Below are positions 1 through 64,000 of a stretch of DNA of 64,000 bases, one piece after another. The DNA comes from Prochlorococcus sp. AG-363-N16. GTDB taxonomy: Bacteria > Cyanobacteriota > Cyanobacteriia > PCC-6307 > Cyanobiaceae. The stretch covers positions 1 through 64,000 of the forward strand of contig QCFW01000001.1 of the NCBI GenBank assembly GCA_003280135.1. Direction: 5' to 3'. The position numbers and the translations under genes were made by a program. The number at the start of each line of letters is the position of its first letter. Within the stretch, counting starts at the first letter, position 1. Under the pieces are notes generated by a model. It was not told the origin of the DNA and made no database searches. It saw only the letters and a program-made list of their open reading frames with translations.

Positions 1-252
1 GTTTTGATTAATCGTCAAAATCGACGAGGGTCAATGATTCAATCTGGAATGAGTATGTTTATCCTTGAAACAGAGCCAGCAGGCTATGTTTTGATGGCTG
101 CTAATGAGGCTGAAAAATCCTCAAACATTACTGTTGTTGATGTTAAAGGTGTAGGTGCATTTGGTAGACTTACTCTTGCTGGTAAAGAAGGTGATGTTGA
201 AGAGGCTGCTGCGGCTGCAATGAGAGCTATTGATTTAATTAATCGTCAGTAA
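1..252 (+). CDS. csoS1D: CsoS1D carboxysome shell protein, C-terminal part (5' truncated by window edge)
   Basis: Frame is open from base 1 ([40 protein letters not shown]...[26 protein letters not shown]); matches remembered C-terminal BMC domain of CsoS1D; lies upstream of rdgB and the cso operon. Confidence 0.85.
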
Positions 253-257
253 ATAAT

Positions 258-839
258 TTAAATTTTAAGTTCTCTTATTAGGCTGGGAGCTAAGGCCCTA
301 GCAGCTTTTCCTCTACTTCCTAATTTCATTAATTGTTCTTGCGTTAGTTCCCCATAAGTACACTTCGCTTCTCTTACCCAAAAAATAGATTCAAATTCTC
401 CACCTTCGTATGCGGGAGATTTTAGTACTTCGCCCCAACAGATTCCTTCAGAATGACTAATTAAACTCCCTTTGGAGTCGCATAAAACCATTACACTGTA
501 AAAGCGAGCACTTCTGTATGGGTTGTCTCCTAACTCAGAAAGTATTTTTTTGATCTTCTCTTTATTTGTTTTAGCAAAACGGGCTGAATAAAGACCTGGT
601 GCGTTGTTTAATGCATCAACCTCAAAACCTGAGTCATCAGCTATTACCCAACTACTTGTTATTGCTGCAGCTGCCTTTGCTTTTAATAAAGCATTTTCTA
701 AATATGAAACTCCTGTTTCTTTGACATCAAGTTGGCTTGGTTGCTGGATTACATCTACTGGCAATGGGCCTAGCATGGATTTTATTTCAGAAACTTTTCT
801 AGGGTTTCCACTTGCAATTGTTAAAAGAGGTTTGTCCAA
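258..839 (-). CDS. rdgB: RdgB/HAM1 non-canonical purine NTP pyrophosphatase
   Basis: TIASGNPRKVSEI...VIADDSGFEVDALNNAPGLYSARFA motif. Confidence 0.93.
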   Translation of the reverse strand: MDKPLLTIASGNPRKVSEIKSMLGPLPVDVIQQPSQLDVKETGVSYLENALLKAKAAAAITSSWVIADDSGFEVDALNNAPGLYSARFAKTNKEKIKKILSELGDNPYRSARFYSVMVLCDSKGSLISHSEGICWGEVLKSPAYEGGEFESIFWVREAKCTYGELTQEQLMKLGSRGKAARALAPSLIRELKI

Positions 840-900
840 GGCAAATGATTGGGGCTTTTTGCGGGTTTATCGAATTTATCAGTATTACTTGAAAAAATTT

Positions 901-956
901 CGAGGTAGGTTGGCTTGAACATTCCATCCCTTGGCAAAGCCTAGGGACCTACCTCG
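901..956. repeat. 10-bp perfect inverted repeat (CGAGGTAGGT...ACCTACCTCG) enclosing first copy of an 18-mer direct repeat
   Basis: 901-910 and 947-956 are reverse complements; TTGAACATTCCATCCCTT at 915-932 recurs at 1149-1166. Confidence 0.8.
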
Positions 957-1182
957 TTGAGAAAAGTTACTTAAACCTTTTCAATAACACAACTGAATGT
1001 TTGAGACTTAACACCGAAAAATACAAAGGCTTACATATCAGTCATGCCAAGGATGATAAGCTTAGCTTATGAATCAGTAAAAATAAGGTAATCAGGTTTT
1101 TAGTTAATTCCCCTTGACTTATCTCTATCTAAAAGGGCATTGTCACCTTTGAACATTCCATCCCTTTATTTACGCAAGGCAT

Positions 1183-1494
1183 ATGGCTAACGAAACAATG
1201 GGTATCGCACTCGGCATGATCGAGACACGCGGCCTTGTACCAGCAATTGAAGCTGCTGACGCTATGACCAAGGCTGCTGAAGTGCGCCTTATTGGTCGTG
1301 AATTTGTTGGTGGCGGTTATGTAACTGTTTTAGTTCGTGGAGAAACTGGTGCTGTTAACGCTGCAGTTCGTGCAGGTGCAGACGCTTGTGAGCGTGTAGG
1401 TGACGGACTAGTTGCTGCTCACATTATTGCTCGTCCTCATAGAGAAGTTGAGCCAGCATTAGGAAATGGCAATTTCCTTGGTCAAAAGGACTGA
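1183..1494 (+). CDS. csoS1: CsoS1 major alpha-carboxysome shell hexamer protein
   Basis: MGIALGMIETRGLVPAIEAADAMTKAAEV...GADACERVGDGLVAAHIIARPH. Confidence 0.97.
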   Translation: MANETMGIALGMIETRGLVPAIEAADAMTKAAEVRLIGREFVGGGYVTVLVRGETGAVNAAVRAGADACERVGDGLVAAHIIARPHREVEPALGNGNFLGQKD

Positions 1495-1501
1495 AATAAA
1501 G

Positions 1502-1531
1502 AGCACCTCTTTTAAGAAAGGTGCTGTTTTA
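1502..1531 (+). terminator. Stem-loop in csoS1-cbbL intergenic region (partial terminator or mRNA processing/stability element)
   Basis: AGCACCT-N10-AGGTGCT followed by GTTTTA, between two genes of one operon. Confidence 0.55.
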
Positions 1532-1565
1532 TATCCCTAAATCGACCTAAAGGAGTTTTCTACTA

Positions 1566-2978
1566 ATGAGTAAGAAGTATGACGCTGGGGTTAAGGAGTA
1601 CAGAGACACCTACTGGACTCCAGATTATGTACCCCTAGATACAGATCTCTTGGCTTGCTTTAAATGCACAGGCCAAGAAGGTGTCCCAAGAGAGGAAGTA
1701 GCTGCTGCTGTGGCTGCTGAATCTTCAACAGGTACTTGGTCCACAGTGTGGTCTGAGTTACTTACAGACCTTGAGTTTTATAAGGGTCGCTGCTATCGCA
1801 TTGAAGATGTCCCTGGAGACAAGGAATCTTTCTATGCATTTATTGCATACCCTCTTGACCTTTTTGAAGAAGGTTCTATCACTAATGTTCTAACCTCATT
1901 GGTTGGTAATGTTTTTGGATTTAAGGCTTTACGCCACCTTCGTTTAGAAGACATTCGCTTCCCCATGGCTTTTATAAAGACATGCGGTGGTCCTCCAAAT
2001 GGAATACAAGTTGAAAGAGATCGACTCAATAAATATGGTCGTCCTCTTCTTGGTTGCACCATTAAGCCTAAGCTTGGTCTTTCTGGTAAGAACTATGGCC
2101 GTGTTGTATACGAATGCCTTAGAGGTGGTCTTGACCTAACTAAGGATGATGAAAACATTAATTCACAGCCTTTCCAAAGATGGAGAGAACGTTTTGAATT
2201 TGTTGCTGAAGCTGTAAAGCTTGCTCAACAGGAAACTGGTGAGGTTAAAGGTCATTACCTAAACTGTACTGCTACTACACCTGAAGAGATGTATGAGCGT
2301 GCTGAGTTTGCTAAAGAACTCGACATGCCAATTATCATGCATGACTACATCACTGGTGGTTTTACTGCTAATACAGGTTTAGCTAACTGGTGTCGTAAAA
2401 ATGGCATGTTGCTTCATATTCATAGAGCAATGCATGCTGTTATAGACCGTCATCCAAAGCATGGTATTCATTTCCGTGTTCTTGCTAAGTGTTTACGTCT
2501 ATCGGGTGGAGACCAACTTCACACAGGAACAGTTGTTGGAAAACTAGAGGGTGATCGCCAGACTACTCTCGGTTATATCGATAACTTGCGTGAATCATTT
2601 GTACCAGAAGATCGTACTCGCGGTAATTTCTTTGACCAGGATTGGGGCTCAATGCCTGGTGTCTTTGCTGTTGCTTCTGGTGGTATTCACGTATGGCATA
2701 TGCCAGCACTGCTAGCAATATTTGGTGATGACTCATGCCTACAATTTGGTGGTGGTACTCATGGACATCCATGGGGATCTGCTGCTGGCGCGGCTGCAAA
2801 CCGTGTAGCTCTTGAGGCTTGTGTTAAAGCACGTAATGCAGGAAGAGAAATTGAAAAAGAAAGTCGTGACATTCTTATGGAAGCGGCTAAGCATAGTCCT
2901 GAACTTGCTATTGCACTTGAGACCTGGAAAGAGATCAAGTTCGAGTTCGATACAGTAGACAAGCTCGACGTTCAGTAA
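1566..2978 (+). CDS. cbbL: RuBisCO large subunit, form IA
   Basis: [55 protein letters not shown]. Confidence 0.99.
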
Positions 2979-3072
2979 TAGTTAATAGAAGTAGGCATTG
3001 ACTACTTCTATCTTCTTTTTTAATTAGCCGATTTTCTCGGCACCCTTATTCATTCATTTTCACAGGTTCACC

Positions 3073-3414
3073 ATGCCTTTCCAGAGCACAGTTGGTGACT
3101 ATCAAACAGTTGCCACCCTGGAAACATTCGGCTTTTTACCGCCGATGACCCAGGACGAAATTTACGACCAAATTGCATACATCATTGCTCAGGGCTGGAG
3201 CCCAGTTATTGAGCATGTTCATCCAAGTGGTTCCATGCAGACATATTGGTCTTATTGGAAGTTGCCATTCTTTGGTGAAAAAGATCTAAACGTTGTAGTC
3301 AATGAGCTAGAAGCTTGTCATCGGGCATATCCTGATCATCACGTTCGTATCGTTGGTTACGACGCTTACACACAAAGTCAGGGTACCTGCTTTGTTGTCT
3401 TTGAGGGACGCTGA
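3073..3414 (+). CDS. cbbS: RuBisCO small subunit
   Basis: YWKLPFFGEKDL...VRIVGYDAYTQSQGTCFVVF; follows cbbL. Confidence 0.98.
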   Translation: MPFQSTVGDYQTVATLETFGFLPPMTQDEIYDQIAYIIAQGWSPVIEHVHPSGSMQTYWSYWKLPFFGEKDLNVVVNELEACHRAYPDHHVRIVGYDAYTQSQGTCFVVFEGR

Positions 3415-3518
3415 ACTTAATTCAGCTTTCAATTGCTAAGTAGTCCCGAGTTTCGAGGCTACTTAGCATCTTCAGAGAAGTTTTTCTTCTCTAATTACTA
3501 AGTTTTAAAAGGGCGGAC

Positions 3519-5873
3519 ATGGCAAAACAATCAAGTCGAGAACTAGCACTTGAGAGGCGTAAAGCTCTCAGCACAGGAGGAAAGAAATCCTCCTCAGTAA
3601 GTACTGCAACTCCTAATCGAATTAGGACTGCTGCAGATGTTGCTGTCACTAGAACAGACAAATCTTTTGTTAAATCAACTAAGAAAGCTTTGGCTGTTAA
3701 TCCTTCTGTTGCTAATTCAAATAGTTTTTCTGCCTCTACTACACAAACTAGTAGTCATTCTTCTGTCCATAAAAGTAAGCGTATAAATAATCCAAGTCGC
3801 GAGTTGGTATTAGCTCGAAGAGAAGCTTTGTCTCAAAAAGGTAAAACAGCTGATAATAGTAAAGATAGAACACGTGTTGATGTGGCGAAAACATCCTCTG
3901 TAAAATCACCTTCGGGAACATCTGTTGAAGCTTGCTGTGAGCCATGTGCAGAGAAAGAACGCGAGTCTTCTCAAGACATTTCTAAAGGTTTAACTAAAGT
4001 ATCCAAGCGAACTGTTAGGCGAAATTCAACTACTAAGCGAAGGTCTATAGAGAATCCGAGTAGAGCTCTTGTTTTGGCCAGACGTGAATCTATGTCAAAG
4101 CATGGGAAATCTGCTTCAAAACAACCGACATCAGCAGCTTCTGTGGCTCGTCAAGGTAACCCTGATTTATCTAGCCGTGAGATATCTCAACGTGTTAGAG
4201 AATTACGTAGCAAAAGCGGAGCTACAGGATCTCATAGGACATGTGGGACTAGACCTTGCGGACCTAATCGTAATGGATCTAAGCAGGCTGCACTTGCTGC
4301 AGCTGATGCGCATTGGAAAGTAGGCTCTAGTGAGACTGCTTCAGGTCAAATAGTTACAGGAACTCAAGCTAATAGGTCAATAAAAACTACTGGCAACGAA
4401 GCAAGTACTTGTCGTTCTATTACTGGTACACAATATTTAGGCGCTGAAACTATAAATACATTCTGTGAAACAACTACTTCTTTTGCGCAACCAGAAAAAG
4501 TTGCTTTGACTAATACAAGTCATGGCAATCTTGTTACTGGTAATGAAGTTGGTAGATCTGAAAAGGTAACAGGGGACGAGCCTGGTACATGCAAAACTTT
4601 GACCGGGACTGAATATGTTTCAGCTAATCAATCGACTTCTTATTGTGGAGGGGTGCAACCTTCCCCAAGGAAAGTAGGGCAAAGTCTTACTGTTGATGGC
4701 AGGAAAGTGAGTGGTGTCATGGTTGGTCGCTCTTCACGAGTTACAGGTGATGAGGCTGGCAGTGATAAGAATTTAACTGGTGATCAATACCTTGGTTCTG
4801 AGCCGTTGCCTGATGGTAGGCCTGCGGAGAAAGTTGGTGTTTTTAATACTTTGAGCGGAAGCAGTGTCACTGGAACTGGAGTTGAGCGTAGCCAATCAGT
4901 TACAGGAAATGAGTATGGGAGCTGTAAGAACATAACTGGAGACGAGTATGTTGGCTCGCAACAATATGAGTCTTTTTGTGGAAGCAGACCTCAGCCAGAA
5001 GCTTTAAAAGTAGGACTTAGCCTTACTAATAAAGCTCAGTCTGTGAGCGGAACTATGACCGGTCGATCAGAATTAGTCACAGGTGACGAGCCAGGAACTT
5101 GCAAAGCAGTAACTGGCACCCCTTATGCTGGATTAGAAGATGCAGCTCAATTATGTGATACGACTTCAGTTGATGAAATTCAACACAGAACACCTAGAAG
5201 GTTAGGTACACCAGGTCCAAGTATGACAGGGCAACAGCCTGGGATAGGTGGTGTTATGACAGGAGCAAGAAAGGGTGCTTGTGAGAATTTGACTGGAACT
5301 CCTTATATCGGTTCAGATCAGCTAGCAGAAACTTGTGGATATAATACTTATGAGAGTAGTCGTGAGACTTCTGTTGGAACAAAATTTTCTGTCCAATCAC
5401 CTGCTATAGCTGCACAGTCTGAACGTGAAAATATATCTTCTGTAACTGGAACTATCTATGAAAAAGGATCACATATCACAGGACCTTTTGATATGGCTAC
5501 AAACAAAGTTACTGGCACTGAGCAGTTCAGGTTTGATCAGCGTGGAAAATCTTTGAATGTAATTCCTCAGGACTCTGCAGATTTAATCTCGGAAGATAAA
5601 AAGCGTGCTCAATCAAGGATTACTGGAGAAGGACAATCTGCTGGCTTAAATATTACCGGAGATGATTGGGCCAGAGGTGAAAGGGTTACAGGAACAGAAG
5701 GTGCTTCTTCGAGAAGACGTAATCCTTCTCGTCCAGGAGGGATGAATGCAATGCCTGCTCGTGATTTAAAAAGAAATGATGACGTTGCACAACCTGACTT
5801 CCTTATAACTGGATCTAGTGGAAACACTAGAGATGGACAGTTGGTAACTTTTTCAGGTGGAGCTAGAGGTTAA
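3519..5873 (+). CDS. csoS2: CsoS2 carboxysome assembly scaffold (disordered repeat protein)
   Basis: N-terminal NPSRELVLARREALSxxGK repeats, middle VTGDEPGTCKxVTGTxYxG repeats, C-terminal ITGSSGNTRDGQLVTFSGGARG. Confidence 0.97.
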   Translation: MAKQSSRELALERRKALSTGGKKSSSVSTATPNRIRTAADVAVTRTDKSFVKSTKKALAVNPSVANSNSFSASTTQTSSHSSVHKSKRINNPSRELVLARREALSQKGKTADNSKDRTRVDVAKTSSVKSPSGTSVEACCEPCAEKERESSQDISKGLTKVSKRTVRRNSTTKRRSIENPSRALVLARRESMSKHGKSASKQPTSAASVARQGNPDLSSREISQRVRELRSKSGATGSHRTCGTRPCGPNRNGSKQAALAAADAHWKVGSSETASGQIVTGTQANRSIKTTGNEASTCRSITGTQYLGAETINTFCETTTSFAQPEKVALTNTSHGNLVTGNEVGRSEKVTGDEPGTCKTLTGTEYVSANQSTSYCGGVQPSPRKVGQSLTVDGRKVSGVMVGRSSRVTGDEAGSDKNLTGDQYLGSEPLPDGRPAEKVGVFNTLSGSSVTGTGVERSQSVTGNEYGSCKNITGDEYVGSQQYESFCGSRPQPEALKVGLSLTNKAQSVSGTMTGRSELVTGDEPGTCKAVTGTPYAGLEDAAQLCDTTSVDEIQHRTPRRLGTPGPSMTGQQPGIGGVMTGARKGACENLTGTPYIGSDQLAETCGYNTYESSRETSVGTKFSVQSPAIAAQSERENISSVTGTIYEKGSHITGPFDMATNKVTGTEQFRFDQRGKSLNVIPQDSADLISEDKKRAQSRITGEGQSAGLNITGDDWARGERVTGTEGASSRRRNPSRPGGMNAMPARDLKRNDDVAQPDFLITGSSGNTRDGQLVTFSGGARG

Positions 5874-5880
5874 TTGACCC

Positions 5881-7413
5881 ATGGCCTATAGAACTTTGGC
5901 CAAGAATAAAGAGCGTTTCCTGGGACCTACAGCTCCTAGGAAGAGACATTTTTATTCAAAAGACGCTCAGTCTAATTTAGGCAATACTTCTATAGGTCAT
6001 CACTTTGGCTTTCATCCTTTGACTGATCAGTTAGTTAATAGTCAATTGAGAGATTATGAGCTTGAGGTTAAAGGAAGGTTTGATAAAATTGTCCCTTTTC
6101 TAAAAAACCTTTCAGCATCTCAGCATGAAAATGATTTTGTTGCTCTAGCACAGGAAAAAGCTAAGTCTGTTTTAGGTTTTGAACTTCCAAAACATGTCTT
6201 AGAAAAAGCTTGGGTTAGGCCTTTGGATATGAGAGCTTTGTTTGCTTGGTGTGTTTTTGAAGTGCATAAGCATACTAGTAATCAATTTTTTAATTCTGAC
6301 CCACTCCAGGGTTCTGAAGGTAGTAGAAATGCAAAAACATTCCAAAATTTTTTACACGAATGTGGATTTCACCTATTAGATATAACTCCTTGTGCAGATG
6401 GACGTTTGGCCCATTCGATTGCCTATGCATTGCGCATACCATTTAGTTCAGTTCGTAGACGATCTCATGCAGGAGCATTGTTTGATGTAGAAAATACAGT
6501 TAATCGCTGGGTTAAGACTGAACATAAACGTTATAGAGAAGGCTCCCCAAATGGTGCAAATGAACCCACTCGCTATTTAAAGGTAGTTCTTTATCATTTC
6601 AGTTCAATTAGCCCTTCTCATCAAGGTTGTGCAGCTCATGGTAGTAATGATGAACTAGCAGCATCAGCTGGATTGCAACGTTTGCGTGATTTTCGTCAAA
6701 CAGTGGAAAACAGTTTTTGCTGTGGCGCCTCTGTGGACCTATTGCTTATTGGTCTTGATACAGATACGGATGCAATAAGAGTTCATGTCCCAGATGCAGA
6801 AAGCAATGTAGATCTTCACAAATGGGTTTCTGTTCTAGACATATATCAAGCAACTAGAAATTCATCAGTTGATGCAGCAATGAGCAATATTGATGAAGCA
6901 ATTCAGATTGCTTCTCCCGGGAGAACAGATCCAGGAATGGTTAAATTTATTTCTCGATTAATTGCAAATAATATTTCTCAAATTGATTATGTTCAAGAAC
7001 TTCATAATGGCCCTTACCCAGACGCTGGCCATGCAGAGCGTTTTATTGGTGTTGGAATTGGTTTTAAAGAAGTACATTTACGGAATCTCACTTATTTCTC
7101 GCATCTAGATACAGTTGAGGAGGGAGCACCAGATTTGGATGTAGGAGTAAAAATCTTTAAAGGTTTAAATATCTCGCAAGACTTGCCAATACCTGTTGTT
7201 ATTAGATTTGATTATTCAGGAAGAGTCCCAGGTGCAAGGGAGAGAGCAATTGATGATTGCAAAAGAGTTGATAATGCAATTACATCTAGATATCGAGAAT
7301 TAGTAGAGAGTGGGCTTTTGCATACTTGCTTAACTATTCGAGACCGTGACAAAAAAAACCCTGCAGAGGTTGTGGGGTCTTCTTTACACCCTGCCATCCA
7401 GGAGGAACATTAA
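5881..7413 (+). CDS. csoSCA: CsoSCA (CsoS3) carboxysomal beta-type carbonic anhydrase
   Basis: Position after csoS2 and length; CADGRLAHSIAYALRIP and HQGCAAHGSNDELAA motifs. Confidence 0.95.
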   Translation: MAYRTLAKNKERFLGPTAPRKRHFYSKDAQSNLGNTSIGHHFGFHPLTDQLVNSQLRDYELEVKGRFDKIVPFLKNLSASQHENDFVALAQEKAKSVLGFELPKHVLEKAWVRPLDMRALFAWCVFEVHKHTSNQFFNSDPLQGSEGSRNAKTFQNFLHECGFHLLDITPCADGRLAHSIAYALRIPFSSVRRRSHAGALFDVENTVNRWVKTEHKRYREGSPNGANEPTRYLKVVLYHFSSISPSHQGCAAHGSNDELAASAGLQRLRDFRQTVENSFCCGASVDLLLIGLDTDTDAIRVHVPDAESNVDLHKWVSVLDIYQATRNSSVDAAMSNIDEAIQIASPGRTDPGMVKFISRLIANNISQIDYVQELHNGPYPDAGHAERFIGVGIGFKEVHLRNLTYFSHLDTVEEGAPDLDVGVKIFKGLNISQDLPIPVVIRFDYSGRVPGARERAIDDCKRVDNAITSRYRELVESGLLHTCLTIRDRDKKNPAEVVGSSLHPAIQEEH

Positions 7414-7690
7414 AATGTTGATTTGCAAGGTACTTAAGCCGCTTGTCTCTACCAATAGAATACCTGGGTTTGAACACAAGCATCTCCAGGTAGTGTTAGA
7501 TGGAAGTTCTAAAAAAGTTGCAGTTGATGCGGTTGGATGTAAGCCTGATGATTGGGTGATTTGCGTAGGTAGCTCAGCGGCTAGAGAGGCTGCAGGAAGC
7601 AAGTCTTATCCTAGTGATCTTACTATCGTAGGTATTATTGATCATTGGCAACCCGAGTCTTCTTCGTCAGCTTCTGGAGGGTCTGCTTAA
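7414..7690 (+). CDS. csoS4A: CsoS4A carboxysome vertex pentamer protein
   Basis: MLICKVLKPLVSTNRIPGFEHKHLQVVL...DLTIVGIIDHW; ATG at 7414. Confidence 0.94.
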
Positions 7691-7941
7691 TGGAAATAAT
7701 GCAAGTTATGGGTAGATTAGTTTGTACTCAGAGAGTTGACGGATTAGGGCATATGCATTTACGTGTTTTAAGGAATAATAAAGGCAAGAAATTAGTAGCT
7801 GTTGACCCTGTTGGAGCACGTGAAGGAAATTGGGTGTTTACTGCTAGCGGTTCTGCTGCAAGGTTTGCTTGCCATGATCCATCTACTCAAACTGATTTAA
7901 CAATTGGTGGGATAATTGATTTTTGGAAGCCTGATGAATAG
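7690..7941 (+). CDS. csoS4B: CsoS4B carboxysome vertex pentamer protein
   Basis: MEIMQVMGRLVCTQRVDGLGHMHLRVLRN...DLTIGGIIDFWKPDE; start overlaps csoS4A stop (TAATG). Confidence 0.93.
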   Translation: MEIMQVMGRLVCTQRVDGLGHMHLRVLRNNKGKKLVAVDPVGAREGNWVFTASGSAARFACHDPSTQTDLTIGGIIDFWKPDE

Positions 7942-7984
7942 TCCCAAAATCGTTGTTTCCTTTTTTAATTAAATTTTTATTTAA

Positions 7985-8512
7985 ATGACTAACTCTTCAC
8001 CTCGACGCATTCCTAAAAATAAAAAATCTTCGGATCCATCCAAGCAGGTAGTAGACGTAACACCTGAAAAAGGTGGTAAACAAACTTCACCTTCCGAGAA
8101 AAGAGTTCCCACGGAAAAGTCTTCACTTAATAAATTACAAGGTTCTAATTCTAAAGGATCCTCAATAGGAGGTTCAATAAAACCCTCTTCTTTAAAATCA
8201 TCAAATGATGGTTTTCGCCAAGGAATAGCTTTGGGCATGATCGAGACTAGAGGAGTGGTTCCTGCTATTGAGGCTGCTGATGCAATGACGAAAGCAGCAG
8301 AAGTGACATTGATAGCGAGAGAATTTGTTGGTGGAGGGTATGTAACAGTTATGGTAAGAGGAGAAACTGGTGCTGTTAATGCTTCTATACGTGCAGGTGC
8401 AGATGCTTGTGAAAGAGTTGGTGATGGATTAGTAGCAGCACATATAATTGCAAGGCCTCATGTTGAGATTGAATCTGTTCTCAAGCCAAGCGGGGCATCA
8501 CGAAGGAGTTAA
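7985..8512 (+). CDS. csoS1E: CsoS1-type BMC shell protein with ~75-aa basic, Ser/Lys-rich N-terminal extension (CsoS1E-like)
   Basis: C-terminal ~90 aa nearly identical to csoS1 at 1183; N-terminus low complexity and basic. Confidence 0.7.
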   Translation: MTNSSPRRIPKNKKSSDPSKQVVDVTPEKGGKQTSPSEKRVPTEKSSLNKLQGSNSKGSSIGGSIKPSSLKSSNDGFRQGIALGMIETRGVVPAIEAADAMTKAAEVTLIAREFVGGGYVTVMVRGETGAVNASIRAGADACERVGDGLVAAHIIARPHVEIESVLKPSGASRRS

Positions 8513-8579
8513 AGCAAGCCTTTTAGTAATAATTTTTTTAACTTGGACCTGTTTGTTATAAGTTTATCTAAATATACAA

Positions 8580-8840
8580 TTGCAAAAAATGAGTCAATGG
8601 AAAGAAAGAACTCGCCCTAACAGGTTGGAAAGAAGAATCGAATTCCCAAGTTATGAAGAAACAAGAGACTTCCTTGATAAATTAGGGAAACTTTGTGAGA
8701 AGAGTAAAAGGTACCCAGATATAAGTTTCGGGAAAACATATGTGAATCTAACTTTGAAACCAGGAGATGATAGTTTGGATGAAAAAATAGCTGAACTTGA
8801 CCATAAACTTGCTTTGGAAATTGATAAATTAATAAGCTAA
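8580..8840 (+). CDS. Pterin carbinolamine dehydratase-like RuBisCO assembly factor acRAF (likely true start MSQWKERT at 8589)
   Basis: Position at end of cso cluster; WKERTRPNRLERRIEFPSYEETRDFLDKLG...SFGKTYVNLTL. Confidence 0.75.
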   Translation: MQKMSQWKERTRPNRLERRIEFPSYEETRDFLDKLGKLCEKSKRYPDISFGKTYVNLTLKPGDDSLDEKIAELDHKLALEIDKLIS

Positions 8841-8854
8841 CTTTCTTTTTCTTT

Positions 8855-9112
8855 TTAATTTTTTAGCTCTGCCAAGTCTCTTTTGATTAATGCCATTAAA
8901 TAAGAAGGAGCTTTATATCGCCCTGGAAGACATCTATTAAGTGTTTCTAAGTGGCCCCAGCAAACGGTTCTTTGAATTTCTTCGGAGCTCCTTCCTTGCT
9001 GCAGAAGCCTTCTTAGGGCTTTGCAGTAAAGAGGATAGCCTGCCTCTAACTCCCCAATCGTTAGCTTTGCTGTAGCCATGAAAAAAGGAAGACTCACTAT
9101 CAATCTAGACAA
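8855..9112 (-). CDS. Conserved cyanobacterial small protein (DUF3136-like)
   Basis: TIGELEAGYPLYCKALRRLLQQGRS...TVCWGHLETLNRCLPGRYK; family name from memory. Confidence 0.6.
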   Translation of the reverse strand: MSRLIVSLPFFMATAKLTIGELEAGYPLYCKALRRLLQQGRSSEEIQRTVCWGHLETLNRCLPGRYKAPSYLMALIKRDLAELKN

Positions 9113-9166
9113 TCAAGGTACCCGGTAGCAAAAATGTTCGCTAAGAGTTACTCAAATTATCTCAAG

Positions 9167-9568
9167 TTAAGCTTTTTCTATATAGGCAATACAATCAATT
9201 TCTACTAATGCGCCTTTGGGTAATGCAGCTACCTCTACACAAGCTCTTGCAGGACTAACTTTGCCTTTGAAAAAATTTGAATAGATTGTATTGACTTTTT
9301 CAAAATCTTTAAGGTTTTTCAGATAAATCGTAGTTCTCACTACATTAGCTGCTGTTGCGTTTGCAGCTTTTAGAACTGCTTCGAGGTTCTTAAGTACTTG
9401 ATCAGCCTCTTCTAAAACATTCCCATTTCCAACGATTAAACCTGTAGATGGATTTAATGCTATTTGACCTGAACAATAAAGCCATCCGTTTACCAAGACA
9501 GCTTGGCTATATGGTCCTACAGGAGCAGGGGCAAAATTAGTCTCTATTGCTTTAAGAGAAGGATTCAT
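9167..9568 (-). CDS. ridA: RidA/YjgF family reactive intermediate deaminase
   Basis: APVGPYSQAVLVNGWLYCSGQIALNP...VSPARACVEVAALPKGALVEIDCIA. Confidence 0.95.
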   Translation of the reverse strand: MNPSLKAIETNFAPAPVGPYSQAVLVNGWLYCSGQIALNPSTGLIVGNGNVLEEADQVLKNLEAVLKAANATAANVVRTTIYLKNLKDFEKVNTIYSNFFKGKVSPARACVEVAALPKGALVEIDCIAYIEKA

Positions 9569-9603
9569 AAAAAAATGACGACTAAATCTATTAAAGCTTT
9601 CTT

Positions 9604-10365
9604 CTAACCATTCCAGTTGTTTTTATGATTCCGTAACGCTTGAAATTCATTAACGGATTGTGCTCTTAAAAATAAATTTGTTTTTCTCTCTTCTGCAAGT
9701 TTACTAGGAATACTTAGAAAACCATTAGCTCTTTTTTTTGAAACATCTTTAAGCCTTTTTTTTATATCCAAGTCATTTGGAAAAAGTTTATGAGCCCAAC
9801 GAAGGTTGGCCTCAGTATATTCGTGAGCGCAATAAATTTTAGTTTGTGAAGGTAATTTATTAACACGCTGCAAAGAGTTAAACATTTCCTGATAAGTTCC
9901 CTCAAATATTCGTCCACATCCACCACCAAATAAGGTGTCCCCAATAAATAATGCAGGTACCTTTCTCTTGTTTTTATCGTCTGATAAATAGTAAGCAAGA
10001 TGATTAGATGTATGTCCTGGTACTTCTATTACTTTTATTTGATATCCCATTAATGAAATATTTTCTTGGTCAGATACTGAATAGGACTGAAAAGGAATCC
10101 TATTAATATCTTTTTTCGATGCTATTACTGAAGCAAATGGCCAATGCTTTATAAGATCTGGGGTTCCGCCAATGTGATCATCATGATGATGCGTTTGAAG
10201 AATCGCATGTAACTTATAATTGTTGTCTTTTATCCATTGAATGACTGGTTTGGATATTGCAGGATCAACAACAACAACTTGTTTCCCAATTTGCCATACC
10301 CATATAATGTTGTCCTTTAAGACTGGAATGGCATGAATTATGAAATCTTCATTTTCGTTTGGCAT
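9604..10365 (-). CDS. gloB: Hydroxyacylglutathione hydrolase (glyoxalase II)
   Basis: ILQTHHHDDHIGG metal-binding motif; GDTLFGGGCGRIFEGT. Confidence 0.93.
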   Translation of the reverse strand: MPNENEDFIIHAIPVLKDNIIWVWQIGKQVVVVDPAISKPVIQWIKDNNYKLHAILQTHHHDDHIGGTPDLIKHWPFASVIASKKDINRIPFQSYSVSDQENISLMGYQIKVIEVPGHTSNHLAYYLSDDKNKRKVPALFIGDTLFGGGCGRIFEGTYQEMFNSLQRVNKLPSQTKIYCAHEYTEANLRWAHKLFPNDLDIKKRLKDVSKKRANGFLSIPSKLAEERKTNLFLRAQSVNEFQALRNHKNNWNG

Positions 10366-10415
10366 ATCTTCTAAGGTAGAGAAATTGATTGAGTTCGGAG
10401 TTAATTAGTTATTTC

Positions 10416-11060
10416 ATGATTACAGTCGCTTTAGCAAAAGGAGCTTTGCTTCAAGACTCTGTTTCACGATTCTCCAAGGCGGGGTTGGACTTTTCATCAG
10501 TATTAGAACCCAGCAATCGCCAATTAATGGTTCCTTCAAGCTGTGGTCGAGCAAAAGCATTACTCGTTCGTAATGGAGATGTTCCTGTTTACGTTGCTTA
10601 TGGGCAGGCTCAATTAGGAGTGGTTGGATTGGATGTGCTTAATGAACATCAGTTACCAGTAGCAAATTTAGTTGATCTTAATTTCGGAGCATGTCATATG
10701 GCAGTTGCTGTTAAAGAAAGTAGTAGTTATAAATCAGCACGTGATTTACCACCTCACTGCAGAGTTGCTAGTAAATTTACGAACTGTGCTAAAAAATTTT
10801 TTGAAGATATAGATTTACCAGTCGAATTGGTTCATTTGTCAGGTTCAGTAGAACTTGGGCCAATTACTGGTATGGCAGAAGCTATTGTTGATTTAGTTGC
10901 GTCAGGACGCACTCTTAAAGAAAATGGTTTAATAGAAATTGATCATCTTTTTGATTCAACTGCTCGACTCATTGGAAACCCTCTTTCCTTGAGGTTGGAC
11001 ACGGGAGAAATCGAATCTATTGTTCAGTCAATCCAATCAGATCAGAGTACACATAATTAA
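10416..11060 (+). CDS. hisG: ATP phosphoribosyltransferase (short form)
   Basis: [16 protein letters not shown]...; ATG at 10416 within ORF 10389-11060. Confidence 0.92.
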
Positions 11061-11068
11061 TTTTAATA

Positions 11069-12865
11069 ATGATTCCAAAAGATCTTCAAAGAATTAAACG
11101 ACTTGGTAAATACCTTCGTAGAGATAAAAAGCGTTTAGGTGCAATTTTATTAATTATGTTGCCTGTTGCAATCGCAGGTGCAATACAACCTCTTTTAGTA
11201 GGTCAAGCAATAAGTGTTTTAAAAGGAGAACCTGCTTTTTCAGTACTTGAAGGACTTTCAATGAAAGTCTCAATTAGGTTTTTAGTGGGAATTTTATTGT
11301 TTTCGGTTCTTTTACGTTTGGGATTACAAGGATATCAGTCTTACAACATTCAGAAAGTTGGTCAAAGCTTAACAGCAAGGATAAGAAATGATTTATTTTC
11401 TCATTCAATGGCTTTGTCGTTGAAATATCATGATTCTATGCCTGTGGGTAAGTTATTAACAAGGTTGACTAGTGATGTTGATGCATTGTCTGAAGTTTTT
11501 GGTAGTGGAGCTGTTGGTATCTTGGCTGACTTAGTAAGTCTTTTTGTTATTGCATTCACAATGATAATGATTGATCTGAGGCTAGGTGTTTTACTTTTAG
11601 CAACTCAAATACCAGTAACTTTTTTGATTATTTGGCTCCAAAAAAAATATAGAATAGCTAATTATCGAGTTAGAGAAGAACTTTCTCAACTTAATGCAGA
11701 TTTTCAGGAAAATTTACAAGGTATTGAAGTTGTTCAAATGTTTCGCAGAGAATTTATAAATGGTAGAAATTTTAATAAGACTGGAATGGCTTATAGAAAA
11801 GCTGTTAATGGAACAATTTTTTATGACAGCAGCATATCAGCTTTTGTTGAGTGGGTATCTTTAACTGTAGTTGCCCTAGTAATTGCATTGGGAGGTTGGC
11901 TTGTAACTTCTGGTTCTATGGGGTTAGGAACTTTGACATCATTTATTCTTTACTCTCAAAGACTTTTTGAACCATTAAGGCAACTTGCAGAAAGATTTAC
12001 TCAAATACAAGGAGGCTTGACTGCTGTTGAAAGAATAGGTGAATTACTAGAAGAAAAAATAGAAATTTCTGATGAAAATGTAGATTTAAGTTATCAGATC
12101 TCTAAGGATAATAAAACAAATTCAAGCCTTGGAGAGGTAGTTTTTGAGAATGTAAGTTTTTCATATAGAAGTGATGAACCAATTATACAAAATCTTAGTT
12201 TTAGAATTTCTCCAGGTGAACATGTTGCATTTGTTGGTCCAACAGGTTCTGGTAAGACAACAGTTATTAGACTTCTATGCAGACTCTACTCTCCACAAAG
12301 TGGAAGAATCTTAATTGATGGAATAGATATTAGAAATATTCCTTTATCTAATCTTCGAAGGCAGCTAGGAGTTGTTCTTCAAGATACCTTTTTGTTTAGT
12401 GGTAATGTTTCAGATAATCTAAAGTTAGATTCAAATATTGATGATGAAAGTTTGAAATCTATTTGCAAAGAACTTGGACTGAATCCATTGTTGAAGAGAT
12501 TACCTCAAGGTTTAGATAGTGTGCTTAGAGAACGTGGAGGGAATATTTCTTCTGGAGAGCGACAACTTTTATCTGTAGCTCGTGTAGCTATTAGAGATCC
12601 AAAAGTTTTAATTATGGACGAAGCTACTGCTTTTATGGATCCTTCTACAGAAGCTACTCTCCAAAAAGATTTAGCAAGATTATTGGAAAGAAGAACTGCA
12701 TTAGTAATAGCTCATCGACTTGCAACTGTTGAATCTTCTGATCGAATTTTTGTAATGAGAAAAGGAAGGATTGTTGAAGAAGGGTCACATTCTCAACTTA
12801 GAATACAGGGAGGGCTTTATTCACAACTGGCCGAACTCCAAGAGAAGGGCTTAGCAAAATTATAA
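11069..12865 (+). CDS. ABC transporter, fused permease/ATPase (MsbA/MDR type)
   Basis: Walker A GPTGSGKTT, signature SSGERQLLSVAR, Walker B VLIMDEATA. Confidence 0.95.
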   Translation: MIPKDLQRIKRLGKYLRRDKKRLGAILLIMLPVAIAGAIQPLLVGQAISVLKGEPAFSVLEGLSMKVSIRFLVGILLFSVLLRLGLQGYQSYNIQKVGQSLTARIRNDLFSHSMALSLKYHDSMPVGKLLTRLTSDVDALSEVFGSGAVGILADLVSLFVIAFTMIMIDLRLGVLLLATQIPVTFLIIWLQKKYRIANYRVREELSQLNADFQENLQGIEVVQMFRREFINGRNFNKTGMAYRKAVNGTIFYDSSISAFVEWVSLTVVALVIALGGWLVTSGSMGLGTLTSFILYSQRLFEPLRQLAERFTQIQGGLTAVERIGELLEEKIEISDENVDLSYQISKDNKTNSSLGEVVFENVSFSYRSDEPIIQNLSFRISPGEHVAFVGPTGSGKTTVIRLLCRLYSPQSGRILIDGIDIRNIPLSNLRRQLGVVLQDTFLFSGNVSDNLKLDSNIDDESLKSICKELGLNPLLKRLPQGLDSVLRERGGNISSGERQLLSVARVAIRDPKVLIMDEATAFMDPSTEATLQKDLARLLERRTALVIAHRLATVESSDRIFVMRKGRIVEEGSHSQLRIQGGLYSQLAELQEKGLAKL

Positions 12866-12871
12866 TCTTTA

Positions 12872-13417
12872 ATGACTAATAAAAACTCTCTGAAAAGATT
12901 AATGAGTTTTAGTAATTCAGATACTACTTCTTTGGATGCTGAAAATTTAGATTCTATTTATGGGAAAGGAGCATATAAATATAAATCTTTGAATGACAAG
13001 AATACTTTTGTATTTAGTCAATCTAAGCCATTTGATTTAATTGAACTCGAACAATTACTCCAATCCGTTGGATGGAGTAGAAGACCTATAAGAAGGGTCA
13101 AAAAAGCATTAGACAATAGTCTTTTAAAAGTAGGAGTATGGCGCCATGACCCTAAGTTTCCTCGTTTAGTAGGCTTTGCAAGATGTACAGGTGATGGCTT
13201 TTTGGAAGTAACAATCTGGGACGTTGCTATTCATCCTGTTTATCAAGGTTTTGGATTGGGAAAGCAATTGATGACTTATGTATTAAGTCAATTAAAAAAA
13301 ATGAAAATTAGCAAAGCTACATTATTTGCTGATGCAGGTGTTTTAGAGTTTTATAAGTCACAAGGATGGGTACTTGAACCAAAAGGAAAGAAGTGTGCTT
13401 TTTGGTATGCAAATTAA
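12872..13417 (+). CDS. GNAT family N-acetyltransferase
   Basis: IWDVAIHPVYQGFGLGKQLMTYVLSQLKK. Confidence 0.88.
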   Translation: MTNKNSLKRLMSFSNSDTTSLDAENLDSIYGKGAYKYKSLNDKNTFVFSQSKPFDLIELEQLLQSVGWSRRPIRRVKKALDNSLLKVGVWRHDPKFPRLVGFARCTGDGFLEVTIWDVAIHPVYQGFGLGKQLMTYVLSQLKKMKISKATLFADAGVLEFYKSQGWVLEPKGKKCAFWYAN

Positions 13418-13460
13418 CAATTATTTGCCTTACTTTAATGGTTCTTAATAATACTTGAAT

Positions 13461-14165
13461 CTATAAATAGTATTCATCTGAAAGAGACTTGCTACTTGCT
13501 CCTTTCTTCCAGCGTGATCTAAGTTGTGCATTCAAAATAGCATTTTTAATTACACCTTTTTTGTCCCATTTTCTTGTCCCTGTAATCAATGTAAACCCTA
13601 AACACTTTAACTTATTTGGTTTGGATAACCTAAAGACAAAGTCAAGGTCTTCCATTAAATGTAAATCTTTATAGCCACCTATCGAATAATATAAATCTCG
13701 ACTGATTATTAAGCCTTGATCTCCATAAGGCTTCTTGAATACATGACTTCTTAGGTATACAGCTATTTCTAATAATCTGAACATTAAACTTTTTTTCGCA
13801 ACTCTAAAATTAAAGAACCATGCATATTTTTTGAATTCTTTTGACTGAATAGCTTTTAGTAGATAATTTAATGATTTTTTGCTTATCCTTGAGTCAGCAT
13901 GAAGGAAAAGAAAATAATCACATTTAGATTTTTTTGCACCATAATTAAGTTGATAACCTCTATTTGCTCTTTCGCTTAAAAATACATTAGCTCCAAATAG
14001 TTCTCCAATTAGTTTTGTCTTGTCTTGACTACCTCCATCTATAATAATTAACTCAATAAACTCATCAAATAATGAGAGGTCACCTAATAATAAAGGCAGG
14101 TTTTCTGCTTCATTTAGAGTGGGTACAATAACACTTATTTTTGGGTTTCTTATATCTCGTACCAT
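13461..14165 (-). CDS. Family 2 glycosyltransferase (TIGR04283-like)
   Basis: ISVIVPTLNEAENLPLLLGDL...LIIIDGGSQDKT. Confidence 0.9.
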   Translation of the reverse strand: MVRDIRNPKISVIVPTLNEAENLPLLLGDLSLFDEFIELIIIDGGSQDKTKLIGELFGANVFLSERANRGYQLNYGAKKSKCDYFLFLHADSRISKKSLNYLLKAIQSKEFKKYAWFFNFRVAKKSLMFRLLEIAVYLRSHVFKKPYGDQGLIISRDLYYSIGGYKDLHLMEDLDFVFRLSKPNKLKCLGFTLITGTRKWDKKGVIKNAILNAQLRSRWKKGASSKSLSDEYYL

Positions 14166-14803
14166 GGTGAAAGATCCTTGATATTATCTAAATCATTTTT
14201 ATATTGAAGAAGTTCATATTTAATACCTTGTACCTTAGCTTTTGAGAGGGTTTCTTCTAGCACAGAACTTGAACCCCACTTGATTCCATTAAAGAATAAT
14301 GTTGTAACAGGTTTTACCAGGCTACCTGATAAACCCATTAGCCAATACCCTCCATCGTATGCAGGACCAATAACAAGTTCTTTTTGATTTAATGCGACAA
14401 TTGCATTTATTATATCTATCTCACAAAGGGAAGGAACGTCAGTACCTATTACTATCGTCGATCTAGCTTTTTTTTGAAGAATAAATCTTTTGTTTGTCTG
14501 AGCTTTAATGAGTTCTTTCCTTAGTTTTAGTCCTAATACCCCAGCACTTTGGATTGATATTGTTTTAACTCCTATACTTTTCGCCCATTTATAAGCAAGG
14601 CTGGGTCCAATTCCCTCCATTGCAATTTTAAACTCACTAATCAGAGCAGTCTCTTTTAATTTTTTTGCAACTGAAACTGTATGCATGGTCAAAGATTTTT
14701 GGATATAAGAAGCTCTAACTGGACCAACGTTTTTAGACAAGCGCTTTTTACAACGATATGGAGCAGGCCATCTTGCCATCAGAATAAGGATTGGCTTTTG
14801 CAT
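14150..14803 (-). CDS. DUF2064/TIGR04282 glycosyltransferase-like protein
   Basis: ILMARWPAPYRCKKRLSKNVG...IVIGTDVPSL...GPAYDGGYWLMGL; overlaps next gene by 16 nt. Confidence 0.85.
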   Translation of the reverse strand: MQKPILILMARWPAPYRCKKRLSKNVGPVRASYIQKSLTMHTVSVAKKLKETALISEFKIAMEGIGPSLAYKWAKSIGVKTISIQSAGVLGLKLRKELIKAQTNKRFILQKKARSTIVIGTDVPSLCEIDIINAIVALNQKELVIGPAYDGGYWLMGLSGSLVKPVTTLFFNGIKWGSSSVLEETLSKAKVQGIKYELLQYKNDLDNIKDLSPWYEI

Positions 14804-15090
14804 GTTTCTTTAAGAATCCGTAATGAAAGCAAAGTTGACTGACAAAAAACTAAATTCCTTTTTTTATCTTTATTTATAAGTGATTTAGGTAACTGTTCGT
14901 TGCAGCTTTTTTTTTATTTAAAGGACTTTTTTCTGCCAGAATCACTAGAAGTCTTGACTAAGTGCCTTCCCCTAACTGACTTTTACCTAGCGTATAGGAA
15001 TATTTATTTAAAACTTCATCCTCTGATGAATGAATGCTTTATATCCAAGAAATGCTTAGATTCATTTTCTAACAGGAAACTGCTTTTCCA

Positions 15091-16479
15091 ATGCCAAACG
15101 AGCTTTGGTTCAAAGTTCAGCAATCGCTGCAAAAAAATTTAAGCAAGCCATCTTACGAAACCTGGATTCGCCCTGCTGAATTCTTAAGTTTTGAAGATGG
15201 TGAGCTTACTCTCGTGGCTCCTAATAGTTTTTCTTGTGCTTGGTTGAAAAATAATTATGTTCGAACAATAGAAGAAGCTGCAGAAGGGGTTTTTGGTAAG
15301 CCTGTAAAAGTAAAAGTTGATGTGAAAGATAATCCTGGCTCTAATGCAAATTTTGAACATGCAAGGGTAAGACTTTCAGATATTAAAAAAACTCCTGCAG
15401 ATTCTGGTAGAGCAGTTAATGAATCCTTTGGAGGGGCTAAAAAGTTCTCACCTAGCCTTAATCTTCGATACGTTTTCAATAGATTTGTTGTAGGCCCTAA
15501 TAGCCGCATGGCTCATGCCGCAGCGATGGCAGTTGCAGAGGCTCCAGGAAGGGAGTTCAACCCTTTATTTATTTGTGGACAAGTTGGTCTTGGTAAAACG
15601 CATTTAATGCAGGCCATAGGACATTATCGATTAGAGATGGATCCTGAAGCAAAGGTCTCTTATGTTTCAACGGAGACTTTTACTAATGATTTAATCCTTG
15701 CAATTCAGCAAAATAATAGAAAAGCTTTTAGGGATAGATATAGAGCTGCAGATTTGATAATGGTTGATGATATTCAATTTATTGAAGGAAAAGAATATAC
15801 TCAAGAAGAATTTTTTCATACATTTAATGCTCTTCATGAAGCGGGGAGTCAAATTGTTCTTGCTAGTGATAGGCCTCCAAGTCAGATTCCTCGCTTGCAA
15901 GAGCGTTTGATGTCAAGATTCTCGATGGGATTAATAGCTGATATACAACCCCCAGACTTAGAAACAAGAATGGCAATTCTTCAGAAAAAGGCTGAGCAAG
16001 AGAAAGTTAGATTGCCACGAGAGCTTATCCATTTCATAGCAGGCCGCTTTACTGCAAATATTCGTGAACTAGAAGGTGCACTTACTAGAGCAGTTGCTTT
16101 TGCTTCTATTACGGGCTTGCCAATGACCGTTGAGTCGATTGCACCTATGTTAGACCCTAATGGTCAAGGTGTTGAAGTCACTCCTCAGCAAGTTATAGAA
16201 AAAGTTGCTGAGGTTTTTGAGGTTAATACTGAAGAAATGAATAGCTCTAGTAGACGTCGACCTGTAAGTCAAGCAAGACAGGTAGGTATGTATTTAATGC
16301 GTCAAGGAACTGACCTTAGTTTGCCTAGGATAGGAGAGGCTTTTGGGGGAAAAGATCATACAACTGTTATGTATGCTATTGAGCAAGTGGAAAAGAAATT
16401 ATCGACTGATCCTCAGTTAGCTAGTCAAGTACAGAAAGTTAGAGATTTATTGCAGATTGATTCACGTAATAGAAATTAA
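15091..16479 (+). CDS. dnaA: Chromosomal replication initiator DnaA
   Basis: [29 protein letters not shown]-terminal [11 protein letters not shown] signature. Confidence 0.99.
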
Positions 16480-16506
16480 GGCCTCCTATAACTATTGCTT
16501 TAATGA

Positions 16507-17745
16507 TTATTTTTTGAAAGGAGCTGGATTTTGATCCAAGCGATTCTTTAGTGGAATTGGTGGACCTTGTGTTTCACCATCAATTTGAGCTGTTTCCTCC
16601 AATGCTCCTCTAAACTCTCTTGCAGAAAGTAATGGCATATCTCTTGGTACAGAAATTCTATCTTTCAGATACCTTAAACCACTAGCAGTGCCTTTATTAG
16701 GTACGCAAGTTTTACTGGTTATCATTTTTGTAAGAGCAGCTCGTAGCGACTGCTCAAAAAGAGATTCGTCTAATGGATTTACATTCATAATGCGTTGTCT
16801 ATGCTTGAGAACACGAGATAAAGCAATCAATCGTGAAGAGTTTTGATCTTCCTCTGTAAATGAAGTCTCTTGCAAGCCAAGACCTTTACCTATATCTATT
16901 TGTTGCGAATAATCTTTTTGATTAGGATTTTTGTTCGACCAACAACCACCCATCTGTGGAGGGAGGTCATGCGAATGTGTGTGAAAATCACCTTGTGTGG
17001 CTCGATATATTTCGAGGGTTTCTAAGGAATTAAACCACTTATTAATGTTTGGGAATTCTTCCCGGAGATTAAACCCTTTATAGTAGGCAAGTGAGGCATT
17101 CATCCTTTCCAGATAAGGAATAAAAATAATATCAACACTTGCGAGATGATCCTCTTTTATATTCGTTATAGAGGGGTCAATCCAATTGTTTTTTGATTTC
17201 GAAAGGTGATTATCTAGTTCTTGTGCTGCAGATTGAAATTGAGATTTTCTTTTCTGCTCTTGAATTTGGTTAAAGGAAGGGTTACAGAGCCATATGCACC
17301 AACATCTGAAGATTTTTCTTTCAAGTCTCCTTAAGCTAAGAATGTGAGGGTCTTCTAATGGGAGCCCTAAAGATCCAAAGTTAGATTCCAGCTCTAAAAG
17401 AATTTGATCACTTTCTGTGATTATTCTTTTATCCAATTCAAGTGCAGGTAGCATCCCTGAAGGCACTTTTTTGAGATACCAATTCTCTTTATTGCCATAG
17501 CAGTGCATGGTTACTTTCTTGACTTGATATGGGATCTTTTTGGACTCCAACCAAAGCCAAACTTTTTGGCAGTAAGGGCACCATGCATGATTATCTCTAA
17601 ACAAAGTAATTCTTAATTCTTCTGGACTCTTGTTGAACAAACGAATGAGAGAATAGGGGTTGTTTGGTCCATTAACAATGTCAGGTTCTTTATATACAAA
17701 TGTTGAAAGTTCTTCCCAAGTAAGGGCTTTTATCGTTTCTTTCAT
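16507..17745 (-). CDS. Glutathione S-transferase domain protein with long C-terminal region
   Basis: ITLFRDNHAWCPYCQKVWLWLESKKIPYQVKKV; divergent from gor. Confidence 0.88.
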   Translation of the reverse strand: MKETIKALTWEELSTFVYKEPDIVNGPNNPYSLIRLFNKSPEELRITLFRDNHAWCPYCQKVWLWLESKKIPYQVKKVTMHCYGNKENWYLKKVPSGMLPALELDKRIITESDQILLELESNFGSLGLPLEDPHILSLRRLERKIFRCWCIWLCNPSFNQIQEQKRKSQFQSAAQELDNHLSKSKNNWIDPSITNIKEDHLASVDIIFIPYLERMNASLAYYKGFNLREEFPNINKWFNSLETLEIYRATQGDFHTHSHDLPPQMGGCWSNKNPNQKDYSQQIDIGKGLGLQETSFTEEDQNSSRLIALSRVLKHRQRIMNVNPLDESLFEQSLRAALTKMITSKTCVPNKGTASGLRYLKDRISVPRDMPLLSAREFRGALEETAQIDGETQGPPIPLKNRLDQNPAPFKK

Positions 17746-17786
17746 TGATGAGTAGGAGAATTGAAATGATAGGTTGGTAATTTATC

Positions 17787-19148
17787 GTGAAAAATACTTT
17801 CGATTTAATTGTATTAGGTGCCGGTTCTGGAGGATTGGCAGCTGCAAAGAGGGCTGCAAAGTACGGCGCTAGAGTAGCAATTGTAGAAGGGGATTTAGTT
17901 GGTGGTACATGTGTAATTAGAGGTTGTGTGCCTAAAAAGCTTTTAGTATATGGATCTAAATATAATGAGTATTTAAGTAATGCAGAGAGTTTTGGGGTCC
18001 AGGTCTCTAATGTCAATTTTGACTTGGAAACCTTGTGGCGGAATGTTCGTAAAGAAGTTGAACGCTTGCATGAAATTCATATTGGATTGCTAGAAAAAGC
18101 AGGAATAACACTTTTTAATGGGTGGGCTTCTTTCTCTAGTCCTAATTCAGTTTGTATAAAAAAGACACAAGATCAGACGAATTTTCTCGAGATTAGTGCA
18201 AGAGATATATTGATAGCGGTAGGTGGTATTCCTGTAAGACCAAACATAATAGGCTCTTCCTTAGGGTTAGTTAGTGATCAGGTTTTTGAGAAGACAAAAT
18301 TTCCAAAGAAAATTGTAATCGTTGGAGCAGGCTTTATAGCCTGTGAGTTTGCTTGTATTTTTAATAACTTAGGTGTTGATGTAATACAGTTAGTCAGGGG
18401 TAGTAGATTATTAAAAGGATTTGATGAGGAACTTGCATTAGCTTTGCAAAGTCAAATGAATAGCAATGGAATTGAAATAAGGTTTAAAACAAGTGTTAAC
18501 TCAATTAAGGGTGAAATAGGAAATTTAAAAGTCATTCTTGAAGATAAAAATACTATTAATTGCTGTGAAACTCTTTTTGCAACTGGGCGAAGACCATTTA
18601 CGGAAAACTTAAATCTAAAAGTTGCTGGTGTAGAGACAGATGGAGCAACAATTAAGGTTGATAATTTAAATTTAACTAGTTCTCCAAATATTTATGCGAT
18701 TGGGGATGTAACAAACAATGTTAATTTAACACCAGTTGCTATAGAAGAAGGAAGGGTTCTTATAGATAGGCTTTATGGAAAACAAAGCAGAAAAATTAAT
18801 TATGATTTGATTCCTAAAGCAGTTTTCTCTCAACCTGAAATAGCCTCAATTGGATTGAGTGAAGCAGATGCTGTATCAAAATATGGGGAAAATAATATTA
18901 AGACTTATAGATCAACTTTTAGGCCAATGTCTCAATCTCTTGCTAAAAATAATAAACAATGTTTTCTGAAATTAATTGTTGAAAAATCAACTGATAAGAT
19001 TATTGGATGTCATATGGCTGGAGAAAACTCTGCAGAAGTTATTCAGATGGCATCCATTGCACTTTCGATGGGTGCGAAAAAGATAGATTTTGATAGAACA
19101 ATGGCTTTGCACCCTACTATTGCCGAGGAATTTGTTACAATGACTTAA
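17787..19148 (+). CDS. gor: Glutathione reductase
   Basis: FDLIVLGAGSGGLAAAKRAA, GGTCVIRGCVPKKLLVYGS, C-terminal LHPTIAEEFVTM. Confidence 0.95.
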   Translation: MKNTFDLIVLGAGSGGLAAAKRAAKYGARVAIVEGDLVGGTCVIRGCVPKKLLVYGSKYNEYLSNAESFGVQVSNVNFDLETLWRNVRKEVERLHEIHIGLLEKAGITLFNGWASFSSPNSVCIKKTQDQTNFLEISARDILIAVGGIPVRPNIIGSSLGLVSDQVFEKTKFPKKIVIVGAGFIACEFACIFNNLGVDVIQLVRGSRLLKGFDEELALALQSQMNSNGIEIRFKTSVNSIKGEIGNLKVILEDKNTINCCETLFATGRRPFTENLNLKVAGVETDGATIKVDNLNLTSSPNIYAIGDVTNNVNLTPVAIEEGRVLIDRLYGKQSRKINYDLIPKAVFSQPEIASIGLSEADAVSKYGENNIKTYRSTFRPMSQSLAKNNKQCFLKLIVEKSTDKIIGCHMAGENSAEVIQMASIALSMGAKKIDFDRTMALHPTIAEEFVTMT

Positions 19149-19150
19149 AC

Positions 19151-20242
19151 TTATTTAACGAATCTCCAATATTTAATAGTTTTAAATGAAATAATTATTA
19201 GAGATATTGGCAGAAAAATACATATAATAAAAACTCTAAGTTCTTCTTGATATGTAGATTGTGTTAAAGGTAAGATTTGATCTGTTAAGTAAAAAATATA
19301 AATAAATAAAAGCCAGGCCCCCTCTTTACGAGTTATTCTTCCTTTTGTCCAGAAGATTGGCAAGCAGGCAAGGGTAGCAAGAAACATAATTGGGAAATCT
19401 TTTTGAATTAACACTTGTTCGACATTAAGCCCTGCACTTCCTGAAAGGAGTCCACAACTTCCAAGTACTAATAGTTGATTTAATAAGCTACTTCCAATGA
19501 CATTACCAATAGCAAGATCTGTTCTTCCTCGAAATGCTGCAACTAATGATGTTATCAATTCAGGCATTGATGTGCCTGCAGAAACAATCGTTAAACCTAT
19601 GATTTCTTCTTTAACGTTATATGAGATAGCTAGAGATTTTGCGCCATTTATTAAAACTTCAGAGCCTAAGCCTAGTAATAGCACTCCAAAAAGAATTCCA
19701 AAAAAGGCTTTTAACAATCCATTGGATGCTATTTCTAGGCTTATTTCTGGTTCTGCTTCTTTGATACCCTTTGGCTCTTCCCGTGCAGTTCGTATTTCCC
19801 AAATTGTGTTAATCACCAGAGCAAATAAAAGGGCCATTCCAGATTGCCAAGTAATGGTTCCTGAAGATGCCATTCCCCAGACAGCAGCGGATACAGCTAG
19901 AAGAAGTGGGACATCTCGTCTTACTAGTCGACTCTCAACTTTTAAAGGCATCACAAGAGCACTACAACCTAGGACAACTAAAACATTAAAAATGTTGCTT
20001 CCTACAACATTACTTACTGCGATAGCATCAGAGTTCTTAAAGAAGGAGCCAACACTTACAAAAAGTTCAGGAGCACTTGTACCAAGTGAAACTATTGTTA
20101 GACCAATAACTAATTGAGGAATTCCAAAAATTATTGCCAGCGTTACTGAGCCTTGAACGAATAATTCCCCTCCTCCAAAAAGTAATACTATTCCTATAAT
20201 TATTTCCAAAATATTAGGAATTAATGGTGACATAAGATCCAA
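19151..20242 (-). CDS. Calcium/sodium antiporter (CaCA/YrbG family)
   Basis: Two internal repeats GLTIVSLGTSAPELFVS / GLTIVSAGTSMPELITS; multi-TM. Confidence 0.93.
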   Translation of the reverse strand: MDLMSPLIPNILEIIIGIVLLFGGGELFVQGSVTLAIIFGIPQLVIGLTIVSLGTSAPELFVSVGSFFKNSDAIAVSNVVGSNIFNVLVVLGCSALVMPLKVESRLVRRDVPLLLAVSAAVWGMASSGTITWQSGMALLFALVINTIWEIRTAREEPKGIKEAEPEISLEIASNGLLKAFFGILFGVLLLGLGSEVLINGAKSLAISYNVKEEIIGLTIVSAGTSMPELITSLVAAFRGRTDLAIGNVIGSSLLNQLLVLGSCGLLSGSAGLNVEQVLIQKDFPIMFLATLACLPIFWTKGRITRKEGAWLLFIYIFYLTDQILPLTQSTYQEELRVFIICIFLPISLIIISFKTIKYWRFVK

Positions 20243-20364
20243 GCTTTAACGATTTTTAGTTGTGGTGATACAGATTTTCAATCCAATGTGAATAAGCTGT
20301 TAACTTTAACAGTTGAGTAAGTTATTTTTATAGTACTTCTATTTAATCTAAATCTCTTACGATT

Positions 20365-21447
20365 TTGGATTCATTGGCTTTTAAAAAGAAACGTCTAATA
20401 ATTCGCCAACCCGACGATTGGCATTTACATCTTAGGGATGGAGATATCTTGAAATCAGTTATATCCCCTACAGCAAGGGTTTTTCATAGAGCTGTAGTAA
20501 TGCCAAATCTTGTTCCACCTATTTCAACTATTCAACAAGCTTTGGCTTATAGGGAAAGAATTTTGGAGGCTGTTCCTGAAGGTATCTCCTTTAGCCCTTT
20601 GATGACAGCATATTTATCTGATAAAACATCCCCAAAAATTTTGGAAGAAGGTTTTACAAAAGGAGTATTTTTTGCTGCAAAACTGTATCCACAAAATGCC
20701 ACTACTAATTCCAGCTTAGGTGTTAGTGATATTACTAAAATCAACTCTGTTCTTGAGACAATGGAAATAATTGGACTGCCACTGCTGATTCATGGTGAGG
20801 TCACTAATAGTGATGTAGATGTTTTTGATAGAGAAGCAGTCTTTATTGAACAGCACCTTGAGCCTTTATTAAACAAATTTCCCAAACTTAAAGTTGTGTT
20901 GGAGCACATTACCACTGAGACAGCAGTCCAGTACGTAGAGTCTAAATATCCGGCATTGGCAGCAACTATTACCCCACATCACTTGCACCTTAATAGAAAT
21001 GCAATGTTCATTAATGGATTCAGGAGCGACTTTTATTGTTTACCTATAGTAAAAAGAGAAAAGCATAGGGTCGCACTACGCTCGGCTGCAACAAGTGGGA
21101 AACCATGCTTTTTCTTAGGTACTGATTCTGCACCACATTTAAGAGCTGATAAGCAAAGTTCTTGTGGATGTGCAGGGATTTTTAATGCTCTTAATGCCAT
21201 AGAAAGTTATGCGCAGGTTTTTGATGAAGAAGGGGCACTTGATAAATTAGAAGCATTTTCTAGTGAATTTGGACCGAAATATTATGGACTTCCTCTTAAT
21301 GAACAAAAAATAACCCTAATAAAATCTCCTCATAAAGTCCCTTCAAAGTTCATATTGCAATCCAATCAGATTGAATCTGAATATATTGTTCCTTTTCATT
21401 CAGGTGAAACTCTTTCTTGGAGAGTCTCTGAAACAGAAAGGTTTTGA
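20365..21447 (+). CDS. pyrC: Dihydroorotase
   Basis: RQPDDWHLHLRDGD...HGEVT...ITPHHL...FLGTDSAPH. Confidence 0.95.
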   Translation: MDSLAFKKKRLIIRQPDDWHLHLRDGDILKSVISPTARVFHRAVVMPNLVPPISTIQQALAYRERILEAVPEGISFSPLMTAYLSDKTSPKILEEGFTKGVFFAAKLYPQNATTNSSLGVSDITKINSVLETMEIIGLPLLIHGEVTNSDVDVFDREAVFIEQHLEPLLNKFPKLKVVLEHITTETAVQYVESKYPALAATITPHHLHLNRNAMFINGFRSDFYCLPIVKREKHRVALRSAATSGKPCFFLGTDSAPHLRADKQSSCGCAGIFNALNAIESYAQVFDEEGALDKLEAFSSEFGPKYYGLPLNEQKITLIKSPHKVPSKFILQSNQIESEYIVPFHSGETLSWRVSETERF

Positions 21448-21535
21448 TGGGAGCGGGGGGACTTGAACCCCCACAGCCTTTTACGACCTGCGGATTTTAA
21501 GTCCGCTGCGTCTACCGATTCCGCCACGCTCCCTT
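21448..21535 (-). tRNA. tRNA-Leu(UAA), no intron
   Basis: Acceptor GGGAGCG/CGCTCCC; class II variable arm; anticodon loop CTTAAAA on minus strand. Confidence 0.93.
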
Positions 21536-21593
21536 GAAAAGATTGGCTGAATACCTTTAATCTGATATTAGGTACATAAGTGATCTTTTCATA

Positions 21594-21845
21594 GTGTCTT
21601 TCTTCGCCATAAACAGTCAAATCTCTCAAAACCCTTTACTTGTACTAGGAGTTTATGGGTTTTTAGGAGTTGTTTATCTTGTTTTAATACCATTATTTCT
21701 TTACTTTTGGATGAATACTCGTTGGAATTTCATGAGTAAAATCGAAAGATTATGTATATATGGTTTGGTTTTTCTATTTTTCCCAGGTTTAATTTTATTT
21801 GCTCCTTTTCTCAATTTGAGAATGAATGGACAGAGGGATGCTTGA
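21594..21845 (+). CDS. ndhL: NAD(P)H-quinone oxidoreductase subunit L
   Basis: Two-TM protein, [54 protein letters not shown]. Confidence 0.88.
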
Positions 21846-21848
21846 CAC

Positions 21849-22172
21849 TTGACTAAAGGAAATGTTGTTTTTGCTGGGTTAATCGCTTTTCTGATTGGAG
21901 GATTAGGCTATTGGCTTTTCTTAGTGTTAGGACTTGATTCTCCTAGCGCAGGGATAGCTTCTGAAGCAATCCTGGTGCTATTGCTTTTAGGCTGGATCTC
22001 TTCTTATTTTTTGCGAGTAATACGCGGGAAAATGACGTTTATGGAACAACGGAAAAGATATAGAGAATCTTATGAGAAGGTTACTGAAAAAGCTCTAGAG
22101 AAAAAATTTGATTCAATGTCTGAAGAAGAACAGATCAGTTTAATCAAAGAGATTGAAATTGATAAACAATGA
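21849..22172 (+). CDS. DUF3007 family protein
   Basis: Two TM helices then YLRVIRGKMTFMEQRKRYRESYEKV; follows ndhL as is common in cyanobacteria. Confidence 0.75.
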   Translation: MTKGNVVFAGLIAFLIGGLGYWLFLVLGLDSPSAGIASEAILVLLLLGWISSYFLRVIRGKMTFMEQRKRYRESYEKVTEKALEKKFDSMSEEEQISLIKEIEIDKQ

Positions 22173-22224
22173 GTTTGCAGGCATTCTTTAATGGGTGTTC
22201 TTCTTTCCTGATTAAAGAATTTTA

Positions 22225-23067
22225 ATGACTGAAATTAGAGACTTCTTTCAAAGATTTTTCCAAACGGATTTTTCTAGGACTAAGAGAATAAAAAAATGTT
22301 TTGAAAAAGTTAACAGAGAAGGTCGCATTGCATTAATGCCTTTTGTTATGGCAGGTGACCCTGATTTAAAAACAACATCTGAGATATTACTTGCACTTCA
22401 AGAGTCTGGCGCAGATCTAATTGAACTAGGTATTCCATATAGTGATCCCCTTGCAGATGGACCAATTATTCAGTTAGCAGCCTCTCGAGCTCTTTCTGTA
22501 GGGACTTCTCCTAAGAAGGTTTTGTCGATGCTCAGTGATCTGCGTGGCAAGTTATCTATTCCAATAATTCTTTTTACTTATACTAATCCGCTATTAAGTA
22601 TAGGTATGGAAGAATTTTGTAAGCAAGCATCTAGAGCTGGAGCTGCTGGACTAGTTGTTCCTGACTTGCCCTTAGAAGAAGCAGATAAGTTGTCAAAGAT
22701 CGCATTGTCTAGAAATCTTGATTTAATTCTTTTAGTAGCACCTACTACACCTCAGCAAAGAATGAAAACTATCGCTGAAAAGACTAATGGATTTACTTAT
22801 TTAGTAAGTGTTACAGGCGTTACTGGAGAGCGAAGGAAACTAGATCAAAAACTTGCAACACTTATCAAACAATTAAAGGAAGTTAGTACAAAACCAGTAG
22901 CTGTTGGGTTTGGGATCTCTGAGCCTAAACATATTCATGAAGTTAGGGATATGGGCGCTGATGGTGCAATAGTTGGTAGTGCATTAGTTAAAAGAATATC
23001 TAACGCAGAGAAAGGAAAATGTGCTCTTGAGGCAGCAAGTTTTTGTAGAGAATTATATGATACTTAG
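22225..23067 (+). CDS. trpA: Tryptophan synthase alpha chain
   Basis: [44 protein letters not shown]. Confidence 0.97.
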
Positions 23068-23366
23068 TTTTGAGAAATTTGCCTTTAGTAGTATTTTATG
23101 TTGAATATACAAGACTAATTTAAAAATAAAAATTTTTTTAACAGCTATTCTTTTCAAGAAAAAAGATTAGCTTTTACGCAAAAATATTATTTAAAATAAT
23201 TTTATAGTATTTTTATAATGAATACTTTTTGACTTTAAAATTCGAAAAAAATATGACTTGAGCTTGCTTTAATACCTACTTTCTCTCCTTATACATAAAG
23301 TATTCTGTTATTGCATTAAGCTGCTAATTATATTATGTTGGCATTGTTATAATTGAATAATGATTT

Positions 23367-23636
23367 ATGGAAAAGTTTATTCTCTTTGGTACATATTGCG
23401 ATGACGCTATAAAAAAAAGGACTCCTTTTCGGTCTGAGCATTTAAAACGTCTTGCAGAACTTAAAGACAAAGGTATTCTTAAAACATTAGGTCCAACTAA
23501 GTGCAATAAATATGTTTTCGGTATTTTTGAAGGTGCAAATGCTAATCAAATAATTCAAATCGTAAAAGATGACATATATTGGAAAGAGAGAATATGGACT
23601 TCATTAGATATTCATCCTTGGGTCCAGGCATTTTGA
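23367..23636 (+). CDS. YCII-related domain protein
   Basis: MEKFILFGTYCDDAIKKRTPFRSEHLKRLAELKDKG. Confidence 0.75.
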   Translation: MEKFILFGTYCDDAIKKRTPFRSEHLKRLAELKDKGILKTLGPTKCNKYVFGIFEGANANQIIQIVKDDIYWKERIWTSLDIHPWVQAF

Positions 23637-23953
23637 GCTTGTTCCCATATCCACTTTGCAACCAGTTCATCTCCTCCTCTGCCAATAGCTTCCTCATAGC
23701 CACTCATAATCCCTATACCATTTTTTGCAATTTCAGCAATTAACTCCTGATTATCAATTCCATTTCTTTTTAGATCTTTTAACTTTAGTGTTTTGTTTCT
23801 TCTTATTATATTCCCACCATTTATATGACATCCTGCACAGTTCTTAATAAATATATCTTGACCTAAATTATTCTCTATACCAAAAACATCTTCAGGAAAC
23901 AATATAAGTAGAGCTATTAGCGAAAAGGTATAAAAAAATCTAATAAAAAACAT
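23612..23953 (-). CDS. Small class I cytochrome c (c6-like)
   Basis: Signal peptide and heme motif CAGCH in IFIKNCAGCHINGGNIIRR. Confidence 0.85.
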   Translation of the reverse strand: MFFIRFFYTFSLIALLILFPEDVFGIENNLGQDIFIKNCAGCHINGGNIIRRNKTLKLKDLKRNGIDNQELIAEIAKNGIGIMSGYEEAIGRGGDELVAKWIWEQAQNAWTQG

Positions 23954-23989
23954 TTTTTTAATCTAATTAATAGTAAGAATTAACTAAAG

Positions 23990-24322
23990 TTAATTATTGC
24001 AATCTTCTTTCATTTCTTCAAGAAGTAGATCAAGTTGACCAAACGGATCAGGGTCTTTCGAATCTTGCGAGGATGATTTATTTCCTGAATACCATTCATC
24101 TTCTACATCACAAAGTCTTTTCACCGCCTTTTGTAAGCCTCCTTGTATATAATCTTTTTTTAGTATGTTTACTAAGATAGGCATCCTTTCAGAATCGGCC
24201 TTAAGACTATGCTTCAGATCTTTTTGGGTTCTTTGGTGCTGCTTAAGCCAATCTTTTAGTAAGGAAGTAATTTCAGCTTCTATCTCTTCTGACCATTTAG
24301 CCATAATTATAAAGGGAACCAC
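23990..24322 (-). CDS. Conserved hypothetical protein
   Basis: Intact ORF overlapping 3' end of DUF1232 gene. Confidence 0.7.
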   Translation of the reverse strand: MVPFIIMAKWSEEIEAEITSLLKDWLKQHQRTQKDLKHSLKADSERMPILVNILKKDYIQGGLQKAVKRLCDVEDEWYSGNKSSSQDSKDPDPFGQLDLLLEEMKEDCNN

Positions 24323-24672
24323 TTGTCCAATTTGTATCTAGCTCTATTGCGAATCTCAGGAGTAATATTTCTACTCCAAAGACTTATTACGGCTGTTAAT
24401 GCAACAAGATCATCACTAAAGCCTGCAGCAGGTATGAAATCAGGAACCAAATCAATAGGCATAATTAGATAAGTAAGTGCAGCAAGAAGAGAAACCCTAG
24501 CTTGAGGAGGAGTTGCGGGATCAATAAGCATTTCAAATGCTTCTAAAGCAGGTTTTGCAATGATTCTTCCAGCTTTGATTAGGATCTTCTTTAAATGTCC
24601 TTCATCTATAACAGAGCTGTCAATAACCTCTGCTTCATAAACTTCTGTATTGTTGTTTTTATCCTTAGCCAT
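24307..24672 (-). CDS. DUF1232 domain protein
   Basis: ALTYLIMPIDLVPDFIPAAGFSDDLVALTAV signature. Confidence 0.88.
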   Translation of the reverse strand: MAKDKNNNTEVYEAEVIDSSVIDEGHLKKILIKAGRIIAKPALEAFEMLIDPATPPQARVSLLAALTYLIMPIDLVPDFIPAAGFSDDLVALTAVISLWSRNITPEIRNRARYKLDKWFPL

Positions 24673-24683
24673 TGGTTATAAGT

Positions 24684-25613
24684 TTAAGTTAAGGTCTCCA
24701 TATCAACTAAACCTGACTGGATACCAGCTTTTCTTAGTTTCCTAAGAGCTCTTTGAACAACTTGTCTGCAATACTCTCTGCTGCAATTCATATGTTCGGC
24801 AACTGTAGCTAAAGTTCGCCATTCATTAGTTCCATCAAGGCCAAACCTTAAGCTAACAATCGTTCTTTCTTTTGGCGTGAGATTAGCTTTATCTAAAAGA
24901 GACCAGGCAGAATCATTCCTTTCAGCTAATTCTGCAACTTCCATAGGAGGGATTTCTTCGCTAGGTAATACATCACCTAATTCAGAAGGGTCAGATTTTG
25001 ATTGAACAACTCCTTGCAAACTAACAGTGATACTTCTTAGTTCACATTCAAGTAATTCATCAACTTCTTGTTTGCTTAGATGCATTTGCTTAGCAATTAA
25101 ATCGGCAGAAGGAGGAAGACCATTCTCTTGCATTAAATAAGATTTTGCTGCTCTAAGCTTTGTTAGTTTCTCATTAATATTTACTGGAATTCTGATATTT
25201 CTACTTTGAGTTGATAGAGCTCTATTTAGCCCTTGTCGAATCCACCAGTATGCATAGGTGGAAAAACGATGTCCTCTTTTGGGGTCATATTTCTCTACGG
25301 CTCTAGTTAACCCAAGAGTTCCTTCTTGTATTAAGTCAAGTAAATCAAGTCCTTTTCCTTGATATTTCTTAGCAAGGTTAACTACAAGTCTTAGGTTAGA
25401 GGTAATCATATGATTTTTCGCCCGCTCACCTAAACGAATTGTTCTCTTTTCTATATCTGAATACTTGCATTCAGGCCCTGTCCCTCCAGCAAGATTGCAT
25501 CTCTCGGTTAAAGCAATCATTGCCTGAACCTTTCTGCCCATAGTGAGTTCTTCCTCAGGGGTTAAAAGGTGATGACGTCCAATTTCCCCAAGATAGTCAC
25601 TTAAAGAGCTCAC
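24684..25613 (-). CDS. RpoD-family group 2 sigma factor
   Basis: NLRLVVNLAKKYQGKGLDLLDLIQEGTLGLTRAVEKYDPKRGHRFSTYAYWWIRQ. Confidence 0.96.
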   Translation of the reverse strand: MSSLSDYLGEIGRHHLLTPEEELTMGRKVQAMIALTERCNLAGGTGPECKYSDIEKRTIRLGERAKNHMITSNLRLVVNLAKKYQGKGLDLLDLIQEGTLGLTRAVEKYDPKRGHRFSTYAYWWIRQGLNRALSTQSRNIRIPVNINEKLTKLRAAKSYLMQENGLPPSADLIAKQMHLSKQEVDELLECELRSITVSLQGVVQSKSDPSELGDVLPSEEIPPMEVAELAERNDSAWSLLDKANLTPKERTIVSLRFGLDGTNEWRTLATVAEHMNCSREYCRQVVQRALRKLRKAGIQSGLVDMETLT

Positions 25614-25844
25614 GATTTGTACCTCTTTTATTACTAAAATTTAGGTCGAAAGTTATAACTTGCTTATCTTGTAATGAAGAGTTTCGAATTCATTCTTTAT
25701 TCTTAACTAAATTTTCCACATCAGAAAGATGTTTTTCGCTGTTCGAAAAAGGCTTTTCAGCCTAAATACGTTTAAACAACTTTTTTATATTGTTTAATTT
25801 CCCTAACGTTAGTTTTGATTGTGAATTGGTAAATTCGTATTGTT

Positions 25845-26495
25845 TTAAGAGCGTCTTTCTGCAAGAACTTCCAATAGATCTCGCCAATCAACTTCTTGAT
25901 GCGCCAGCGCAACCTGTAGATGAAAAATTAGATCAGCAGCTTCATTAGCAATAGAGATTTTATCTTTGTCTTTACAGGCCATGACAAATTCTACAGCTTC
26001 TTCTCCAATCTTTTTAAGGATCTTATTGTCACCATCTTTTAAAAGAGAATTTGTATAGCTCTCGTCCTTAGGATTTAAACGTCTATCTTTGATAACTTTA
26101 AAGACTTCACTACATATATCAGAAGGTGGATGTTCTATAGACAAACCTGATGAGCTTTCTAATCCTTCTTGAAAAAAGCAACTCCTAGCACCTGTGTGAC
26201 AAGCTATAGAACCAATTTGTTTTATTGTTAAAAGTATTGTATCTGAATCACAGTCATACCTTATTTCTTTGAGCTTCTGGATATGCCCACTTGTTTCCCC
26301 TTTTTTCCAGAGTTGATGCCTTGATCTGCTCCAGTAATAAACTTCTTTAGTTTGGAGTGTTTTTATTATTGACTCTTGATTCATCCAGGCCATCATTAAT
26401 ACTGTCCCATCAAGCCAATCTTGTGCAATCGCTGGGATAAGACCGTTTTCGTTAAAACGAAGCTTGTCTAAAAAATCTTGAATTAGTGGCATCAT
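25845..26495 (-). CDS. hisIE: Bifunctional phosphoribosyl-AMP cyclohydrolase / phosphoribosyl-ATP pyrophosphatase
   Basis: SRSRHQLWKKGETSGHIQ...YDCDSDTILL; KIGEEAVEFVMACKD. Confidence 0.96.
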   Translation of the reverse strand: MMPLIQDFLDKLRFNENGLIPAIAQDWLDGTVLMMAWMNQESIIKTLQTKEVYYWSRSRHQLWKKGETSGHIQKLKEIRYDCDSDTILLTIKQIGSIACHTGARSCFFQEGLESSSGLSIEHPPSDICSEVFKVIKDRRLNPKDESYTNSLLKDGDNKILKKIGEEAVEFVMACKDKDKISIANEAADLIFHLQVALAHQEVDWRDLLEVLAERRS

Positions 26496-26560
26496 CTCTT
26501 TACTTTACAGAAAAGGTTTCCCTTTTGATCATCTATTTCTTCCCTTTATATATGTATTAG

Positions 26561-27031
26561 ATGTCTAATTCACTTTCCTACTATAGTTGCAGCAAGCATT
26601 TCCAAGGTTATCCATGTTGTCATAGGCAGTGGAAACATACTGGACATTGTCGATTTGTTCATGGATATAGCAGAAGCTTTACTTTTTGGTTTAGAGCAAA
26701 AGAATTAGATCAATATGGATTTGTTGTAGATTTTTCTGACTTGCATTTTTTGGAAGAGAAGTTAAGAAATCATTTTGATCATACTTTCTTGGTGAATTCT
26801 GATGACCCTTTGATTGAACATTGGGAAATCCTCCATAAGCAAGGTGCTCTAGATCTTCGAGTTATGGAAAATGTTGGGATGGAGTTTACTTCAAAGCTCG
26901 TTTGGGAGTGGGCGAATTCAATACTCTTAAAAAGAGATGAAGGTAGGACATGTTGTAATAGAGTAGAGGCAAGAGAAAATGATTTTAATTCAGCTTGCTT
27001 TGAGTCGATTCCAGAATGGTTTAGTGTATAA
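26561..27031 (+). CDS. 6-pyruvoyl-tetrahydropterin synthase / QueD family
   Basis: GHCRFVHGYSRSFTFWFRAKELDQYGFVVDFSDL. Confidence 0.85.
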   Translation: MSNSLSYYSCSKHFQGYPCCHRQWKHTGHCRFVHGYSRSFTFWFRAKELDQYGFVVDFSDLHFLEEKLRNHFDHTFLVNSDDPLIEHWEILHKQGALDLRVMENVGMEFTSKLVWEWANSILLKRDEGRTCCNRVEARENDFNSACFESIPEWFSV

Positions 27032-27176
27032 GTAGGTGATCACAGACAAATTATTATTAGAGCTTTGTTTAGATAAAAGACTTTTTGTTTTTATAGTTGG
27101 GATGATTTTTGTTTAGAAGAAATCTTTCTTAGATGTTAGGTAGATATTTTAATTTGTATTGATTGGGAGTTGTTAC

Positions 27177-28739
27177 TTAATTAGGCAATGCCCATGGATT
27201 GATGCCAAGTTTTGCTCCAATTTTATGAGCACAGGCAAAGCCACTAAATGCAACGGCATTTAGTCCTTGACCAGGGAAGCATGAATCTCCTACGCAATAA
27301 AGACCTTTTATACTTGTTGTATTGAAGGGCATTGGTAAAAGACCAGGTAAACGCATAGAAGGTATTGGACCATAGCTTCCATCATGACGATTCAGGAATC
27401 GTCTATGGGTTTTAGGTGTTCCAATTTCTTTGTGAACAATTTCATTTGATATGTTTGGAAAAATTTGTTCAATTTTTGATATGAGATTATTACAAGAAAC
27501 TTCTTTTTTTTGCTTATAATCTGAAGGGCTTAGATGTTTCCATTCAACTATTGAAGAAGGTGTGAAAGCATGAATAATATGTTGTCCATCAGGAGCAAGA
27601 TTGGGATCTAAAAGAGTTGGAATTGAAATAAAAACTACACCTTGTTCCGTTTCCATTTCTTCCCAACTGTTTAATATTAAATGGTGGCAATGAGAGTTTT
27701 TAGGGATTACTTGTTTGCTTACTCCAAGATGAATTGATAAGAATGAAGGGGATGGTTTGTATCTTTTTTGCCATTGCTTTTCAGCTTTTGGTTGATAGGC
27801 TTTTGCTACTAATGGATCTTTGACAGATTCACCACCAAATGTGTCCCATCTTGTTGCATTAGAGATTATATTCTTTCCGAAAAATTTTTCTCCATTAGCA
27901 ATTTCTACTCCTACTGCTTGTCCGTTTTCAATTAAAATCTCTGTCACTCTTGATTTGTACCTGATTTCTCCCGAATACTTTTTGAGACCCTGAACTAATT
28001 TTTCTGCAATTTTCCCTACACCTCCTTTTGGATAGTTAATCCCACCAGCATGACGATCTGAAAAAACCATTCCAGCATTAATCATTGGAGTTTTATCGGC
28101 AGGCATTACTGACCAACAAAAGCACTCAATATCAATAAAGCGTAAAAGATTTTTGTCTTTTATATATCGCCGTGCTACGTCACCTACATTAAAAGGTAGC
28201 CATCTTGCTAGGCCGAGACATGCGAAAGGAGCCTTGAAAAATACTTTAGCAAGATAAGTTGGGTCCTCAATTGATAGAAGAGGCATAGCATCAAGACAAT
28301 TAAAGACTTTCCAGCAGACGGAATAGAATTTTCTTATGCCATTTTCTTCATGAGGAAATTTGGAAATCAAGTTAGAGAGGAAGTTTTCGTAATCTCTTTC
28401 CACCACTACTTCTAGCCCCGCAGGGAGATGGTAGGCAAGCTGGGATGGATCTGGAATCGTTTCGCATTTTTGCCCAACATCTAATAACGCTCGTGTTAGA
28501 AGGTTGGTGTATCCATTTTCACCAAAACCAAAGATCATTGAGGCTCCCACATCAAAGGTGTAGCCATTTCTATGAAACGCACCACTACTACCACCCGGGA
28601 TTGTATAACTTTCTAAAACTAATGTTTTCGCACCTTTGGATGCAAGTTGAGTGGCTGTAACCAGACCTCCTATCCCTGAGCCAACAATAATCGCATCCCA
28701 GAGATTTTTATTTTTCTTATTGGTGTTGAAAAAATTCAT
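27177..28739 (-). CDS. crtH: Carotene isomerase (CrtISO/CrtH)
   Basis: AIIVGSGIGGLVTATQLASKGAKTLVLE; GLYCVGDSCFPGQGLNAVAFSGFACAHKI. Confidence 0.92.
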   Translation of the reverse strand: MNFFNTNKKNKNLWDAIIVGSGIGGLVTATQLASKGAKTLVLESYTIPGGSSGAFHRNGYTFDVGASMIFGFGENGYTNLLTRALLDVGQKCETIPDPSQLAYHLPAGLEVVVERDYENFLSNLISKFPHEENGIRKFYSVCWKVFNCLDAMPLLSIEDPTYLAKVFFKAPFACLGLARWLPFNVGDVARRYIKDKNLLRFIDIECFCWSVMPADKTPMINAGMVFSDRHAGGINYPKGGVGKIAEKLVQGLKKYSGEIRYKSRVTEILIENGQAVGVEIANGEKFFGKNIISNATRWDTFGGESVKDPLVAKAYQPKAEKQWQKRYKPSPSFLSIHLGVSKQVIPKNSHCHHLILNSWEEMETEQGVVFISIPTLLDPNLAPDGQHIIHAFTPSSIVEWKHLSPSDYKQKKEVSCNNLISKIEQIFPNISNEIVHKEIGTPKTHRRFLNRHDGSYGPIPSMRLPGLLPMPFNTTSIKGLYCVGDSCFPGQGLNAVAFSGFACAHKIGAKLGINPWALPN

Positions 28740-28828
28740 TTTGATAATTTATTAATTAATAGTCAATTCATTTTTTGCTGAGAACAAGTTTTGAACATGT
28801 AAGTGAATTAGTAAAAAAATTGTGCTGT

Positions 28829-30193
28829 TTATATCGTTGCATGAAGAACTTCTAAAGCTCTATCACGATAAGCTCCATAACGATTTTTTTTATTGGATAT
28901 GCGAGATTTCAGTTCTGGTAAGAGCCCAAAATTAGGGGGCATTGGTTGGAAATGTTTTTTGCTGTATGAATCATTAGTGATATGAGAATCAGTAATGAAA
29001 TTATTTAGAGCACCAATCATTGTTTCATTAGGAAAGGCTATTGGGCTGCTCCCTTTGGCAATTAAAGCAGCATTTGTTCCCGCCAACCAGCCTCCTGCTA
29101 CTGCAGCTGTATACCCTTCTGTTCCAGTAATTTGGCCTGCAGCAAGAAGATTTAATCTTTTTTTGAATTGAAGAGTTGGTTTTAATAACTTGGGTGAATT
29201 AAGAAAAGTGTTCCGGTGCATTACTCCAAATCGAACAAAGTCAGCATTTTTTAAGCCTGGAATTGTTTGAAAGATACGTTTCTGATCACCCCATTTCAAA
29301 TTTGTTTGGAAGCCAACAAGATTCCATAATCTTCCTTTTTTATCTTCTCTTCTTAGTTGAATAATTGCATAGGCTCTTTTGGATAATCGGTTTTTCCGAT
29401 CATGTAAGTCTCCCCATCTTGGGTCCCAAATCCCAATAGGTTTTAGCGGCCCATATCGCATTGTGTCTTCACCTCTTCTAGCAAGTTCCTCTATTGGCAA
29501 GCATCCTTCAAAGAAGATTGCTGAATCCCTCTCAAAGTCTTTCAGAGATGCTTGTTGTCCGTGAATCAAAGCATCTCTGAAAGCTAAATACTCATTTTTA
29601 TTCATAGGACAATTGATGTAATCAGCATCCCCTTTGTCATATCTACTAGCTTTAAAAGCTATTGAGAAATCAATACTTTCTCCCTCTATTATTGGACTTG
29701 CCGCATCAAAGAAATGAAATTCCTCTATTCCAGTAAAAGATTTTAGGTCTTTAGCTAAGGATTCACTTGTAAGTGGTCCGGAAGCAATTATTGCTATTTG
29801 CTTTTCGCCAGGAAGGCTTTTAGCTTCAGATCTTTGAATTTCTATAAGAGGATTTTGAGAAAGTTCATATGTGATTCTCTTGCTGAATTCAATTCGATCT
29901 ACTGCAAGGGCACCCCCTGCAGGGATGGAATATTTATCTGCTATTTGTATGACAAATGAGTTTAATTTTCTAAGCTCCTCTTTTAATAATCCAGCAGCTC
30001 TATCGGAGCTAAGAGCTCCAAAGCTATTACTGCATACAAGCTCGGCAAAATCAGAGGTGTGATGTGCGGGCGTCTTTTTATTAGGACGCATCTCGTAAAG
30101 GAGAACCTTGATGCCAGCAGAAGCAATTTGCCAAGCAGCTTCAGCACCAGCCAAACCTGCACCAATAATTGTTACTGAATTGGATTGGGCCAA
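28829..30193 (-). CDS. trmFO: tRNA (uracil-5-)-methyltransferase TrmFO
   Basis: [18 protein letters not shown]...YEMRP...[32 protein letters not shown]. Confidence 0.96.
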
Positions 30194-30237
30194 TGCAAAC
30201 GTATGCCTAGACTAAGAGTATTTTAAATAACTTTTCT

Positions 30238-30363
30238 TTAGAAAGCTTTGTTGTCATCTCCAAACTGCCTTCCCCATTGCTCTCTTGCTGGTTTTTGAAT
30301 GTTGAATATCACCCAGGCGACAGCAGCAAGTACTGGAAACGATACTAATAGGAGGTTGATCAT
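30238..30363 (-). CDS. psbY: Photosystem II protein PsbY (41 aa, absent from ORF track)
   Basis: My translation: [41 protein letters not shown]; one TM, PsbY pattern. Confidence 0.82.
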
Positions 30364-30571
30364 TGAGTTCAATTGACTTCGTGATGGATTTTACAGAATA
30401 GATGCAAATAAATGCGAGATCTAAGCTAAAAAGGTTAAGACAAATTTGTTAAAAAATTATGTTTTGTGTGCTTACAGTCTTCCTTTTTTAAAAAAACCTG
30501 CACCCTACATATCAAAATGGCTAAGGTGATAACTTTGATGAGTGCTTGATTAAGCTACTCATTGATTACGC

Positions 30572-30643
30572 GGGTCGCTAGCTCAGTGGTAGAGCATCCG
30601 GCTTTTAACCGGCTGGTCCTGAGTTCGAATCTCAGGCGACCCA
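30572..30643 (+). tRNA. tRNA-Lys(UUU)
   Basis: GGGTCGC...GCGACCC acceptor; anticodon loop CTTTTAA; TTCGAAT T-loop. Confidence 0.95.
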
Positions 30644-30664
30644 TATAGACAAACCCTTTATTAA

Positions 30665-31027
30665 ATGTTCAGTAAAAGGTTTAGCCTGCAAAATCTTTTA
30701 TTTAAGACAGTCTTAAGTTTTGGCCTGTCTTCATTATCTCCAGTATTTGCAGGGCTGGATAAATATACGGAATTGGATAATTTTGACAATTGGCTAATTG
30801 AAAGGAAATTTGATTCGGAAAGAAACAAAATTTTTTGTAGAGCCTCTATGCCGAAATATGGATCATGGTTTGGCTCTAGAGTCCGACTTGATGAGGATGA
30901 TAAGGTTTTTATCCCTGAGGAATTGGCTATTTTCAAACTGCCTAATGCTTTCCCTCTAGAAAAGTTACAAAAGTCTCTTATGGCTTGTCGAGAAAGTTTG
31001 ATTTACACACCTCAGTCAGATGAATAG
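30665..31027 (+). CDS. Hypothetical secreted protein
   Basis: ORF with signal-peptide-like N-terminus (SFGLSSLSPVFAGL). Confidence 0.5.
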   Translation: MFSKRFSLQNLLFKTVLSFGLSSLSPVFAGLDKYTELDNFDNWLIERKFDSERNKIFCRASMPKYGSWFGSRVRLDEDDKVFIPEELAIFKLPNAFPLEKLQKSLMACRESLIYTPQSDE

Positions 31028-31388
31028 AAGAATAGAAATATCTTGAATAACTAACAAATGCTCGACTATTAGTGGTTTTGGTTGCTGGATTAATAATGAG
31101 TTCATTTTATAAATATGAAACTTTTTTCAATTGCTTTAGCTATTGGAGTAAATCTAAGTTTGTATTTCTGGTTCTTGATCAATAATGCGATTTCATAAAT
31201 TTTTACCTGTTCTTCGAAAAGGTTGTACATCGTAAAATCTAGGAATTTTAGCTTAATTAAGAGGCTTTAATTGTTTGTCATAATTCAAAATCTTTTTTAA
31301 TGGGAATTAATGAAATTTCAGAGAACAACTTTTTCTTTTTAAAAAGTGTTTTTGGCTTCATCCTTAAATAAAAATAGTTTGCTGTTAA

Positions 31389-31706
31389 ATGAAAAAAGAA
31401 TCTTCTGCAATCAAAAAAGAGAAGGCTTCTTGGCTATGGAAATGGGCAGAGCCTGAAAGTGTTTTAACGGTAATACCAAAATCTAAAACTCAAAAGTTGG
31501 CAAAACAGGCACAGCTGGCCAATATCGATGCTGAAAGAGCTATTAATAGGGCCTATCAGCACGAAATTATGAGGGCTAAGGCTATTAGTGAAGCAATGTT
31601 TAAATCTGGGAAAGCAGTTCGGTATACATTCATAAGTTCAGGCAGGGAATTTTTCTTAAGATTTTCTGTTATGCGTAAGAAAATCCGCTCTTGGATTTTT
31701 TCGTAA
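31389..31706 (+). CDS. Hypothetical protein
   Basis: Intact ORF, clear intergenic flanks. Confidence 0.5.
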   Translation: MKKESSAIKKEKASWLWKWAEPESVLTVIPKSKTQKLAKQAQLANIDAERAINRAYQHEIMRAKAISEAMFKSGKAVRYTFISSGREFFLRFSVMRKKIRSWIFS

Positions 31707-31821
31707 AAGGCAGCTTCTTATATAAGAAAAGGCATTGGAAAATCTATATAAATTTATGGTCTTTTTATTTCATTAGGAGTTTATTCTCTAAACTTTTGGT
31801 AAATAAATAGCTCTAATATCT

Positions 31822-32124
31822 ATGCAGCTTTACGTGGTTACATGGCAATTTGAGTCATCTGAGGACCAAACATTTTCGGCAGAAGCATTGCTTGATTATG
31901 TTGAAAGTGGCAAATCTGAAGAGACTCCCAAAGGTTATGAGAGGTTATCTTGGATTCATATGCCGCAGGATGGCACAGGCATTGTCATATGTAAGGCTGA
32001 GAATGCTTCTGTTCTTTATAAAGTTTTTGGTCCCTGGCGAGAAAAGTTTGGCATGACTTGGAGTTACAAACCTGGATTAACAACTGAAGAATTTATATCT
32101 TTGCTTAAAGAAGACCAGCAGTGA
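31822..32124 (+). CDS. DUF3303-like protein
   Basis: MQLYVVTWQFESSEDQ...GKVFGPWREKF-type pattern (YKVFGPWREKFGMTWSYKPGLTTEEF). Confidence 0.65.
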   Translation: MQLYVVTWQFESSEDQTFSAEALLDYVESGKSEETPKGYERLSWIHMPQDGTGIVICKAENASVLYKVFGPWREKFGMTWSYKPGLTTEEFISLLKEDQQ

Positions 32125-32287
32125 TTAAAAAATGAAAAATAAATTATTTGTATCAATAAGTTTTTGAGCTTGTTCCTTTTAAAGAGCTTTTAAAACAGTT
32201 TTTTAATTATGCTTCTTCAGACATTTGCCTGGAAAAATGATTTTACTGTTTAACCATTAAATACAGACTGTTCTTTAAATAAAAAAA

Positions 32288-32480
32288 AAGACCCTCGTAC
32301 ATTGACGTGGGCCTGGGTGATGGGGAACCTTCTTTCTAAGAGACTTGAGCAATTAAATCAAGCCCCACAAATAGTGCTAAGGCTATTAGCTTCTCCATCT
32401 ATAGTGTCTTAGGGAAAAGCAGACCTTGACTTCCCTTTTTGGGACAGGCTTTTGAAGCCCCTTCAATTTTTAGAAAAAGT
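32288..32480 (+). ncRNA. Candidate structured non-coding RNA region
   Basis: GC-richer ORF-free block with hairpin-like 3' segments (GGGAA-N14-TTCCCTTTTT; GGCTT-TTG-AAGCC then CAATTTTT). Strand and ends uncertain. Confidence 0.3.
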
Positions 32481-32585
32481 AAACTTTTTTCAAAGAATCC
32501 TTTTGAAAATTTCTTTTGGTTTCTGCTATTCATTCGTGGATAGGAAAAAATGCATTCCTAGAGAAAAAAAGAAGGTGAAAAATCT

Positions 32586-33077
32586 TTAAACTTTGTTATT
32601 GGTAATCAACTCGTCTTTTATCCATCTGACTTTATGGTTATCTTTAGAGCTTTCTCGTCCTAGAACAATGATTGGAACCTCTAATTCTTTGTGAATAATC
32701 TTTTTTTTATATTGATTAATAAATGAAATGTATTTTTGATAGGTCCAGCCTTTATTACCTATACATTCCCACTTCCAAGATATTCTTAATGCTCGATAGA
32801 AGTCTTCCATCCCAAATTCATTCCAGCATTCTTGTAAAGCCAACAAGCTATCTTGACCACTAATAATTCTTTGATTGTACTTTTTTAGCTCTGGTGCTTC
32901 TGCTGAGTTATCTAAAGGTAGGTAAAGAGCTAATTCATTTATTTTGATTTTTTCTAGCCTTAACCAACATCTATTTAAAAGAAAAACAGGTAATTGCCAA
33001 GACCAAGACTCATTTTTTATCTTTTTAAGAGTTTTTCTAAGGTCCTCCTTATGCTTTTTAGGCCAGTAGAAATTCAT
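32586..33077 (-). CDS. Hypothetical protein
   Basis: Intact 163-aa ORF, Trp-rich. Confidence 0.6.
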   Translation of the reverse strand: MNFYWPKKHKEDLRKTLKKIKNESWSWQLPVFLLNRCWLRLEKIKINELALYLPLDNSAEAPELKKYNQRIISGQDSLLALQECWNEFGMEDFYRALRISWKWECIGNKGWTYQKYISFINQYKKKIIHKELEVPIIVLGRESSKDNHKVRWIKDELITNNKV

Positions 33078-33112
33078 CTTTAACGGGAAACTATTCTTAA
33101 TAAATAAAACAC

Positions 33113-33289
33113 TTAGTTTTTTGGGTATAAACGCTGTATTTTTTCAGCTTGTTTTTTTGCTGCTTCTTTTTCAAATTTTGTTTTTGCAATTCTTCTGAGA
33201 ATAATACCTGGGGTAAACCAAATTGCCCCAAATAAAACGATCATAAAAATTGGATTACGCCAAGTCATTTCGGCTAGATTGTTAAGCAT
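33113..33289 (-). CDS. Small single-TM protein (58 aa, not in ORF track)
   Basis: My translation: MLNNLAEMTWRNPIFMIVLFGAIWFTPGIILRRIAKTKFEKEAAKKQAEKIQRLYPKN*. Confidence 0.6.
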   Translation of the reverse strand: MLNNLAEMTWRNPIFMIVLFGAIWFTPGIILRRIAKTKFEKEAAKKQAEKIQRLYPKN

Positions 33290-33498
33290 GGTTCTGATAA
33301 ATATTTGTTTACTGAGTACTGATAGCTTTAATTCTTTTCAATTATATAATTGCACTTTCAAATTTGTTCTTAGTTCTTGAAAAGTTCCTTTAGAGAATTA
33401 CATTTTTGTAAAACTCTGAAACGCTTTTATAGGAAGTTCTAAAAAGAAGAAATTCTTACATTTTATTTTTTTGAAATTGGCTAAACAAAATTTCTTGA

Positions 33499-33738
33499 TT
33501 AAATCTTTGCAGATTTCTTCTTGCCGTCTTTTAGATATTGTCTGTAGGATTGGTCTCCCCAATAATAGTCTTCATAAAAAGTGAAGATAGATAGAGCAAC
33601 GCCTGCAAAAAGGAAAGCCCCGATAACTATTAAAAAATAGATAAAGCCGTTTGAAGGCTTCCATGTTTCGGCAAGCGAAACCAAGAAAAATAGTTTTGTC
33701 ATATTACTAGCCTCGCTATAATTTGTACTTATTACCAA
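33499..33738 (-). CDS. Small two-TM hypothetical membrane protein
   Basis: IYFLIVIGAFLFAGVALSIF TM segment. Confidence 0.5.
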   Translation of the reverse strand: MVISTNYSEASNMTKLFFLVSLAETWKPSNGFIYFLIVIGAFLFAGVALSIFTFYEDYYWGDQSYRQYLKDGKKKSAKI

Positions 33739-33885
33739 CTGAAAGAAATACTCAAAAAAATCTTTGAAGCTATTTTCTCTGATTTATTTCTTTACTTGCT
33801 TTAAGACCTAAGTAAAGTGTGATCACAATGAGAGCCGTAATGATAAGGGAGTTACTATGACTGAAAATCTCAATAAGCATTTTTA

Positions 33886-34125
33886 CTATTCTCTGACAAA
33901 CCTATTTAAAAATATATCTAGCAAAACTGCAGTGAAGAATAGGCTTATTGAAGGAATAAATAATGGATACCAAAGAAATTGGAAAATTTTAAAAGGGGCT
34001 TCAATTCCACGGAAGCTTGCAAATATGCCAATAATAAATAGCAAAGCACCTGCAATTACAACAAATAAATTCAGAACTAAAAACTTATCCCACCATTTTC
34101 TTATGAGACTTTCTTCTGAAGACAC
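33886..34125 (-). CDS. Small two-TM hypothetical membrane protein
   Basis: Two hydrophobic stretches (FVVIAGALLFIIGIFASF; LFIPSISLFFTAVLLDIF). Confidence 0.55.
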   Translation of the reverse strand: MSSEESLIRKWWDKFLVLNLFVVIAGALLFIIGIFASFRGIEAPFKIFQFLWYPLFIPSISLFFTAVLLDIFLNRFVRE

Positions 34126-34202
34126 TTAATTCTTTTGTAGATATGCTCCTTTTTATTATAAGAAGCAAGATAATTGGATTGTCAATTATGAATTTTGCAT
34201 TA

Positions 34203-34228
34203 AAAAAGCCGCCAAAGGCGGCTTTTTG
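34203..34228. terminator. Bidirectional Rho-independent terminator
   Basis: AAAAAGCCGCC-AAA-GGCGGCTTTTT. Confidence 0.9.
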
Positions 34229-34424
34229 GGAACTAGGGCAAGTGTTTCCTTGTTTCCACTGCCGGAGAGTTCCTTCTCCTCACATTAGGTATTATTACCA
34301 GTATCCTATAGATTGTCCACCATTATCTTGAACTGCTGACAAGGCATGAGAAGAGAAGAGGTGCCTATTCTTTTCTTGGTTTGCTGGAATTATTTGCTCT
34401 TTTGCGGTGGAAAAGTAAATGTAA

Positions 34425-34775
34425 TTAGCTACCAGGAGTAAGGGTTAGGTTTCCCAAGTCATTTTTACTTAATTCAAAGTAATAGCAAGTATCTGACACT
34501 TCATTCAAAATTTGATCTTTTATATTCTCAAGGTTAACTTGAGAAATTAAAGGTTTTTTAGAGAACTCAACTGCTGTTTCTCCAAGCGAAAATTTTAAAG
34601 CGCCTTCTTCCGAAATACCAAAACCAGTGCTATTGCAAAATGTTTTTGAAAACTTCTTGGCAACTCTATTTTCTAACTTAGTTATTTGGCGATCTATATC
34701 ATCTCCAGCTATCACTGGAGATGATATGAAAAAGCCAATTGCTGTAATTAGCAAGCTAATAAAAAAGGCTTTCAT
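34425..34775 (-). CDS. Secreted hypothetical protein, distant paralog of 47861-48307
   Basis: Signal peptide; KKFSKTFCNSTGFGISEEGA...TC shared pattern. Confidence 0.6.
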   Translation of the reverse strand: MKAFFISLLITAIGFFISSPVIAGDDIDRQITKLENRVAKKFSKTFCNSTGFGISEEGALKFSLGETAVEFSKKPLISQVNLENIKDQILNEVSDTCYYFELSKNDLGNLTLTPGS

Positions 34776-35331
34776 TTTTGTAAAATTTAGGAACTCTAGC
34801 GCTAATCTTTATAGCATCTTTAGGACTCATGTTTCTGGCAAGAAAAATATTTATTAATAGTACTAAAGCCTAGCAAATTGTTGTGTTTTTTATATAAAAT
34901 ACTCTTCTATATTAGATTCCCTGCATTTATAAATACTTTTTTTAATCAAAGCTTCTTATAACTTTTCTTAACTTTAAATAGTATTTAATTCCTTTGATAT
35001 CATGGGAAATATTTTAGTTTATCCCTCTTTATTCACATTAATCTAATCAGCCAAGCTTATTACTTAGATTAAATGGCAGTTGGAATTACTTGTGAATAAA
35101 TTTAGTAAGACTCTTTATCCCTCGTAGGACTTAATCGCTAAAATTTTTCTTATTGAAACATCTATTATAAAAAAAGATTTAATCGCTTTTATATCTTATA
35201 GGGGGTTTTCCTGTAATGAACAAATTATAATAAAGTAAGCTTTGTATTCGATATACTAGAAAGAATTGAATCTGATAAAAAAAGTAAGTTTTTTCTTTTT
35301 TTGCCATTACAGATTTAATATGAATATAATT

Positions 35332-35405
35332 CGGGGCGTGGCGCAGCTTGGTAGCGCGGGTGCTTTGGGAGCACTAGGTCGCAGGTTCGAATCCTGTCGC
35401 CCCGA
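35332..35405 (+). tRNA. tRNA-Pro(UGG); integration target of the accessory array
   Basis: CGGGGCG...CGCCCCG acceptor; anticodon loop TTTGGGA; 3' 42 nt recur three times downstream. Confidence 0.96.
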
Positions 35406-35434
35406 CTAGGTTTTCAAGATCTCAAGATGAGAAA

Positions 35435-35456
35435 GGGGCGCTGTAGGGGGCGCTAG
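35435..35456. repeat. Paired direct repeat (arm-type-site candidate) behind intact tRNA-Pro
   Basis: GGGGCGCT-GTA-GGGGGCGCT-AG, 29 bp after tRNA end. Confidence 0.7.
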
Positions 35457-35509
35457 ATTATTGCAATAGCCCTCTATAACTTGGTTCTTTTTGACAGGTA
35501 TTTATTTAG

Positions 35510-35842
35510 TCAAGGATTATTTGTATAAATAGCCAGCCCAACCGCAAGAGCTATTGCAACTCCACAGCCAATCCAAACGACCGTCATCCATGGGAATGGT
35601 CTTGATAATCTTTTAGTACATTCATCTAATTGGCTTTTGGTGAGTCGGAAATATTCACTTTGAGGAAGGCGAACATCTTTATATTTTCGATGCAGCTCCT
35701 TTTCAATCTCTCGGTAATCAGTTCTTTTTAGAGTTCTTATGATTTTGTCGGGTTTTAGCTCCTTCATTCGACGTTGAAGGTTCTTGGTTGTACCAATTTT
35801 ATGTAGATCTCCGTTTTGGATGAGATAAATGATGCCAGCCAT
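35510..35842 (-). CDS. GIY-YIG-like (T5orf172/MUG113 type) domain protein with C-terminal TM helix
   Basis: GIIYLIQNGDLHKIGTTKNLQRRMKEL core; C-terminal WMTVVWIGCGVAIALAVGLAIYT. Confidence 0.7.
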   Translation of the reverse strand: MAGIIYLIQNGDLHKIGTTKNLQRRMKELKPDKIIRTLKRTDYREIEKELHRKYKDVRLPQSEYFRLTKSQLDECTKRLSRPFPWMTVVWIGCGVAIALAVGLAIYTNNP

Positions 35843-35921
35843 AATAACTATCCTCCAATTACTTTCTAGCTGTTTCTAATCAGGATTCTTCGGATAGTGT
35901 CGAAACAGATTTTGATTACTA

Positions 35922-36014
35922 ATGGAAGAATTAACCAAAAGAGTGGAAGAACTTGAGAGGAGAGTCCAGCATTTAGAAGCAGTGCTGCGATACCAAGCAA
36001 GGAAAAGCAAATAA
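35922..36014 (+). CDS. 30-aa coiled-coil micro-ORF
   Basis: My translation: MEELTKRVEELERRVQHLEAVLRYQARKSK*; degenerate sister sequence near 48340. Confidence 0.4.
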   Translation: MEELTKRVEELERRVQHLEAVLRYQARKSK

Positions 36015-36027
36015 GTTCTGTTCTCAT

Positions 36028-36255
36028 CTAGCTGCTGCAATCTTCATCTTTAGGCAATTGGAGCCATCCAGTGGTCCATTTTGAAGGATTTTTTAGTTCA
36101 TCCAAAGGAACTCGAATAAGAATTTCTTTGTTATTGACGGGGAAAAGCTCGACCCATCGTTGCTCTTTTTTGCCTCCATATTGCTTGACTTCAAAATGAC
36201 GATAGCCCTCCCTTTTGAAGGCTGATGTCCAAGCTTGGTTAGGTGGCCATCTCAT
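36028..36255 (-). CDS. Small Trp-rich protein (DUF2389/TIGR02450-like), copy 1
   Basis: MRWPPNQAWTSAFKREGYRHFEVKQYGGKKEQRWVELFPVNNKEILIRV; paralog at 48395. Confidence 0.75.
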   Translation of the reverse strand: MRWPPNQAWTSAFKREGYRHFEVKQYGGKKEQRWVELFPVNNKEILIRVPLDELKNPSKWTTGWLQLPKDEDCSS

Positions 36256-36318
36256 ATTCCCTTTCTAGCTGATTTATCTCAAGCTTTCATTTGGCCGCTA
36301 AGGCTGCATAATTCAGAT

Positions 36319-36801
36319 ATGAAACGCTTACTGATAGCACCGTTAATACTTGGATTTACTGCACCTGTTCAGGCGAGGCCTCCGGGTGTGAAACCAGATT
36401 TAAAAGTTGGACAATGCATTGAAACAACCGTTCAAAAGCTTTTTACAAGATGGCCTAAAGAATTTTATTCAGATGAGGTTATAGAAAAATATGGCGTAGG
36501 TTGGGAAGATCAAACAGGGATAATTAAGTTTTCAAATAATCTAACTGTTTATCTATACAGAAATCTAAAGGCTACAAATAGCAAATGGACTCCCCTCACA
36601 ACAAATGGCTCACTAGATTTTAAAGATGCAAAAAACATGTACCAAAATGGCGACAAAATAAAGGTATGTTTAGAATTTATCCCTACCGAATGTAGAAAGT
36701 TTGTTCCAGATGGCAGAGGGGAAATTTATTCGCTCACAAATCAAAGAACCAGAAAGACACATTATGGACATTACGGAAGGAACCAATGTGGAGGAGCATA
36801 A
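36319..36801 (+). CDS. Secreted hypothetical protein
   Basis: Within ORF 36235-36801; likely start MKRLLIAPLILGFTAPVQA with signal peptide; paired Cys. Confidence 0.65.
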   Translation: MKRLLIAPLILGFTAPVQARPPGVKPDLKVGQCIETTVQKLFTRWPKEFYSDEVIEKYGVGWEDQTGIIKFSNNLTVYLYRNLKATNSKWTPLTTNGSLDFKDAKNMYQNGDKIKVCLEFIPTECRKFVPDGRGEIYSLTNQRTRKTHYGHYGRNQCGGA

Positions 36802-36807
36802 GAGACG

Positions 36808-37071
36808 ATGACTCCTAAAAAATTGACAAAAGAGCAACTAGCTCATCTTGAGGAGATTCGTAATTCATATCAGGAGTTACGTAAGCCAGCACCTGAGGGC
36901 TTAAGCGTAATACTGTCCGACCCCGAAGGTGTAATCGCATCAAAAGAAGAAAGAGAAAAACGTTGGGCAGCTGAGAAACTTAAAGCTAAAAAATTCAGAA
37001 AAAAAATAAGACGGTATCTATATGTAGCTTTGATAATTATTGGAGCTATTCTTGTGATCTTGAAAACTTAA
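36808..37071 (+). CDS. Hypothetical protein with C-terminal TM
   Basis: RYLYVALIIIGAILVILKT C-terminus. Confidence 0.6.
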   Translation: MTPKKLTKEQLAHLEEIRNSYQELRKPAPEGLSVILSDPEGVIASKEEREKRWAAEKLKAKKFRKKIRRYLYVALIIIGAILVILKT

Positions 37072-37085
37072 GTCAAAACCAATAA

Positions 37086-37565
37086 ATGAAGCTCATAAGA
37101 AAAAGAATAAGCCAGGTATTAGACGGTTTATTTCCTCAATGGAATAAATACCCTGATAGATATATTTTGGGAGCCATCTTTCTTGTTTGGATTACTGAAG
37201 GACCTTTGGGGTATCTCGATAAAATCACTGTTCATAGCCATGTTCCTAGATATTCGCCACAAAATGCTGCAGAGAAATGCTTGGAAACAGTCAATGCTGC
37301 ATTAAAGGGGAAAGGGCCTGCAAGCTACGATTTTTCCATAGCAGAATCAAAGGGACCATTGATTGAAAGCGGATGTATTTATGACCAATGGGATAGGTGG
37401 GGTAGGAGATTTGATGGAAAATTTCATAGTTATATAGTTTTTAAAAATAAATACAAAGGAGGAAAAGAAGAGAGGTGGTTTATTAGTAGCTTCGCTGTTG
37501 ATAGACCATGGTGGGGGGGCAGACCAACAGCACCAATTCTTCACGACAGGATGAAAATTAAATAG
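37086..37565 (+). CDS. Hypothetical protein with N-terminal TM
   Basis: RYILGAIFLVWITEGPLGYL segment; 159-aa ORF. Confidence 0.6.
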   Translation: MKLIRKRISQVLDGLFPQWNKYPDRYILGAIFLVWITEGPLGYLDKITVHSHVPRYSPQNAAEKCLETVNAALKGKGPASYDFSIAESKGPLIESGCIYDQWDRWGRRFDGKFHSYIVFKNKYKGGKEERWFISSFAVDRPWWGGRPTAPILHDRMKIK

Positions 37566-37628
37566 GGGGTCCCTCTGACGGAAAACCATTGTGGGTCGTC
37601 CGAAGGCTCGAAAAATTCAGACTGGTTC

Positions 37629-37673
37629 TCCCAAAGCACTAGGTGGCTGAGGGGGCGCTGTAGGGGGCGCTAG
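37629..37673. repeat. Degenerate fifth att-like remnant with inverted overlap sequence plus paired direct repeat
   Basis: TCCCAAA (reverse complement of loop TTTGGGA) followed by GCACTAGGT, then GGGGGCGCTGTAGGGGGCGCTAG. Confidence 0.5.
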
Positions 37674-37801
37674 AAAGTTCTAATCCCTTTAAATATGTTC
37701 TAATTTCTTGCGATATTGAGTCTCAAATCGATTTGCATGACTTCTTCTACTCCTTTGATAGCAATGCTTTTTGAGGATTCTCATCTTTTACGACCATGTC
37801 C

Positions 37802-37843
37802 TTTGGGAGCACTAGGTCGCAGGTTCGAATCCTGTCGCCCCGA
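37802..37843 (+). repeat. tRNA-Pro 3' remnant, copy 2 (att site)
   Basis: 42/42 identity to 35364-35405, starting exactly at anticodon loop TTTGGGA. Confidence 0.95.
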
Positions 37844-38063
37844 CTAGGTTTTGAAGGAATGGTAAAAATGGTTGTGCTAAAGGAGTGCTAAAAGCTTTTT
37901 GGGTATGACTGCTTTTTATGCGGACTGATATTGGTTAGCACTAATTTCGGGCCTTCGTACGACCCATATTAGAAAGCCTTATAAAGTACCTTGGTCAATA
38001 AAAAGGGACTGCAATAGCCCCTAAAGAAATCGACTGTCAACCGAGCTTTGACTATATCAAGGC

Positions 38064-38507
38064 CTAATCAACTTTGACAGGAAGAGTTGTTTTCTTGCCC
38101 TTAGCTCCTGCAGAAGCAACAAAAACCAGAGCCTCTTCATTACCATTATTTTCACAGTAATGAACTGTATCTTGAGGTGAAGCAAAGCTATCTCCGGGGC
38201 CTGCTTTTAGTACTTTTCCATCACTTGTTTCACAAGAAAGAGTTCCTCTTACTAAATACACAATCCCAGGTTGTGGATGGAAGTGAAGTGGAGTTTTAAA
38301 ACCAGGCTGAGCAGTTATTTTTTCGAGTTTCATTTGTGCTTGACCTCTTGGGTATTTAAATGAATCTCCATTCCATGATTCAGTTGCAGTAATAAGAGTC
38401 TCAATAACCACAGGTTCAATAGTCTTAGATGAATCTTTTTTTGATGTACAGGCTGCTATTGGGAAAATCATTCCAGCAGTAAGTGTAAAAAGGATAAATC
38501 GTTTCAT
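38064..38507 (-). CDS. Cupin-domain lipoprotein
   Basis: MKRFILFTLTAGMIFPIAACTSKK lipobox; HFHPQPGIVYLVRGTLSCETSDG cupin motif. Confidence 0.82.
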   Translation of the reverse strand: MKRFILFTLTAGMIFPIAACTSKKDSSKTIEPVVIETLITATESWNGDSFKYPRGQAQMKLEKITAQPGFKTPLHFHPQPGIVYLVRGTLSCETSDGKVLKAGPGDSFASPQDTVHYCENNGNEEALVFVASAGAKGKKTTLPVKVD

Positions 38508-38575
38508 AGGATTAAGTAAGTCGCAGCGCAGAGCTTGTTGGCTCTCCATCGACACTAAAGCATTTTTTAAATCTA

Positions 38576-38731
38576 ATGAACAGCACTAAAGCGTCCCCGA
38601 AGGACGAGGTGATTACTTCTGTTTGCGAGTTGGTCGATCAGCAAGAAGCGGTAATCAAAAACCTCAAAGAACAACAACAAGCCCTTATTTATTTTTTAGG
38701 AGGTCTAACGATTATTTCTCTAATCTTTTGA
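38576..38731 (+). CDS. Small coiled-coil/TM protein (51 aa, not in ORF track)
   Basis: My translation: MNSTKASPKDEVITSVCELVDQQEAVIKNLKEQQQALIYFLGGLTIISLIF*; its 3' end is duplicated near 44016. Confidence 0.55.
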   Translation: MNSTKASPKDEVITSVCELVDQQEAVIKNLKEQQQALIYFLGGLTIISLIF

Positions 38732-38822
38732 AACTGCTTTTCCAAAAAGCGAATAACAGAATCAGGAATGGGTTTATTGATAGGCATGATTATTTGCCTA
38801 CAACACAGTGGAAACTCTTTAA

Positions 38823-39017
38823 TCATGGGGGGTTACATTCTCCTTCCCAATTTTTTCCTTCTTTTTCACATGCTTCAGCACTTGGCATTTCTATTTTTTC
38901 CAAATTTCCAAAAATCTTTGTATGTGTACCCCAAGCAATAATCAACCAATGACTCTAGGCATTAGCGGTACTAGGGAGTGCAAGTGCAGCGATTATCGGA
39001 AGTAATAAGCTTTTCAT
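38823..39017 (-). pseudogene. Small secreted protein interrupted by in-frame TAG directly after the signal peptide
   Basis: My translation: MKSLLLPIIAALALPSTANA[TAG]SHWLIIAWGTHTKIFGNLEKIEMPSAEACEKEGKNWEGECNPP*; TAG at 38955-38957 (minus). Confidence 0.7.
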
Positions 39018-39250
39018 ATTTGAATTATGCAGCCTTAGCAGCTTTATTTCTTTTAGCGTAAAGATCAGCCCAATGAGTCTTCTGCCTTTCTCGCGCTTGT
39101 TCAAAGGCTTTGTCAGTAGTAGCTGCTGATGCCCATGGATAAGCTTTTATATTAGAGTCCAGTCCATGTTCCATTGATTCAGCGACACTTCGACTTAGAG
39201 ATCAATCAGAGCAATGGATATAAACTTGTTTTGTTTGACAGAGATCAGAA

Positions 39251-39865
39251 ATGAACATAACCAAGTTTCTATTAATAGATGCCTCATTAATGCTGATAGG
39301 AGTTCCTTTGTTTTTGATAATTCAAAGTAGCAAAGCTAAAGCTTCTCTAATAGAAAATCTGAATGATGCTGGATCGGTAAAGCTGTTTTCTATGAATCTT
39401 CCTGGTAACAAAGAATTGGCGGAACTTGAAAAAGTGGCCAAGAGGGATGGAAGTGGAATTGAACCTCACTCTTTGATTGGCCTTTGGAAATTTTTTTCTG
39501 TATGGAAGCAAAAAAATGACAATGAAGATTTAATTTCAAGTTCTTTCCTTAGGCTTTTTGTCGCAAGCTTAGAGATCAAAAAAGATAAATCCAATCAGTT
39601 ATTTATTACTAATTCCATCCAGTTTGGATCGCTATCAATCCGATTTAGAGGTTATGGCAAGGTGAAAGGAAAACAACCGTTATTACCTTTCTATTTTGAT
39701 TGCATAGAACTTAAGGCTGGCTCAAGGATTTTATTTAGTAGATCTTTGGAGAAACCAGAAGAAGAAAACATGCCTTTTTTTGCATTGATTTCGATAGAAG
39801 AAAATGGCAAATGGCTTTCAGCAAGAGGGCGTGGAGGTGGACTTGCCCTTTGGGTAAAAGGTTAA
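39251..39865 (+). CDS. Conserved hypothetical, possibly PAP/fibrillin-like
   Basis: 204-aa ORF, N-terminal TM; LIGLWKFFSVWKQ...family assignment weak. Confidence 0.5.
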   Translation: MNITKFLLIDASLMLIGVPLFLIIQSSKAKASLIENLNDAGSVKLFSMNLPGNKELAELEKVAKRDGSGIEPHSLIGLWKFFSVWKQKNDNEDLISSSFLRLFVASLEIKKDKSNQLFITNSIQFGSLSIRFRGYGKVKGKQPLLPFYFDCIELKAGSRILFSRSLEKPEEENMPFFALISIEENGKWLSARGRGGGLALWVKG

Positions 39866-39898
39866 AATTAATCTTCTAAAACTTAAATGCCGCAGTGT

Positions 39899-39939
39899 TT
39901 TGGGGTACTAGGTTGCAGGTCCCAATACTGTCGCCCCGA
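39899..39939 (+). repeat. tRNA-Pro 3' remnant, copy 3 (diverged)
   Basis: TTTGGGGTACTAGGTTGCAGGTCCCAATACTGTCGCCCCGA aligns to tRNA 3' 42 nt. Confidence 0.88.
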
Positions 39940-39957
39940 TCAGTATTGGCAAGGGAT

Positions 39958-40131
39958 CTAAGCGAAGGGTAAAATAGGGTCAAAACTTACTTTGCAAATA
40001 TTCCCTTTCTTGCCGCACCAAACTTCAAATGTTTGCTTTTGATATTTAGTATTCTCTGCCTCTTTTAAATCAGTATTAACAGTAGTAGGGAGTGCAATAG
40101 CTACAAGTAGTGGAAGTAGTAAGCGTTTCAT
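39958..40131 (-). CDS. Small secreted protein (57 aa, not in ORF track)
   Basis: My translation: MKRLLLPLLVAIALPTTVNTDLKEAENTKYQKQTFEVWCGKKGNICKVSFDPILPFA*. Confidence 0.65.
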   Translation of the reverse strand: MKRLLLPLLVAIALPTTVNTDLKEAENTKYQKQTFEVWCGKKGNICKVSFDPILPFA

Positions 40132-40316
40132 TTCTTTGCTTTCTTTAGCCCAAGCATTTCTGCCATTTTGCCAGTAAAAGTAAAATAGCCAATTGCTCCA
40201 ATAAACAATAAAAACGCAATCAGATTTGGAACTATCCCTCCAATAATTTGAGCTTCTCCAAAACTTAGAAACATGATCACTACAAATACCCTTGCCCAGT
40301 TATCAGTAAAGCTCAT
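40128..40316 (-). CDS. Small TM protein (start MSFTDNW within ORF 40128-40346)
   Basis: RVFVVIMFLSFGEAQIIGGIVPNLIAFLLFIGAIGYF; ATGA overlap with upstream 44-aa ORF. Confidence 0.6.
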   Translation of the reverse strand: MSFTDNWARVFVVIMFLSFGEAQIIGGIVPNLIAFLLFIGAIGYFTFTGKMAEMLGLKKAKK

Positions 40317-40447
40317 TTGCTTAGCCCTGAGAAGAAAAAGAACCAAGTAAAGACAATCACGTTTAATGCAACTGTTAAAGAGATTGCAATGACCTTGAAA
40401 GTTTTCCCAACTTCTTCGGTCTTTGGATTTAATTTGACTCTTGCCAT
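40313..40447 (-). CDS. Small TM protein (44 aa, not in ORF track)
   Basis: My translation: MARVKLNPKTEEVGKTFKVIAISLTVALNVIVFTWFFFFSGLSK*. Confidence 0.6.
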   Translation of the reverse strand: MARVKLNPKTEEVGKTFKVIAISLTVALNVIVFTWFFFFSGLSK

Positions 40448-40477
40448 ATATCTATTATGCCAATGACATTAAATTGT

Positions 40478-40519
40478 TTTGGGAGCACTAGGTCGCAGGT
40501 TCGAATCCTGTCGCCCTGA
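40478..40519 (+). repeat. tRNA-Pro 3' remnant, copy 4 (distal att candidate)
   Basis: 41/42 identical to 35364-35405; following ~90 bp also resembles the sequence after the intact tRNA. Confidence 0.95.
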
Positions 40520-40708
40520 CTAGGTTTTCACAGTCTCAAATTGCGAAAAGGTAGCTTTAGGGGTAGCTAGATTGTTATAAGCTACCTCTATGACTTGGTT
40601 CTTTTTTAGTTAATTCTCTAAATCTGAGGAAGATGAATTCAGTCTTGAGCAAGAGATGAGTCGATTGCGTAATCTTTTATATGAGCAAATAGGGAACCAA
40701 ACTAGGTA

Positions 40709-41408
40709 ATGTCATACATCTAGATTCAACAAAGCAAGTGGAATTGCTATTGTAGTTTCAATACTTCTGGCGGTCTTAGAAACAGAGAGTGATATAGAAC
40801 CGCAATTTGGGAAAATAATTCGCCATATTGATCTGTTCATAGGACTTCTTTTTTGTATCGAGTACTTTTGTTTTCTTTGGGTTTCTCCTCTGCAGCACCG
40901 GTATGGAAGAGGAATCAAAGGTGCTATTGGTTACATTTTTTCTCCACTAGCAATTATTGATGCGATAGCGATATTTCCAACATTCGTTGGCGCTCTTGGT
41001 TCTCAGTTCTATATTCTTCGTGTCATTCGTCTACTTAGAATTGCAAAAGTAGGAAGATTAAAAAGATTTCAGAAAAGCGTTTCTCACTTTAATTATGCAA
41101 TTAGTTCAAAGAGCCGTGAATTGCAATTGGCAGCAATTTACACAGGTATTCTTTTGCTTCTTAGTAGTACGTTGATGTATCTCGTTGAAGGGGGTATTCA
41201 ACCAGAGATTTTTGGTTCAATCCCAAGATGTATCTGGTGGGCAATAACCACTGTGACGACAGTAGGTTATGGAGATTCAATCCCAATTAGTGCGTTAGGG
41301 AAAATAGTTGCATCAATTACAACCCTTTTGGGTATTGGAGTTATAGCAGTTCCTATAGGGATAATTGCTGCAGGATTTACCGAGTCATTATCTAAAAAGA
41401 TTGATTAG
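40709..41408 (+). pseudogene. Voltage-gated-type potassium channel, full frame ~228 aa but start codon displaced by a frameshift
   Basis: Frame 40722-41408 is open through RFNKASGIAIVVSILLAVLE...TTVTTVGYGD selectivity filter; only nearby ATG (40709) is one frame off and meets TAG at 40721. Confidence 0.75.
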
Positions 41409-41628
41409 GTTTGATCTAAATCAACTCTTTAAAAATATTGACTTTGACAACAAACTTTTCTGCAGAAGAAGTTTGCTACGAAGCTTGGCTTTAGAAAAAC
41501 GTTGCTTTCTTACATCTTTTAAATGGTAATCAATGAGATCTTAGTCAGGAATCTTTGTTATAACTGGTATCTCAAGTTCATCAGAGTTCACTAAAACCAG
41601 TTATTATAATTATCATTTCATAATTCTT

Positions 41629-42765
41629 TTGTTGAAACCAAAATTACTTTTACACATAGGTGACCATAAAACGGGAACAACTGCAATACAGAATTTTTGC
41701 AGGGCTCATTATAAAACTCTATTTAAAAAAGGTATATTTTATCCATACCCAATAAAATATCCAAGAAATTTTGATCCGGAAAATCCGCATATACCTCTTT
41801 TAATCAAAAGACACTATTATAATCAACGTAAAATATTTACAAGCATTCATGAAATAAAAAATGGTTCTGGTTTTTCAATAAGTGAAATAGAAAATATCTT
41901 ACGAAATTGGCAAGAAATATGTATTACTTACAATAAGAAGTTGTTTCTTAGTTGCGAAGCCATTAATCGACTTAAGTTAAGTATTAACGATGAAGAAGAA
42001 AGCAGAGTAGACTACTATCAATTAATAGATAATTTATTTAAGAACTATTTTGATATTCAGGTTATATTTATAGTTCGTAATCATGTCTCACTAGCGAATT
42101 CTCTTTATTTAGAAGGAGTACATTCTGGATCAATTAAAGGAGATGAAACAGTTGAGGACCTAATAAAGAAAAGGTCGTGGAAATTTAATTATATTAATAG
42201 AATTAAAGAAATTAATAGTGTTTTTCAAAACTTGTTAGTAAATTCTTATGAATCAATGTTGCTCGACAAGGATATTATACCTTCATTTCTTAAATTGCTA
42301 TCAATAAACGATTTTCATGAATTTGATAAAATTAATGATAGATCAAATAACATTATAAGAAAGTCTCTTAGCGCTAGAGATTGTATTCTTAAATTAGTTT
42401 TAAATAATATAAAAAAAGGCAACCTTACAAGAAAAGAAAACACGATAATATATGATTGGCTTTATTCTGATTTTGTACAGAATGTTTTACAGAAATATGT
42501 CAATTCAGAGAATAATAGTCTATGGAAACATGGAGCAAGTTCAAAAATTGACTTTTATAAATCTTGTGAAAATCAATTTGAATTTCTTAGAAATAAGTTT
42601 GATATTGATCTAAGCAATATGTATGATTTTAAAAAAGATAATGATTCATTTATAGGTTTTGCTAGTAACGAGTTGTTAACTGCTCTTTTAAAAGATAAGA
42701 AATTATTAAATAAAAAATATCATTCCATTAGAAATAGTCTTAAAAGAAAATTAGAAGCCAAATAG
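41629..42765 (+). CDS. Sulfotransferase-like protein
   Basis: LLLHIGDHKTGTTAIQNF phosphate-binding-like motif; VIFIVRNHVSLANSLY; TTG start. Confidence 0.65.
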   Translation: MLKPKLLLHIGDHKTGTTAIQNFCRAHYKTLFKKGIFYPYPIKYPRNFDPENPHIPLLIKRHYYNQRKIFTSIHEIKNGSGFSISEIENILRNWQEICITYNKKLFLSCEAINRLKLSINDEEESRVDYYQLIDNLFKNYFDIQVIFIVRNHVSLANSLYLEGVHSGSIKGDETVEDLIKKRSWKFNYINRIKEINSVFQNLLVNSYESMLLDKDIIPSFLKLLSINDFHEFDKINDRSNNIIRKSLSARDCILKLVLNNIKKGNLTRKENTIIYDWLYSDFVQNVLQKYVNSENNSLWKHGASSKIDFYKSCENQFEFLRNKFDIDLSNMYDFKKDNDSFIGFASNELLTALLKDKKLLNKKYHSIRNSLKRKLEAK

Positions 42766-42858
42766 GATTATATTACCTCCTGCTTTAACTGGGATTGCAA
42801 TACTTTATGTGCTAACTGCCGTTGGTTGTGTAGTTACTGCCCCTTTTATTTATTGATG

Positions 42859-43035
42859 TCATTCATCGCTTTGTTTCTTTTTCAATCGCTTGTATTCCTC
42901 ATGGAGAGAACCAAGTTTCATTGCATCAACAAAACCTCTTGGTCCATCTATTAGCAATTTCACGTCTTCAGGTTTATGCGCTTTTATCTCCAAAAATTCT
43001 TGTTGCCATGAAGTGTCTTGCCAATCAGTACTCAT
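42859..43035 (-). CDS. Small hypothetical protein (58 aa, not in ORF track)
   Basis: My translation: MSTDWQDTSWQQEFLEIKAHKPEDVKLLIDGPRGFVDAMKLGSLHEEYKRLKKKQSDE*. Confidence 0.55.
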   Translation of the reverse strand: MSTDWQDTSWQQEFLEIKAHKPEDVKLLIDGPRGFVDAMKLGSLHEEYKRLKKKQSDE

Positions 43036-43177
43036 TTTTGTTGCTCAGTAAAGATTGCAAAGGGGCCTGCAATCCAATTCCAATACGCTGAAGGGAATCT
43101 GTATCCAAACCCCTCACTACCTCAACTTTACTCTTGTTGACGTTGATCCTTTATCATCTTTGTATGATGATTAATCA

Positions 43178-43342
43178 ATGACTCTTAGTTCTCATAGAAA
43201 ACACAAAATCTATATCGCAGCAACTATGAGATATGGTCTAGGTTCAAATGATCCAGAAGAAATTGCTTATTACGAAAAGATCAAGGAAGAGATGAAAAAA
43301 GATAGAGAACTGGGGAACATTGGGAAATCAAGAACGGATTAA
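43178..43342 (+). CDS. Small hypothetical protein (54 aa, not in ORF track)
   Basis: My translation: MTLSSHRKHKIYIAATMRYGLGSNDPEEIAYYEKIKEEMKKDRELGNIGKSRTD*. Confidence 0.45.
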   Translation: MTLSSHRKHKIYIAATMRYGLGSNDPEEIAYYEKIKEEMKKDRELGNIGKSRTD

Positions 43343-43702
43343 TAGCTTTACTAGTGCAGGCTTATCAAGCCCTGTTGGACCGAGATTTCTTGATTTTGCT
43401 TCAATTTCGAATTTTGGAGAAGTTAGTTGATTTAACAAAAACTTAGATCTATTAGGTACAGGTGTTGGAGCTGGCTCAAAGAAGAATCCATCTTTAATGA
43501 GTACCCATAACGCAGCAGTAATACCAGTTTTTGCTTTTACCAGATGTTTGCTTAAAGACCAATAGATTTGATCATCATCCGCAACGATAGCTCTAGCTGT
43601 TGCAACGGAATTTAGTTTTCTAAATTTCACTGCGTTAGGTTCAATCTTTAGTCGCTGTAGTTGATCTAAAATATCGTCTCTTTTAAATGCTTGTATCACC
43701 AA
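43328..43702 (-). CDS. Hypothetical protein
   Basis: Intact 124-aa ORF. Confidence 0.5.
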   Translation of the reverse strand: MVIQAFKRDDILDQLQRLKIEPNAVKFRKLNSVATARAIVADDDQIYWSLSKHLVKAKTGITAALWVLIKDGFFFEPAPTPVPNRSKFLLNQLTSPKFEIEAKSRNLGPTGLDKPALVKLLIRS

Positions 43703-44181
43703 AGTACTTGCAGTAGTACCTCGCTACATCTCTGAGGTCGCCCGTGATGTTGTTCTTTCCTTTTCCGCCCTCCTTCCTCGACAGTGGTCCTTTTAGATCT
43801 AGTCGATTTGCTGCCTCTGTATAAGTGAGTTAATTCGCATTCCAACAAGCACAAACTTCCATTCGTTTTTCAAACTCAGGCGAATGAGCATTGGCAACAC
43901 TAGGTATATTAGGTGCAGCGATTAAGGGGATTAACAAACGTTTCATATATCCATAATAGAGATAGTTGACAGCCGATCTTCGGATCAATGAAAGAGTCGC
44001 TTTAAATAGGCGGCTTTTTTATTTTTTAGAAGGGCTAACAATTATTTCTCTGATCTTTTGAAACTGCGTTATTTATTGGGTTCAAAAAATGCTTTTGTGA
44101 GTAGAACCTGAAGAGTTGCCCTCTGACACATCAAAATTTAAGTTAAATATGAGATGCTTCTCATGTTTATACAAAATTATC

Positions 44182-44481
44182 ATGTCTAAGGGGTATTGGG
44201 TCGTTACAACAACAGTTACGAATCCAGAAGGGTTTGGAGAATATGTACAAGGCTTTGCTACTTGGATTGAATCAATTGGTGGCAAGGTTGCTGCTAAAGA
44301 TCTAGATGCAAAAACTGTTGAAGGTAAAGGCGGTCACCTTGCTGTGATTATTGAATTTGCATCTAAAGAAGTAGCTTCAGAGGCTTATAATAGAGCCGAT
44401 TATCAAGAGTTAAGTAAATTGCGCTGGGCTAACTCTACTGATACCAATATCACGATTATGGATGGTTCAGTAAATCACTAA
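44182..44481 (+). CDS. DUF1330 family protein, intact copy
   Basis: MSKGYWVVTTTVTNPEGFGEYVQGFATWIESIGGKVAAKDL...RWANSTDTNITIMDG. Confidence 0.85.
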   Translation: MSKGYWVVTTTVTNPEGFGEYVQGFATWIESIGGKVAAKDLDAKTVEGKGGHLAVIIEFASKEVASEAYNRADYQELSKLRWANSTDTNITIMDGSVNH

Positions 44482-44494
44482 GATAAAGGAGAAA

Positions 44495-44620
44495 ATGATG
44501 GGTGAGATGCCAACAGTTGAAGCAGCAAATAGAGTAGTTGGAACTTTTGGACTGCTTTTGTTCATGGGAACCTCTGCCTATTTGGTTTGGCAGTTCAAAA
44601 GATTTTTTGGAAATAAATAA
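44495..44620 (+). CDS. Tiny TM protein (41 aa, not in ORF track)
   Basis: My translation: MMGEMPTVEAANRVVGTFGLLLFMGTSAYLVWQFKRFFGNK*; similar to 47287-47379. Confidence 0.55.
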   Translation: MMGEMPTVEAANRVVGTFGLLLFMGTSAYLVWQFKRFFGNK

Positions 44621-44823
44621 TGCAAAGACTTTTAATCAGTTTCGGGCTTGGAATTGCCGCTATAGGTGTTCTCTACCCTTATTTAAGACAATTAGGTTTA
44701 GGGCAACTACCAGGCGACATAATTCTGAAGGGAGAAAACTCAACTTTTTATTTCCCAATAGTTAGTTGTATTGCTATTAGTTTGCTTGCTTCGGCTCTCT
44801 TTAACTTATTCCGATCCTCCTAA
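44620..44823 (+). CDS. DUF2905 family membrane protein
   Basis: MQRLLISFGLGIAAIGVLYPYLRQLGLGQLPGDIILKGENSTFYFPIVSCIAIS. Confidence 0.88.
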   Translation: MQRLLISFGLGIAAIGVLYPYLRQLGLGQLPGDIILKGENSTFYFPIVSCIAISLLASALFNLFRSS

Positions 44824-45119
44824 TGCCCCTTAAAAGTCCTATTCCTGATTCTATTATTCTTTTCTGGCAAAAGTCCTTTAGAAATCTTAAAGCCAAATTT
44901 AAAAAATCAAAATAAGACTTTTCCTAATCACTTTTATTTATAGCTTTTGATATGTATTCTCCCTAGATGCGACCTCAGACTATTATTCTTGATCGATCAG
45001 CGTAATTTATTAGCAACTAAAGCTCTTTATATTCTGTTTTTACACCACCATCAGGGGACTTTCCTGGCTCCCTCGTTAAAAAGGTTAAAAGGTTTTTGTC
45101 ATTTTTAACGGACATCCCT

Positions 45120-45281
45120 TTATCTATTATGGATTAGAGGGTAATCGTATTCGTCTAATTGGAGTTCTTTCTTGATCAACCTAGCCTTCTTGTAAAGGTT
45201 CATAGTCTCTCGTCTACTTGAAGCATGCTCTGCCTCCTGTATTATCTTGGAATACTCCTTGTGTAGCTGTGTTTTTGTCAT
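45120..45281 (-). CDS. Divergent micro-ORF (53 aa, not in ORF track), module copy A
   Basis: My translation: MTKTQLHKEYSKIIQEAEHASSRRETMNLYKKARLIKKELQLDEYDYPLIHNR*; homolog near 61013-61159. Confidence 0.7.
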   Translation of the reverse strand: MTKTQLHKEYSKIIQEAEHASSRRETMNLYKKARLIKKELQLDEYDYPLIHNR

Positions 45282-45321
45282 AGTTGATAAAAAGTAATAG
45301 ATATTTTTCTCGCTTAATGTA

Positions 45322-45362
45322 TTGACAGTTACGGGATAACCGCATTAGTATAAGTGTACTAC
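45322..45362 (+). promoter_or_regulatory. Promoter with LexA-box-like operator, module copy A
   Basis: TTGACA at 45322 and AGTATAAGTGTACT at 45347-45360 over the -10 region. Confidence 0.55.
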
Positions 45363-45455
45363 TGCAAGAGACATGGCTCCAGTTTCCTCACCTTACGCCT
45401 TAGTCCAAGCGTCTGACTGGAGTTCAGCAGTAGCTTCACCTATTGGTATCGGTCA

Positions 45456-45737
45456 ATGTATAAGGATAAAACCCAAAAAGTTCTACCCAAAAAGCGATAC
45501 GCGGAAGAAGAGGGTTGGGAGTATATCGAAGAAGGTTCGCTCAAACTCTCACGTTCAGCTCGCGTTTGCATGACATGTGTTCACTTCCGTTATTCCTGTG
45601 ACAAGTATTGCCACACTTTGCTTACTTGCAATGCTCACCATCGCCTTATTCCGCAAGGAGCACACCTAACTAGTAAATGTCCTCAATGGCATAAGAACTA
45701 TGAGGAACAATATGGTCTCTGTCCCGAAGCTGCTTAA
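45456..45737 (+). CDS. Cys-rich hypothetical protein
   Basis: KRYAEEEGWEYIEEGSLKLSRSARVCMTCVHFRYSCDKYCHTLLTCNAHHRLIPQGAHLTSKCPQW; eight Cys. Confidence 0.75.
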   Translation: MYKDKTQKVLPKKRYAEEEGWEYIEEGSLKLSRSARVCMTCVHFRYSCDKYCHTLLTCNAHHRLIPQGAHLTSKCPQWHKNYEEQYGLCPEAA

Positions 45738-45740
45738 CAA

Positions 45741-45917
45741 ATGAATAAAGATCAACTCGCCCAACAAATCTCTCTAGCGATGCATAAGTCTCCCAATGCT
45801 CGTTTAGATACTGTTCACTCCTATCTCAATACCTATCAGGGTTTATCCCATTATTTTAAGGAACTTTCAATAGATGATATAGAAGGAATTGGGACTCAGT
45901 ATGGAGTAAAAGTCTAG
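45741..45917 (+). CDS. Small hypothetical protein (58 aa, not in ORF track)
   Basis: My translation: MNKDQLAQQISLAMHKSPNARLDTVHSYLNTYQGLSHYFKELSIDDIEGIGTQYGVKV*. Confidence 0.6.
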   Translation: MNKDQLAQQISLAMHKSPNARLDTVHSYLNTYQGLSHYFKELSIDDIEGIGTQYGVKV

Positions 45918-46012
45918 TCATTACAACTCTGAAATGACAGAGGTTCGGTCTTCGATTTGATTTATATCCCTTATATGTGGTAGAGATAGAAGTTCAGACT
46001 TAACTACCCATC

Positions 46013-46492
46013 ATGGGATCATTAACGATAAAAGTCTCAGCTAAAGCTGAGGCGATGATAGCAACTCTCCAGAAGGAGATTTTTAATCGTAGACGCAAGA
46101 AAGTTACTGCAGTGGGTGTAGTAGAGACTCTTGTAGAAAGCGGTGCGAAGTCTCAATCTGATAAGCGTTATGCTGCTTCTTGGAAGAACCTAATCAAGGA
46201 TATTGAGAAAGCGGCTAAAGCTTCAGAAGTACATGGCAATAAGCCAGCCAACATCTCAGCTGAAGAGTGGGCAATGCTAGTAGCTCACCGTACACGTAAG
46301 GGAGCTGCAGCTACCAAGAAACCAGCACCTAAGAAGCGTGTGGCAAAGAAAGCAACTGCTAAGAAAGCAGCACCTAAAAAGGCTGCAGCTAAGAAGACTG
46401 TTGCTAAGAAAGCAGCAGCAGCTCCGGCAGCAGTCAAGCCAAGAAAGGCTAGACGTGCAAAGAGAGCTAAGGCTCCAGCAGCAGCTAAGTAG
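46013..46492 (+). CDS. Histone-H1-like protein with Lys/Ala/Pro-rich C-terminal tail, copy A
   Basis: Folded N-terminus (MGSLTIKVSAKAEAMIATLQKEIFNRRRKKVT...) then KKxAxKKAAPKKAAAKK tail. Confidence 0.8.
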   Translation: MGSLTIKVSAKAEAMIATLQKEIFNRRRKKVTAVGVVETLVESGAKSQSDKRYAASWKNLIKDIEKAAKASEVHGNKPANISAEEWAMLVAHRTRKGAAATKKPAPKKRVAKKATAKKAAPKKAAAKKTVAKKAAAAPAAVKPRKARRAKRAKAPAAAK

Positions 46493-46523
46493 TTCTAATC
46501 GCTAACAAATAAAAAACTCAGGG

Positions 46524-46553
46524 TACAGTCATGCTCCTTGAGTTTTTTTGTGG
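46524..46553 (+). terminator. Rho-independent terminator after histone-like gene
   Basis: AAAAAACTCAGG...CCTTGAGTTTTTTT. Confidence 0.75.
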
Positions 46554-46909
46554 GAGTCTGTGCTATGCAGCTATCTCTTTCTTAACTCCATCAACAGTTC
46601 CTGACTTTTTTGCCTCGATTGGAATCTCAAGGAATATCAAATAGAGCAGGTGACGGTTAGGTGAAGTTTTAGGCTAGGCTATTTCAATTGGTCTTCGCTT
46701 AAAAGGCTTGCTAGAAAAGAATCTTTAATGAACTTATTCCTTGCCGTTGTCATACCCGTTCTAATACTTGGCTTTCTGTCTATTTAATAATACTTAGGAG
46801 TATTTGAAAGAGATTTTGAGAATCTCTTTGTTAGCTATTTTTGGTAGAAGTCATGATTGAAATATTAAACGCTTACTAGTTCTAGTAATTACTGCAAATA
46901 CTATAGAAT

Positions 46910-47176
46910 CTAGTCTCCACCATTGCAGAAACGTACTGCAGCAGATGCACTTTTTCCGCTTCCCCTAATTTCTTCAACGCAATTATTAAAAACCTTTGAT
47001 TCCTGTTTTACTGAACAGAAACTTAAGGCTATGGCAGCAAGAGATATTGCAGAAATAACGCTAGTACTTAATTGAATAACTCCATAAGCAAGCATTGCTC
47101 CTTTTTTGCTTCCGCAATATTTTTTTGCATTGTTTTTTTCTTCAGTCATTGAACTTTGTAGTTGTTTGGTAAACAT
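46910..47176 (-). CDS. Small hypothetical membrane protein
   Basis: LAYGVIQLSTSVISAISLAAIALSFC TM; paired Cys. Confidence 0.55.
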   Translation of the reverse strand: MFTKQLQSSMTEEKNNAKKYCGSKKGAMLAYGVIQLSTSVISAISLAAIALSFCSVKQESKVFNNCVEEIRGSGKSASAAVRFCNGGD

Positions 47177-47286
47177 TATGGTATATCTGTCAGTTTGTCA
47201 GCATCTTGCGATGAAGGTGGCAGGGAAAACCGTAAGTTCTACAAAAGATATGGTTCTAATCTAGCGCAAATGGATTTTGAAAGTTT

Positions 47287-47379
47287 ATGGAAACATTTTT
47301 CCCAATGTTGTTGCTTGTAGGCTCAACAATTTATTTAGTGTGGATGTTTCAAAGATTTTTCAAGAAGAAGGATTCGTAG
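47287..47379 (+). CDS. Tiny TM protein (30 aa, not in ORF track)
   Basis: My translation: METFFPMLLLVGSTIYLVWMFQRFFKKKDS*. Confidence 0.4.
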   Translation: METFFPMLLLVGSTIYLVWMFQRFFKKKDS

Positions 47380-47480
47380 GAACTTGATGATCACTTGGGC
47401 TCATTAAGCTAGAAAGGGATATCAAAATCTAATTTGTTTTGAAGCCTAAAAAAATCCTCAACCTAAATTCCTATGAGTAG

Positions 47481-47717
47481 TGGAGAAACCATAGAAGATG
47501 TGTCACTTTTGGAATCTTCCTTGCTTTATTTGCTTCTTATATCCGAACGACAGTAGCGAATGATGTGAAAATTGGAGATATATGCGGGAGACTACAAGCT
47601 AATTACCAAATAACAGTTAAAGAAGCAATGAGGCAATTAAAACTTGAGTTTGTCAAAGACTAGGACTGGAGTGCTATCGCTAATAGTTACTGCCAAAGAT
47701 ATTTAGGAATTAGATAA
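47481..47717 (+). pseudogene. Small secreted protein remnant with internal TAG and no start codon
   Basis: Frame reads CVTFGIFLALFASYIRTTVANDVKIGDICGRLQANYQITVKEAMRQLKLEFVKD[TAG]DWSAIANSYCQRYLGIR*. Confidence 0.6.
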
Positions 47718-47890
47718 AAGGAGAGCATAGCTAAAACATCTGCTATTTCATATCATTTAGACTTTGAAGTACTGAAATTGGTCAGTTTTGTTTCTAAATC
47801 TTTTTCCAAAGAGGCGAAACTCATAATGAAGGTATTTCCTTAAAGGGAATTATTGCAGTCTTGTTCTTTCTACTAAAGCCCAACTTAAAA

Positions 47891-48307
47891 ATGAAACGCT
47901 TACTTCTTGTCTTTATTACCGCAACAACATTTTGTTTGGTTCCTTTTGCCGCATTTGCCTCCGCAACAGATTTATCACCTTTAGTCCTAGATCTATCTCA
48001 GAAGTTTTCAGAGAACTTCTGTACATCTGTTAGAAGTGGAATGACTTCTGAAAAAGCTGGAGAGATTGCTGCTGCGCGACTATCAAAAGGTTTATTGTTT
48101 TCTCCTGTGATGAAAGAGATAATGTCTGCTCGAAAAGAAGATTTAGCTGCATCTGTATCCACAAATATTTTTGATGTTTGCGGCACAGATCTTGGAGGAA
48201 CTAAAGAAGAACTTGATATTTACCTATCTCAATTAGCAAAAAAAGTTCCTAGTAAATCCTTTGGTGGTCTTCAGCTTCCACCTACTAGACAAAGATCTTC
48301 TGGATAA
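47891..48307 (+). CDS. Secreted hypothetical protein, distant paralog of 34425-34775
   Basis: MKRLLLVFITATTFCLVPFAAFA signal peptide; QKFSENFCTSVRSGMTSEKAG. Confidence 0.65.
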   Translation: MKRLLLVFITATTFCLVPFAAFASATDLSPLVLDLSQKFSENFCTSVRSGMTSEKAGEIAAARLSKGLLFSPVMKEIMSARKEDLAASVSTNIFDVCGTDLGGTKEELDIYLSQLAKKVPSKSFGGLQLPPTRQRSSG

Positions 48308-48394
48308 AAACATGGTAAGAGTTTCTTTGAATCCCTACAGCATTGAGAAGTAGTCCTGCTATGCCAAGCAAGAAAAAACAAATAAAATCAGTAT

Positions 48395-48628
48395 TCATTT
48401 CTTGTCATTGCAATCGTCATCTTTAGGTAACTGGAGCCAGCCGGTTATCCATTTTGAACGAACCTTTAATTCATTCCAAGATATTCTAAGAAGGATTTCT
48501 TTATTGTTGACGGGAAATAGCTCGACCCATCGTTTATCTTTCATACCTCCGTATTGCTTGACTTCAAAATGTCGATAGCCTTCTCTTTTGAAAGCTGATG
48601 TCCAGTTTTTGTTAGGAGGCCACCTCAT
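48395..48628 (-). CDS. Small Trp-rich protein (DUF2389/TIGR02450-like), copy 2
   Basis: MRWPPNKNWTSAFKREGYRHFEVKQYGGMKDKRWVELFPVNNKEILLRI. Confidence 0.75.
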   Translation of the reverse strand: MRWPPNKNWTSAFKREGYRHFEVKQYGGMKDKRWVELFPVNNKEILLRISWNELKVRSKWITGWLQLPKDDDCNDKK

Positions 48629-49197
48629 AATATTTTGTCTTCATTTTTGAAGTTTTTAAAACTTACATCAAAGATTAATTTACATACGATAGAAATGAGT
48701 TTTATTACCGAATTAACAACTGCTGTATTATTTTAATGAGATAGTGATAGCCATCTAATCATGTATATAAGAATCTTTTTTCATTAGCTGGAAGCATAAG
48801 CTTCAAATTTATTCTTAAAAATATGGATTAAAATATTAGTCACGTTCAATAGTATTTAGGTTTTAGTAGTCGAAGACTGAAGAATTTAGAACCAAGACTC
48901 CTCAAATTATCATCAAGAAAGTATAATATTGAGTGAGCTTTTGATCTAATTGGGTTTTCCACATTGTCCTATTTGTGTAATTCTCGCGATGACAGCCCTT
49001 TGTTTAGGGCTTACCCGTACTCAGATGTTTACTTTTCTTGTTAAAGAGTCGCTAAAAAGAAAAAAAATTTGCTCCTCTTAACTTAGTTTTTAGTGGACTT
49101 TGTTTTTATTTTTATTAGATTGATTGAAATGCTTTAGTATTGATTGCAGTCATTCGACCTTAGCTTTCTATCTCATTACTTTATTTGCATATCAATT

Positions 49198-49362
49198 ATG
49201 GATTGGAATTCCGCAAGGCAACATTGTAAAGAACGCAACTGGAAATGGTCATTGGCTTTAATAGAACAAGCTGAGAAGGAAATGAAAGAATTAGAAGACA
49301 AGGTTAAAAGGTACGAAGATCAGCAGAAAGCCTATCGCTTGTATAACTCCTGCAATTATTAA
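49198..49362 (+). CDS. Small coiled-coil protein (start MDWNSARQ within ORF 49144-49362)
   Basis: MDWNSARQHCKERNWKWSLALIEQAEKEMKELEDKVKRYEDQQKAYRLYNSCNY. Confidence 0.5.
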   Translation: MDWNSARQHCKERNWKWSLALIEQAEKEMKELEDKVKRYEDQQKAYRLYNSCNY

Positions 49363-49686
49363 TGGCTCTTACTTAATCCCCTATTGGCCTATCAGTTGAG
49401 ATGGTTTTAGTAAATCATTAAACGATGAAAAGTTTATTAGAGAAATACACAATAAGTGAAAAAAATGCTCAAGCAAAACCTAAATCATCCAAAAAAACTT
49501 GGTAAGAAGTATCTTTTTGTTATTTATTGGAGCTTTTATTTATGGGGTAATGACCTCTCTAAATTCTGATGAAATATTGCATAAATATTTTTTAACCCTA
49601 TAAAAACATCTTAAGTTTTTAACTATTCGAACTTTGCTTATCCTCTTTATTACCTTTATTAACTTCATAACCATTGGTTCTTTTAT

Positions 49687-50421
49687 ATGAAACGCTTATT
49701 AGTCTTGCAGCATTTGGAAAGAGAGGGACTTGGTTTGTTTTCCAAAATTGCTAGAGAGAGAGGATTGATTGTTACTGTATTTCGATTAGACCTTGGAGAC
49801 TCTCTTCCGGAATTGTATGAAGGAGATTTGGTTCTTGTCTTGGGTGGACCAATGGGAATAAAAGATATTAATCATCCAAGCTTTCCATGGCTTCTTGCAG
49901 AAGTTGATTTTCTGAAGAAAGCTCTGAATAAAAAAATTGGCATTATTGGTGTTTGCCTGGGGGCTCAGCTTTTGGCTTATGCGGCTGGAGGAAATGTCAG
50001 AACTTTGTTAGGTGGATCACCTCCAAAACCTTTGCCAGAAGTTGGATGGGAACCAATTTTCTTTAACTCATACACTAAAAGAGATTCATTTGATTATTTC
50101 TCAAAGTCACCTATGGTTGTGCTGCATTGGCATGGAGATAGAATTTTATTGCCTAGTAATGCCGAATTAATTGCAAGTAGTAATCGATGTAAAGAACAAT
50201 TTTTTAAAATAGGCGAATTGGCTTATGGACTTCAATTTCATCTTGAAGTAGAAGACGAAATGCTCGCAAATTGGATTGAAAATGACAGTAACTTTATTAA
50301 ATCAGCTCTAGGAAAGAATGCTAGATTCCTTTTGCAAAAGCAACAGAAGGAATTTGGAAAAAAAACTCTTAAGTCTAGGCTGATGTTTTTAAATCAATTA
50401 TTTGATCTTATTGGTGCTTGA
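49687..50421 (+). CDS. Class I glutamine amidotransferase (GMP synthase-like)
   Basis: IIGVCLGAQLLAYAAGG nucleophile elbow; YGLQFHLEVE. Confidence 0.92.
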   Translation: MKRLLVLQHLEREGLGLFSKIARERGLIVTVFRLDLGDSLPELYEGDLVLVLGGPMGIKDINHPSFPWLLAEVDFLKKALNKKIGIIGVCLGAQLLAYAAGGNVRTLLGGSPPKPLPEVGWEPIFFNSYTKRDSFDYFSKSPMVVLHWHGDRILLPSNAELIASSNRCKEQFFKIGELAYGLQFHLEVEDEMLANWIENDSNFIKSALGKNARFLLQKQQKEFGKKTLKSRLMFLNQLFDLIGA

Positions 50422-50691
50422 CCTAATTTCTTTAGGAGCCTCTGGTAATCGCTTTCTTATACTTTTTCCCTAAGCCTTCACGAAATATAAAAAACTTGGC
50501 ACGGGAGGATTGGCGATTCATAATTTTGAAATGCATATAGAGTTTCGTCATAAAAGCTTTATTGCACCAGTTATGTCAATTTGATTTGGCTGACATTTTA
50601 TCTAGAGATTAATGAAATAGTCTTGCAGAATAGGGGACTTTATCTGCTAAAGAAGAAGTAACTAAATTTTAAAAAATAGGAATCATTGAAA

Positions 50692-50865
50692 ATGAATAAA
50701 ATTATTGATTGGCATAAGTCATTCGTAGAAAAAGCACAGAAAGAATTTGGGATATCCAATTATGCACTTTATTGGTATGGGTTTTTAGAAGGGATATTGG
50801 CTTTTTGGATTATTACAAAAGTTGGCGGATTGTTCGTGAATAAAAGTTCTGATCTTCTTTTCTGA
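50692..50865 (+). CDS. Small TM protein (57 aa, not in ORF track)
   Basis: My translation: MNKIIDWHKSFVEKAQKEFGISNYALYWYGFLEGILAFWIITKVGGLFVNKSSDLLF*. Confidence 0.55.
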   Translation: MNKIIDWHKSFVEKAQKEFGISNYALYWYGFLEGILAFWIITKVGGLFVNKSSDLLF

Positions 50866-51141
50866 TTTTTTTTGCGGAGGGCCTATAAGCCCCCCTAAAG
50901 GACAAGGCTCCAAGCCCAATTGCCCACAGCCAGTGTCTTCTGGAATAGATATTTACTTGAAATAAGATTCAATGAAAAGTGTGATAACCCTCAAGTATTT
51001 AAACTGTAGGGCTTGTAGAAAGCTTATGGCCTTAAAAGCATTGGAACAAGCAGACTCTTTTATGGGATAATCCGATTGATAAATTAAACGAAGGTGTTCT
51101 TAGCAGTGCTATTGAAGATAGTCGATTGAATCTATTTGAAT

Positions 51142-51255
51142 TTATAAAATCAGAGCAATTAAAAAGATAATTGCCCCAGTTACTGCAAGGATGCTAATGC
51201 CTATAAGCAAATACAAAAAATATTTTTGAATAACAGCTGCAAAGTCATTTTCCAT
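51142..51255 (-). CDS. Tiny TM protein (37 aa, not in ORF track)
   Basis: My translation: MENDFAAVIQKYFLYLLIGISILAVTGAIIFLIALIL*. Confidence 0.4.
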   Translation of the reverse strand: MENDFAAVIQKYFLYLLIGISILAVTGAIIFLIALIL

Positions 51256-51453
51256 AAATTCATTATGCCTAATAAAAAAGATATTGAAGTAATTCAATTT
51301 TTTAGAGATGGTGCATTCATTACTCTTCTCAAGGAGGAGTTAAGTAATCAACATCGTCTTTTTGATCAGGAGCCATACTCGTGATGATTAGGTAATGAAT
51401 ATTTCCTATTTTCTAGGAATAATGCAAATATCTTTTAATCTTAATTATTTTGT

Positions 51454-51749
51454 ATAGCAAAAGGTTATTGGATAGTTACCACAACTACACCAATCCAGCT
51501 TTTAGAGAATATGTGGAAGCTTTTCAACCCTGGCTGGAATCTGTAGGTGGATCAATTATGGCTAAAGATATGGATTCAAAGACCGTTGAAGGCAAATCTG
51601 GAAAACTTGCAGTGAGGATTGAGTTCCCTTCAAAAGAGGATGCGATTGACTCTTATAACAGGGGTTATTATCAAGAAATTAGTAAATTGCGTTGGGCGAA
51701 TTCAACTGATACAAATATCATCATTATTGACGGTCAAGTGATTCCTTAA
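51454..51749 (+). pseudogene. DUF1330 family, frameshifted second copy without ATG
   Basis: KGYWIVTTT in frame from 51454, then 1-nt deletion near 51485-51490 shifts to TNPAFREYVEAFQPWLESVGGSIMAKDMDSKTVEG. Confidence 0.75.
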
Positions 51750-51888
51750 GGATCACCACCTTGGTTGTGGTGTTTGCTTCGGAGTGAGACTAGAAGCTTA
51801 GTTCTTTTGATTTTTGCTGTTATCGCTTTATTTAAAGTCGCATATTTTTAAAATTCTTCTATTATGTTCGAAATAAACTTTTCCTACA

Positions 51889-52203
51889 ATGCTTCGTAAA
51901 CAAGAAAAGAATGCGTTCCTTCGTTTAATATTTCTCTCTCTTGGATGGGGGATAGGCCTTGATCGCTTTTATGAAGGAGATAAAAAAGGTGGAATCCTCT
52001 CTCTTGTTGGATGGGGACTAGTACTTACTAGCTTTGGATACTTTAAATGCTCTGGTATTGAATATGTAGATGGAGTAAAAAACTATGCTGATTACAGTCC
52101 TAATCCTTTAATTCTTATTCCTACAATTTTGGGGATTTACGGATTCATTCTTATAATCCGAAAGGCGTTTAGACTTTCAAAGCAATTTGAAAATGCAGAG
52201 TAA
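51889..52203 (+). CDS. TM2-domain protein
   Basis: LSLGWGIGLDRFYEGDKKGGILSLVGWGL. Confidence 0.8.
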   Translation: MLRKQEKNAFLRLIFLSLGWGIGLDRFYEGDKKGGILSLVGWGLVLTSFGYFKCSGIEYVDGVKNYADYSPNPLILIPTILGIYGFILIIRKAFRLSKQFENAE

Positions 52204-52258
52204 ATAGCAATCCTATAAGGATTAATAGGTTTTATTTTTTTCAATTAAACTTATTTTT

Positions 52259-53962
52259 TCACGAGGAACAGCTGTAGTGTGAAATCCCGCCGGCATTGAA
52301 GAATTTTTTAGGCTTAATGCGGTCGTATTTAATAGCCATTTGCGATGATTGTTCTTCATAGGGATTAGTTAATAATTCTTGTAACTCACTAATGAGACTG
52401 TAATTACCTTCTTCGGCTTTTTTGTAAGCTGGTGCAATCAGCCATTCTCTCCAGGTGTATTTAGGGTTAACTTTTTTCATCGATGAAGTTGTCTCTTTGA
52501 TGTTGCCGTATCTAGTAATTCTGCCTCGCCAATTTTGGATCCATTTATTCCATTGAACGTCAATCTCATTTGAGCTGGTCGAGTAAAAGCTTTCTTTTAA
52601 AGTTTTTAGTTCGCTTGGAATTTCGGATAACTTTCTGAAGAAGATTGTGTAGTCCACTTTTGAAATAAGCATGAGACTAAACAGCTCATTTACGAGCATT
52701 TCGTCGTAATTAATTAGACCAAGTTTCTTTGACCACATTGTCTCGATCTTCTGGCGCATAGTTTCTGAAAAACCTTCTCTAAGCTTATCCAGTCTTCCCA
52801 GTGCATCTTTGTTATCGGAGAGGAGAGGTCTGATAGCTGCCCAGAACATCTGATAATTTGCTTCGGCCGCAGCAGGTTGATTGAAGAATGAGAAATGGTC
52901 GCCTCCTCCTGTCCAGGGCTGAAATTTCGGATCGAATAGCTCGCAGAATCCAAAGGGCCCATAGTCGAGCGTAAAACCACCAGCAGCACAGTTATCACTG
53001 TTAAAGTTCCCTTGGCAGTATCCAACACGTATCCAATTAGCTACTAGAGAGGTGAGACGCTGTCTGAAAAGATTGGCTAACTCGACTACTTGATCAGCAA
53101 ATGCAAGACTCTGATTGATTTCTTGCGAGTAGTTTCGCTTGATTAGATGATTTACGATCATCTTTAACTCATTGAGCTCATGATGATTGGGGCTATTACG
53201 AAAGCGACGAGCAAAAAGCTCAATTTGGCCTACACGTAGAAACGAAGAGGCGACACGGGTTGTAATGGCTGTAGGTGTATCAACTAAGACGTCGGGGTCA
53301 ATACTCTCTGAGTCTTTTGAATACCAAGGTCTAAGGACTTTCTCTGATCTAGAAACATATAAAGTTAGTGATCGAGAGGTCGGGATACCTAGGGAATGCA
53401 TATATTCCTGTGCCAGAAATTCGCGAACACTAGAACGAAGAACTGCTCGCCCGTCAGCACCTCGGCAATATGGAGTTGGACCTCCGCCTTTCAATTGCAT
53501 TTCCCATCGTTTGCCATTGAGAATGCCTTCGAATATGGAAATTGCACGACCATCGCCGTAGCCGTTCCCAGTCCCAAATGGACACTGCTGTATATATTCT
53601 GTGCCGTAGATCGAAAGCGCATATCCTGTTGCCCAACCAATTGAACGCATTGGTTTTTTCGTTACCGTTATGTCGCCAGAAAATAAACGGAGGAATTGCT
53701 CATCAAGTGCAAGATCATGACTCAGACCGAGTTCATGAAATAAATTTTTGCTATGTGCAATATATTCTGGTGATGGAATGGCAGTGGGAGTAACAGGCAC
53801 ATAATGACCAGAGAATACTTGACGAGGGTTGTGATCTTTACCATCTTTGGTCGCCTGAGGATCTGCTAGGAGTGTGTCCATGAAGGAATAGTCAGCACGT
53901 TGTAAAAACTCAGCGAAAGTTCTTGTTTGTGACGATTCGTACGTGCTCGAGGGAGCCGGCAT
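52259..53962 (-). CDS. selO: SelO/YdiU protein adenylyltransferase (pseudokinase fold)
   Basis: QLKGGGPTPYCRGADGRAVLRSSVREFLAQEYMHSLGIPTSRSL; NFNSDNCAAGGFTLDYGPFGF; C-terminal CSS. Confidence 0.95.
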   Translation of the reverse strand: MPAPSSTYESSQTRTFAEFLQRADYSFMDTLLADPQATKDGKDHNPRQVFSGHYVPVTPTAIPSPEYIAHSKNLFHELGLSHDLALDEQFLRLFSGDITVTKKPMRSIGWATGYALSIYGTEYIQQCPFGTGNGYGDGRAISIFEGILNGKRWEMQLKGGGPTPYCRGADGRAVLRSSVREFLAQEYMHSLGIPTSRSLTLYVSRSEKVLRPWYSKDSESIDPDVLVDTPTAITTRVASSFLRVGQIELFARRFRNSPNHHELNELKMIVNHLIKRNYSQEINQSLAFADQVVELANLFRQRLTSLVANWIRVGYCQGNFNSDNCAAGGFTLDYGPFGFCELFDPKFQPWTGGGDHFSFFNQPAAAEANYQMFWAAIRPLLSDNKDALGRLDKLREGFSETMRQKIETMWSKKLGLINYDEMLVNELFSLMLISKVDYTIFFRKLSEIPSELKTLKESFYSTSSNEIDVQWNKWIQNWRGRITRYGNIKETTSSMKKVNPKYTWREWLIAPAYKKAEEGNYSLISELQELLTNPYEEQSSQMAIKYDRIKPKKFFNAGGISHYSCSS

Positions 53963-54188
53963 AGGTCAACCTTCTCTTATATATAAAATCTTAGACTGTA
54001 TGCACTTACTTCTTGAGGGTATTTTATCCTGACTTGACAAGATTAATTTTTAAAATACTTCCTTTTGTCTTTGTTCATTCAGTATGTTTATAAGTCATGT
54101 ATCTCCTATATGAAATTTCTCTTTTGGGATCTACTTATATTTAATGTTTAAAGTTATGTCTATGGAACATTAAAAGTCACTTAATAAT

Positions 54189-54527
54189 TTACTTCTTAGA
54201 AATTTTAAAGCCAGAGCCACAAACACTTGGGTGTGCTCCTTCAGGAGTGCTAATTAAAAAACCCCCACCACTCATGTCACCAAAATAATCAAGCTTTAAA
54301 CCTTTCAATACTTCAAATTGATCTAATGGAGCAAAGAGAGTTATTCCATCAGTTCTAGCAATAGGCACTCCGTTATGTTGACCAGCCCTTAAACGAATAT
54401 ATAACCAACCTTCGTCAAAATTGTCTGGCAGTAAATCAATATGCATTTTCCCAGGAGCTCCTCCAAAAGCAGATTGTCTAATTAATTCAGCAGTAGCAGA
54501 TTTGGAGATATTTAGGTTGCAAGCCAT
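54189..54527 (-). CDS. Conserved hypothetical (IscA/HesB-like C-terminus, weak)
   Basis: KLDYFGDMSGGGFLISTPEGAHPSVCGSGFKI. Confidence 0.5.
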   Translation of the reverse strand: MACNLNISKSATAELIRQSAFGGAPGKMHIDLLPDNFDEGWLYIRLRAGQHNGVPIARTDGITLFAPLDQFEVLKGLKLDYFGDMSGGGFLISTPEGAHPSVCGSGFKISKK

Positions 54528-55043
54528 AATTCTTGGTCTTGGAATAGATTTTGAGTTTAAAACAATAGACTTTTATTGCCAGGAATAGAGTTCTGTTTTT
54601 CATTTTTTTGAGACTAAGGGCTGAGAAATGAGTAAATGAATCAGAATTATGAAAAGAACCAATTCTTTTTCGGAATTTAGAATTAAAAGCCAAAAGCTTT
54701 TAGCAACTTAGTTGCATTATTTTTTGAAGAATTTACGGACCATCTATCCCAGGCAAATGGAAGACCAAATAAATAAGATTAAACTGAATGAACCCACAGC
54801 AAGATTTGCTGCTTCTATTGTTGGCAGCTGATGTAACCATGATTCTCAATAGAATTAAAAGTATGTCAGTCTTTCAGCTAAAAAATTTCAGCATTATGTA
54901 AAAGTATAAAGAATTCGCTTAAGAAAAAAAATCATTAGTTGTCGGAAATGGCTGATTAGCAAAAGGGACCCAAAGGTTGTTTTCTTGAAGCCAATAGGAA
55001 AGCCCTACTTTCTTGATTTAAAGTTTAGGTGCAATATAAAAAA

Positions 55044-55187
55044 ATGATTCCAGAAATTTTCCAATTAACTGAACAAGGGAGAGAGTTATCCCCTTGGGGA
55101 CCAGTTATTGGAATGATTATCCTTTTTTTAGGAATGAACATGAGAATTGAGTTTCATGTTCAGAAAGAAGAGAAAGAAGAAGAATGA
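55044..55187 (+). CDS. Tiny TM protein (47 aa, not in ORF track)
   Basis: My translation: MIPEIFQLTEQGRELSPWGPVIGMIILFLGMNMRIEFHVQKEEKEEE*. Confidence 0.5.
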   Translation: MIPEIFQLTEQGRELSPWGPVIGMIILFLGMNMRIEFHVQKEEKEEE

Positions 55188-55273
55188 TTCTCTTATTGCT
55201 GTAGTGAGGCTAAAATGTGGAATCTGTAATCGCTTTACTTGGCCTGATCTCAAATTTTAGGAAAGGTAGGATA

Positions 55274-55444
55274 TGACAGGGCTTTTATTATTACTGTTTT
55301 CTTTTTTAGCATTGCAGTTATACATATTTTCTAGTGTAATTAGGAACAAAAATAATGAGCCATTAATTTTTAATCAAAATCAAAAATTTTATATTCATCA
55401 ATGGGCATTAAAGAAATTTGGTAAGATTCACACAAGAAAGTAAT
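55274..55444 (+). CDS. Tiny TM protein (56 aa, not in ORF track)
   Basis: My translation: MTGLLLLLFSFLALQLYIFSSVIRNKNNEPLIFNQNQKFYIHQWALKKFGKIHTRK*. Confidence 0.5.
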
Positions 55445-55526
55445 AGCTAGAGTTATAAGAAGTTAATTCAATTTGGTTTTATGAGTGCAAGAAATGAATT
55501 TAGCGATCTTTGACTGAGATATACGA

Positions 55527-55847
55527 TTAATATTTATTATATGAATTGTCCTTTGGTGGAATAAGAATGAGTAGTTCGTTATGGATTTTTTCACAACAAG
55601 TTCCTTTCTTTAAGGGCTCATCACTTCTTACTTCAATAGAGCATTCGTTAAGGCTTCTATTACTCCATGAAATTAATACGTTTACTTTTGACTTGTAATT
55701 TTTATTGTTGATTTTCTCTTCTGCAAAAATTTGCGCATGATTACTGAATTCTTGTGAAATATTCAAGCCAACTTCTTCAAGAATGCTTTGAAAGCTGCTG
55801 ATTAAGCAATCATTTTTAAGTTCGCTTAGATACTGGAAGTAAGCCAT
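55527..55847 (-). CDS. Hypothetical protein
   Basis: Intact 106-aa ORF, Cys-containing. Confidence 0.5.
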   Translation of the reverse strand: MAYFQYLSELKNDCLISSFQSILEEVGLNISQEFSNHAQIFAEEKINNKNYKSKVNVLISWSNRSLNECSIEVRSDEPLKKGTCCEKIHNELLILIPPKDNSYNKY

Positions 55848-55950
55848 TCAACAATGAAAGAGGTGGGCTTTGTACCCATCTATGTGTATGCATCATAACA
55901 ATTGGTATCATTTTTTTGTCGCATTACAACGCGTCTTAATACTCTTTTAA

Positions 55951-56592
55951 TTGTTGGCGAAAGGCCTGTTTCTTATCTATCGTTTGCATAAGCAATCTTC
56001 CTCGGCAATGTTGGACGTATTAATTGTCGAAGATGATCCTATCCTCTTGGATTTTTTAACTCAAGAGGTTTCTAATCATATCAATGTTCCTGAGAGAAGA
56101 GTAAGGAATGCATCTTCTCTTAAGAGAGCTCGATATTTAATTTCTCAGAAAATACCTGATTGGCTTTTGCTAGATCTTCACCTTCCAGATGGTTCAGGTG
56201 TTGAATTAGCCGAGGAGTTTGCTCGAGATAATTTAAAAGCAAAAATAATAATACTTACAGCTCAAGCTGATCAATTTGCTGTGCCTGCAGTCCTATTGAA
56301 AAATGTCCATGCATTACTTAATAAGGCAGATGGCTTGGCTCCTTTGCGGGAAGCAATTTGGGATGTTTGTAGGACCTTGGATAGGGATCTTCCTGACTTA
56401 AATGCTCTTACTCCAAGACAATTAGAGTTTTTAAGACTTATTGGAGAAGGTTTAGATACTGCCCAAATTTCAAAGCAATTGAATATTAGTTTCTCTACAG
56501 CTCAGACACATAGGCGGCAAATTACACGAAAATTAGGAATTAAAGGTTCTGCCTTGGTAAATCTTTCAAGGAACCTACCTAAGGTTTCATAA
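55951..56592 (+). CDS. NarL/LuxR-type response regulator (likely start MLDVLIVEDD)
   Basis: LLLDLHLPDGSG phospho-acceptor; LTPRQLEFLRLIGEGLDTAQISKQLNISFSTAQTHRRQITRKL HTH. Confidence 0.93.
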   Translation: MLAKGLFLIYRLHKQSSSAMLDVLIVEDDPILLDFLTQEVSNHINVPERRVRNASSLKRARYLISQKIPDWLLLDLHLPDGSGVELAEEFARDNLKAKIIILTAQADQFAVPAVLLKNVHALLNKADGLAPLREAIWDVCRTLDRDLPDLNALTPRQLEFLRLIGEGLDTAQISKQLNISFSTAQTHRRQITRKLGIKGSALVNLSRNLPKVS

Positions 56593-56593
56593 A

Positions 56594-58108
56594 ATGCTGA
56601 TGAATTATAAATTGAAAAAATTTGTTGATTTCATTTCTATTAATTTAGTTGCAATATCGGCATATTTTTTACTTGCATTATTGGCTAAAGAAGCTTTTGC
56701 TTGGCAATCGACAGCTATAACCTTATGGCCAGCATCTGGATTAGCTAATGCATTATTGATATCTCATGGTTGGATAGCTCTGCCTGGTTTAGCAATTGGC
56801 AATTTTCTTGGAACAGCTTTTGATCCCAATGTAGGTTTTTCTTTTCAACCATTTATGATCCCGGTGGCTATTGCAGCTTCAGCCCAAGCAGGGTTTGTTC
56901 GATGGATGCTAATCCGTAAGAATCTTTTAGATGACCCTTTAACGCGAATTTCTAGACTAATAACCTTTCTCTTAATTATTGGGCCTTTAGGGAATTGGCC
57001 AGCAGCAGCAACATTTTTGTTCTATCGAGTTGCTAATGCAGGGAAGTTGAGCGTAACTAATTTCGAATTACTTGATTCAAGTTACGTTAATGGCGCGTTC
57101 TTCTGGTGGCTTGGAGACTCAATTGGCTCCTTGCTGTTAGTACCTTTGCTTTTTGTGCTATTGCCATTCAAAAGACCCATATGGCTAGAGCGACGAACTT
57201 ATCTACTTAGACCACTTTTAGCAATGATTGTATTGCTGATTACGGGGTCATTCATAGAAAGAATCCTATTAGAGCGCATTAATATGACACCTCAGATGTT
57301 AGAGCCCATTCAAGACTTAAGACTTTTATCTACCTTTGCTTGGATTATTGTTGCTCTTGGTGTTTTGGGATTGATTTTACAAATCTCTGGCAAATATCTA
57401 GAGCAAGAAAAACTTTTGACTCGCTCTCGATTAGCGGGAGATGCAGCAGGAGCAGTGATCCATGAAATTGGACAGCCATTAATTCGATTAAGATTAAGGC
57501 TTGAAAATATTGTTAAATGGCATAAAAAAAACTCAAATATTGAAAATAAAGATTTTCCCTTTAATAAAGAAATAACGAATGAGGCAGAAAAAAGTCTTAA
57601 AGAATTAAATGCTGTAGTAGTTAATACTAGATCAATTCAAGACCTAACATTGGCTGGAATCCGCGATACTAATGCGGCTGATTTAGCAGATGCGGTTGCA
57701 ATGGCATCTGCTCAACTTCGATCAGATTTTGATCGACTTGATCAAGATCTTTCGGTCTTAATCAAAAAAGAATTACCTAAAGTTAGTTCTGGGCAAATCC
57801 AGTTACAGGCAGCTATAAGGAATTTACTTTCTAATGCGAGTAAAGCTGCAGGAGATCATGGAGTTATTCGAGTAAATGCTGGATTTAAATTGGGTTATGT
57901 TGTGTGCGAGATAGAAGATACTGGATCAGGGTTTGACCCTTTATCCATGCCTGATGGTAAGAAAAGGTTTAAGTCTCATACAAAAGGAATGGGGCTAGGG
58001 CTAATGATTGTTCGTCGAGTTGTAGATGATAACGGTGGAAAGATTAAGTTTGAGAATTCAGAAGAACTTGGTGGTGCAAAAGTAGGTCTATGGCTTAAGA
58101 CAAGCTAG
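56594..58108 (+). CDS. MASE1-domain sensor histidine kinase
   Basis: N-terminal WQSTAITLWPASGLANALLI MASE1; H-box AVIHEIGQPLIRLRLRLENI; DTGSGFDP...GMGLGLMIVRRVV. Confidence 0.9.
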   Translation: MLMNYKLKKFVDFISINLVAISAYFLLALLAKEAFAWQSTAITLWPASGLANALLISHGWIALPGLAIGNFLGTAFDPNVGFSFQPFMIPVAIAASAQAGFVRWMLIRKNLLDDPLTRISRLITFLLIIGPLGNWPAAATFLFYRVANAGKLSVTNFELLDSSYVNGAFFWWLGDSIGSLLLVPLLFVLLPFKRPIWLERRTYLLRPLLAMIVLLITGSFIERILLERINMTPQMLEPIQDLRLLSTFAWIIVALGVLGLILQISGKYLEQEKLLTRSRLAGDAAGAVIHEIGQPLIRLRLRLENIVKWHKKNSNIENKDFPFNKEITNEAEKSLKELNAVVVNTRSIQDLTLAGIRDTNAADLADAVAMASAQLRSDFDRLDQDLSVLIKKELPKVSSGQIQLQAAIRNLLSNASKAAGDHGVIRVNAGFKLGYVVCEIEDTGSGFDPLSMPDGKKRFKSHTKGMGLGLMIVRRVVDDNGGKIKFENSEELGGAKVGLWLKTS

Positions 58109-58131
58109 GATGATATCCCTTTGTAACTTAA

Positions 58132-58335
58132 ATATTCTTCAAATACTATGATTTAGGAGTTCGTAAACAACGACAAGAAGAACTCGACAATCTTGAGGAT
58201 TCTCGAAAGAGACTTGAAAAAGCTTACCAGTCTCGCATCAAGCACATTGATGAAAGAGAGAATGAACTTCAAGAAGAGCTCAAAGCTCTTTCTCTTGCCG
58301 AAGACACTAAACTAACTCTCTGTGAAAAAAATTGA
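58132..58335 (+). pseudogene. Coiled-coil gene fragment lacking a start codon
   Basis: Frame reads IFFKYYDLGVRKQRQEELDNLEDSRKRLEKAYQSRIKHIDERENELQEELKALSLAEDTKLTLCEKN*; no ATG/GTG/TTG. Confidence 0.5.
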
Positions 58336-58439
58336 GAAAAGCAATATTAAATAATAGTGACCTTTCAGGACCTGGGTTCTGAAAATGTCACTTTAGATCT
58401 AAGGAAAGGGCCCTAACAGGCCTCTTTCTTATGGCACTT

Positions 58440-58706
58440 TTACTTGCTATAGGTCAACTTCAAAATAAGTATGGTCATATTCAAAACAAAGGTAATTATA
58501 TTTGCAATTAAAACTGGAAGAGCATTTACTTGAATCGCATAGACGATCCAGAAGAAAAGCCCAGTAATAAACATCATGAGCATTATTATCGAAACATCTT
58601 CTGCCTTCTTGGTTCTCCAGATCTTTATAACTTGAGGCAAAAAGGCAATTGTGGTCAAGGCAGCCGCTACAAAACCAAAATCGTCAGGGTTAAAAAATTG
58701 GAACAT
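58440..58706 (-). CDS. SemiSWEET / PQ-loop transporter
   Basis: TTIAFLPQVIKIWRTKKAEDVSIIMLMMFITGLFFWIVYA. Confidence 0.9.
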   Translation of the reverse strand: MFQFFNPDDFGFVAAALTTIAFLPQVIKIWRTKKAEDVSIIMLMMFITGLFFWIVYAIQVNALPVLIANIITFVLNMTILILKLTYSK

Positions 58707-58990
58707 TTGTTTTTTCTAATAACGATTTAAAGTGACTAAGAAAGTTGCCGCAAAAAAATCTAAGCCTGGGCTTTAGAAGATTCCTGAAAAAGTAGCGATT
58801 AGGTGTCGCAGTTTTTGAACAATCTTTTTTTCAAGCATTATCCAAGAAAAACTCAATTTTTGATTGAAAACATTACACTAAAAAAGCGTTTCGCTTCCTT
58901 TTTTGATAGCCGTCTATTATCTACTTTAGTTTGAGTATGATTGAAATATATGCTTTTATGCTTTGTAGAAAATTAACATAAGAATTTTTT

Positions 58991-59629
58991 ATGTGCGGAA
59001 GATATGAGCTGAAAAATAAATTTGAAGAACTTCCACTTCTATTAAAGAAAGATTTACCAAGAGGGTTTGCACAGAAGTATGTAGGACAAAAATTAATTAG
59101 GCCGACTGATCCTGTAATAGTACTAAAAAATGAAGGTAAAATATCTACTTCAATAATGCTTTGGGGATTTATCTCTGAATGGTCTAAAGATCCTTTTGCT
59201 AGAGAAAGCTTAAGACCATTCAATGCTAGAGCTGAAACAATAGGAGAGAAGAAATTATTTCAAGGTAGTTGGAGACACAAGCGATGTTTAATGCCAGCAA
59301 GTGGTTTTTTTGAAAAGGGTTTTCGCATTAGTCGAAAAGATGAAAAACCTTTTTGGTTGGGAGGTGTCTGGAATAGATGGATGTCTACAGAAGGAAGTGA
59401 GCTTGACAGTTGTTGTGTCTTAACTACTGAACCAAATGACTTGCTCAAACCATTACATAATCGAATGCCAGTAATTATTCCAAATGGATTTGAGGAAGAG
59501 TGGATAGCTTCAGTTAAAGATCAATCTGAATTAAAGGCGCTTGAACCAATCTTGAATGGTTGGTGTCCAGATGAATGGAAAAAAGAAAAAATTAATAGTC
59601 CATCAATCTCTCAAATGAGCCTGTTTTAG
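58991..59629 (+). CDS. SRAP (SOS response-associated peptidase; YedK/HMCES) family protein
   Basis: MCGRYELKN with Cys2; NARAET; RCLMPASGFFEK; HNRMPVII. Confidence 0.93.
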   Translation: MCGRYELKNKFEELPLLLKKDLPRGFAQKYVGQKLIRPTDPVIVLKNEGKISTSIMLWGFISEWSKDPFARESLRPFNARAETIGEKKLFQGSWRHKRCLMPASGFFEKGFRISRKDEKPFWLGGVWNRWMSTEGSELDSCCVLTTEPNDLLKPLHNRMPVIIPNGFEEEWIASVKDQSELKALEPILNGWCPDEWKKEKINSPSISQMSLF

Positions 59630-59752
59630 TGCTGAATGAGGCTAATCTGTTGCCAACTTGGACAACCTCTTAAGTGATTTACATGTGGATGAGAACACTT
59701 TGCTCTCCAAATAGTTTGAAATTAAATAGGTTCAAATACCATATTTACTACT

Positions 59753-59998
59753 TTGCAAGACATTAATCATCTACTTATAGACTTGATAAAACAAGATCCT
59801 ATAGGTCAAACGAAAAGTTTCATATGGCTTGCTACTCCAATAGGTATAGCAGCTTTATGCAAAACAAATGACTTAAGTATTAAGCCTCCATTTGAAGAAG
59901 CTGTTAAGGAAGGTGTGGAGGTTTCTGTTGATCTAAGTCGAGAACAAAAAGAATTTCATCAAACTGAACAGGGTTTAGTCTTGCTTTTTTATTCATGA
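59753..59998 (+). CDS. Hypothetical protein
   Basis: Intact 81-aa ORF. Confidence 0.5.
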   Translation: MQDINHLLIDLIKQDPIGQTKSFIWLATPIGIAALCKTNDLSIKPPFEEAVKEGVEVSVDLSREQKEFHQTEQGLVLLFYS

Positions 59999-60077
59999 AA
60001 ACTCTGGCATATGATGCTTTGTGATTCCTTTTGGGATTAGTTGCAAAAATGGTGAGTGAAGATTTCTTAAAAGTTTT

Positions 60078-60497
60078 TTATTTGTTGTTGCTTATATCGT
60101 TTGCTTTGAAGAGATTTAGAGGAAAAGGGCCAAAAGTATCTGCATCCTTTCTTTCATCGTTATATTGACAGCCCAAAAGTACTCCTTCTCCTAAACCATA
60201 TTCAATCCGAATATGAACAGACCCTGTTTTTTGATTAGCTTTTAGAAAAACAGGACCATCTGCTTGTGTTTCTTTGTCTATTTTCATTGCCGACCAATTA
60301 AAGAATTTTTCTAATTCTCTTAAAACATCAATTGCTTGACTCGAGGATGACGCCATTATTCCAACAGTAAACCAATCAGCATCAGTAATATAAGAATCAA
60401 GCTGGTTCAACAGTTTTTGCTTTTGCTCTTTATTAAGTACTGGAGCTGATCTAATTTTGGTTAGATCAGCTAGAGAACTGATTGTCGAATCATTCAT
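60078..60497 (-). CDS. DUF1824 family protein
   Basis: VGIMASSSSQAIDVLRELEKFFNW...GPVFLKANQKTGSVHIRIEYGLGEGVLLGCQYND. Confidence 0.78.
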   Translation of the reverse strand: MNDSTISSLADLTKIRSAPVLNKEQKQKLLNQLDSYITDADWFTVGIMASSSSQAIDVLRELEKFFNWSAMKIDKETQADGPVFLKANQKTGSVHIRIEYGLGEGVLLGCQYNDERKDADTFGPFPLNLFKANDISNNK

Positions 60498-60526
60498 TTG
60501 CTTAATTAGAAGAGATAACTAAAATT

Positions 60527-60667
60527 TCAGCTAGCCTTGAGCTCTTTAACTGAGTTTTCTAGTTTTCTTTTGCAGGTAGTGCAAATAAGTAACCCTTTTT
60601 TGTTCCAATAGGTATTCAGTTGAACTTTTTTGCAAAGTTGACATTGAATTTTTTTGATTGATCCCAT
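60527..60667 (-). CDS. Small zinc-ribbon protein (46 aa, not in ORF track)
   Basis: My translation: MGSIKKIQCQLCKKVQLNTYWNKKGLLICTTCKRKLENSVKELKAS*; CxxC...CxxC. Confidence 0.65.
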   Translation of the reverse strand: MGSIKKIQCQLCKKVQLNTYWNKKGLLICTTCKRKLENSVKELKAS

Positions 60668-61012
60668 CGCAATTAGACCTCTTAACCAAAGTTATGATTT
60701 AGAGCCAGTTTTTTCTAGCTTCCTCGGCAAATTTTCGACTTATAATCTCTGCCTCAGTGAGATTAACCTTGAATGTTTTTTGGTTAATTTTCTTTTGCGG
60801 TTTTGTTTTTGTCGTTGATCCCACTTGTAGACACCGTTAATTAGATTGATACCGAGGATCATTTTTTCATATTTAATGCGCAATATGTGGCTTTAAAGAG
60901 TTAAGTAATTATTAAAAAATTCGGCATTGGTAAAAATCGCCCCTTTTGCGAAGCAACTTCATAGCCATAAGATGTTTTGTAAATTAAATCAATTTTTTAG
61001 TGCTCATCTGAT

Positions 61013-61159
61013 TCTCTTTGCTTGAAGCTCTTTCTTTATGAGTCTAACTGTTGTACATAAGCTGATCTTTGCTCTTCTACTTGAAGCTATTGCGGCTTCA
61101 TTCAAAGTCTTCGAATATTCCTCTTGCAGCTGAGCAATTAAAATAACTTTCTCAATTAT
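61013..61159 (-). pseudogene. Divergent micro-ORF, module copy B (no standard start codon)
   Basis: Frame reads IIEKVILIAQLQEEYSKTLNEAAIASSRRAKISLCTTVRLIKKELQAKRIR*, homologous to 45120-45281. Confidence 0.65.
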
Positions 61160-61189
61160 TAAAAGTCAGAAATTGATTAGCTGATGCGT

Positions 61190-61228
61190 TGACAGGCACT
61201 AAAAAAGAATATAGTATATATGTACTAT
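61190..61228 (+). promoter_or_regulatory. Promoter with LexA-box-like operator, module copy B
   Basis: GCGTTGACAGG then AGTATATATGTACT at 61213-61226. Confidence 0.55.
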
Positions 61229-61380
61229 TAAGTAAACCGAGTTGGTTCGTGTTGCGAAGATGCTTTCACGCAGATGTTCTATGCAGGTTAAGAGGGTATT
61301 TTCACTTCCCCGCATAGTCAGAAGGCGATCCGCTAATCATGCTTGGTTTTCTTACTCTCAACGATTTTCTTTGAAGACAG

Positions 61381-61608
61381 ATGATTCCAAGCGGTTGGCT
61401 GATCGATCCCAAAACTAAATATCTTTTGTTGTTTCATAGGGAGCAATTTAGTGTAAATTGTGTACCTCAAATCCTTATGGACAAATGGGATTCTACGTCT
61501 CAAGGCACTCCTGCCAGTTTTAAAAATAGCAGGAAAGTTGACCTTCAAGCAGCAATCGAAACATGGACAGAGCTAATTGGTAATGGATGGAGACATGTAA
61601 AATTTTAA
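61381..61608 (+). CDS. Hypothetical protein
   Basis: MIPSGWLIDPKTKYLLLFHREQFSVNCVPQILMDKWDSTSQGTPASFK; overlapping 52-aa Arg-rich frame at 61260-61418 also open. Confidence 0.4.
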   Translation: MIPSGWLIDPKTKYLLLFHREQFSVNCVPQILMDKWDSTSQGTPASFKNSRKVDLQAAIETWTELIGNGWRHVKF

Positions 61609-61715
61609 GACCATATTTTCACGTAATATAGGTTTTATATGTCTTAGACACGGTTTGTATGTTGTATTTTACGCCTTATATGTGTTAGAGGTAGATATTG
61701 GACTTAACTACTCAC

Positions 61716-62216
61716 ATGGGACAACTATCTATAAAAGTTTCAGCAAAGGCTGAGGCTATGATTGCCACTCTGCAGAAAGAGATTTTTAATCGCCGTCGTA
61801 AAAAAGTTACTGCACAAGGTGTAGTTGAAACTCTTGTTGAATCTGGTGCAAAATCTCAATCTGATAAGCGCTATGCAGCTTCTTGGAAAAACCTAATCAA
61901 GGATATAGAGAAAGCAGCTAAGCAATCAGAAGTACATGGCACTAAGCCAGCCAATGTTTCCGCTGAAGAATGGGCATTAATTGTTGCTTATCGTACGCGT
62001 AAGGGGGCGGCTGTAAAGAAGGCTGCACATAAAAAGCGTGTAGTAAAGAAGAAAACAACTGCAACGAAGGTGGCTCCTAAGAAAGTGACTTCTAAAAAAA
62101 TTGCTGGAAAGAAGACAACTGCCAAGAAGGTTTTAGTGAAGAAAGTAGCTCCAACTGTAGCTACTAAGCCAAGACGAGCCAGGAGAGCTAAAAGAGCTAC
62201 AGCCACTGCTAAGTAG
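61716..62216 (+). CDS. Histone-H1-like protein with Lys/Ala-rich tail, copy B
   Basis: MGQLSIKVSAKAEAMIATLQKEIFNRRRKKVTAQGVVETLVESGAKSQSDKRYAASWKNLIKDIEKAAK; ATG at 61716 aligned with copy A start. Confidence 0.8.
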   Translation: MGQLSIKVSAKAEAMIATLQKEIFNRRRKKVTAQGVVETLVESGAKSQSDKRYAASWKNLIKDIEKAAKQSEVHGTKPANVSAEEWALIVAYRTRKGAAVKKAAHKKRVVKKKTTATKVAPKKVTSKKIAGKKTTAKKVLVKKVAPTVATKPRRARRAKRATATAK

Positions 62217-62240
62217 TTTCAGCTTTTATGGAAATGTTTA

Positions 62241-62270
62241 AAGGGGGATATCGCTACCCCCTTTTTTTTA
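62241..62270 (+). terminator. Rho-independent terminator
   Basis: AAGGGGG-ATATCGCTA-CCCCCTTTTTTTT. Confidence 0.88.
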
Positions 62271-62469
62271 CCTTCAAGGCCTATGACTTTTAGAGAATAG
62301 AAGTTTACTTAATTTGTTTTCTCAAAATGATTGAAATCAAAACAGTAGCCTGGATTGGGGCTCAGTGACTACGCTATAGCTTTCTAGGTCATTACACTGA
62401 GGTGTAATTGCTCGAGCGTTAAGACGGATTTACTTATTGGTTCTATTTAGATAGACCGAGAGAAGACTC

Positions 62470-62787
62470 TTGGGAAAATTTTTGGGGTTATTAACTCAGG
62501 GTCTTAAGAAGGTTTTTCTACTTAGGGGATCTTCAGTTAATTTCACCAGGAGCATGGCTATGAGTAATCAGTTCAGTGAGCCACCAGAAAAAAAATTATC
62601 TAAAAATTTAGTTGTAGAAGATAACCGGAGTAGGCGACTAATGGAGATGTATAGGAGGTTCAAATCTTTGCAATCGCAGCGATTTTATTTGAGAAATCAG
62701 CTAGTAGCCGTTGAGAAGTATTTGGATTCTCTTGATAGTCAAATAAAATGCTATGAATCTTATGAGCAATTAAGTTTGGAAAAATAG
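62470..62787 (+). CDS. Hypothetical protein (probable start MAMSNQF or MSNQF)
   Basis: SRRLMEMYRRFKSLQSQRFYLRNQLVAVEKYLDSLDSQIKCYESY. Confidence 0.5.
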   Translation: MGKFLGLLTQGLKKVFLLRGSSVNFTRSMAMSNQFSEPPEKKLSKNLVVEDNRSRRLMEMYRRFKSLQSQRFYLRNQLVAVEKYLDSLDSQIKCYESYEQLSLEK

Positions 62788-62871
62788 TTTTTGAAGACAC
62801 CTTGTAAAAACTATTTTGTAGAGAGGCTATTAGTTCAAGTTCTAATCTTTTTTAAAGAGGATTGGTTCGCC

Positions 62872-63126
62872 TTACCCAAAACTCTTGTTAGCGCATTCAT
62901 AGCCCGATTCTCTTATGTCTTTTTTCTGATCAAAGATTAGGTTAAGAGCGCAATCACAGTATTTTTCTATAGACTTCTCTGAAACACCTTTTATTAATGC
63001 ATTCTCCTTTGCACTAAGCATGCATTCTGCAAGTTGATCTTGCTCATAAGCCCTTGTTGAAGGAGTAAATAAGATCAGAATCCAGACCAGGAGAAGTAAA
63101 GGTACTAAGTTTTTAAGGATTTTCAT
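62872..63126 (-). CDS. Small secreted hypothetical protein
   Basis: MKILKNLVPLLLLVWILILFTPSTRAYEQDQLAECMLSAKENALIKGVSEKSIEKYCDCALN. Confidence 0.65.
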   Translation of the reverse strand: MKILKNLVPLLLLVWILILFTPSTRAYEQDQLAECMLSAKENALIKGVSEKSIEKYCDCALNLIFDQKKDIRESGYECANKSFG

Positions 63127-63214
63127 TTATGCAATCACTCTTTTTGTTTCATAAATTCTATTGAAAAGCAATTAACGTTTCGTCTTTTTTCTTTCTTGTA
63201 ATTATTTTTTAAGT

Positions 63215-63430
63215 TCAATGGGCTGATTCTTTCCCTTTTTTTACCTCTATAACAAACTGATCTTCGACCAATCGCACCCATTCTCCTTGGAGGGCTTCTC
63301 TTGCTTTGGGAGGACAATCGAAGTTTTGCTTAATATTTAATGAAGTTGCTTTAACCTCAGGTGCTAAGGGGATAGATGTGACACTTTGCGGTTGATTAAG
63401 ACGGTTGTTTTTTTGTTTACAGAAAGACAT
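63215..63430 (-). CDS. Hypothetical protein
   Basis: Intact 71-aa ORF; competes with ORF 63135-63317 in another frame. Confidence 0.4.
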   Translation of the reverse strand: MSFCKQKNNRLNQPQSVTSIPLAPEVKATSLNIKQNFDCPPKAREALQGEWVRLVEDQFVIEVKKGKESAH

Positions 63431-63661
63431 AAAGCAAAGAAGGACAACATTGCACTTTTTCAGCTTCTAAGCAACAGCTTTATATCTGTTTTTGGAAGCT
63501 TAATTCTCCACGAAGGAGAGCTTGATTGCTAGGATTTAACCTGAAGAAAACCAAAGCAACTTAAGCATATATAGCAGAGAAGGGATGATATGCAAGCTAG
63601 CAAACACTATCAGTAGCGCTTTTGCCTATGACAGTTAATTAGGTGTTTTGACGGATTATGT

Positions 63662-63689
63662 TACCAAACCTAAAAAGTTAGGTTTGGTA
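63662..63689. repeat. Perfect 12-bp inverted repeat hairpin
   Basis: TACCAAACCTAA-AAAG-TTAGGTTTGGTA; no T-run on either side. Confidence 0.9.
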
Positions 63690-63705
63690 TCCTCGCAAAT
63701 CTTAG

Positions 63706-63876
63706 ATGACAAACGAAGAGATTCAAATGGCTATGGATAGCCTCTTTCATGGTGCTGCCAGAGTTCGAGCCAAAAAACATGCCAATAAGATTTCTAAGAA
63801 TCTGCACAGACAATTTTCGTCCAGAATAATTAATCAAATGTGGGACGATGAAAAACAAGACCCATACGCAGCATGA
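63706..63876 (+). CDS. Small basic hypothetical protein (56 aa, not in ORF track)
   Basis: My translation: MTNEEIQMAMDSLFHGAARVRAKKHANKISKNLHRQFSSRIINQMWDDEKQDPYAA*. Confidence 0.55.
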   Translation: MTNEEIQMAMDSLFHGAARVRAKKHANKISKNLHRQFSSRIINQMWDDEKQDPYAA

Positions 63877-64000
63877 ATGACTTTAAAAGATATATCTTGA
63901 ACTTTGTGAAACCAAGAAGCTTGCAAGTGATTTTATGAAGGAAGGGAATATTACTCACCTACAGTTGATAAACGTAGGAGAAGAAAAAGTAATAGAACAA

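Follow-up and report, generated by a model that had tools for sequence, protein, structure and literature searches.

Stacked tRNA-Pro elements in Prochlorococcus with element-specific arm words that may address them to integrases

Prochlorococcus sp. AG-363-N16 carries an intact tRNA-Pro(UGG) gene followed by copies of its own 3' half, which divide the adjoining DNA into segments with small cargo genes. The locus lies in a 64,000-nt stretch of contig QCFW01000001.1, referred to here as the window, and has the following features.

35332-35406, + strand: intact tRNA-Pro(UGG) (ARAGORN)
35364-35405, + strand: att core 1 (7-bp overlap TTTGGGA, the anticodon loop, plus the tRNA 3' half); left end of element 1
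35364-37801, + strand: element 1, a complete integrase-less mini-element of 2438 bp with matching words at both ends
35435-35457, + strand: P' arm of element 1, with GGGGCGCT words spaced 12 bp apart (GGGGCGCTgtagGGGGCGCTAGA)
35510-35842, - strand: GIY-YIG-type endonuclease-like cargo (T5orf172/MUG113 domains; Pfam E 3e-15 / 7e-17)
36028-36255, - strand: DUF2389 Trp-rich small protein, cargo (Pfam E 1e-17)
36319-37565, + strand: three small cargo genes (36319-36801, 36808-37071, 37086-37565)
37622-37646, strand undefined: secondary core-like site CTGGTTC-TCCCAAA-GCACTAGGTGG
37652-37674, + strand: P arm of element 1, the same 23-mer as its P' arm, 150 nt left of core 2
37802-37843, + strand: att core 2 (42/42)
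37802-39897, + strand: segment 2, a decayed, once autonomous element that has lost its right arm
37874-37892, + strand: P' arm of segment 2, with GTGCTAAA words spaced 11 bp apart
38064-38555, - strand: cupin, segment 2 cargo
38576-38731: small ORF, segment 2 cargo
39028-39201, - strand: C-terminal relic of a tRNA-Pro tyrosine integrase (profile positions 374-412 of 415)
39251-39865: 204-aa ORF, segment 2 cargo
39898-39939, + strand: degenerate att core (35/42), without arm repeats
40478-40519, + strand: att core 4 (41/42)
40550-40568, + strand: P' arm with the word GGTAGCT repeated at 12 bp

The recurrence of the last 42 nt of the tRNA, reported in the initial annotation, is borne out at 37802-37843 (42/42), 39898-39939 (35/42) and 40478-40519 (41/42), with start-to-start spacings of 2438, 2096 and 580 bp. 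Three copies of the 3' half are near-perfect, the gene itself included, and the partial copies start at the anticodon loop. Besides these, no window position reaches 26/42. A 38-mer with at most 3 mismatches matches three times in the window versus 0 in 100 shuffles, and chance repeats were rejected as the source of the copies. Homology had been said to end sharply at the loop, which is correct on the left; on the right, however, the copies at 35364 and 40478 stay alike for ~90 nt beyond the tRNA end, forming a 132-nt family (83%), and this extension is the P' arm.

The proposed crossover in the anticodon loop agrees with 169 partial copies that read C-N-A-G-T-G-C / TTTGGGA / GCACTAG, the inverted half-sites around a 6-8 bp overlap that are expected of a lambda-Int-like attP. 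Position -5 of the left half-site is A, against G in the tRNA; this half-site is element-derived. In the intact gene the 5' half is chromosomal and the 3' half comes from the leftmost element, as in tycheposons, which integrate at tRNA genes and regenerate the 3' part.

Both ends are complete in only one unit of the window, element 1. Its arm 23-mer occurs just twice in the whole genome, allowing up to 3 mismatches, and a partial inverted copy, AGCCCT, follows the P' arm. Two cores and both arms are present, and no integrase was found in the element; this is the composition of a CIME, in which integration and transfer genes are lost while attL and attR are kept. No transfer genes were found among the cargo examined (Pfam/PHROGs). 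At 2438 bp it lacks both the tyrosine recombinase and the 4-200 kb size by which tycheposons are defined. The three small plus-strand cargo genes have no Pfam assignment, and the DUF2389 gene has an 82% similar copy at 48409-48629. The spacer of the secondary core-like site is the reverse complement of TTTGGGA, and the site lies near the left boundary of a right-end module common to other GGGGCGCT elements. Related elements have an integrase leader to which the right end of element 1 aligns, the match ending near the integrase start codon.

The remaining segments are built differently, and the view that all three are equivalent mini-elements finds no support. Segment 2 is an autonomous element minus its right arm and all of its integrase except the end. 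The integrase relic spans the region around the catalytic Tyr (29 bits; E 7.5e-6 in this genome), so the array does hold a recombinase remnant, although the earlier statement that it has no recombinase is right as far as an intact one is concerned. An inverted TTAGCACT lies beyond the P' arm of segment 2 at 37935-37942, and no P partner for its word is found left of 39898 or of 40478. The 580-bp stretch begins at the degenerate, armless 39898 core. The copy at 40478 has its left arm, next to which lies an inverted AGCTACC (40580-40586), and no right end for it was found in this assembly. Its word GGTAGCT has a counterpart in another genome: the P arm of the integrase-bearing element at locus L269 of G237 (GGGGTAGCTA).

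Arm words of this kind are general. Distinct core copies were collected from picocyanobacteria and from viral contigs, 225 in all. After 80% of them comes a short word, directly repeated in tandem at a spacing of 11 or 12 bp; shuffles give 4.5% and a downstream control gives 12%. The repeat centres lie 33, 55 or 77 nt beyond the tRNA end, that is, in 22-bp steps, and many P' arms have a terminator-like hairpin between core and words. The word differs from element to element. In 47/53 testable segments the same word stands again to the left of the next core, at a distance of 100-154 nt (permutation control 14%, maximum 24%). Each segment is therefore a P-core-P' attachment unit, in which arm-type sites flank the core on both sides as in a lambda-Int-like attP. 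Matching words at both ends are kept in 49 integrase-less units and also in large elements (G037, G085, G047, G121, G005, G024, G204, G174 and G234); the ends mismatch in G053 and G063. Most sampled core-to-core segments are 0.2-4 kb without an integrase (median of the integrase-less ones 1.75 kb), in a sample drawn from short loci and so biased toward short, integrase-less segments.

Elsewhere, divergent tyrosine integrases adjoin the same core. At 52 loci the gene lies immediately left of it, with most P words near -115 or -151, and the integrase-bearing relatives measure about 13-61 kb. The search for a recombinase suggested in the initial annotation thus turned up integrases in related elements but no intact family member in the genome itself, which is 82% complete, by an own-profile search. 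A Pfam PF00589 search of this genome was also negative, which carries no information, as cognate integrases either fall short of that model's cut-off or miss the model altogether. In some genomes, G005 among them, the integrases are broken.

The catalytic residues R, K, Y-x-x-R, H and Y are conserved in the family, and an AlphaFold2 model shows an N-terminus of three strands and a helix followed by a Cre/XerH-like body. The N-terminal domain is arm-binding-like and changes together with the word; the predicted fold and this covariation are both consistent with its binding the arm sites. The spacing class of the repeats tracks integrase phylogeny (2 changes versus 10.6 shuffled). Between the L267 and L269 integrases, identity is 95% for the catalytic part and 92% for the N-domain, and their P words (GGGGAGCTA and GGGGTAGCTA, respectively) differ in concert in both repeats. 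L022 and L258 differ in word from L254, with 93-94% identity in the catalytic part and 52-53% in the N-domain. The pair L016/L136, which had seemed to combine one word with differing N-domains, was dropped: L016 is apparently N-terminally truncated or frameshifted.

Words of integrase-less elements occur twice in an integrase P arm in 15/76 cases (shuffled 0.7%, maximum 4%); single occurrences, at 24/76, do not exceed the largest shuffle. For other elements, then, integrases with matching words exist. None of the 70 integrase/core pairs examined has an integrase with the GGGGCGCT word, so the helper of element 1 is hypothetical. A scan of viral contigs did not find the GGGGCGCT word, the L037 integrase found no relative in viral contigs, and tblastn against 50,697 phage records found no integrase relative.

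The segments are not the same in all relatives: G002, of the same genus, has different elements at the same tRNA-Pro. Some pairs of loci resemble each other to one side of the core only, and there the switch falls precisely at the core. GGGGCGCT ends occur in several genomes with differing cargo and once without any, in a 221-bp cargo-free copy in G177. G002 holds a counterpart to part of the element 1 cargo (36343-37005) at 96.7% identity, while syntenic flanks reach 70-81%; the G002 stretch lies outside any recognisable intact unit, and so may have moved by homologous recombination. G002 also has two complete tRNA-Pro genes, which look conversion-like.

We propose, with a probability of roughly 0.78, that the array is a stack of tycheposon-type tRNA-Pro elements, inserted successively at one site, decayed to varied degrees and movable in trans with the word as address. 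This retains the tRNA targeting and tandem accretion of the initial annotation. An intact unit consists of the core (TTTGGGA plus the tRNA 3' half), a P' arm with the tandem word, cargo, a P arm with the same word, and the next core. Once excised, the circle would present an attP (P-core-P') to a lambda-Int-like tyrosine recombinase, whose core-binding and catalytic domains would bind the half-sites around the 7-bp anticodon loop and whose N-terminal arm domain would presumably bind the word repeats. Since the core is common to all and the word varies with the integrase N-terminal domain, the word would act as the address. Excision and integration could then occur in trans, and element 1 would be a non-autonomous mini-element that moves only with an integrase of matching arm specificity. 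Mobilisation in trans, as first suggested, is plausible because some integrase-less elements (15/76) share their word with integrase-bearing elements in other genomes.

An account in which the segments are relics only, the remains of integrase-bearing elements after decay in place through deletions, and cis-mobilisable at best, seems to us unlikely, though it deserves weight. The lost P arm and integrase relic of segment 2 fit it, as do the degenerate 39898 core, the broken integrases of G005 and others, and the right end of element 1 that aligns with an integrase leader and stops near the start codon. Such decay would, however, be expected to remove one arm frequently, whereas 49 integrase-less units keep the match at both ends, and GGGGCGCT ends carry varied cargo, once none, across several genomes. 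Copy number and content might instead be changed by homologous recombination between tRNA repeats and shared cargo rather than by an integrase. The 42-nt repeats are identical, shared cargo leader sequences recur within the array and between genomes, the two tRNA-Pro genes of G002 look conversion-like, and the 221-bp unit corresponds to a deletion between the two arm repeats. Recombination of this kind does not account for why words pair at fixed distances, for a left half-site specific to the element, or for the integrase genes at the core; we regard this process as an improbable substitute for integrase action, and it probably acts in addition.

The tandem words could also be other signals, such as terminators or RNA elements, repressor operators or replication iterons. 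Hairpins between core and words resemble terminators in many P' arms, the 11-12 bp spacing is iteron-like, and integrase genes start beside P words, which could therefore be operators. We find this very improbable: integrase-less units too have the direct repeats at set distances to either side of the core, the repeats covary with the integrase N-domain, and pairs of arm-type sites are predicted around the tmRNA core of Cluster K mycobacteriophages (PMC3203893). Independent decay or duplication of the tRNA gene, with no mobile elements, would suit the one diverged copy, but the same 5' half is missing from the partial copies and arm repeats follow most of them. It was rejected on the tandem word after 80% of the 225 copies and the word recurrence in 47/53 segments, and its probability is negligible.

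At a little less than even odds, the proposal of stacked, word-addressed elements extends to picocyanobacterial tRNA-Pro islands generally, which might be mini-cassette stacks with one core and private words. Exchange or diversification of the N-domain would then provide combinatorial addressing, and integrases may be lost via the core-like site over the start codon. If so, each helper integrase would mobilise only cassettes with its own word, and one tRNA could serve many non-autonomous elements without cross-excision. The question touched is how streamlined marine cyanobacteria go on gaining and losing tiny gene cassettes when they themselves carry no integrase. The arm word is a readable tag for each cassette, by which elements can be delimited from sequence alone, orphan cassettes can be matched, across genomes, to candidate helper integrases, and neighbours that should excise together can be predicted. 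The many integrase/word pairs form a natural data set on specificity change in arm-domain DNA recognition.

Arrays, accretion and tycheposons are already known; the arm code of each element looks new. Tycheposons are said to have been described originally by Hackl et al. 2023. In the summary given in PMC10872708, the tycheposons of Prochlorococcus are 4-200 kb and have a tyrosine recombinase. They share with the present elements tRNA-gene integration, the tyrosine recombinase family (here in relatives) and cargo islands in marine picocyanobacteria; unlike element 1, at 2.4 kb and without a recombinase, they are large and recombinase-bearing, and that summary mentions no arm-word code. The same source, as excerpted, describes additive flexible genomic islands of Methylopumilus in which recurring tRNA-Lys 20-mers are tRNA 3'-end repeats in a variable island, but not element boundaries set by arm sites. 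CIMEs of the ICESt1 type (PMC5704250) are likewise integrase-less, keep att sites and form tandem stacks at a tRNA or other gene; in contrast, they derive from conjugative or mobilisable elements and move together with a neighbour. Neighbouring arm words differ here, so co-mobilisation should be limited, which points to a matching helper. The ssrA islands of Dehalococcoides are also tandem and bounded by target-gene 3'-end repeats, and 15 lack an integration module, but they use a serine recombinase, and the excerpt of PMC3146451 reports no element-specific arm word. Closest in arm architecture is the attP of Cluster K mycobacteriophages (PMC3203893), with one common tmRNA core, paired 11-bp arm-type sites on both sides, and arm sites that differ between phages together with integrase N-terminal residues. 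That comparison covers four close phages with small consensus differences, whereas dozens of unrelated words occur here, and in these islands, unlike Cluster K, non-autonomous elements carry them as well.

The tRNA-Pro(UGG) gene recurs in the window as a series of 3' halves, as the initial annotation had stated. Its last 42 nt are matched at 37802 (42/42), 39898 (35/42) and 40478 (41/42), and no other position in the window reaches 26/42; shuffled sequence yields no copy. We call TTTGGGA, the anticodon loop, plus the rest of this 3' half the core. The locus is laid out as follows:

35332-35406: tRNA-Pro(UGG) gene (ARAGORN)
35364-37801: element 1, both ends complete
37622-37646: second core-like site (type CTAGTGC-N7-GCACTAGGTCG), to the left of the P arm; also in loci L111, L114, L215, L084 and L037
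37802-39897: segment 2, P' arm present, no P arm
39028-39201, minus strand: last part of an integrase, in segment 2
39898: degenerate core without arms
40478: core with P' arm, no right end for it in this assembly

The homology had been described as stopping sharply at the anticodon loop. This is true to the left of every copy, but to the right the copies at 35364 and 40478 stay alike for a further 90 nt. Within this stretch a short word occurs twice in direct orientation, at a spacing of 12 bp: GGGGCGCT after the first core (35435) and GGTAGCT after the last (40550). The core at 37802 is followed by a word of its own, GTGCTAAA, with repeats 11 bp apart. A second copy of the 23-mer with the GGGGCGCT repeat lies 150 nt to the left of the next core, at 37652; the whole assembly has no third, even with three mismatches allowed.

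The same arrangement is widespread. In collections with one genome per species, the tRNA-Pro 3' half is matched in 210 of 301 Cyanobiaceae genomes, a count that takes in the intact tRNA-Pro gene itself, with up to 17 copies per genome; it also occurs among named records of Prochlorococcus, Synechococcus and Cyanobium and on 20 viral contigs. A perfect tandem repeat (at least 7 nt, at most 118 nt after the core) follows 80% of the 225 distinct copies with enough flank, compared to 4.5% in shuffled sequence and 12% in control windows taken 500 nt away. The spacing is 11 in 123 copies and 12 in 56, and repeat centers lie 33, 55 or 77 nt past the tRNA end, in steps of 22 bp, or about two helical turns. 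The words themselves are mostly unrelated from element to element.

Where a locus has consecutive cores, the word that follows one core was looked for to the left of the next. It is present in 47 of 53 cases (7 nt or more, direct orientation, roughly -100 to -154), compared to a mean of 14% and a maximum of 24% with permuted partners. Each such segment is therefore a unit whose two ends share a word, the layout that an element with an attP of the form P-core-P' should have. Genome G385 has nine cores and no integrase in the array, and most of its units (0.8-2.6 kb) have their own word at both ends. Among 96 core-to-core segments, 93 lack an integrase (median 1.75 kb), two carry a relic and one carries an integrase, although long units are under-sampled because the loci are short. 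Large units with matching ends occur in G037 (14.8 kb), G085 (22 kb), G047 (13 kb), G121 (15 kb), G005 (16 kb), G024 (45 kb) and G204 (61 kb), all of them with an intact or broken integrase gene at the right end. Ends also match in G174, a second G204 unit and G234, and do not in the G053 and G063 units. The window and many relatives are draft assemblies, partly single-cell or metagenome, but the same structure in the one-contig genomes G005, G024 and G204 argues against assembly artefacts.

The proposed crossover in the anticodon loop is borne out by the flanks of 169 partial copies. Outward to the left of TTTGGGA, these read C (89%), G (84%), T (86%), G (75%) and A (53%), with C (59%) at position -7 and weak conservation beyond. 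Together with GCACTAG on the right, this half-site forms an inverted repeat around the 7-bp loop, which places the exchange within TTTGGGA. Elements favor A at -5 where the tRNA has G, so the left half-site belongs to the element. Fourteen locus pairs are alike left of the core and unlike right of it, and in seven it is the other way round; the change falls at the core.

Element 1 encodes a GIY-YIG-type protein, a DUF2389 protein and three small genes without assignment. The recombinase said to be missing from all segments is indeed missing here, but segment 2 retains the integrase relic. From about 37620, the right end of element 1 recurs at 80-92% in other genomes' elements with other cargo. 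Genome G177 has a cargo-free 221-bp unit between two tRNA-Pro cores (L208 10427-10690), in which the word repeat joins the left end of element 1 to the right end; summing the two ends in the window (94 + 127 nt) gives the same length. A 663-bp stretch of the cargo is shared with G002, of the same genus, at 96.7% identity; the syntenic left flank there matches the window at 70-81%, and different elements follow the tRNA. G002 also has a second complete tRNA-Pro gene 1.1 kb from the first, with element arms in between (L003, G002:C17), probably through gene conversion of a partial copy.

Several other features were observed in the window. MKRLLL... leader-peptide starts recur at 36297-36332, 38961-39017 and 40075-40131, after what look like integrase gene ends, in short near-identical DNA repeated in the array and in G002. 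The DUF2389 gene (36036-36256) has an 82% similar copy outside the array (48409-48629). Directly right of the last core lies an ion-channel-like gene (40700-41408; TTVGYGD filter motif in translation), not shared in order with the relatives examined. Two similar Lys/Ala-rich proteins with a histone-H1-like tail are encoded 15.7 kb apart (46013-46492 and 61698-62216; 82% DNA identity over 297 nt).

The initial annotation had pointed to the same genome and to related elements as places to look for a tyrosine recombinase. The genome (82% complete) yielded no intact member of the tRNA-Pro integrase family; in related elements, a tyrosine-integrase gene lies directly left of the core in 52 loci and is read in the direction away from the core. 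The word repeats in these loci are mostly found near -115 (spacing 11) or near -151 (mostly spacing 12). These integrases score below the Pfam PF00589 cut-off or not at all, PHROGs integrase models recognize four of five tested, and the active-site R, K, Y-x-x-R, H and Y are invariant. An AlphaFold2 model (pLDDT 86) starts with three strands and a helix (residues 49-100), followed by a Cre/XerH-like body. Such a start is that of known arm-binding domains, and we infer that the integrase binds the arms. Spacing class tracks the integrase tree (2 changes versus 10.6 in shuffles), and the word covaries with the N-domain. Where the catalytic parts of two integrases are at least 85% identical, N-domain identity is 0.67-1.0, mostly above 0.8, for same-word pairs (n=27) and 0.52-0.95 for different-word pairs (n=15; Mann-Whitney p 7e-5, with pairs not independent). 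The L267 and L269 integrases (catalytic part 95%, N-domain 92% identical) have the words GTGGGGGAGCTAGAGGGGGAGCTAGG and GTGGGGTAGCTAGAGGGGTAGCTAAG, a difference concerted in both repeats.

On the IMG/VR contigs L162 and L174, with arm words AAGCGCACAT and AAGCGCATAA, integrases 98% identical in the catalytic part are 62% identical in the N-domain, which looks like an N-domain swap. Another integrase group (L266, L268, L270, L274-L281; words such as CGAGTGACAA) lies just upstream of a complete tRNA-Pro gene, not of a 3' half, and may have a different attachment geometry.

Some integrase-less units have a candidate helper. For 15 of 76 with a word of at least 8 nt, that word occurs two times within the P arm of an integrase element from a sample of 70, compared to 0.7% (maximum 4%) for shuffled words. 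For the window word GGTAGCT, the matching P arm is that of the L269 integrase, from G237. None of the 70 has the word GGGGCGCT; when up to two mismatches are allowed, its 21-mer is present in 20 of 401 genomes, and the nearest scaffold is GGGGGATCTgtagGGGGATCTACA, of the L037 integrase.

The right half-site of the second core-like site, GCACTAGGTCG, occurs in 25% of right ends versus 0.5% in shuffles, usually at 165-169 nt to the left of the core. A perfect CTAGTGC, 7 nt away, completes it in several integrase-less units, and in integrase-bearing units the half-site falls at the integrase start codon. The spacer in the GGGGCGCT family is TCCCAAA, the reverse complement of TTTGGGA. This site may be autoregulatory, or may be a route of integrase gene loss.

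Taken together, these observations most likely reflect site-specific recombination of the lambda-Int type at the anticodon loop. All elements would share the core, and the arm word would set which integrase is able to form the complex. Mini-elements that lost the integrase but retained arms and core would be moved in trans by a matching integrase, supplied by an element that is either co-resident or incoming.

Coleman et al. 2006 reportedly described a repeated 48-bp element in a Prochlorococcus island. In the literature covered, outside which that paper and the original tycheposon paper fall, we found no description of arm words that are hypervariable and differ per element over hundreds of sites, or of mini-elements defined by such words. 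Tandem islands at tRNA and tmRNA genes, accretion, integrase-less cis-mobilizable elements and tycheposons are already known, as set out in PMC5704250, PMC3146451 and PMC10872708. The closest parallel is in Cluster K mycobacteriophages, where arm sites and integrase N-domains differ jointly at a shared core (PMC3203893).

Follow-up and report, generated by a model that had tools for sequence, protein, structure and literature searches.

The tRNA-Pro(TGG) array and its repeat pairs

The window analysed here is a 64,000-nucleotide stretch of Prochlorococcus sp. AG-363-N16 DNA. It contains an intact tRNA-Pro(TGG) gene followed by an array of elements, in which the att core shared with attB, the 3' part of the tRNA, is present at both element ends. 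The features of the array are as follows, where "arm pair" denotes a candidate integrase arm-type site.

35332..35406, + strand: intact tRNA-Pro(TGG) (ARAGORN, Rfam); its 3' part serves as integration core at the array's left end
35435..35454, + strand: putative left (P') arm pair of element 1, GGGGCGCT-GTA-GGGGGCGCT, period 12; unit and geometry as in the cognate-class integrase L313
35513..35842, - strand: element 1 cargo, T5orf172/MUG113 (GIY-YIG-like) protein (Pfam)
37637..37645, + strand: core-like half-site CACTAGGTG, 5' of the element 1 P pair
37652..37671, + strand: putative right (P) arm pair of element 1; its 22-nt sequence is that of the left pair, and the core copy 2 tail lies 170 nt away
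37798..37843, + strand: tRNA-Pro 3' copy 2; bounds element 1 on the right and element 2 on the left
37874..37892, + strand: putative left arm pair of element 2, GTGCTAAA twice, period 11; arm as in an integrase-bearing element of G040 (L033/L060)
37934..37941, - strand: inverted third arm-type copy GTTAGCAC after copy 2; feature also in L060
38067..38516, - strand: element 2 cargo, cupin-domain protein (Pfam)
39895..39939, + strand: degenerate tRNA-Pro 3' copy 3
39967..39985, + strand: weak pair GGGTAAAATA-GGGTCAAAA, period 10; unsupported as a site
40475..40519, + strand: tRNA-Pro 3' copy 4
40550..40568, + strand: putative left arm pair after copy 4, GGTAGCT twice, period 12; class of integrase L312 (GGGGTAGCT twice)
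40580..40586, - strand: inverted third arm-type copy AGCTACC after copy 4 (direct reading of the sequence)

Tycheposons are reportedly elements with a tyrosine recombinase that sit at tRNA genes within genomic islands of Prochlorococcus, and the elements described here resemble them in this. Integration at a tRNA gene with a displaced 3' fragment is evident in the window. No tyrosine recombinase was found in window elements 1–3, nor did a PF00589 search of the window genome (82% complete) return a match; the recombinase is present in relatives.

The initial annotation had placed a repeat pair behind each of the four tRNA ends, and all four were recovered on the raw sequence with the same coordinates and letters. 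The period of about 11 nt that it gave holds for copy 2 (GTGCTAAA at 37874 and 37885), but is 12 for copy 1 (GGGGCGCT at 35435 and 35447) and copy 4 (GGTAGCT at 40550 and 40562), and 10 for copy 3. Counted on the sequence, the repeat register of copies 1, 2 and 4 starts 30–31 nt past the last A of the tRNA. The recurrence of a pair at the other end of its element had been overlooked: GGGGCGCTGTAGGGGGCGCTAG, found at 35435, occurs again at 37652, and this identical second pair (37652–37671) lies near the right end of element 1. Across the entire window, exact 9/9 repeats at 10–12 bp occur at two places only, 37650 and 17841. Inverted third copies, after copy 2 (37934–37941) and copy 4 (40580–40586), had also escaped notice. 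The copy 3 pair is a weak 7/8 match at period 10, follows a tRNA fragment with four mismatches and lacks a right-end match; it was left out of the count of sites, and its interpretation as an arm site is unsupported.

Repeat pairs at tRNA-Pro flanks of other picocyanobacteria

In 43 of 60 distinct tRNA-Pro(TGG) flanks of picocyanobacteria, an 8-mer recurs exactly at a distance of 11 or 12 bp, compared to a shuffle expectation of 0.18. The same test was positive in 4 of 19 flanks of other tRNAs, all four being tRNA-Thr flanks from loci fetched for their integrases. Period-11 pairs matching in at least 8 of 9 positions are present in 30 of 68 tRNA-Pro flanks in relatives versus 2 of 108 flanks of other tRNAs (shuffles, 0.55 expected), and none of the periods outside 11–12 is enriched comparably. 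Enrichment behind att-tRNAs, on which the arm-site proposal had been staked, is large, and control tRNAs are without pairs except for the integrase-locus tRNA-Thr flanks. A chance or low-complexity likeness picked by eye, which copy 3 alone would fit, is hardly conceivable for the pairs as a whole given these counts against the shuffles and the recurrence of the words at the other element end, and it is refuted for copies 1, 2 and 4.

The repeat words themselves are unrelated. There are 101 of them (distinct 8-mer units), located at phased offsets of 30/51/73–76 and, as a rule, in exactly two units, and the conserved "NGCT core" of the earlier description had to be abandoned. NGCT is common to copies 1 and 4 because both belong to the same integrase class; its presence in copy 2 is a coincidence. 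Adjacent elements show no sign of avoiding each other's arm: 2 of 74 neighbours have the same arm, compared to 2.1% of random pairs.

Matching pairs at both element ends and attP order

Arms matching at both ends were found in 18 of 27 integrase-bearing and 62 of 124 integrase-less elements, versus 26 of 1478 mismatched controls; for integrated elements with an integrase the values are 16/23 and 8/222, respectively. The match went undetected in a third of the integrase-bearing and half of the integrase-less elements, owing to decay or undetected pairs. In the window, 35435 and 37652 exemplify repeated sites to either side of the core inside one element. Phage and viral contigs display the order of an attP: int, P pair, tRNA-Pro core, P' pair. 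The clear cases on viral contigs, with one word on both sides of the core, are L126 (TGTAATCTAG), L075 (TGTATCCTAG), L088 (AAGCGCACAT), L091 (TTCGCACATA), L106 (TTGTACACAA) and L112 (CTGCTCAAAA). Structural phage genes are found on two attP contigs. A viral-contig scan with alignment A3 gave no matches.

An exact 8-mer is shared with the arms of an integrase by 25 of 62 integrase-less elements, and in 24 of these 25 the P–core distance also agrees within 4 nt (chance 27%). For window element 1 this distance is the same 170 nt as in L313. The pairs are retained in integrase-less elements shorter than 2 kb, including elements only a few hundred bp long.

Iterons are typically tandem 11-bp repeats with element-specific sequence, and the period of 11–12 observed here would suit iterons or operators of an element's replication or regulatory protein that lie at the ends by chance. 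The likelihood of this explanation is negligible in view of the two units found as a rule, their fixed offset to the tRNA core at both ends, the phased offsets, and the retention of pairs in elements of a few hundred bp.

The repeat word follows the N-terminal domain of the integrase

The predicted co-variation between repeat and integrase was confirmed, specifically with the N-terminal domain. In partial Mantel tests, arm similarity correlates with the N-domain when the C-domain is controlled for (r=0.30, 0/1000 permutations, p<0.001), versus r=0.07 and p=0.054 for the catalytic (C-) domain given the N-domain, a comparison that includes few independent clades. The N-domain signal is maximal in columns 11–50. 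Two pairs of near-identical integrases diverge mostly at the N-terminus: L126 and L190 are 93% identical in the C-domain and 77% in the N-domain, L184 and L213 98% and 59%, and in both cases the arms differ. The N-termini of L312–L314 are 53–55% identical to that of L242, and their arms are, as in L242, GGGG-type, ending in AGCT or CGCT with a period of 12.

Cognate integrases of the tyrosine recombinase family are found in relatives, outside the window. Their PF00589/PHROG matches are weak in some and absent in L047; residues R235, R340, H341, H363 and Y372 are invariant across 40 integrase proteins. The AlphaFold model predicts a helix, three strands and a helix, followed by core-binding and catalytic domains. 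This predicted full-length architecture aligns with lambda Int (chain 1z1b_B, residues 7–389, Z 12.1, rmsd 8.8), in which the N-terminal domain serves the arms and the C-terminal domain the core. In contrast to lambda attP, the core here is tRNA-derived and the arm words vary between elements. A fold search with the N-domain alone returned only weak matches, among them the P4-like arm-binding domain 3rmp (Z 4.0, rmsd 3.7, 57 aligned), and none of the solved arm-binding domains was matched clearly.

Sites for an excisionase or recombination directionality factor (Xis/Cox-like) are often direct repeats at about one helical turn beside the cores, and the pairs are located in the region where such sites occur. 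It is nevertheless very unlikely that the pairs are Xis/Cox sites: the word follows the N-domain of the integrase and not the rest of the protein, the pairs flank the core on both sides at class-specific distances that follow the integrase class, and they are kept by integrase-less elements <2 kb. Judged from sequence, the enrichment, the N-domain tracking, the attP pairs on both sides and the both-end matches support integrase arm-type sites, and the pairs are very probably bound by the N-terminal domain of tycheposon-like tyrosine integrases at tRNA-Pro(TGG).

An additional core-like site next to the P pair

In two of three integrase classes, a second core-like site with the half-site CACTAGGTCGC is found beside the P pair. 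The clear cases are palindromes, GACCTAGTT-N9-CACTAGGTC; in the geometry of half-sites and spacer they agree with the tRNA core, but the spacer is a different one. The distance of this site to the pair is 4–5 nt in the 170–174 class. The clean palindromes have a left half, GACCTAGT, that differs from the tRNA sequence, and are unlikely to be decayed tRNA fragments. Since the second site is kept in integrase-less elements, it is not only an int operator. We tentatively consider it possible that the site is a recombination-silent core anchoring Int on attP and that, together with the arm word, it is the address by which specific integrases would move many small integrase-less elements in trans.

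Proposed recognition of elements and comparison to known systems

The integrases are best read as the heterobivalent tyrosine type, and the elements as tycheposon-like arrays. Each element would have one pair in the left (P') arm, ~30 nt inside the tRNA end, and a matching pair in the right (P) arm, 134–175 nt ahead of the displaced tRNA fragment. We propose that two Int protomers dock by their N-terminal domains on units that are presumably helically phased, while the catalytic domains hold the tRNA core. With one core common to all elements, it is probably the arm words that serve as the address by which integrases are told apart. The word, which differs between elements in a single array, would set which integrase acts on which element.

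The window elements may have lost their integrase or never had one. The arms of copies 1 and 4 match the integrase class L312–L314/L242 and those of copy 2 match another, the L060 integrase of G040. Since these integrases are encoded in other genomes, the window elements could be mobilised in trans. Integrase-less elements of the 133–137 class do not rely on phage integrases only, as integrases of this class were found in 61 of 400 host-family genomes.

The mechanism itself is already known. In cluster K, L5 and Giles mycobacteriophages, attP has two pairs of 11-bp arm-type repeats around a tRNA/tmRNA core by int; a related integrase at the same att site has other arms, and the variation of the arm consensus between close integrases has been discussed against N-terminal residues (PMC3203893). 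That set consists of a few phages, and P3/P4 are inverted in K1 (PMC3203893). The present sites are similar in their paired repeats flanking a tRNA core beside int and in arms that vary between close integrases. They differ in that the pairs are direct on either side of the core, that a single tRNA has 101 8-mer units, that the elements stand in tandem arrays, that many integrase-less ones retain matched ends, and that two classes have the second core-like site. The scale, the coding and this second site by the P pair look new. Arm sites are not mentioned in the papers citing Hackl et al. 2023 on tycheposons that were searched. MITE-like and CALIN-like hitchers are short, recombinase-less and retain ends read by a partner enzyme (PMC11389934). 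The short elements here similarly keep their ends without a recombinase, but here the helper would be a tyrosine integrase specific for the tRNA, and what identifies it is the shared arm word together with the P–core distance.

The approximately 100 arm units and 81 integrase–arm pairs form a naturally occurring data set from which a code of arm recognition could be worked out, and with which the integrase that moves a given integrase-less island element could be predicted, in a photosynthetic genus that is very abundant. With arm pairs, element ends can also be recognised by a simple test even where an integrase gene is missing, and integrase-less elements can be assigned to the integrase by which they could be moved.

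Paired repeats in the tRNA-Pro array

The window is contig 1 of a picocyanobacterial genome of 1.4 Mb, and its array consists of an intact tRNA-Pro(TGG), copy 1, and three 3' copies of this gene:

35332-35406, intact tRNA-Pro(TGG) at the array start (copy 1)
37798, start of tRNA-Pro 3' copy 2
39895, start of tRNA-Pro 3' copy 3
40475, start of tRNA-Pro 3' copy 4

The array is a series of tandem elements, every one supplying its own left end; each tRNA copy is followed by the left end of the element after it. The initial annotation had described two direct repeat units behind each copy as candidate integrase arm-type sites. All four pairs were found in the window sequence where it had placed them, and those of copies 1, 2 and 4 are sound. 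The copy 3 pair, which follows a degenerate tRNA fragment and matches at 7/8 with period 10, is not counted. The 22-nt GGGGCGCTGTAGGGGGCGCTAG of copy 1 is repeated exactly at 37652, 170 nt ahead of the tail of tRNA copy 2; element 1, between copies 1 and 2, thus bears the same pair at both ends. This right-end recurrence is decisive and had been overlooked. In another genome, G177 (loci L016/L044), a 221-bp unit between two tRNA-Pro copies joins the left side of copy 1 to the right side of 37652 via a single pair. Such a unit would be expected if a window-type element 1 had lost its interior through a deletion joining its two identical arm pairs, and this appears to be its origin. A Cyano-1 sRNA (Rfam RF01701) lies at 34224-34289 on the minus strand, ~1 kb upstream of the array.

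Occurrence of the pairs behind tRNA-Pro and other tRNAs

The expected enrichment of pairs behind tRNA-Pro was borne out. A period-11 pair (at least 8/9) is present in 30/68 distinct tRNA-Pro flanks versus 2/108 flanks of other tRNAs (0.55 expected from shuffles), and a period-12 pair in 7/68 versus 0/108 (0.2 expected). With viral contigs excluded, exact 8-mer pairs were found in 43/60 tRNA-Pro and 4/19 other-tRNA flanks. All these counts, and those on the pairs below, come from a sample of related sequences with many loci chosen for likeness to the window tRNA flank or for their integrase. All four positive control flanks belong to tRNA-Thr(GGT), at loci fetched through strong integrase matches, and are probably att sites as well. 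Four tRNA-Thr(GGT) loci (L156, L158, L161, L162) show a pair of their own in the 3' flank, GTCCACTTTT, together with an inverted copy. The integrases encoded there are 327-342 aa long and match PF00589 strongly, and these loci probably represent another att system.

A perfect pair follows 192 of the 325 tRNA-Pro 3' copies scanned, and these pairs comprise 101 distinct 8-mer units. Pair offsets group at 30, 51 and 73-76 nt, and phase concentration is highest at 10.5-11 bp (R 0.70-0.72, every unit counted once). For 21 of the 101 units a third copy, inverted, stands no more than 100 nt downstream (permutation mean 3.6, maximum 10), mostly at a spacing of 32-33 or 40-43 nt. Paired 11-bp arm sites are known to flank the tRNA core in mycobacteriophages, in which close integrases can have differing arms (PMC3203893). 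The many repeat-unit sequences (words) at one tRNA appear to be new.

Pairs flanking the core

A complete attP is present on viral contigs that carry the tRNA-Pro core, the 3' part of the tRNA; its order is int (reading outward), P pair (right arm), core, P' pair (left arm). In the clear cases the P and P' pairs have the same word in direct orientation. The words are unlike at loci L114, with two integrases, and L079; at both, the P' pair may be that of an adjacent element. Two IMG/VR contigs of 36-40 kb, G406 and G403 (loci L326-L329), carry attP for picocyanobacterial tRNA-Pro, and locus L129 also has an integrase. Both contigs encode terminase and head genes, and G406 portal and tail genes; they are likely temperate cyanophages.

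In bacterial genomes, the left pair matches the right (at least 15/16) in 16/23 integrase-bearing elements versus 8/222 mismatched controls. In a wider set the ends match in 18/27 integrase-bearing and 62/124 integrase-less elements (median 1.7 kb) versus 26/1478 mismatched controls.

Arm sequence and the integrase N-terminal domain

The integrases are ~390-475 aa long, with matches, some of them weak, to PF00589 and PHROG integrase families; that of L047 matched neither. R235, R340, H341, H363 and Y372 are invariant in the alignment. An AlphaFold model (mean pLDDT 89.9) has an N-terminal helix, three strands and a helix, followed by core-binding and catalytic domains. Lambda Int (1z1b_B) aligned to it over residues 7-389 (Z 12.1, rmsd 8.8, 312 aligned), and a fold search with the N-domain alone gave weak matches, none clear.

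The suggestion that repeat sequence co-varies with the integrase holds, namely for the N-domain. Among 44 integrases, arm similarity follows N-domain identity with C-domain identity fixed (r=0.30, 0/1000 permutations), versus r=0.07 (p=0.054) for C-domain identity with N-domain identity fixed; per column, the arm-linked signal lies in columns 11-50. Unlike arms also occur in near-identical integrases whose differences fall mainly at the N-terminus: L126 and L190 (C-domain 93%, N-domain 77% identical) have TGTAATCTAG and TGTATCCTAG, and L184 and L213 (98% and 59%) have GCGCATAA and GCGCACAT.

Integrases corresponding to the window arms

The L242 integrase locus (Prochlorococcus AG-469-F22) has arms GGGGAGCGCT with period 12. 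A search with this integrase retrieved L312, L313 and L314 (53-55% identical over the first 136 residues), with arms GGGGTAGCT, GGGGGCGCT and GGGGGAGCT, all of period 12 and with the core 170-171 nt away. Window copies 4 and 1 have these same words, and element 1 has a P-core distance of 170 nt as well. Copy 2 shares its left end with an integrase-bearing element in G040, whose P pair is GTGCTAAAGGCGTGCTAAA.

Of 62 matched integrase-less elements, 25 have some exact 8-mer in common with the arms of an integrase; in 24 of these 25 the P-core distance is within 4 nt of the integrase's (chance 27%). This distance, mostly 133-137, 145-147 or 167-175, goes largely with the class of integrase. Assigning integrase-less elements to integrase classes by arm words seems to be new. 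Since a PF00589 search found no integrase in the window's genome (82% complete), we infer from sequence that the window elements may be mobilised in trans or may have lost their integrase in the past.

A second core-like site beside the P pair

In the 170-174 and 145-147 classes the P pair has beside it CACTAGGTC, which forms the right half of the core in tRNA-Pro. At a match of at least 7/9 it is present in 24/31 integrase-less elements of the former and in 15/19 integrase-bearing elements of the latter, both compared with 2/53 in the 133-137 class. The window has one such half-site:

37637-37645, core-like half-site beside the P pair of element 1

The inverted left half (at least 7/9) occurs at a 9-nt spacer in ten cases (1.0 expected), giving the geometry of the tRNA core with a different spacer sequence. 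The core-like site, which reads GACCTAGTT-N9-CACTAGGTC where complete, is also seen in L220, L149, L279 and others. A match of at least 11/14 was found in 20/61 integrase-less elements (0.02 expected), usually 4-5 nt from the pair. This second core-like site appears not to have been described before. Where elements of the 145-147 class carry an integrase, the site falls at the int start, which recalls the Int autoregulation of KplE1 (PMC2951348), but the site, which two integrase classes have, persists in integrase-less elements. It is noted that the spacer of the window site (37628-37636, CTCCCAAAG) resembles the anticodon-loop region of tRNA-Pro (CTTTGGGAG) read as its reverse complement, so that the anticodon-loop sequence runs opposite to the right half-site.

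Follow-up and report, generated by a model that had tools for sequence, protein, structure and literature searches.

A multi-copy picocyanobacterial operon with LexA-type boxes, a small conserved lead gene and a histone H1-like gene: a candidate member of the SOS regulon

The window, the 64-kb stretch of DNA analysed here, is the first part of a 202-kb contig (C1) in an assembly of 1.40 Mb that is 82% complete. Two of its regions (Table 1) share a leftward micro-ORF or its remnant, a rightward promoter-like site overlapped by a LexA-type box, small ORFs and a gene for a protein with a histone H1-like tail. The duplication of this module, reported in an earlier note on the same DNA, is real and was understated there: the genome holds four copies rather than two, the third (C1:64884-66031) lying 0.9 kb beyond the end of the window and the fourth on another contig (C19:13525-14393). 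Searches by tblastn across the fetched loci reveal a recurring gene order, consisting of a 66-aa lead protein, a Cys-rich ORF, a DUF1651 gene, a gene for a 58/60-aa protein and the H1-like gene, and each copy keeps a subset of this common set. Copy 1 has retained the lead, the Cys-rich ORF, the 58-aa protein and the H1-like gene; copy 2 combines an alternative first ORF with DUF1651 and the H1-like gene; copy 3 has the lead, the Cys-rich ORF and the H1-like gene; and the fourth copy has the 60-aa protein and the H1-like gene. The middle genes, previously taken to be unrelated, are therefore different subsets of the gene set of one operon. A pair of small genes with 72% DNA identity (44233-44466, in ORF 44116-44481, and 51501-51734, in ORF 51450-51749) was also seen in the window.

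Table 1. Features at the two operon copies inside the window (positions are those of the window).
Feature	Position	Strand	Remarks
Divergent micro-ORF, 53 aa	45120..45281	-	coding family
Promoter-like site TTGACA-N18-TAGTAT	45322..45351	+	overlapped by LexA box
LexA box AGTATAAGTGTACT	45347..45360		matches published consensus
Lead, 66 aa, SSPYA...ASDW...HVQLAFA	45373..45573	+	conserved boxed family; codon constraint in both clades tested
Cys-rich ORF	45456..45737	+	shares ~118 nt with lead, read in a different frame; constrained in the window's clade
58-aa protein	45741..45917	+	homologous to 60-aa protein of the C19 copy
Promoter-like leader of H1-like gene	45929..46012	+	conserved at boxed and unboxed loci
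H1-like protein, 159 aa	46013..46492	+	~97-aa conserved domain and Lys/Ala-rich tail
Micro-ORF remnant, copy 2	61004..61138	-	no standard start codon
Promoter-like site TTGACA-N17-TAGTAT	61189..61217	+	overlapped by LexA box
LexA box AGTATATATGTACT	61213..61226		AGTAYANNTGTAYT match
Alternative first ORF, copy 2, 58 aa	61242..61418	+	TTG start; overlaps DUF1651 gene; conserved in several relatives
DUF1651 protein (PF07864), 75 aa	61381..61608	+	E = 7.8e-22, 77.9 bits against a cut-off of 22
Apparently homogenised H1-like unit, 739 bp	61635..62372		99.7% identical to C1:65456-66194
H1-like gene, copy 2	61716..62216	+	start is ATG at 61716

Both 14-mers that had been read as LexA boxes are present, and each overlaps the second hexamer (TAGTAT) of its TTGACA promoter. 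Within the window, AGTAYANNTGTAYT has these two matches only, with a mean of 0.01 in shuffled sequence and two matches in none of 100 shuffles; the whole assembly contains four, three of them at H1-like loci, and the reversed control contains none. A box of the [AG]GTATANNTGTACT type stands upstream of all four H1-like genes, two of which lie outside the window, the individual sequences being AGTATAAGTGTACT, AGTATATATGTACT, AGTATAGATGTACT and GGTATATTTGTACT. The published cyanobacterial LexA consensus is AGTACWNWTGTACT, with Prochlorococcus recA sites such as AGTACAGATGTACT (PMC3091678), and the form TAGTACA-N2-TGTACTA has been described as well (PMC2921402). The genome encodes a full-length lexA (184 bits), whose box at the gene start, GGTACATATGTATT, is the same as the published MIT9211 lexA site (PMC3091678), together with recA (536 bits; box GGTACGTCTGTACT) and umuD/umuC (box GGTACATTAGTACC). 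A perfect palindrome about 46 bp long (C1:about 118011-118056) has the umuD box at its centre.

The earlier note had looked to the absence of the operator from orthologous loci as evidence against its reading. The operator recurs at such loci: AGTAYANNTGTAYT occurs within 1.5 kb upstream of 38 of the 73 H1-like loci of relatives, a set made non-redundant, against a mean of 0.03 and a maximum of 1 in shuffles that do not model relatedness, and 1 in the reversed control. A LexA PWM with the published sites as its sole input scores at least 9.5 just upstream of 29 of 30 distinct lead homologues, which were hand-picked for diversity out of the protein search hits, while shuffles yield 0.2 on average. 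At the 38 boxed loci the box precedes the H1-like gene by 0.5-1.2 kb; among the lead homologues it usually stands about 25-28 bp before the ATG. Of the 83 sites in the fetched loci where TTGACA was found, 74 have it 18-19 bp ahead of the box. The strict box is absent from 35 of the 73 H1-like loci, including all single-copy Synechococcus-type ones inspected, this label and that of high-light Prochlorococcus being our own assignments, drawn from genome size and gene content. Among the matches listed, the relatives reached through the H1-like protein were all Prochlorococcus or uncultured picocyanobacteria.

Does the operator serve LexA, or another, lineage-specific repressor with a LexA-like palindrome that would leave the operon outside the SOS response? 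In the window's clade the operon boxes consistently read AGTATA rather than AGTACA, the C to T change at position 5 (AGTAT for AGTAC) setting them apart from the consensus, and they score 9.5-15 against 16-22 for published sites, whereas the lexA, recA and umuD boxes of the genome retain GGTAC. This change has a simple explanation, however, in an improved overlapping second hexamer (TAGTAT). Sister genomes, moreover, have AGTAC forms at the equivalent operon position, among them AGTACAGATGTACT, which equals published recA boxes (PMC3091678), and no gene for another dedicated regulator is linked to the operon. We consider a separate repressor very unlikely. The LexA-type operator put forward earlier fits the published consensus, the genome's own lexA, recA and umuD boxes, the position of the promoter and the recurrence at orthologous loci, and the promoter is predicted with high confidence to be under LexA control. 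As a candidate member of the LexA/SOS regulon, the operon is strongly supported by the box at its promoter, by a lexA gene with its own box in the same genome and by conservation at orthologous loci.

Another small gene with a conserved LexA box (AGTACAAATGTATT; AGTACAAGTGTATT in L177) was seen in relatives, at loci L163, L165, L167, L177, L179 and L181. Its product of roughly 72-80 aa has a hydrophobic segment and the end FASICxKYN..ACxxW, and a site in the window's own genome, outside the window at C7:17436, is matched by the AGTACAAATGTATT-type box only. We regard this gene as a candidate SOS cell-division inhibitor.

The lead is the core of the operon and its most informative part. Its profile matches 75 of the 201 sampled genomes of the family, many of the compared genomes being incomplete, and a query of its 25 N-terminal residues, conserved as SPYAVFxAEDW, matches 72 genomes. 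The protein matched no Pfam or NCBIfam family, and the family appears undescribed within the open-licence PMC literature, with an earlier description elsewhere possible. Conserved in sequence and in its box, the lead is very probably a real, SOS-induced protein. Its C-terminus differs between groups. Ten Synechococcus-/Cyanobium-type homologues end in VQGDLF, VQGELF or IQGDLF, and two from probable high-light Prochlorococcus end in QMQLVFA. The window's group has HVQLAFA or a similar end, which is not a canonical clamp motif; one Synechococcus-like genus (L254, L264 and L269) has a lead without any such C-terminal motif. The QGDLF and QGELF ends resemble the clamp-binding pentapeptide QL(S/D)LF, which is variable and usually C-terminal (PMC9690074). 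Guided by this likeness, we tentatively suggest that the lead may contact the sliding clamp, a proposal to which we give somewhat less than an even chance.

The Cys-rich ORF shares part of its DNA with the lead. In the window's group (n = 16), substitutions are distributed over the three lead-frame positions as 0.25/0.40/0.35 in the overlap and 0.26/0.17/0.58 in the non-overlapping part of the lead, and as 0.22/0.22/0.56 over the ORF's own frame in the Cys-only part; taken together, these patterns make both frames look constrained. Another clade (n = 13) shows a purely lead-like pattern in the overlap (0.28/0.14/0.58) and nearly even values over the Cys-only part (0.31/0.32/0.37), so the Cys-rich ORF appears to have decayed there. 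We regard the overlapping pair as a clear example of dual coding, with decay in one clade. A possible alternative start of the Cys-rich ORF, an ATGA formed with the stop codon of the lead, is frequent among the sequences, and the predicted structure of its product (pLDDT 41.3) is uninformative. The 93-aa Cys ORF was also considered as the main gene and was ruled out, given its decay in one clade and the persisting constraint on the overlapping lead frame.

At the other end of the module, the leftward micro-ORF had been described as shared by both loci. The two are indeed homologous (59% over 37 aa), and the family shows coding behaviour, with substitutions of 0.26/0.16/0.58 by codon position in 64 pairs. 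The second copy lacks a start codon, however, and looks decayed, since no ATG, GTG or TTG precedes the conserved stretch, where the sequence reads ATT. A further member at C19:4810 has no H1-like neighbour, and the micro-ORF is thus a frequent neighbour of the operon rather than a defining part of it.

The other end is the H1-like unit. The near-identity between copies 2 and 3 spans this unit and excludes the genes upstream, and two other genomes have the same kind of identity over about 580 bp. In each of these three genomes its 5' limit falls between -81 and -84. The H1-like units look homogenised, via gene conversion or duplication, which would explain the right-hand part of the pattern of kept ends and changed middles, so that no cassette is needed. 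The cassette suggested earlier, taken as a mobile element that keeps its ends and exchanges its cargo, would agree with two to four copies per genome that lie within 4-45 kb and vary in their middles, and with a cyanophage contig that carries an H1-like gene. Yet no recombinase was recognised among the nearby ORFs of the ORF list, the nearest tRNA is 35.4 kb from the copies, the identity is limited to the H1-like unit without spanning both ends, and the middle genes are related and constant in order. We judge this reading to be quite improbable and rejected it as the main one. In place of a cassette, the data point to H1-like copies that recombine and to genes gained and lost inside one operon. 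Thus, of the earlier interpretation, the LexA-type operator stands and the cassette does not, while nucleoid binding is still something we infer, from the Lys/Ala/Pro-rich tail of the H1-like protein.

The H1-like genes and their 5' leaders are conserved, as previously stated, with one correction: copy 2 begins at the ATG given in Table 1 and not at an upstream TTG (61698). The four genes of the genome lie at C1:46013, C1:61716, C1:65537 and C19:13525. Across 32 sequences the first 97 residues are 79-89% identical, and only the tail, which is Lys/Ala/Pro-rich in both translations from the window, is H1-like. The protein matched no Pfam family above the cut-off, and its N-terminal domain has no counterpart among Pfam families, solved structures or folds; the AlphaFold model of the domain (pLDDT 60.7) was uninformative, the fold search giving no match below E = 6, and no match to the domain was found outside the family among 292 genomes of the phylum. 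A likeness of the N-terminus to ribbon-helix-helix proteins was an impression from the sequence only and is not claimed. The leader follows the pattern TTGA ... TGTGsTAGATGT ... ATG, which is also found in Synechococcus-type genomes and on the cyanophage contig. In the Synechococcus-type genomes the H1-like gene is single-copy, adjoins an aldolase-like gene and keeps its leader without a strict LexA box. At many loci, in the window (45929-45960) and in relatives, the H1-like promoter is preceded by a near-palindrome like CCTCTGACATGACAGAGG, a possible operator or RNA hairpin.

Owing to this leader and to the lack of a LexA box in Synechococcus-type genomes, control of the H1-like gene by DNA damage is less certain than that of the first genes. 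It is conceivable that SOS control is limited to the first genes, and that the H1-like gene is constitutive, an ordinary nucleoid gene driven by a promoter of its own and placed downstream by arrangement. The leader is identical in type with or without a LexA box, including at the single-copy genes beside the aldolase-like gene, and the 5' limit of the recombining units in three genomes would likewise agree with an independent unit. However, dozens of loci repeat the order lead-(Cys)-(DUF1651)-(58 aa)-H1, and the stretch from the LexA promoter to the H1-like gene yielded no plus-strand candidate in terminator scans. We regard the constitutive reading as a credible alternative, with roughly one chance in three, and slightly favour the view that read-through from the LexA promoter raises the level of the H1-like protein.

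The middle gene of copy 2 is a clear member of the DUF1651 family (PF07864). In both Synechococcus and Prochlorococcus MED4, DUF1651 genes rise when cyanophages infect the cells (PMC5490813), a response that fits SOS control and also a role in phage infection. The LexA operon could accordingly be read as mainly an anti-phage or phage-responsive module, and a T7-like cyanophage fragment (L184, an IMG/VR contig) does bear an H1-like gene (450-944, 89% identity), next to psbA, hli and a T7-like portal gene and with the host-type promoter-like leader kept. The lead, however, was not found in viral contigs at the sensitivity used, and annotated phages gave no match to the H1-like domain. Phage infection can also trigger the SOS response secondarily. 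A mainly phage-directed module seems unlikely to us. At another locus (L175, G052:C1:831622), a DUF1651-like gene immediately follows a LexA box, without a lead.

With these alternatives weighed, a multi-copy SOS operon is the best explanation of the locus as a whole and probably the right one. RecA-stimulated cleavage of LexA frees LexA-bound promoters. We propose the following model. DNA damage would activate RecA, LexA would be cleaved and the operon promoter released. The lead would be made first, as a small SOS effector, and could touch the replication machinery via its C-terminal clamp-type motif, restraining or re-routing replication; this motif would be QGDLF in Synechococcus-like members and would have diverged to QLAFA in the window's clade. 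Read-through would add to the basal amount of the H1-like protein, which may coat or compact the nucleoid. In its full form, the model describes an undescribed picocyanobacterial SOS checkpoint: a LexA-controlled protein of 60-75 aa would dock on the beta clamp via a C-terminal QGDLF-type motif and, after UV, slow replication or re-route it. In the window's Prochlorococcus lineage this checkpoint would have been duplicated and coupled to the H1-like protein. We offer this full version as speculation, and the odds are clearly against all of its parts holding together.

What would be the relevance of such a system? UV delays chromosome replication in Prochlorococcus PCC9511, where the authors attribute the delay to low dnaA expression and where lexA itself is not UV-specific (PMC2921402). 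Given that attribution, the lead is an additional candidate and not a proven cause. For the UV replication delay in Prochlorococcus and marine Synechococcus (PMC2921402), it nevertheless provides a concrete and testable candidate mechanism. If the model is true, the copies of the H1-like operon would extend the damage response of a very abundant phototroph to the coating of its chromosome, and UV damage may thereby switch on proteins that act on the chromosome itself.

Several known systems invite comparison. The clamp-type motif recalls SocB of Caulobacter and other clamp-targeting toxins or effectors, a likeness within the model only, in that such a motif could restrain replication elongation. 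Unlike SocB, the lead is a 66-aa protein under predicted LexA control with no paired antitoxin here, and no sequence relationship is claimed. The Lys/Ala/Pro-rich C-terminal tail of the H1-like protein is like those of Chlamydia Hc1/Hc2, Pseudomonas AlgP and Burkholderia NF038053, but its N-terminal domain of about 97 aa is unmatched among bacterial H1-like proteins, NF038053 reaching only E = 0.019 and 15 bits against a cut-off of 80. DUF1651 genes are known as phage-response genes of marine cyanobacteria, and the available text of PMC5490813 does not state a placement in a LexA operon. The available text of two studies of the picocyanobacterial LexA/SOS regulon (Li et al. 2010, PMC3091678; Tetu et al. 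2013, PMC3744912) mentions neither the lead nor the H1-like operon, and the word 'histone' is absent from it. As far as that text goes, the operon and the regulon it describes are alike in the box, in its overlap with the promoter and in the boxed lexA, recA and umuDC genes.
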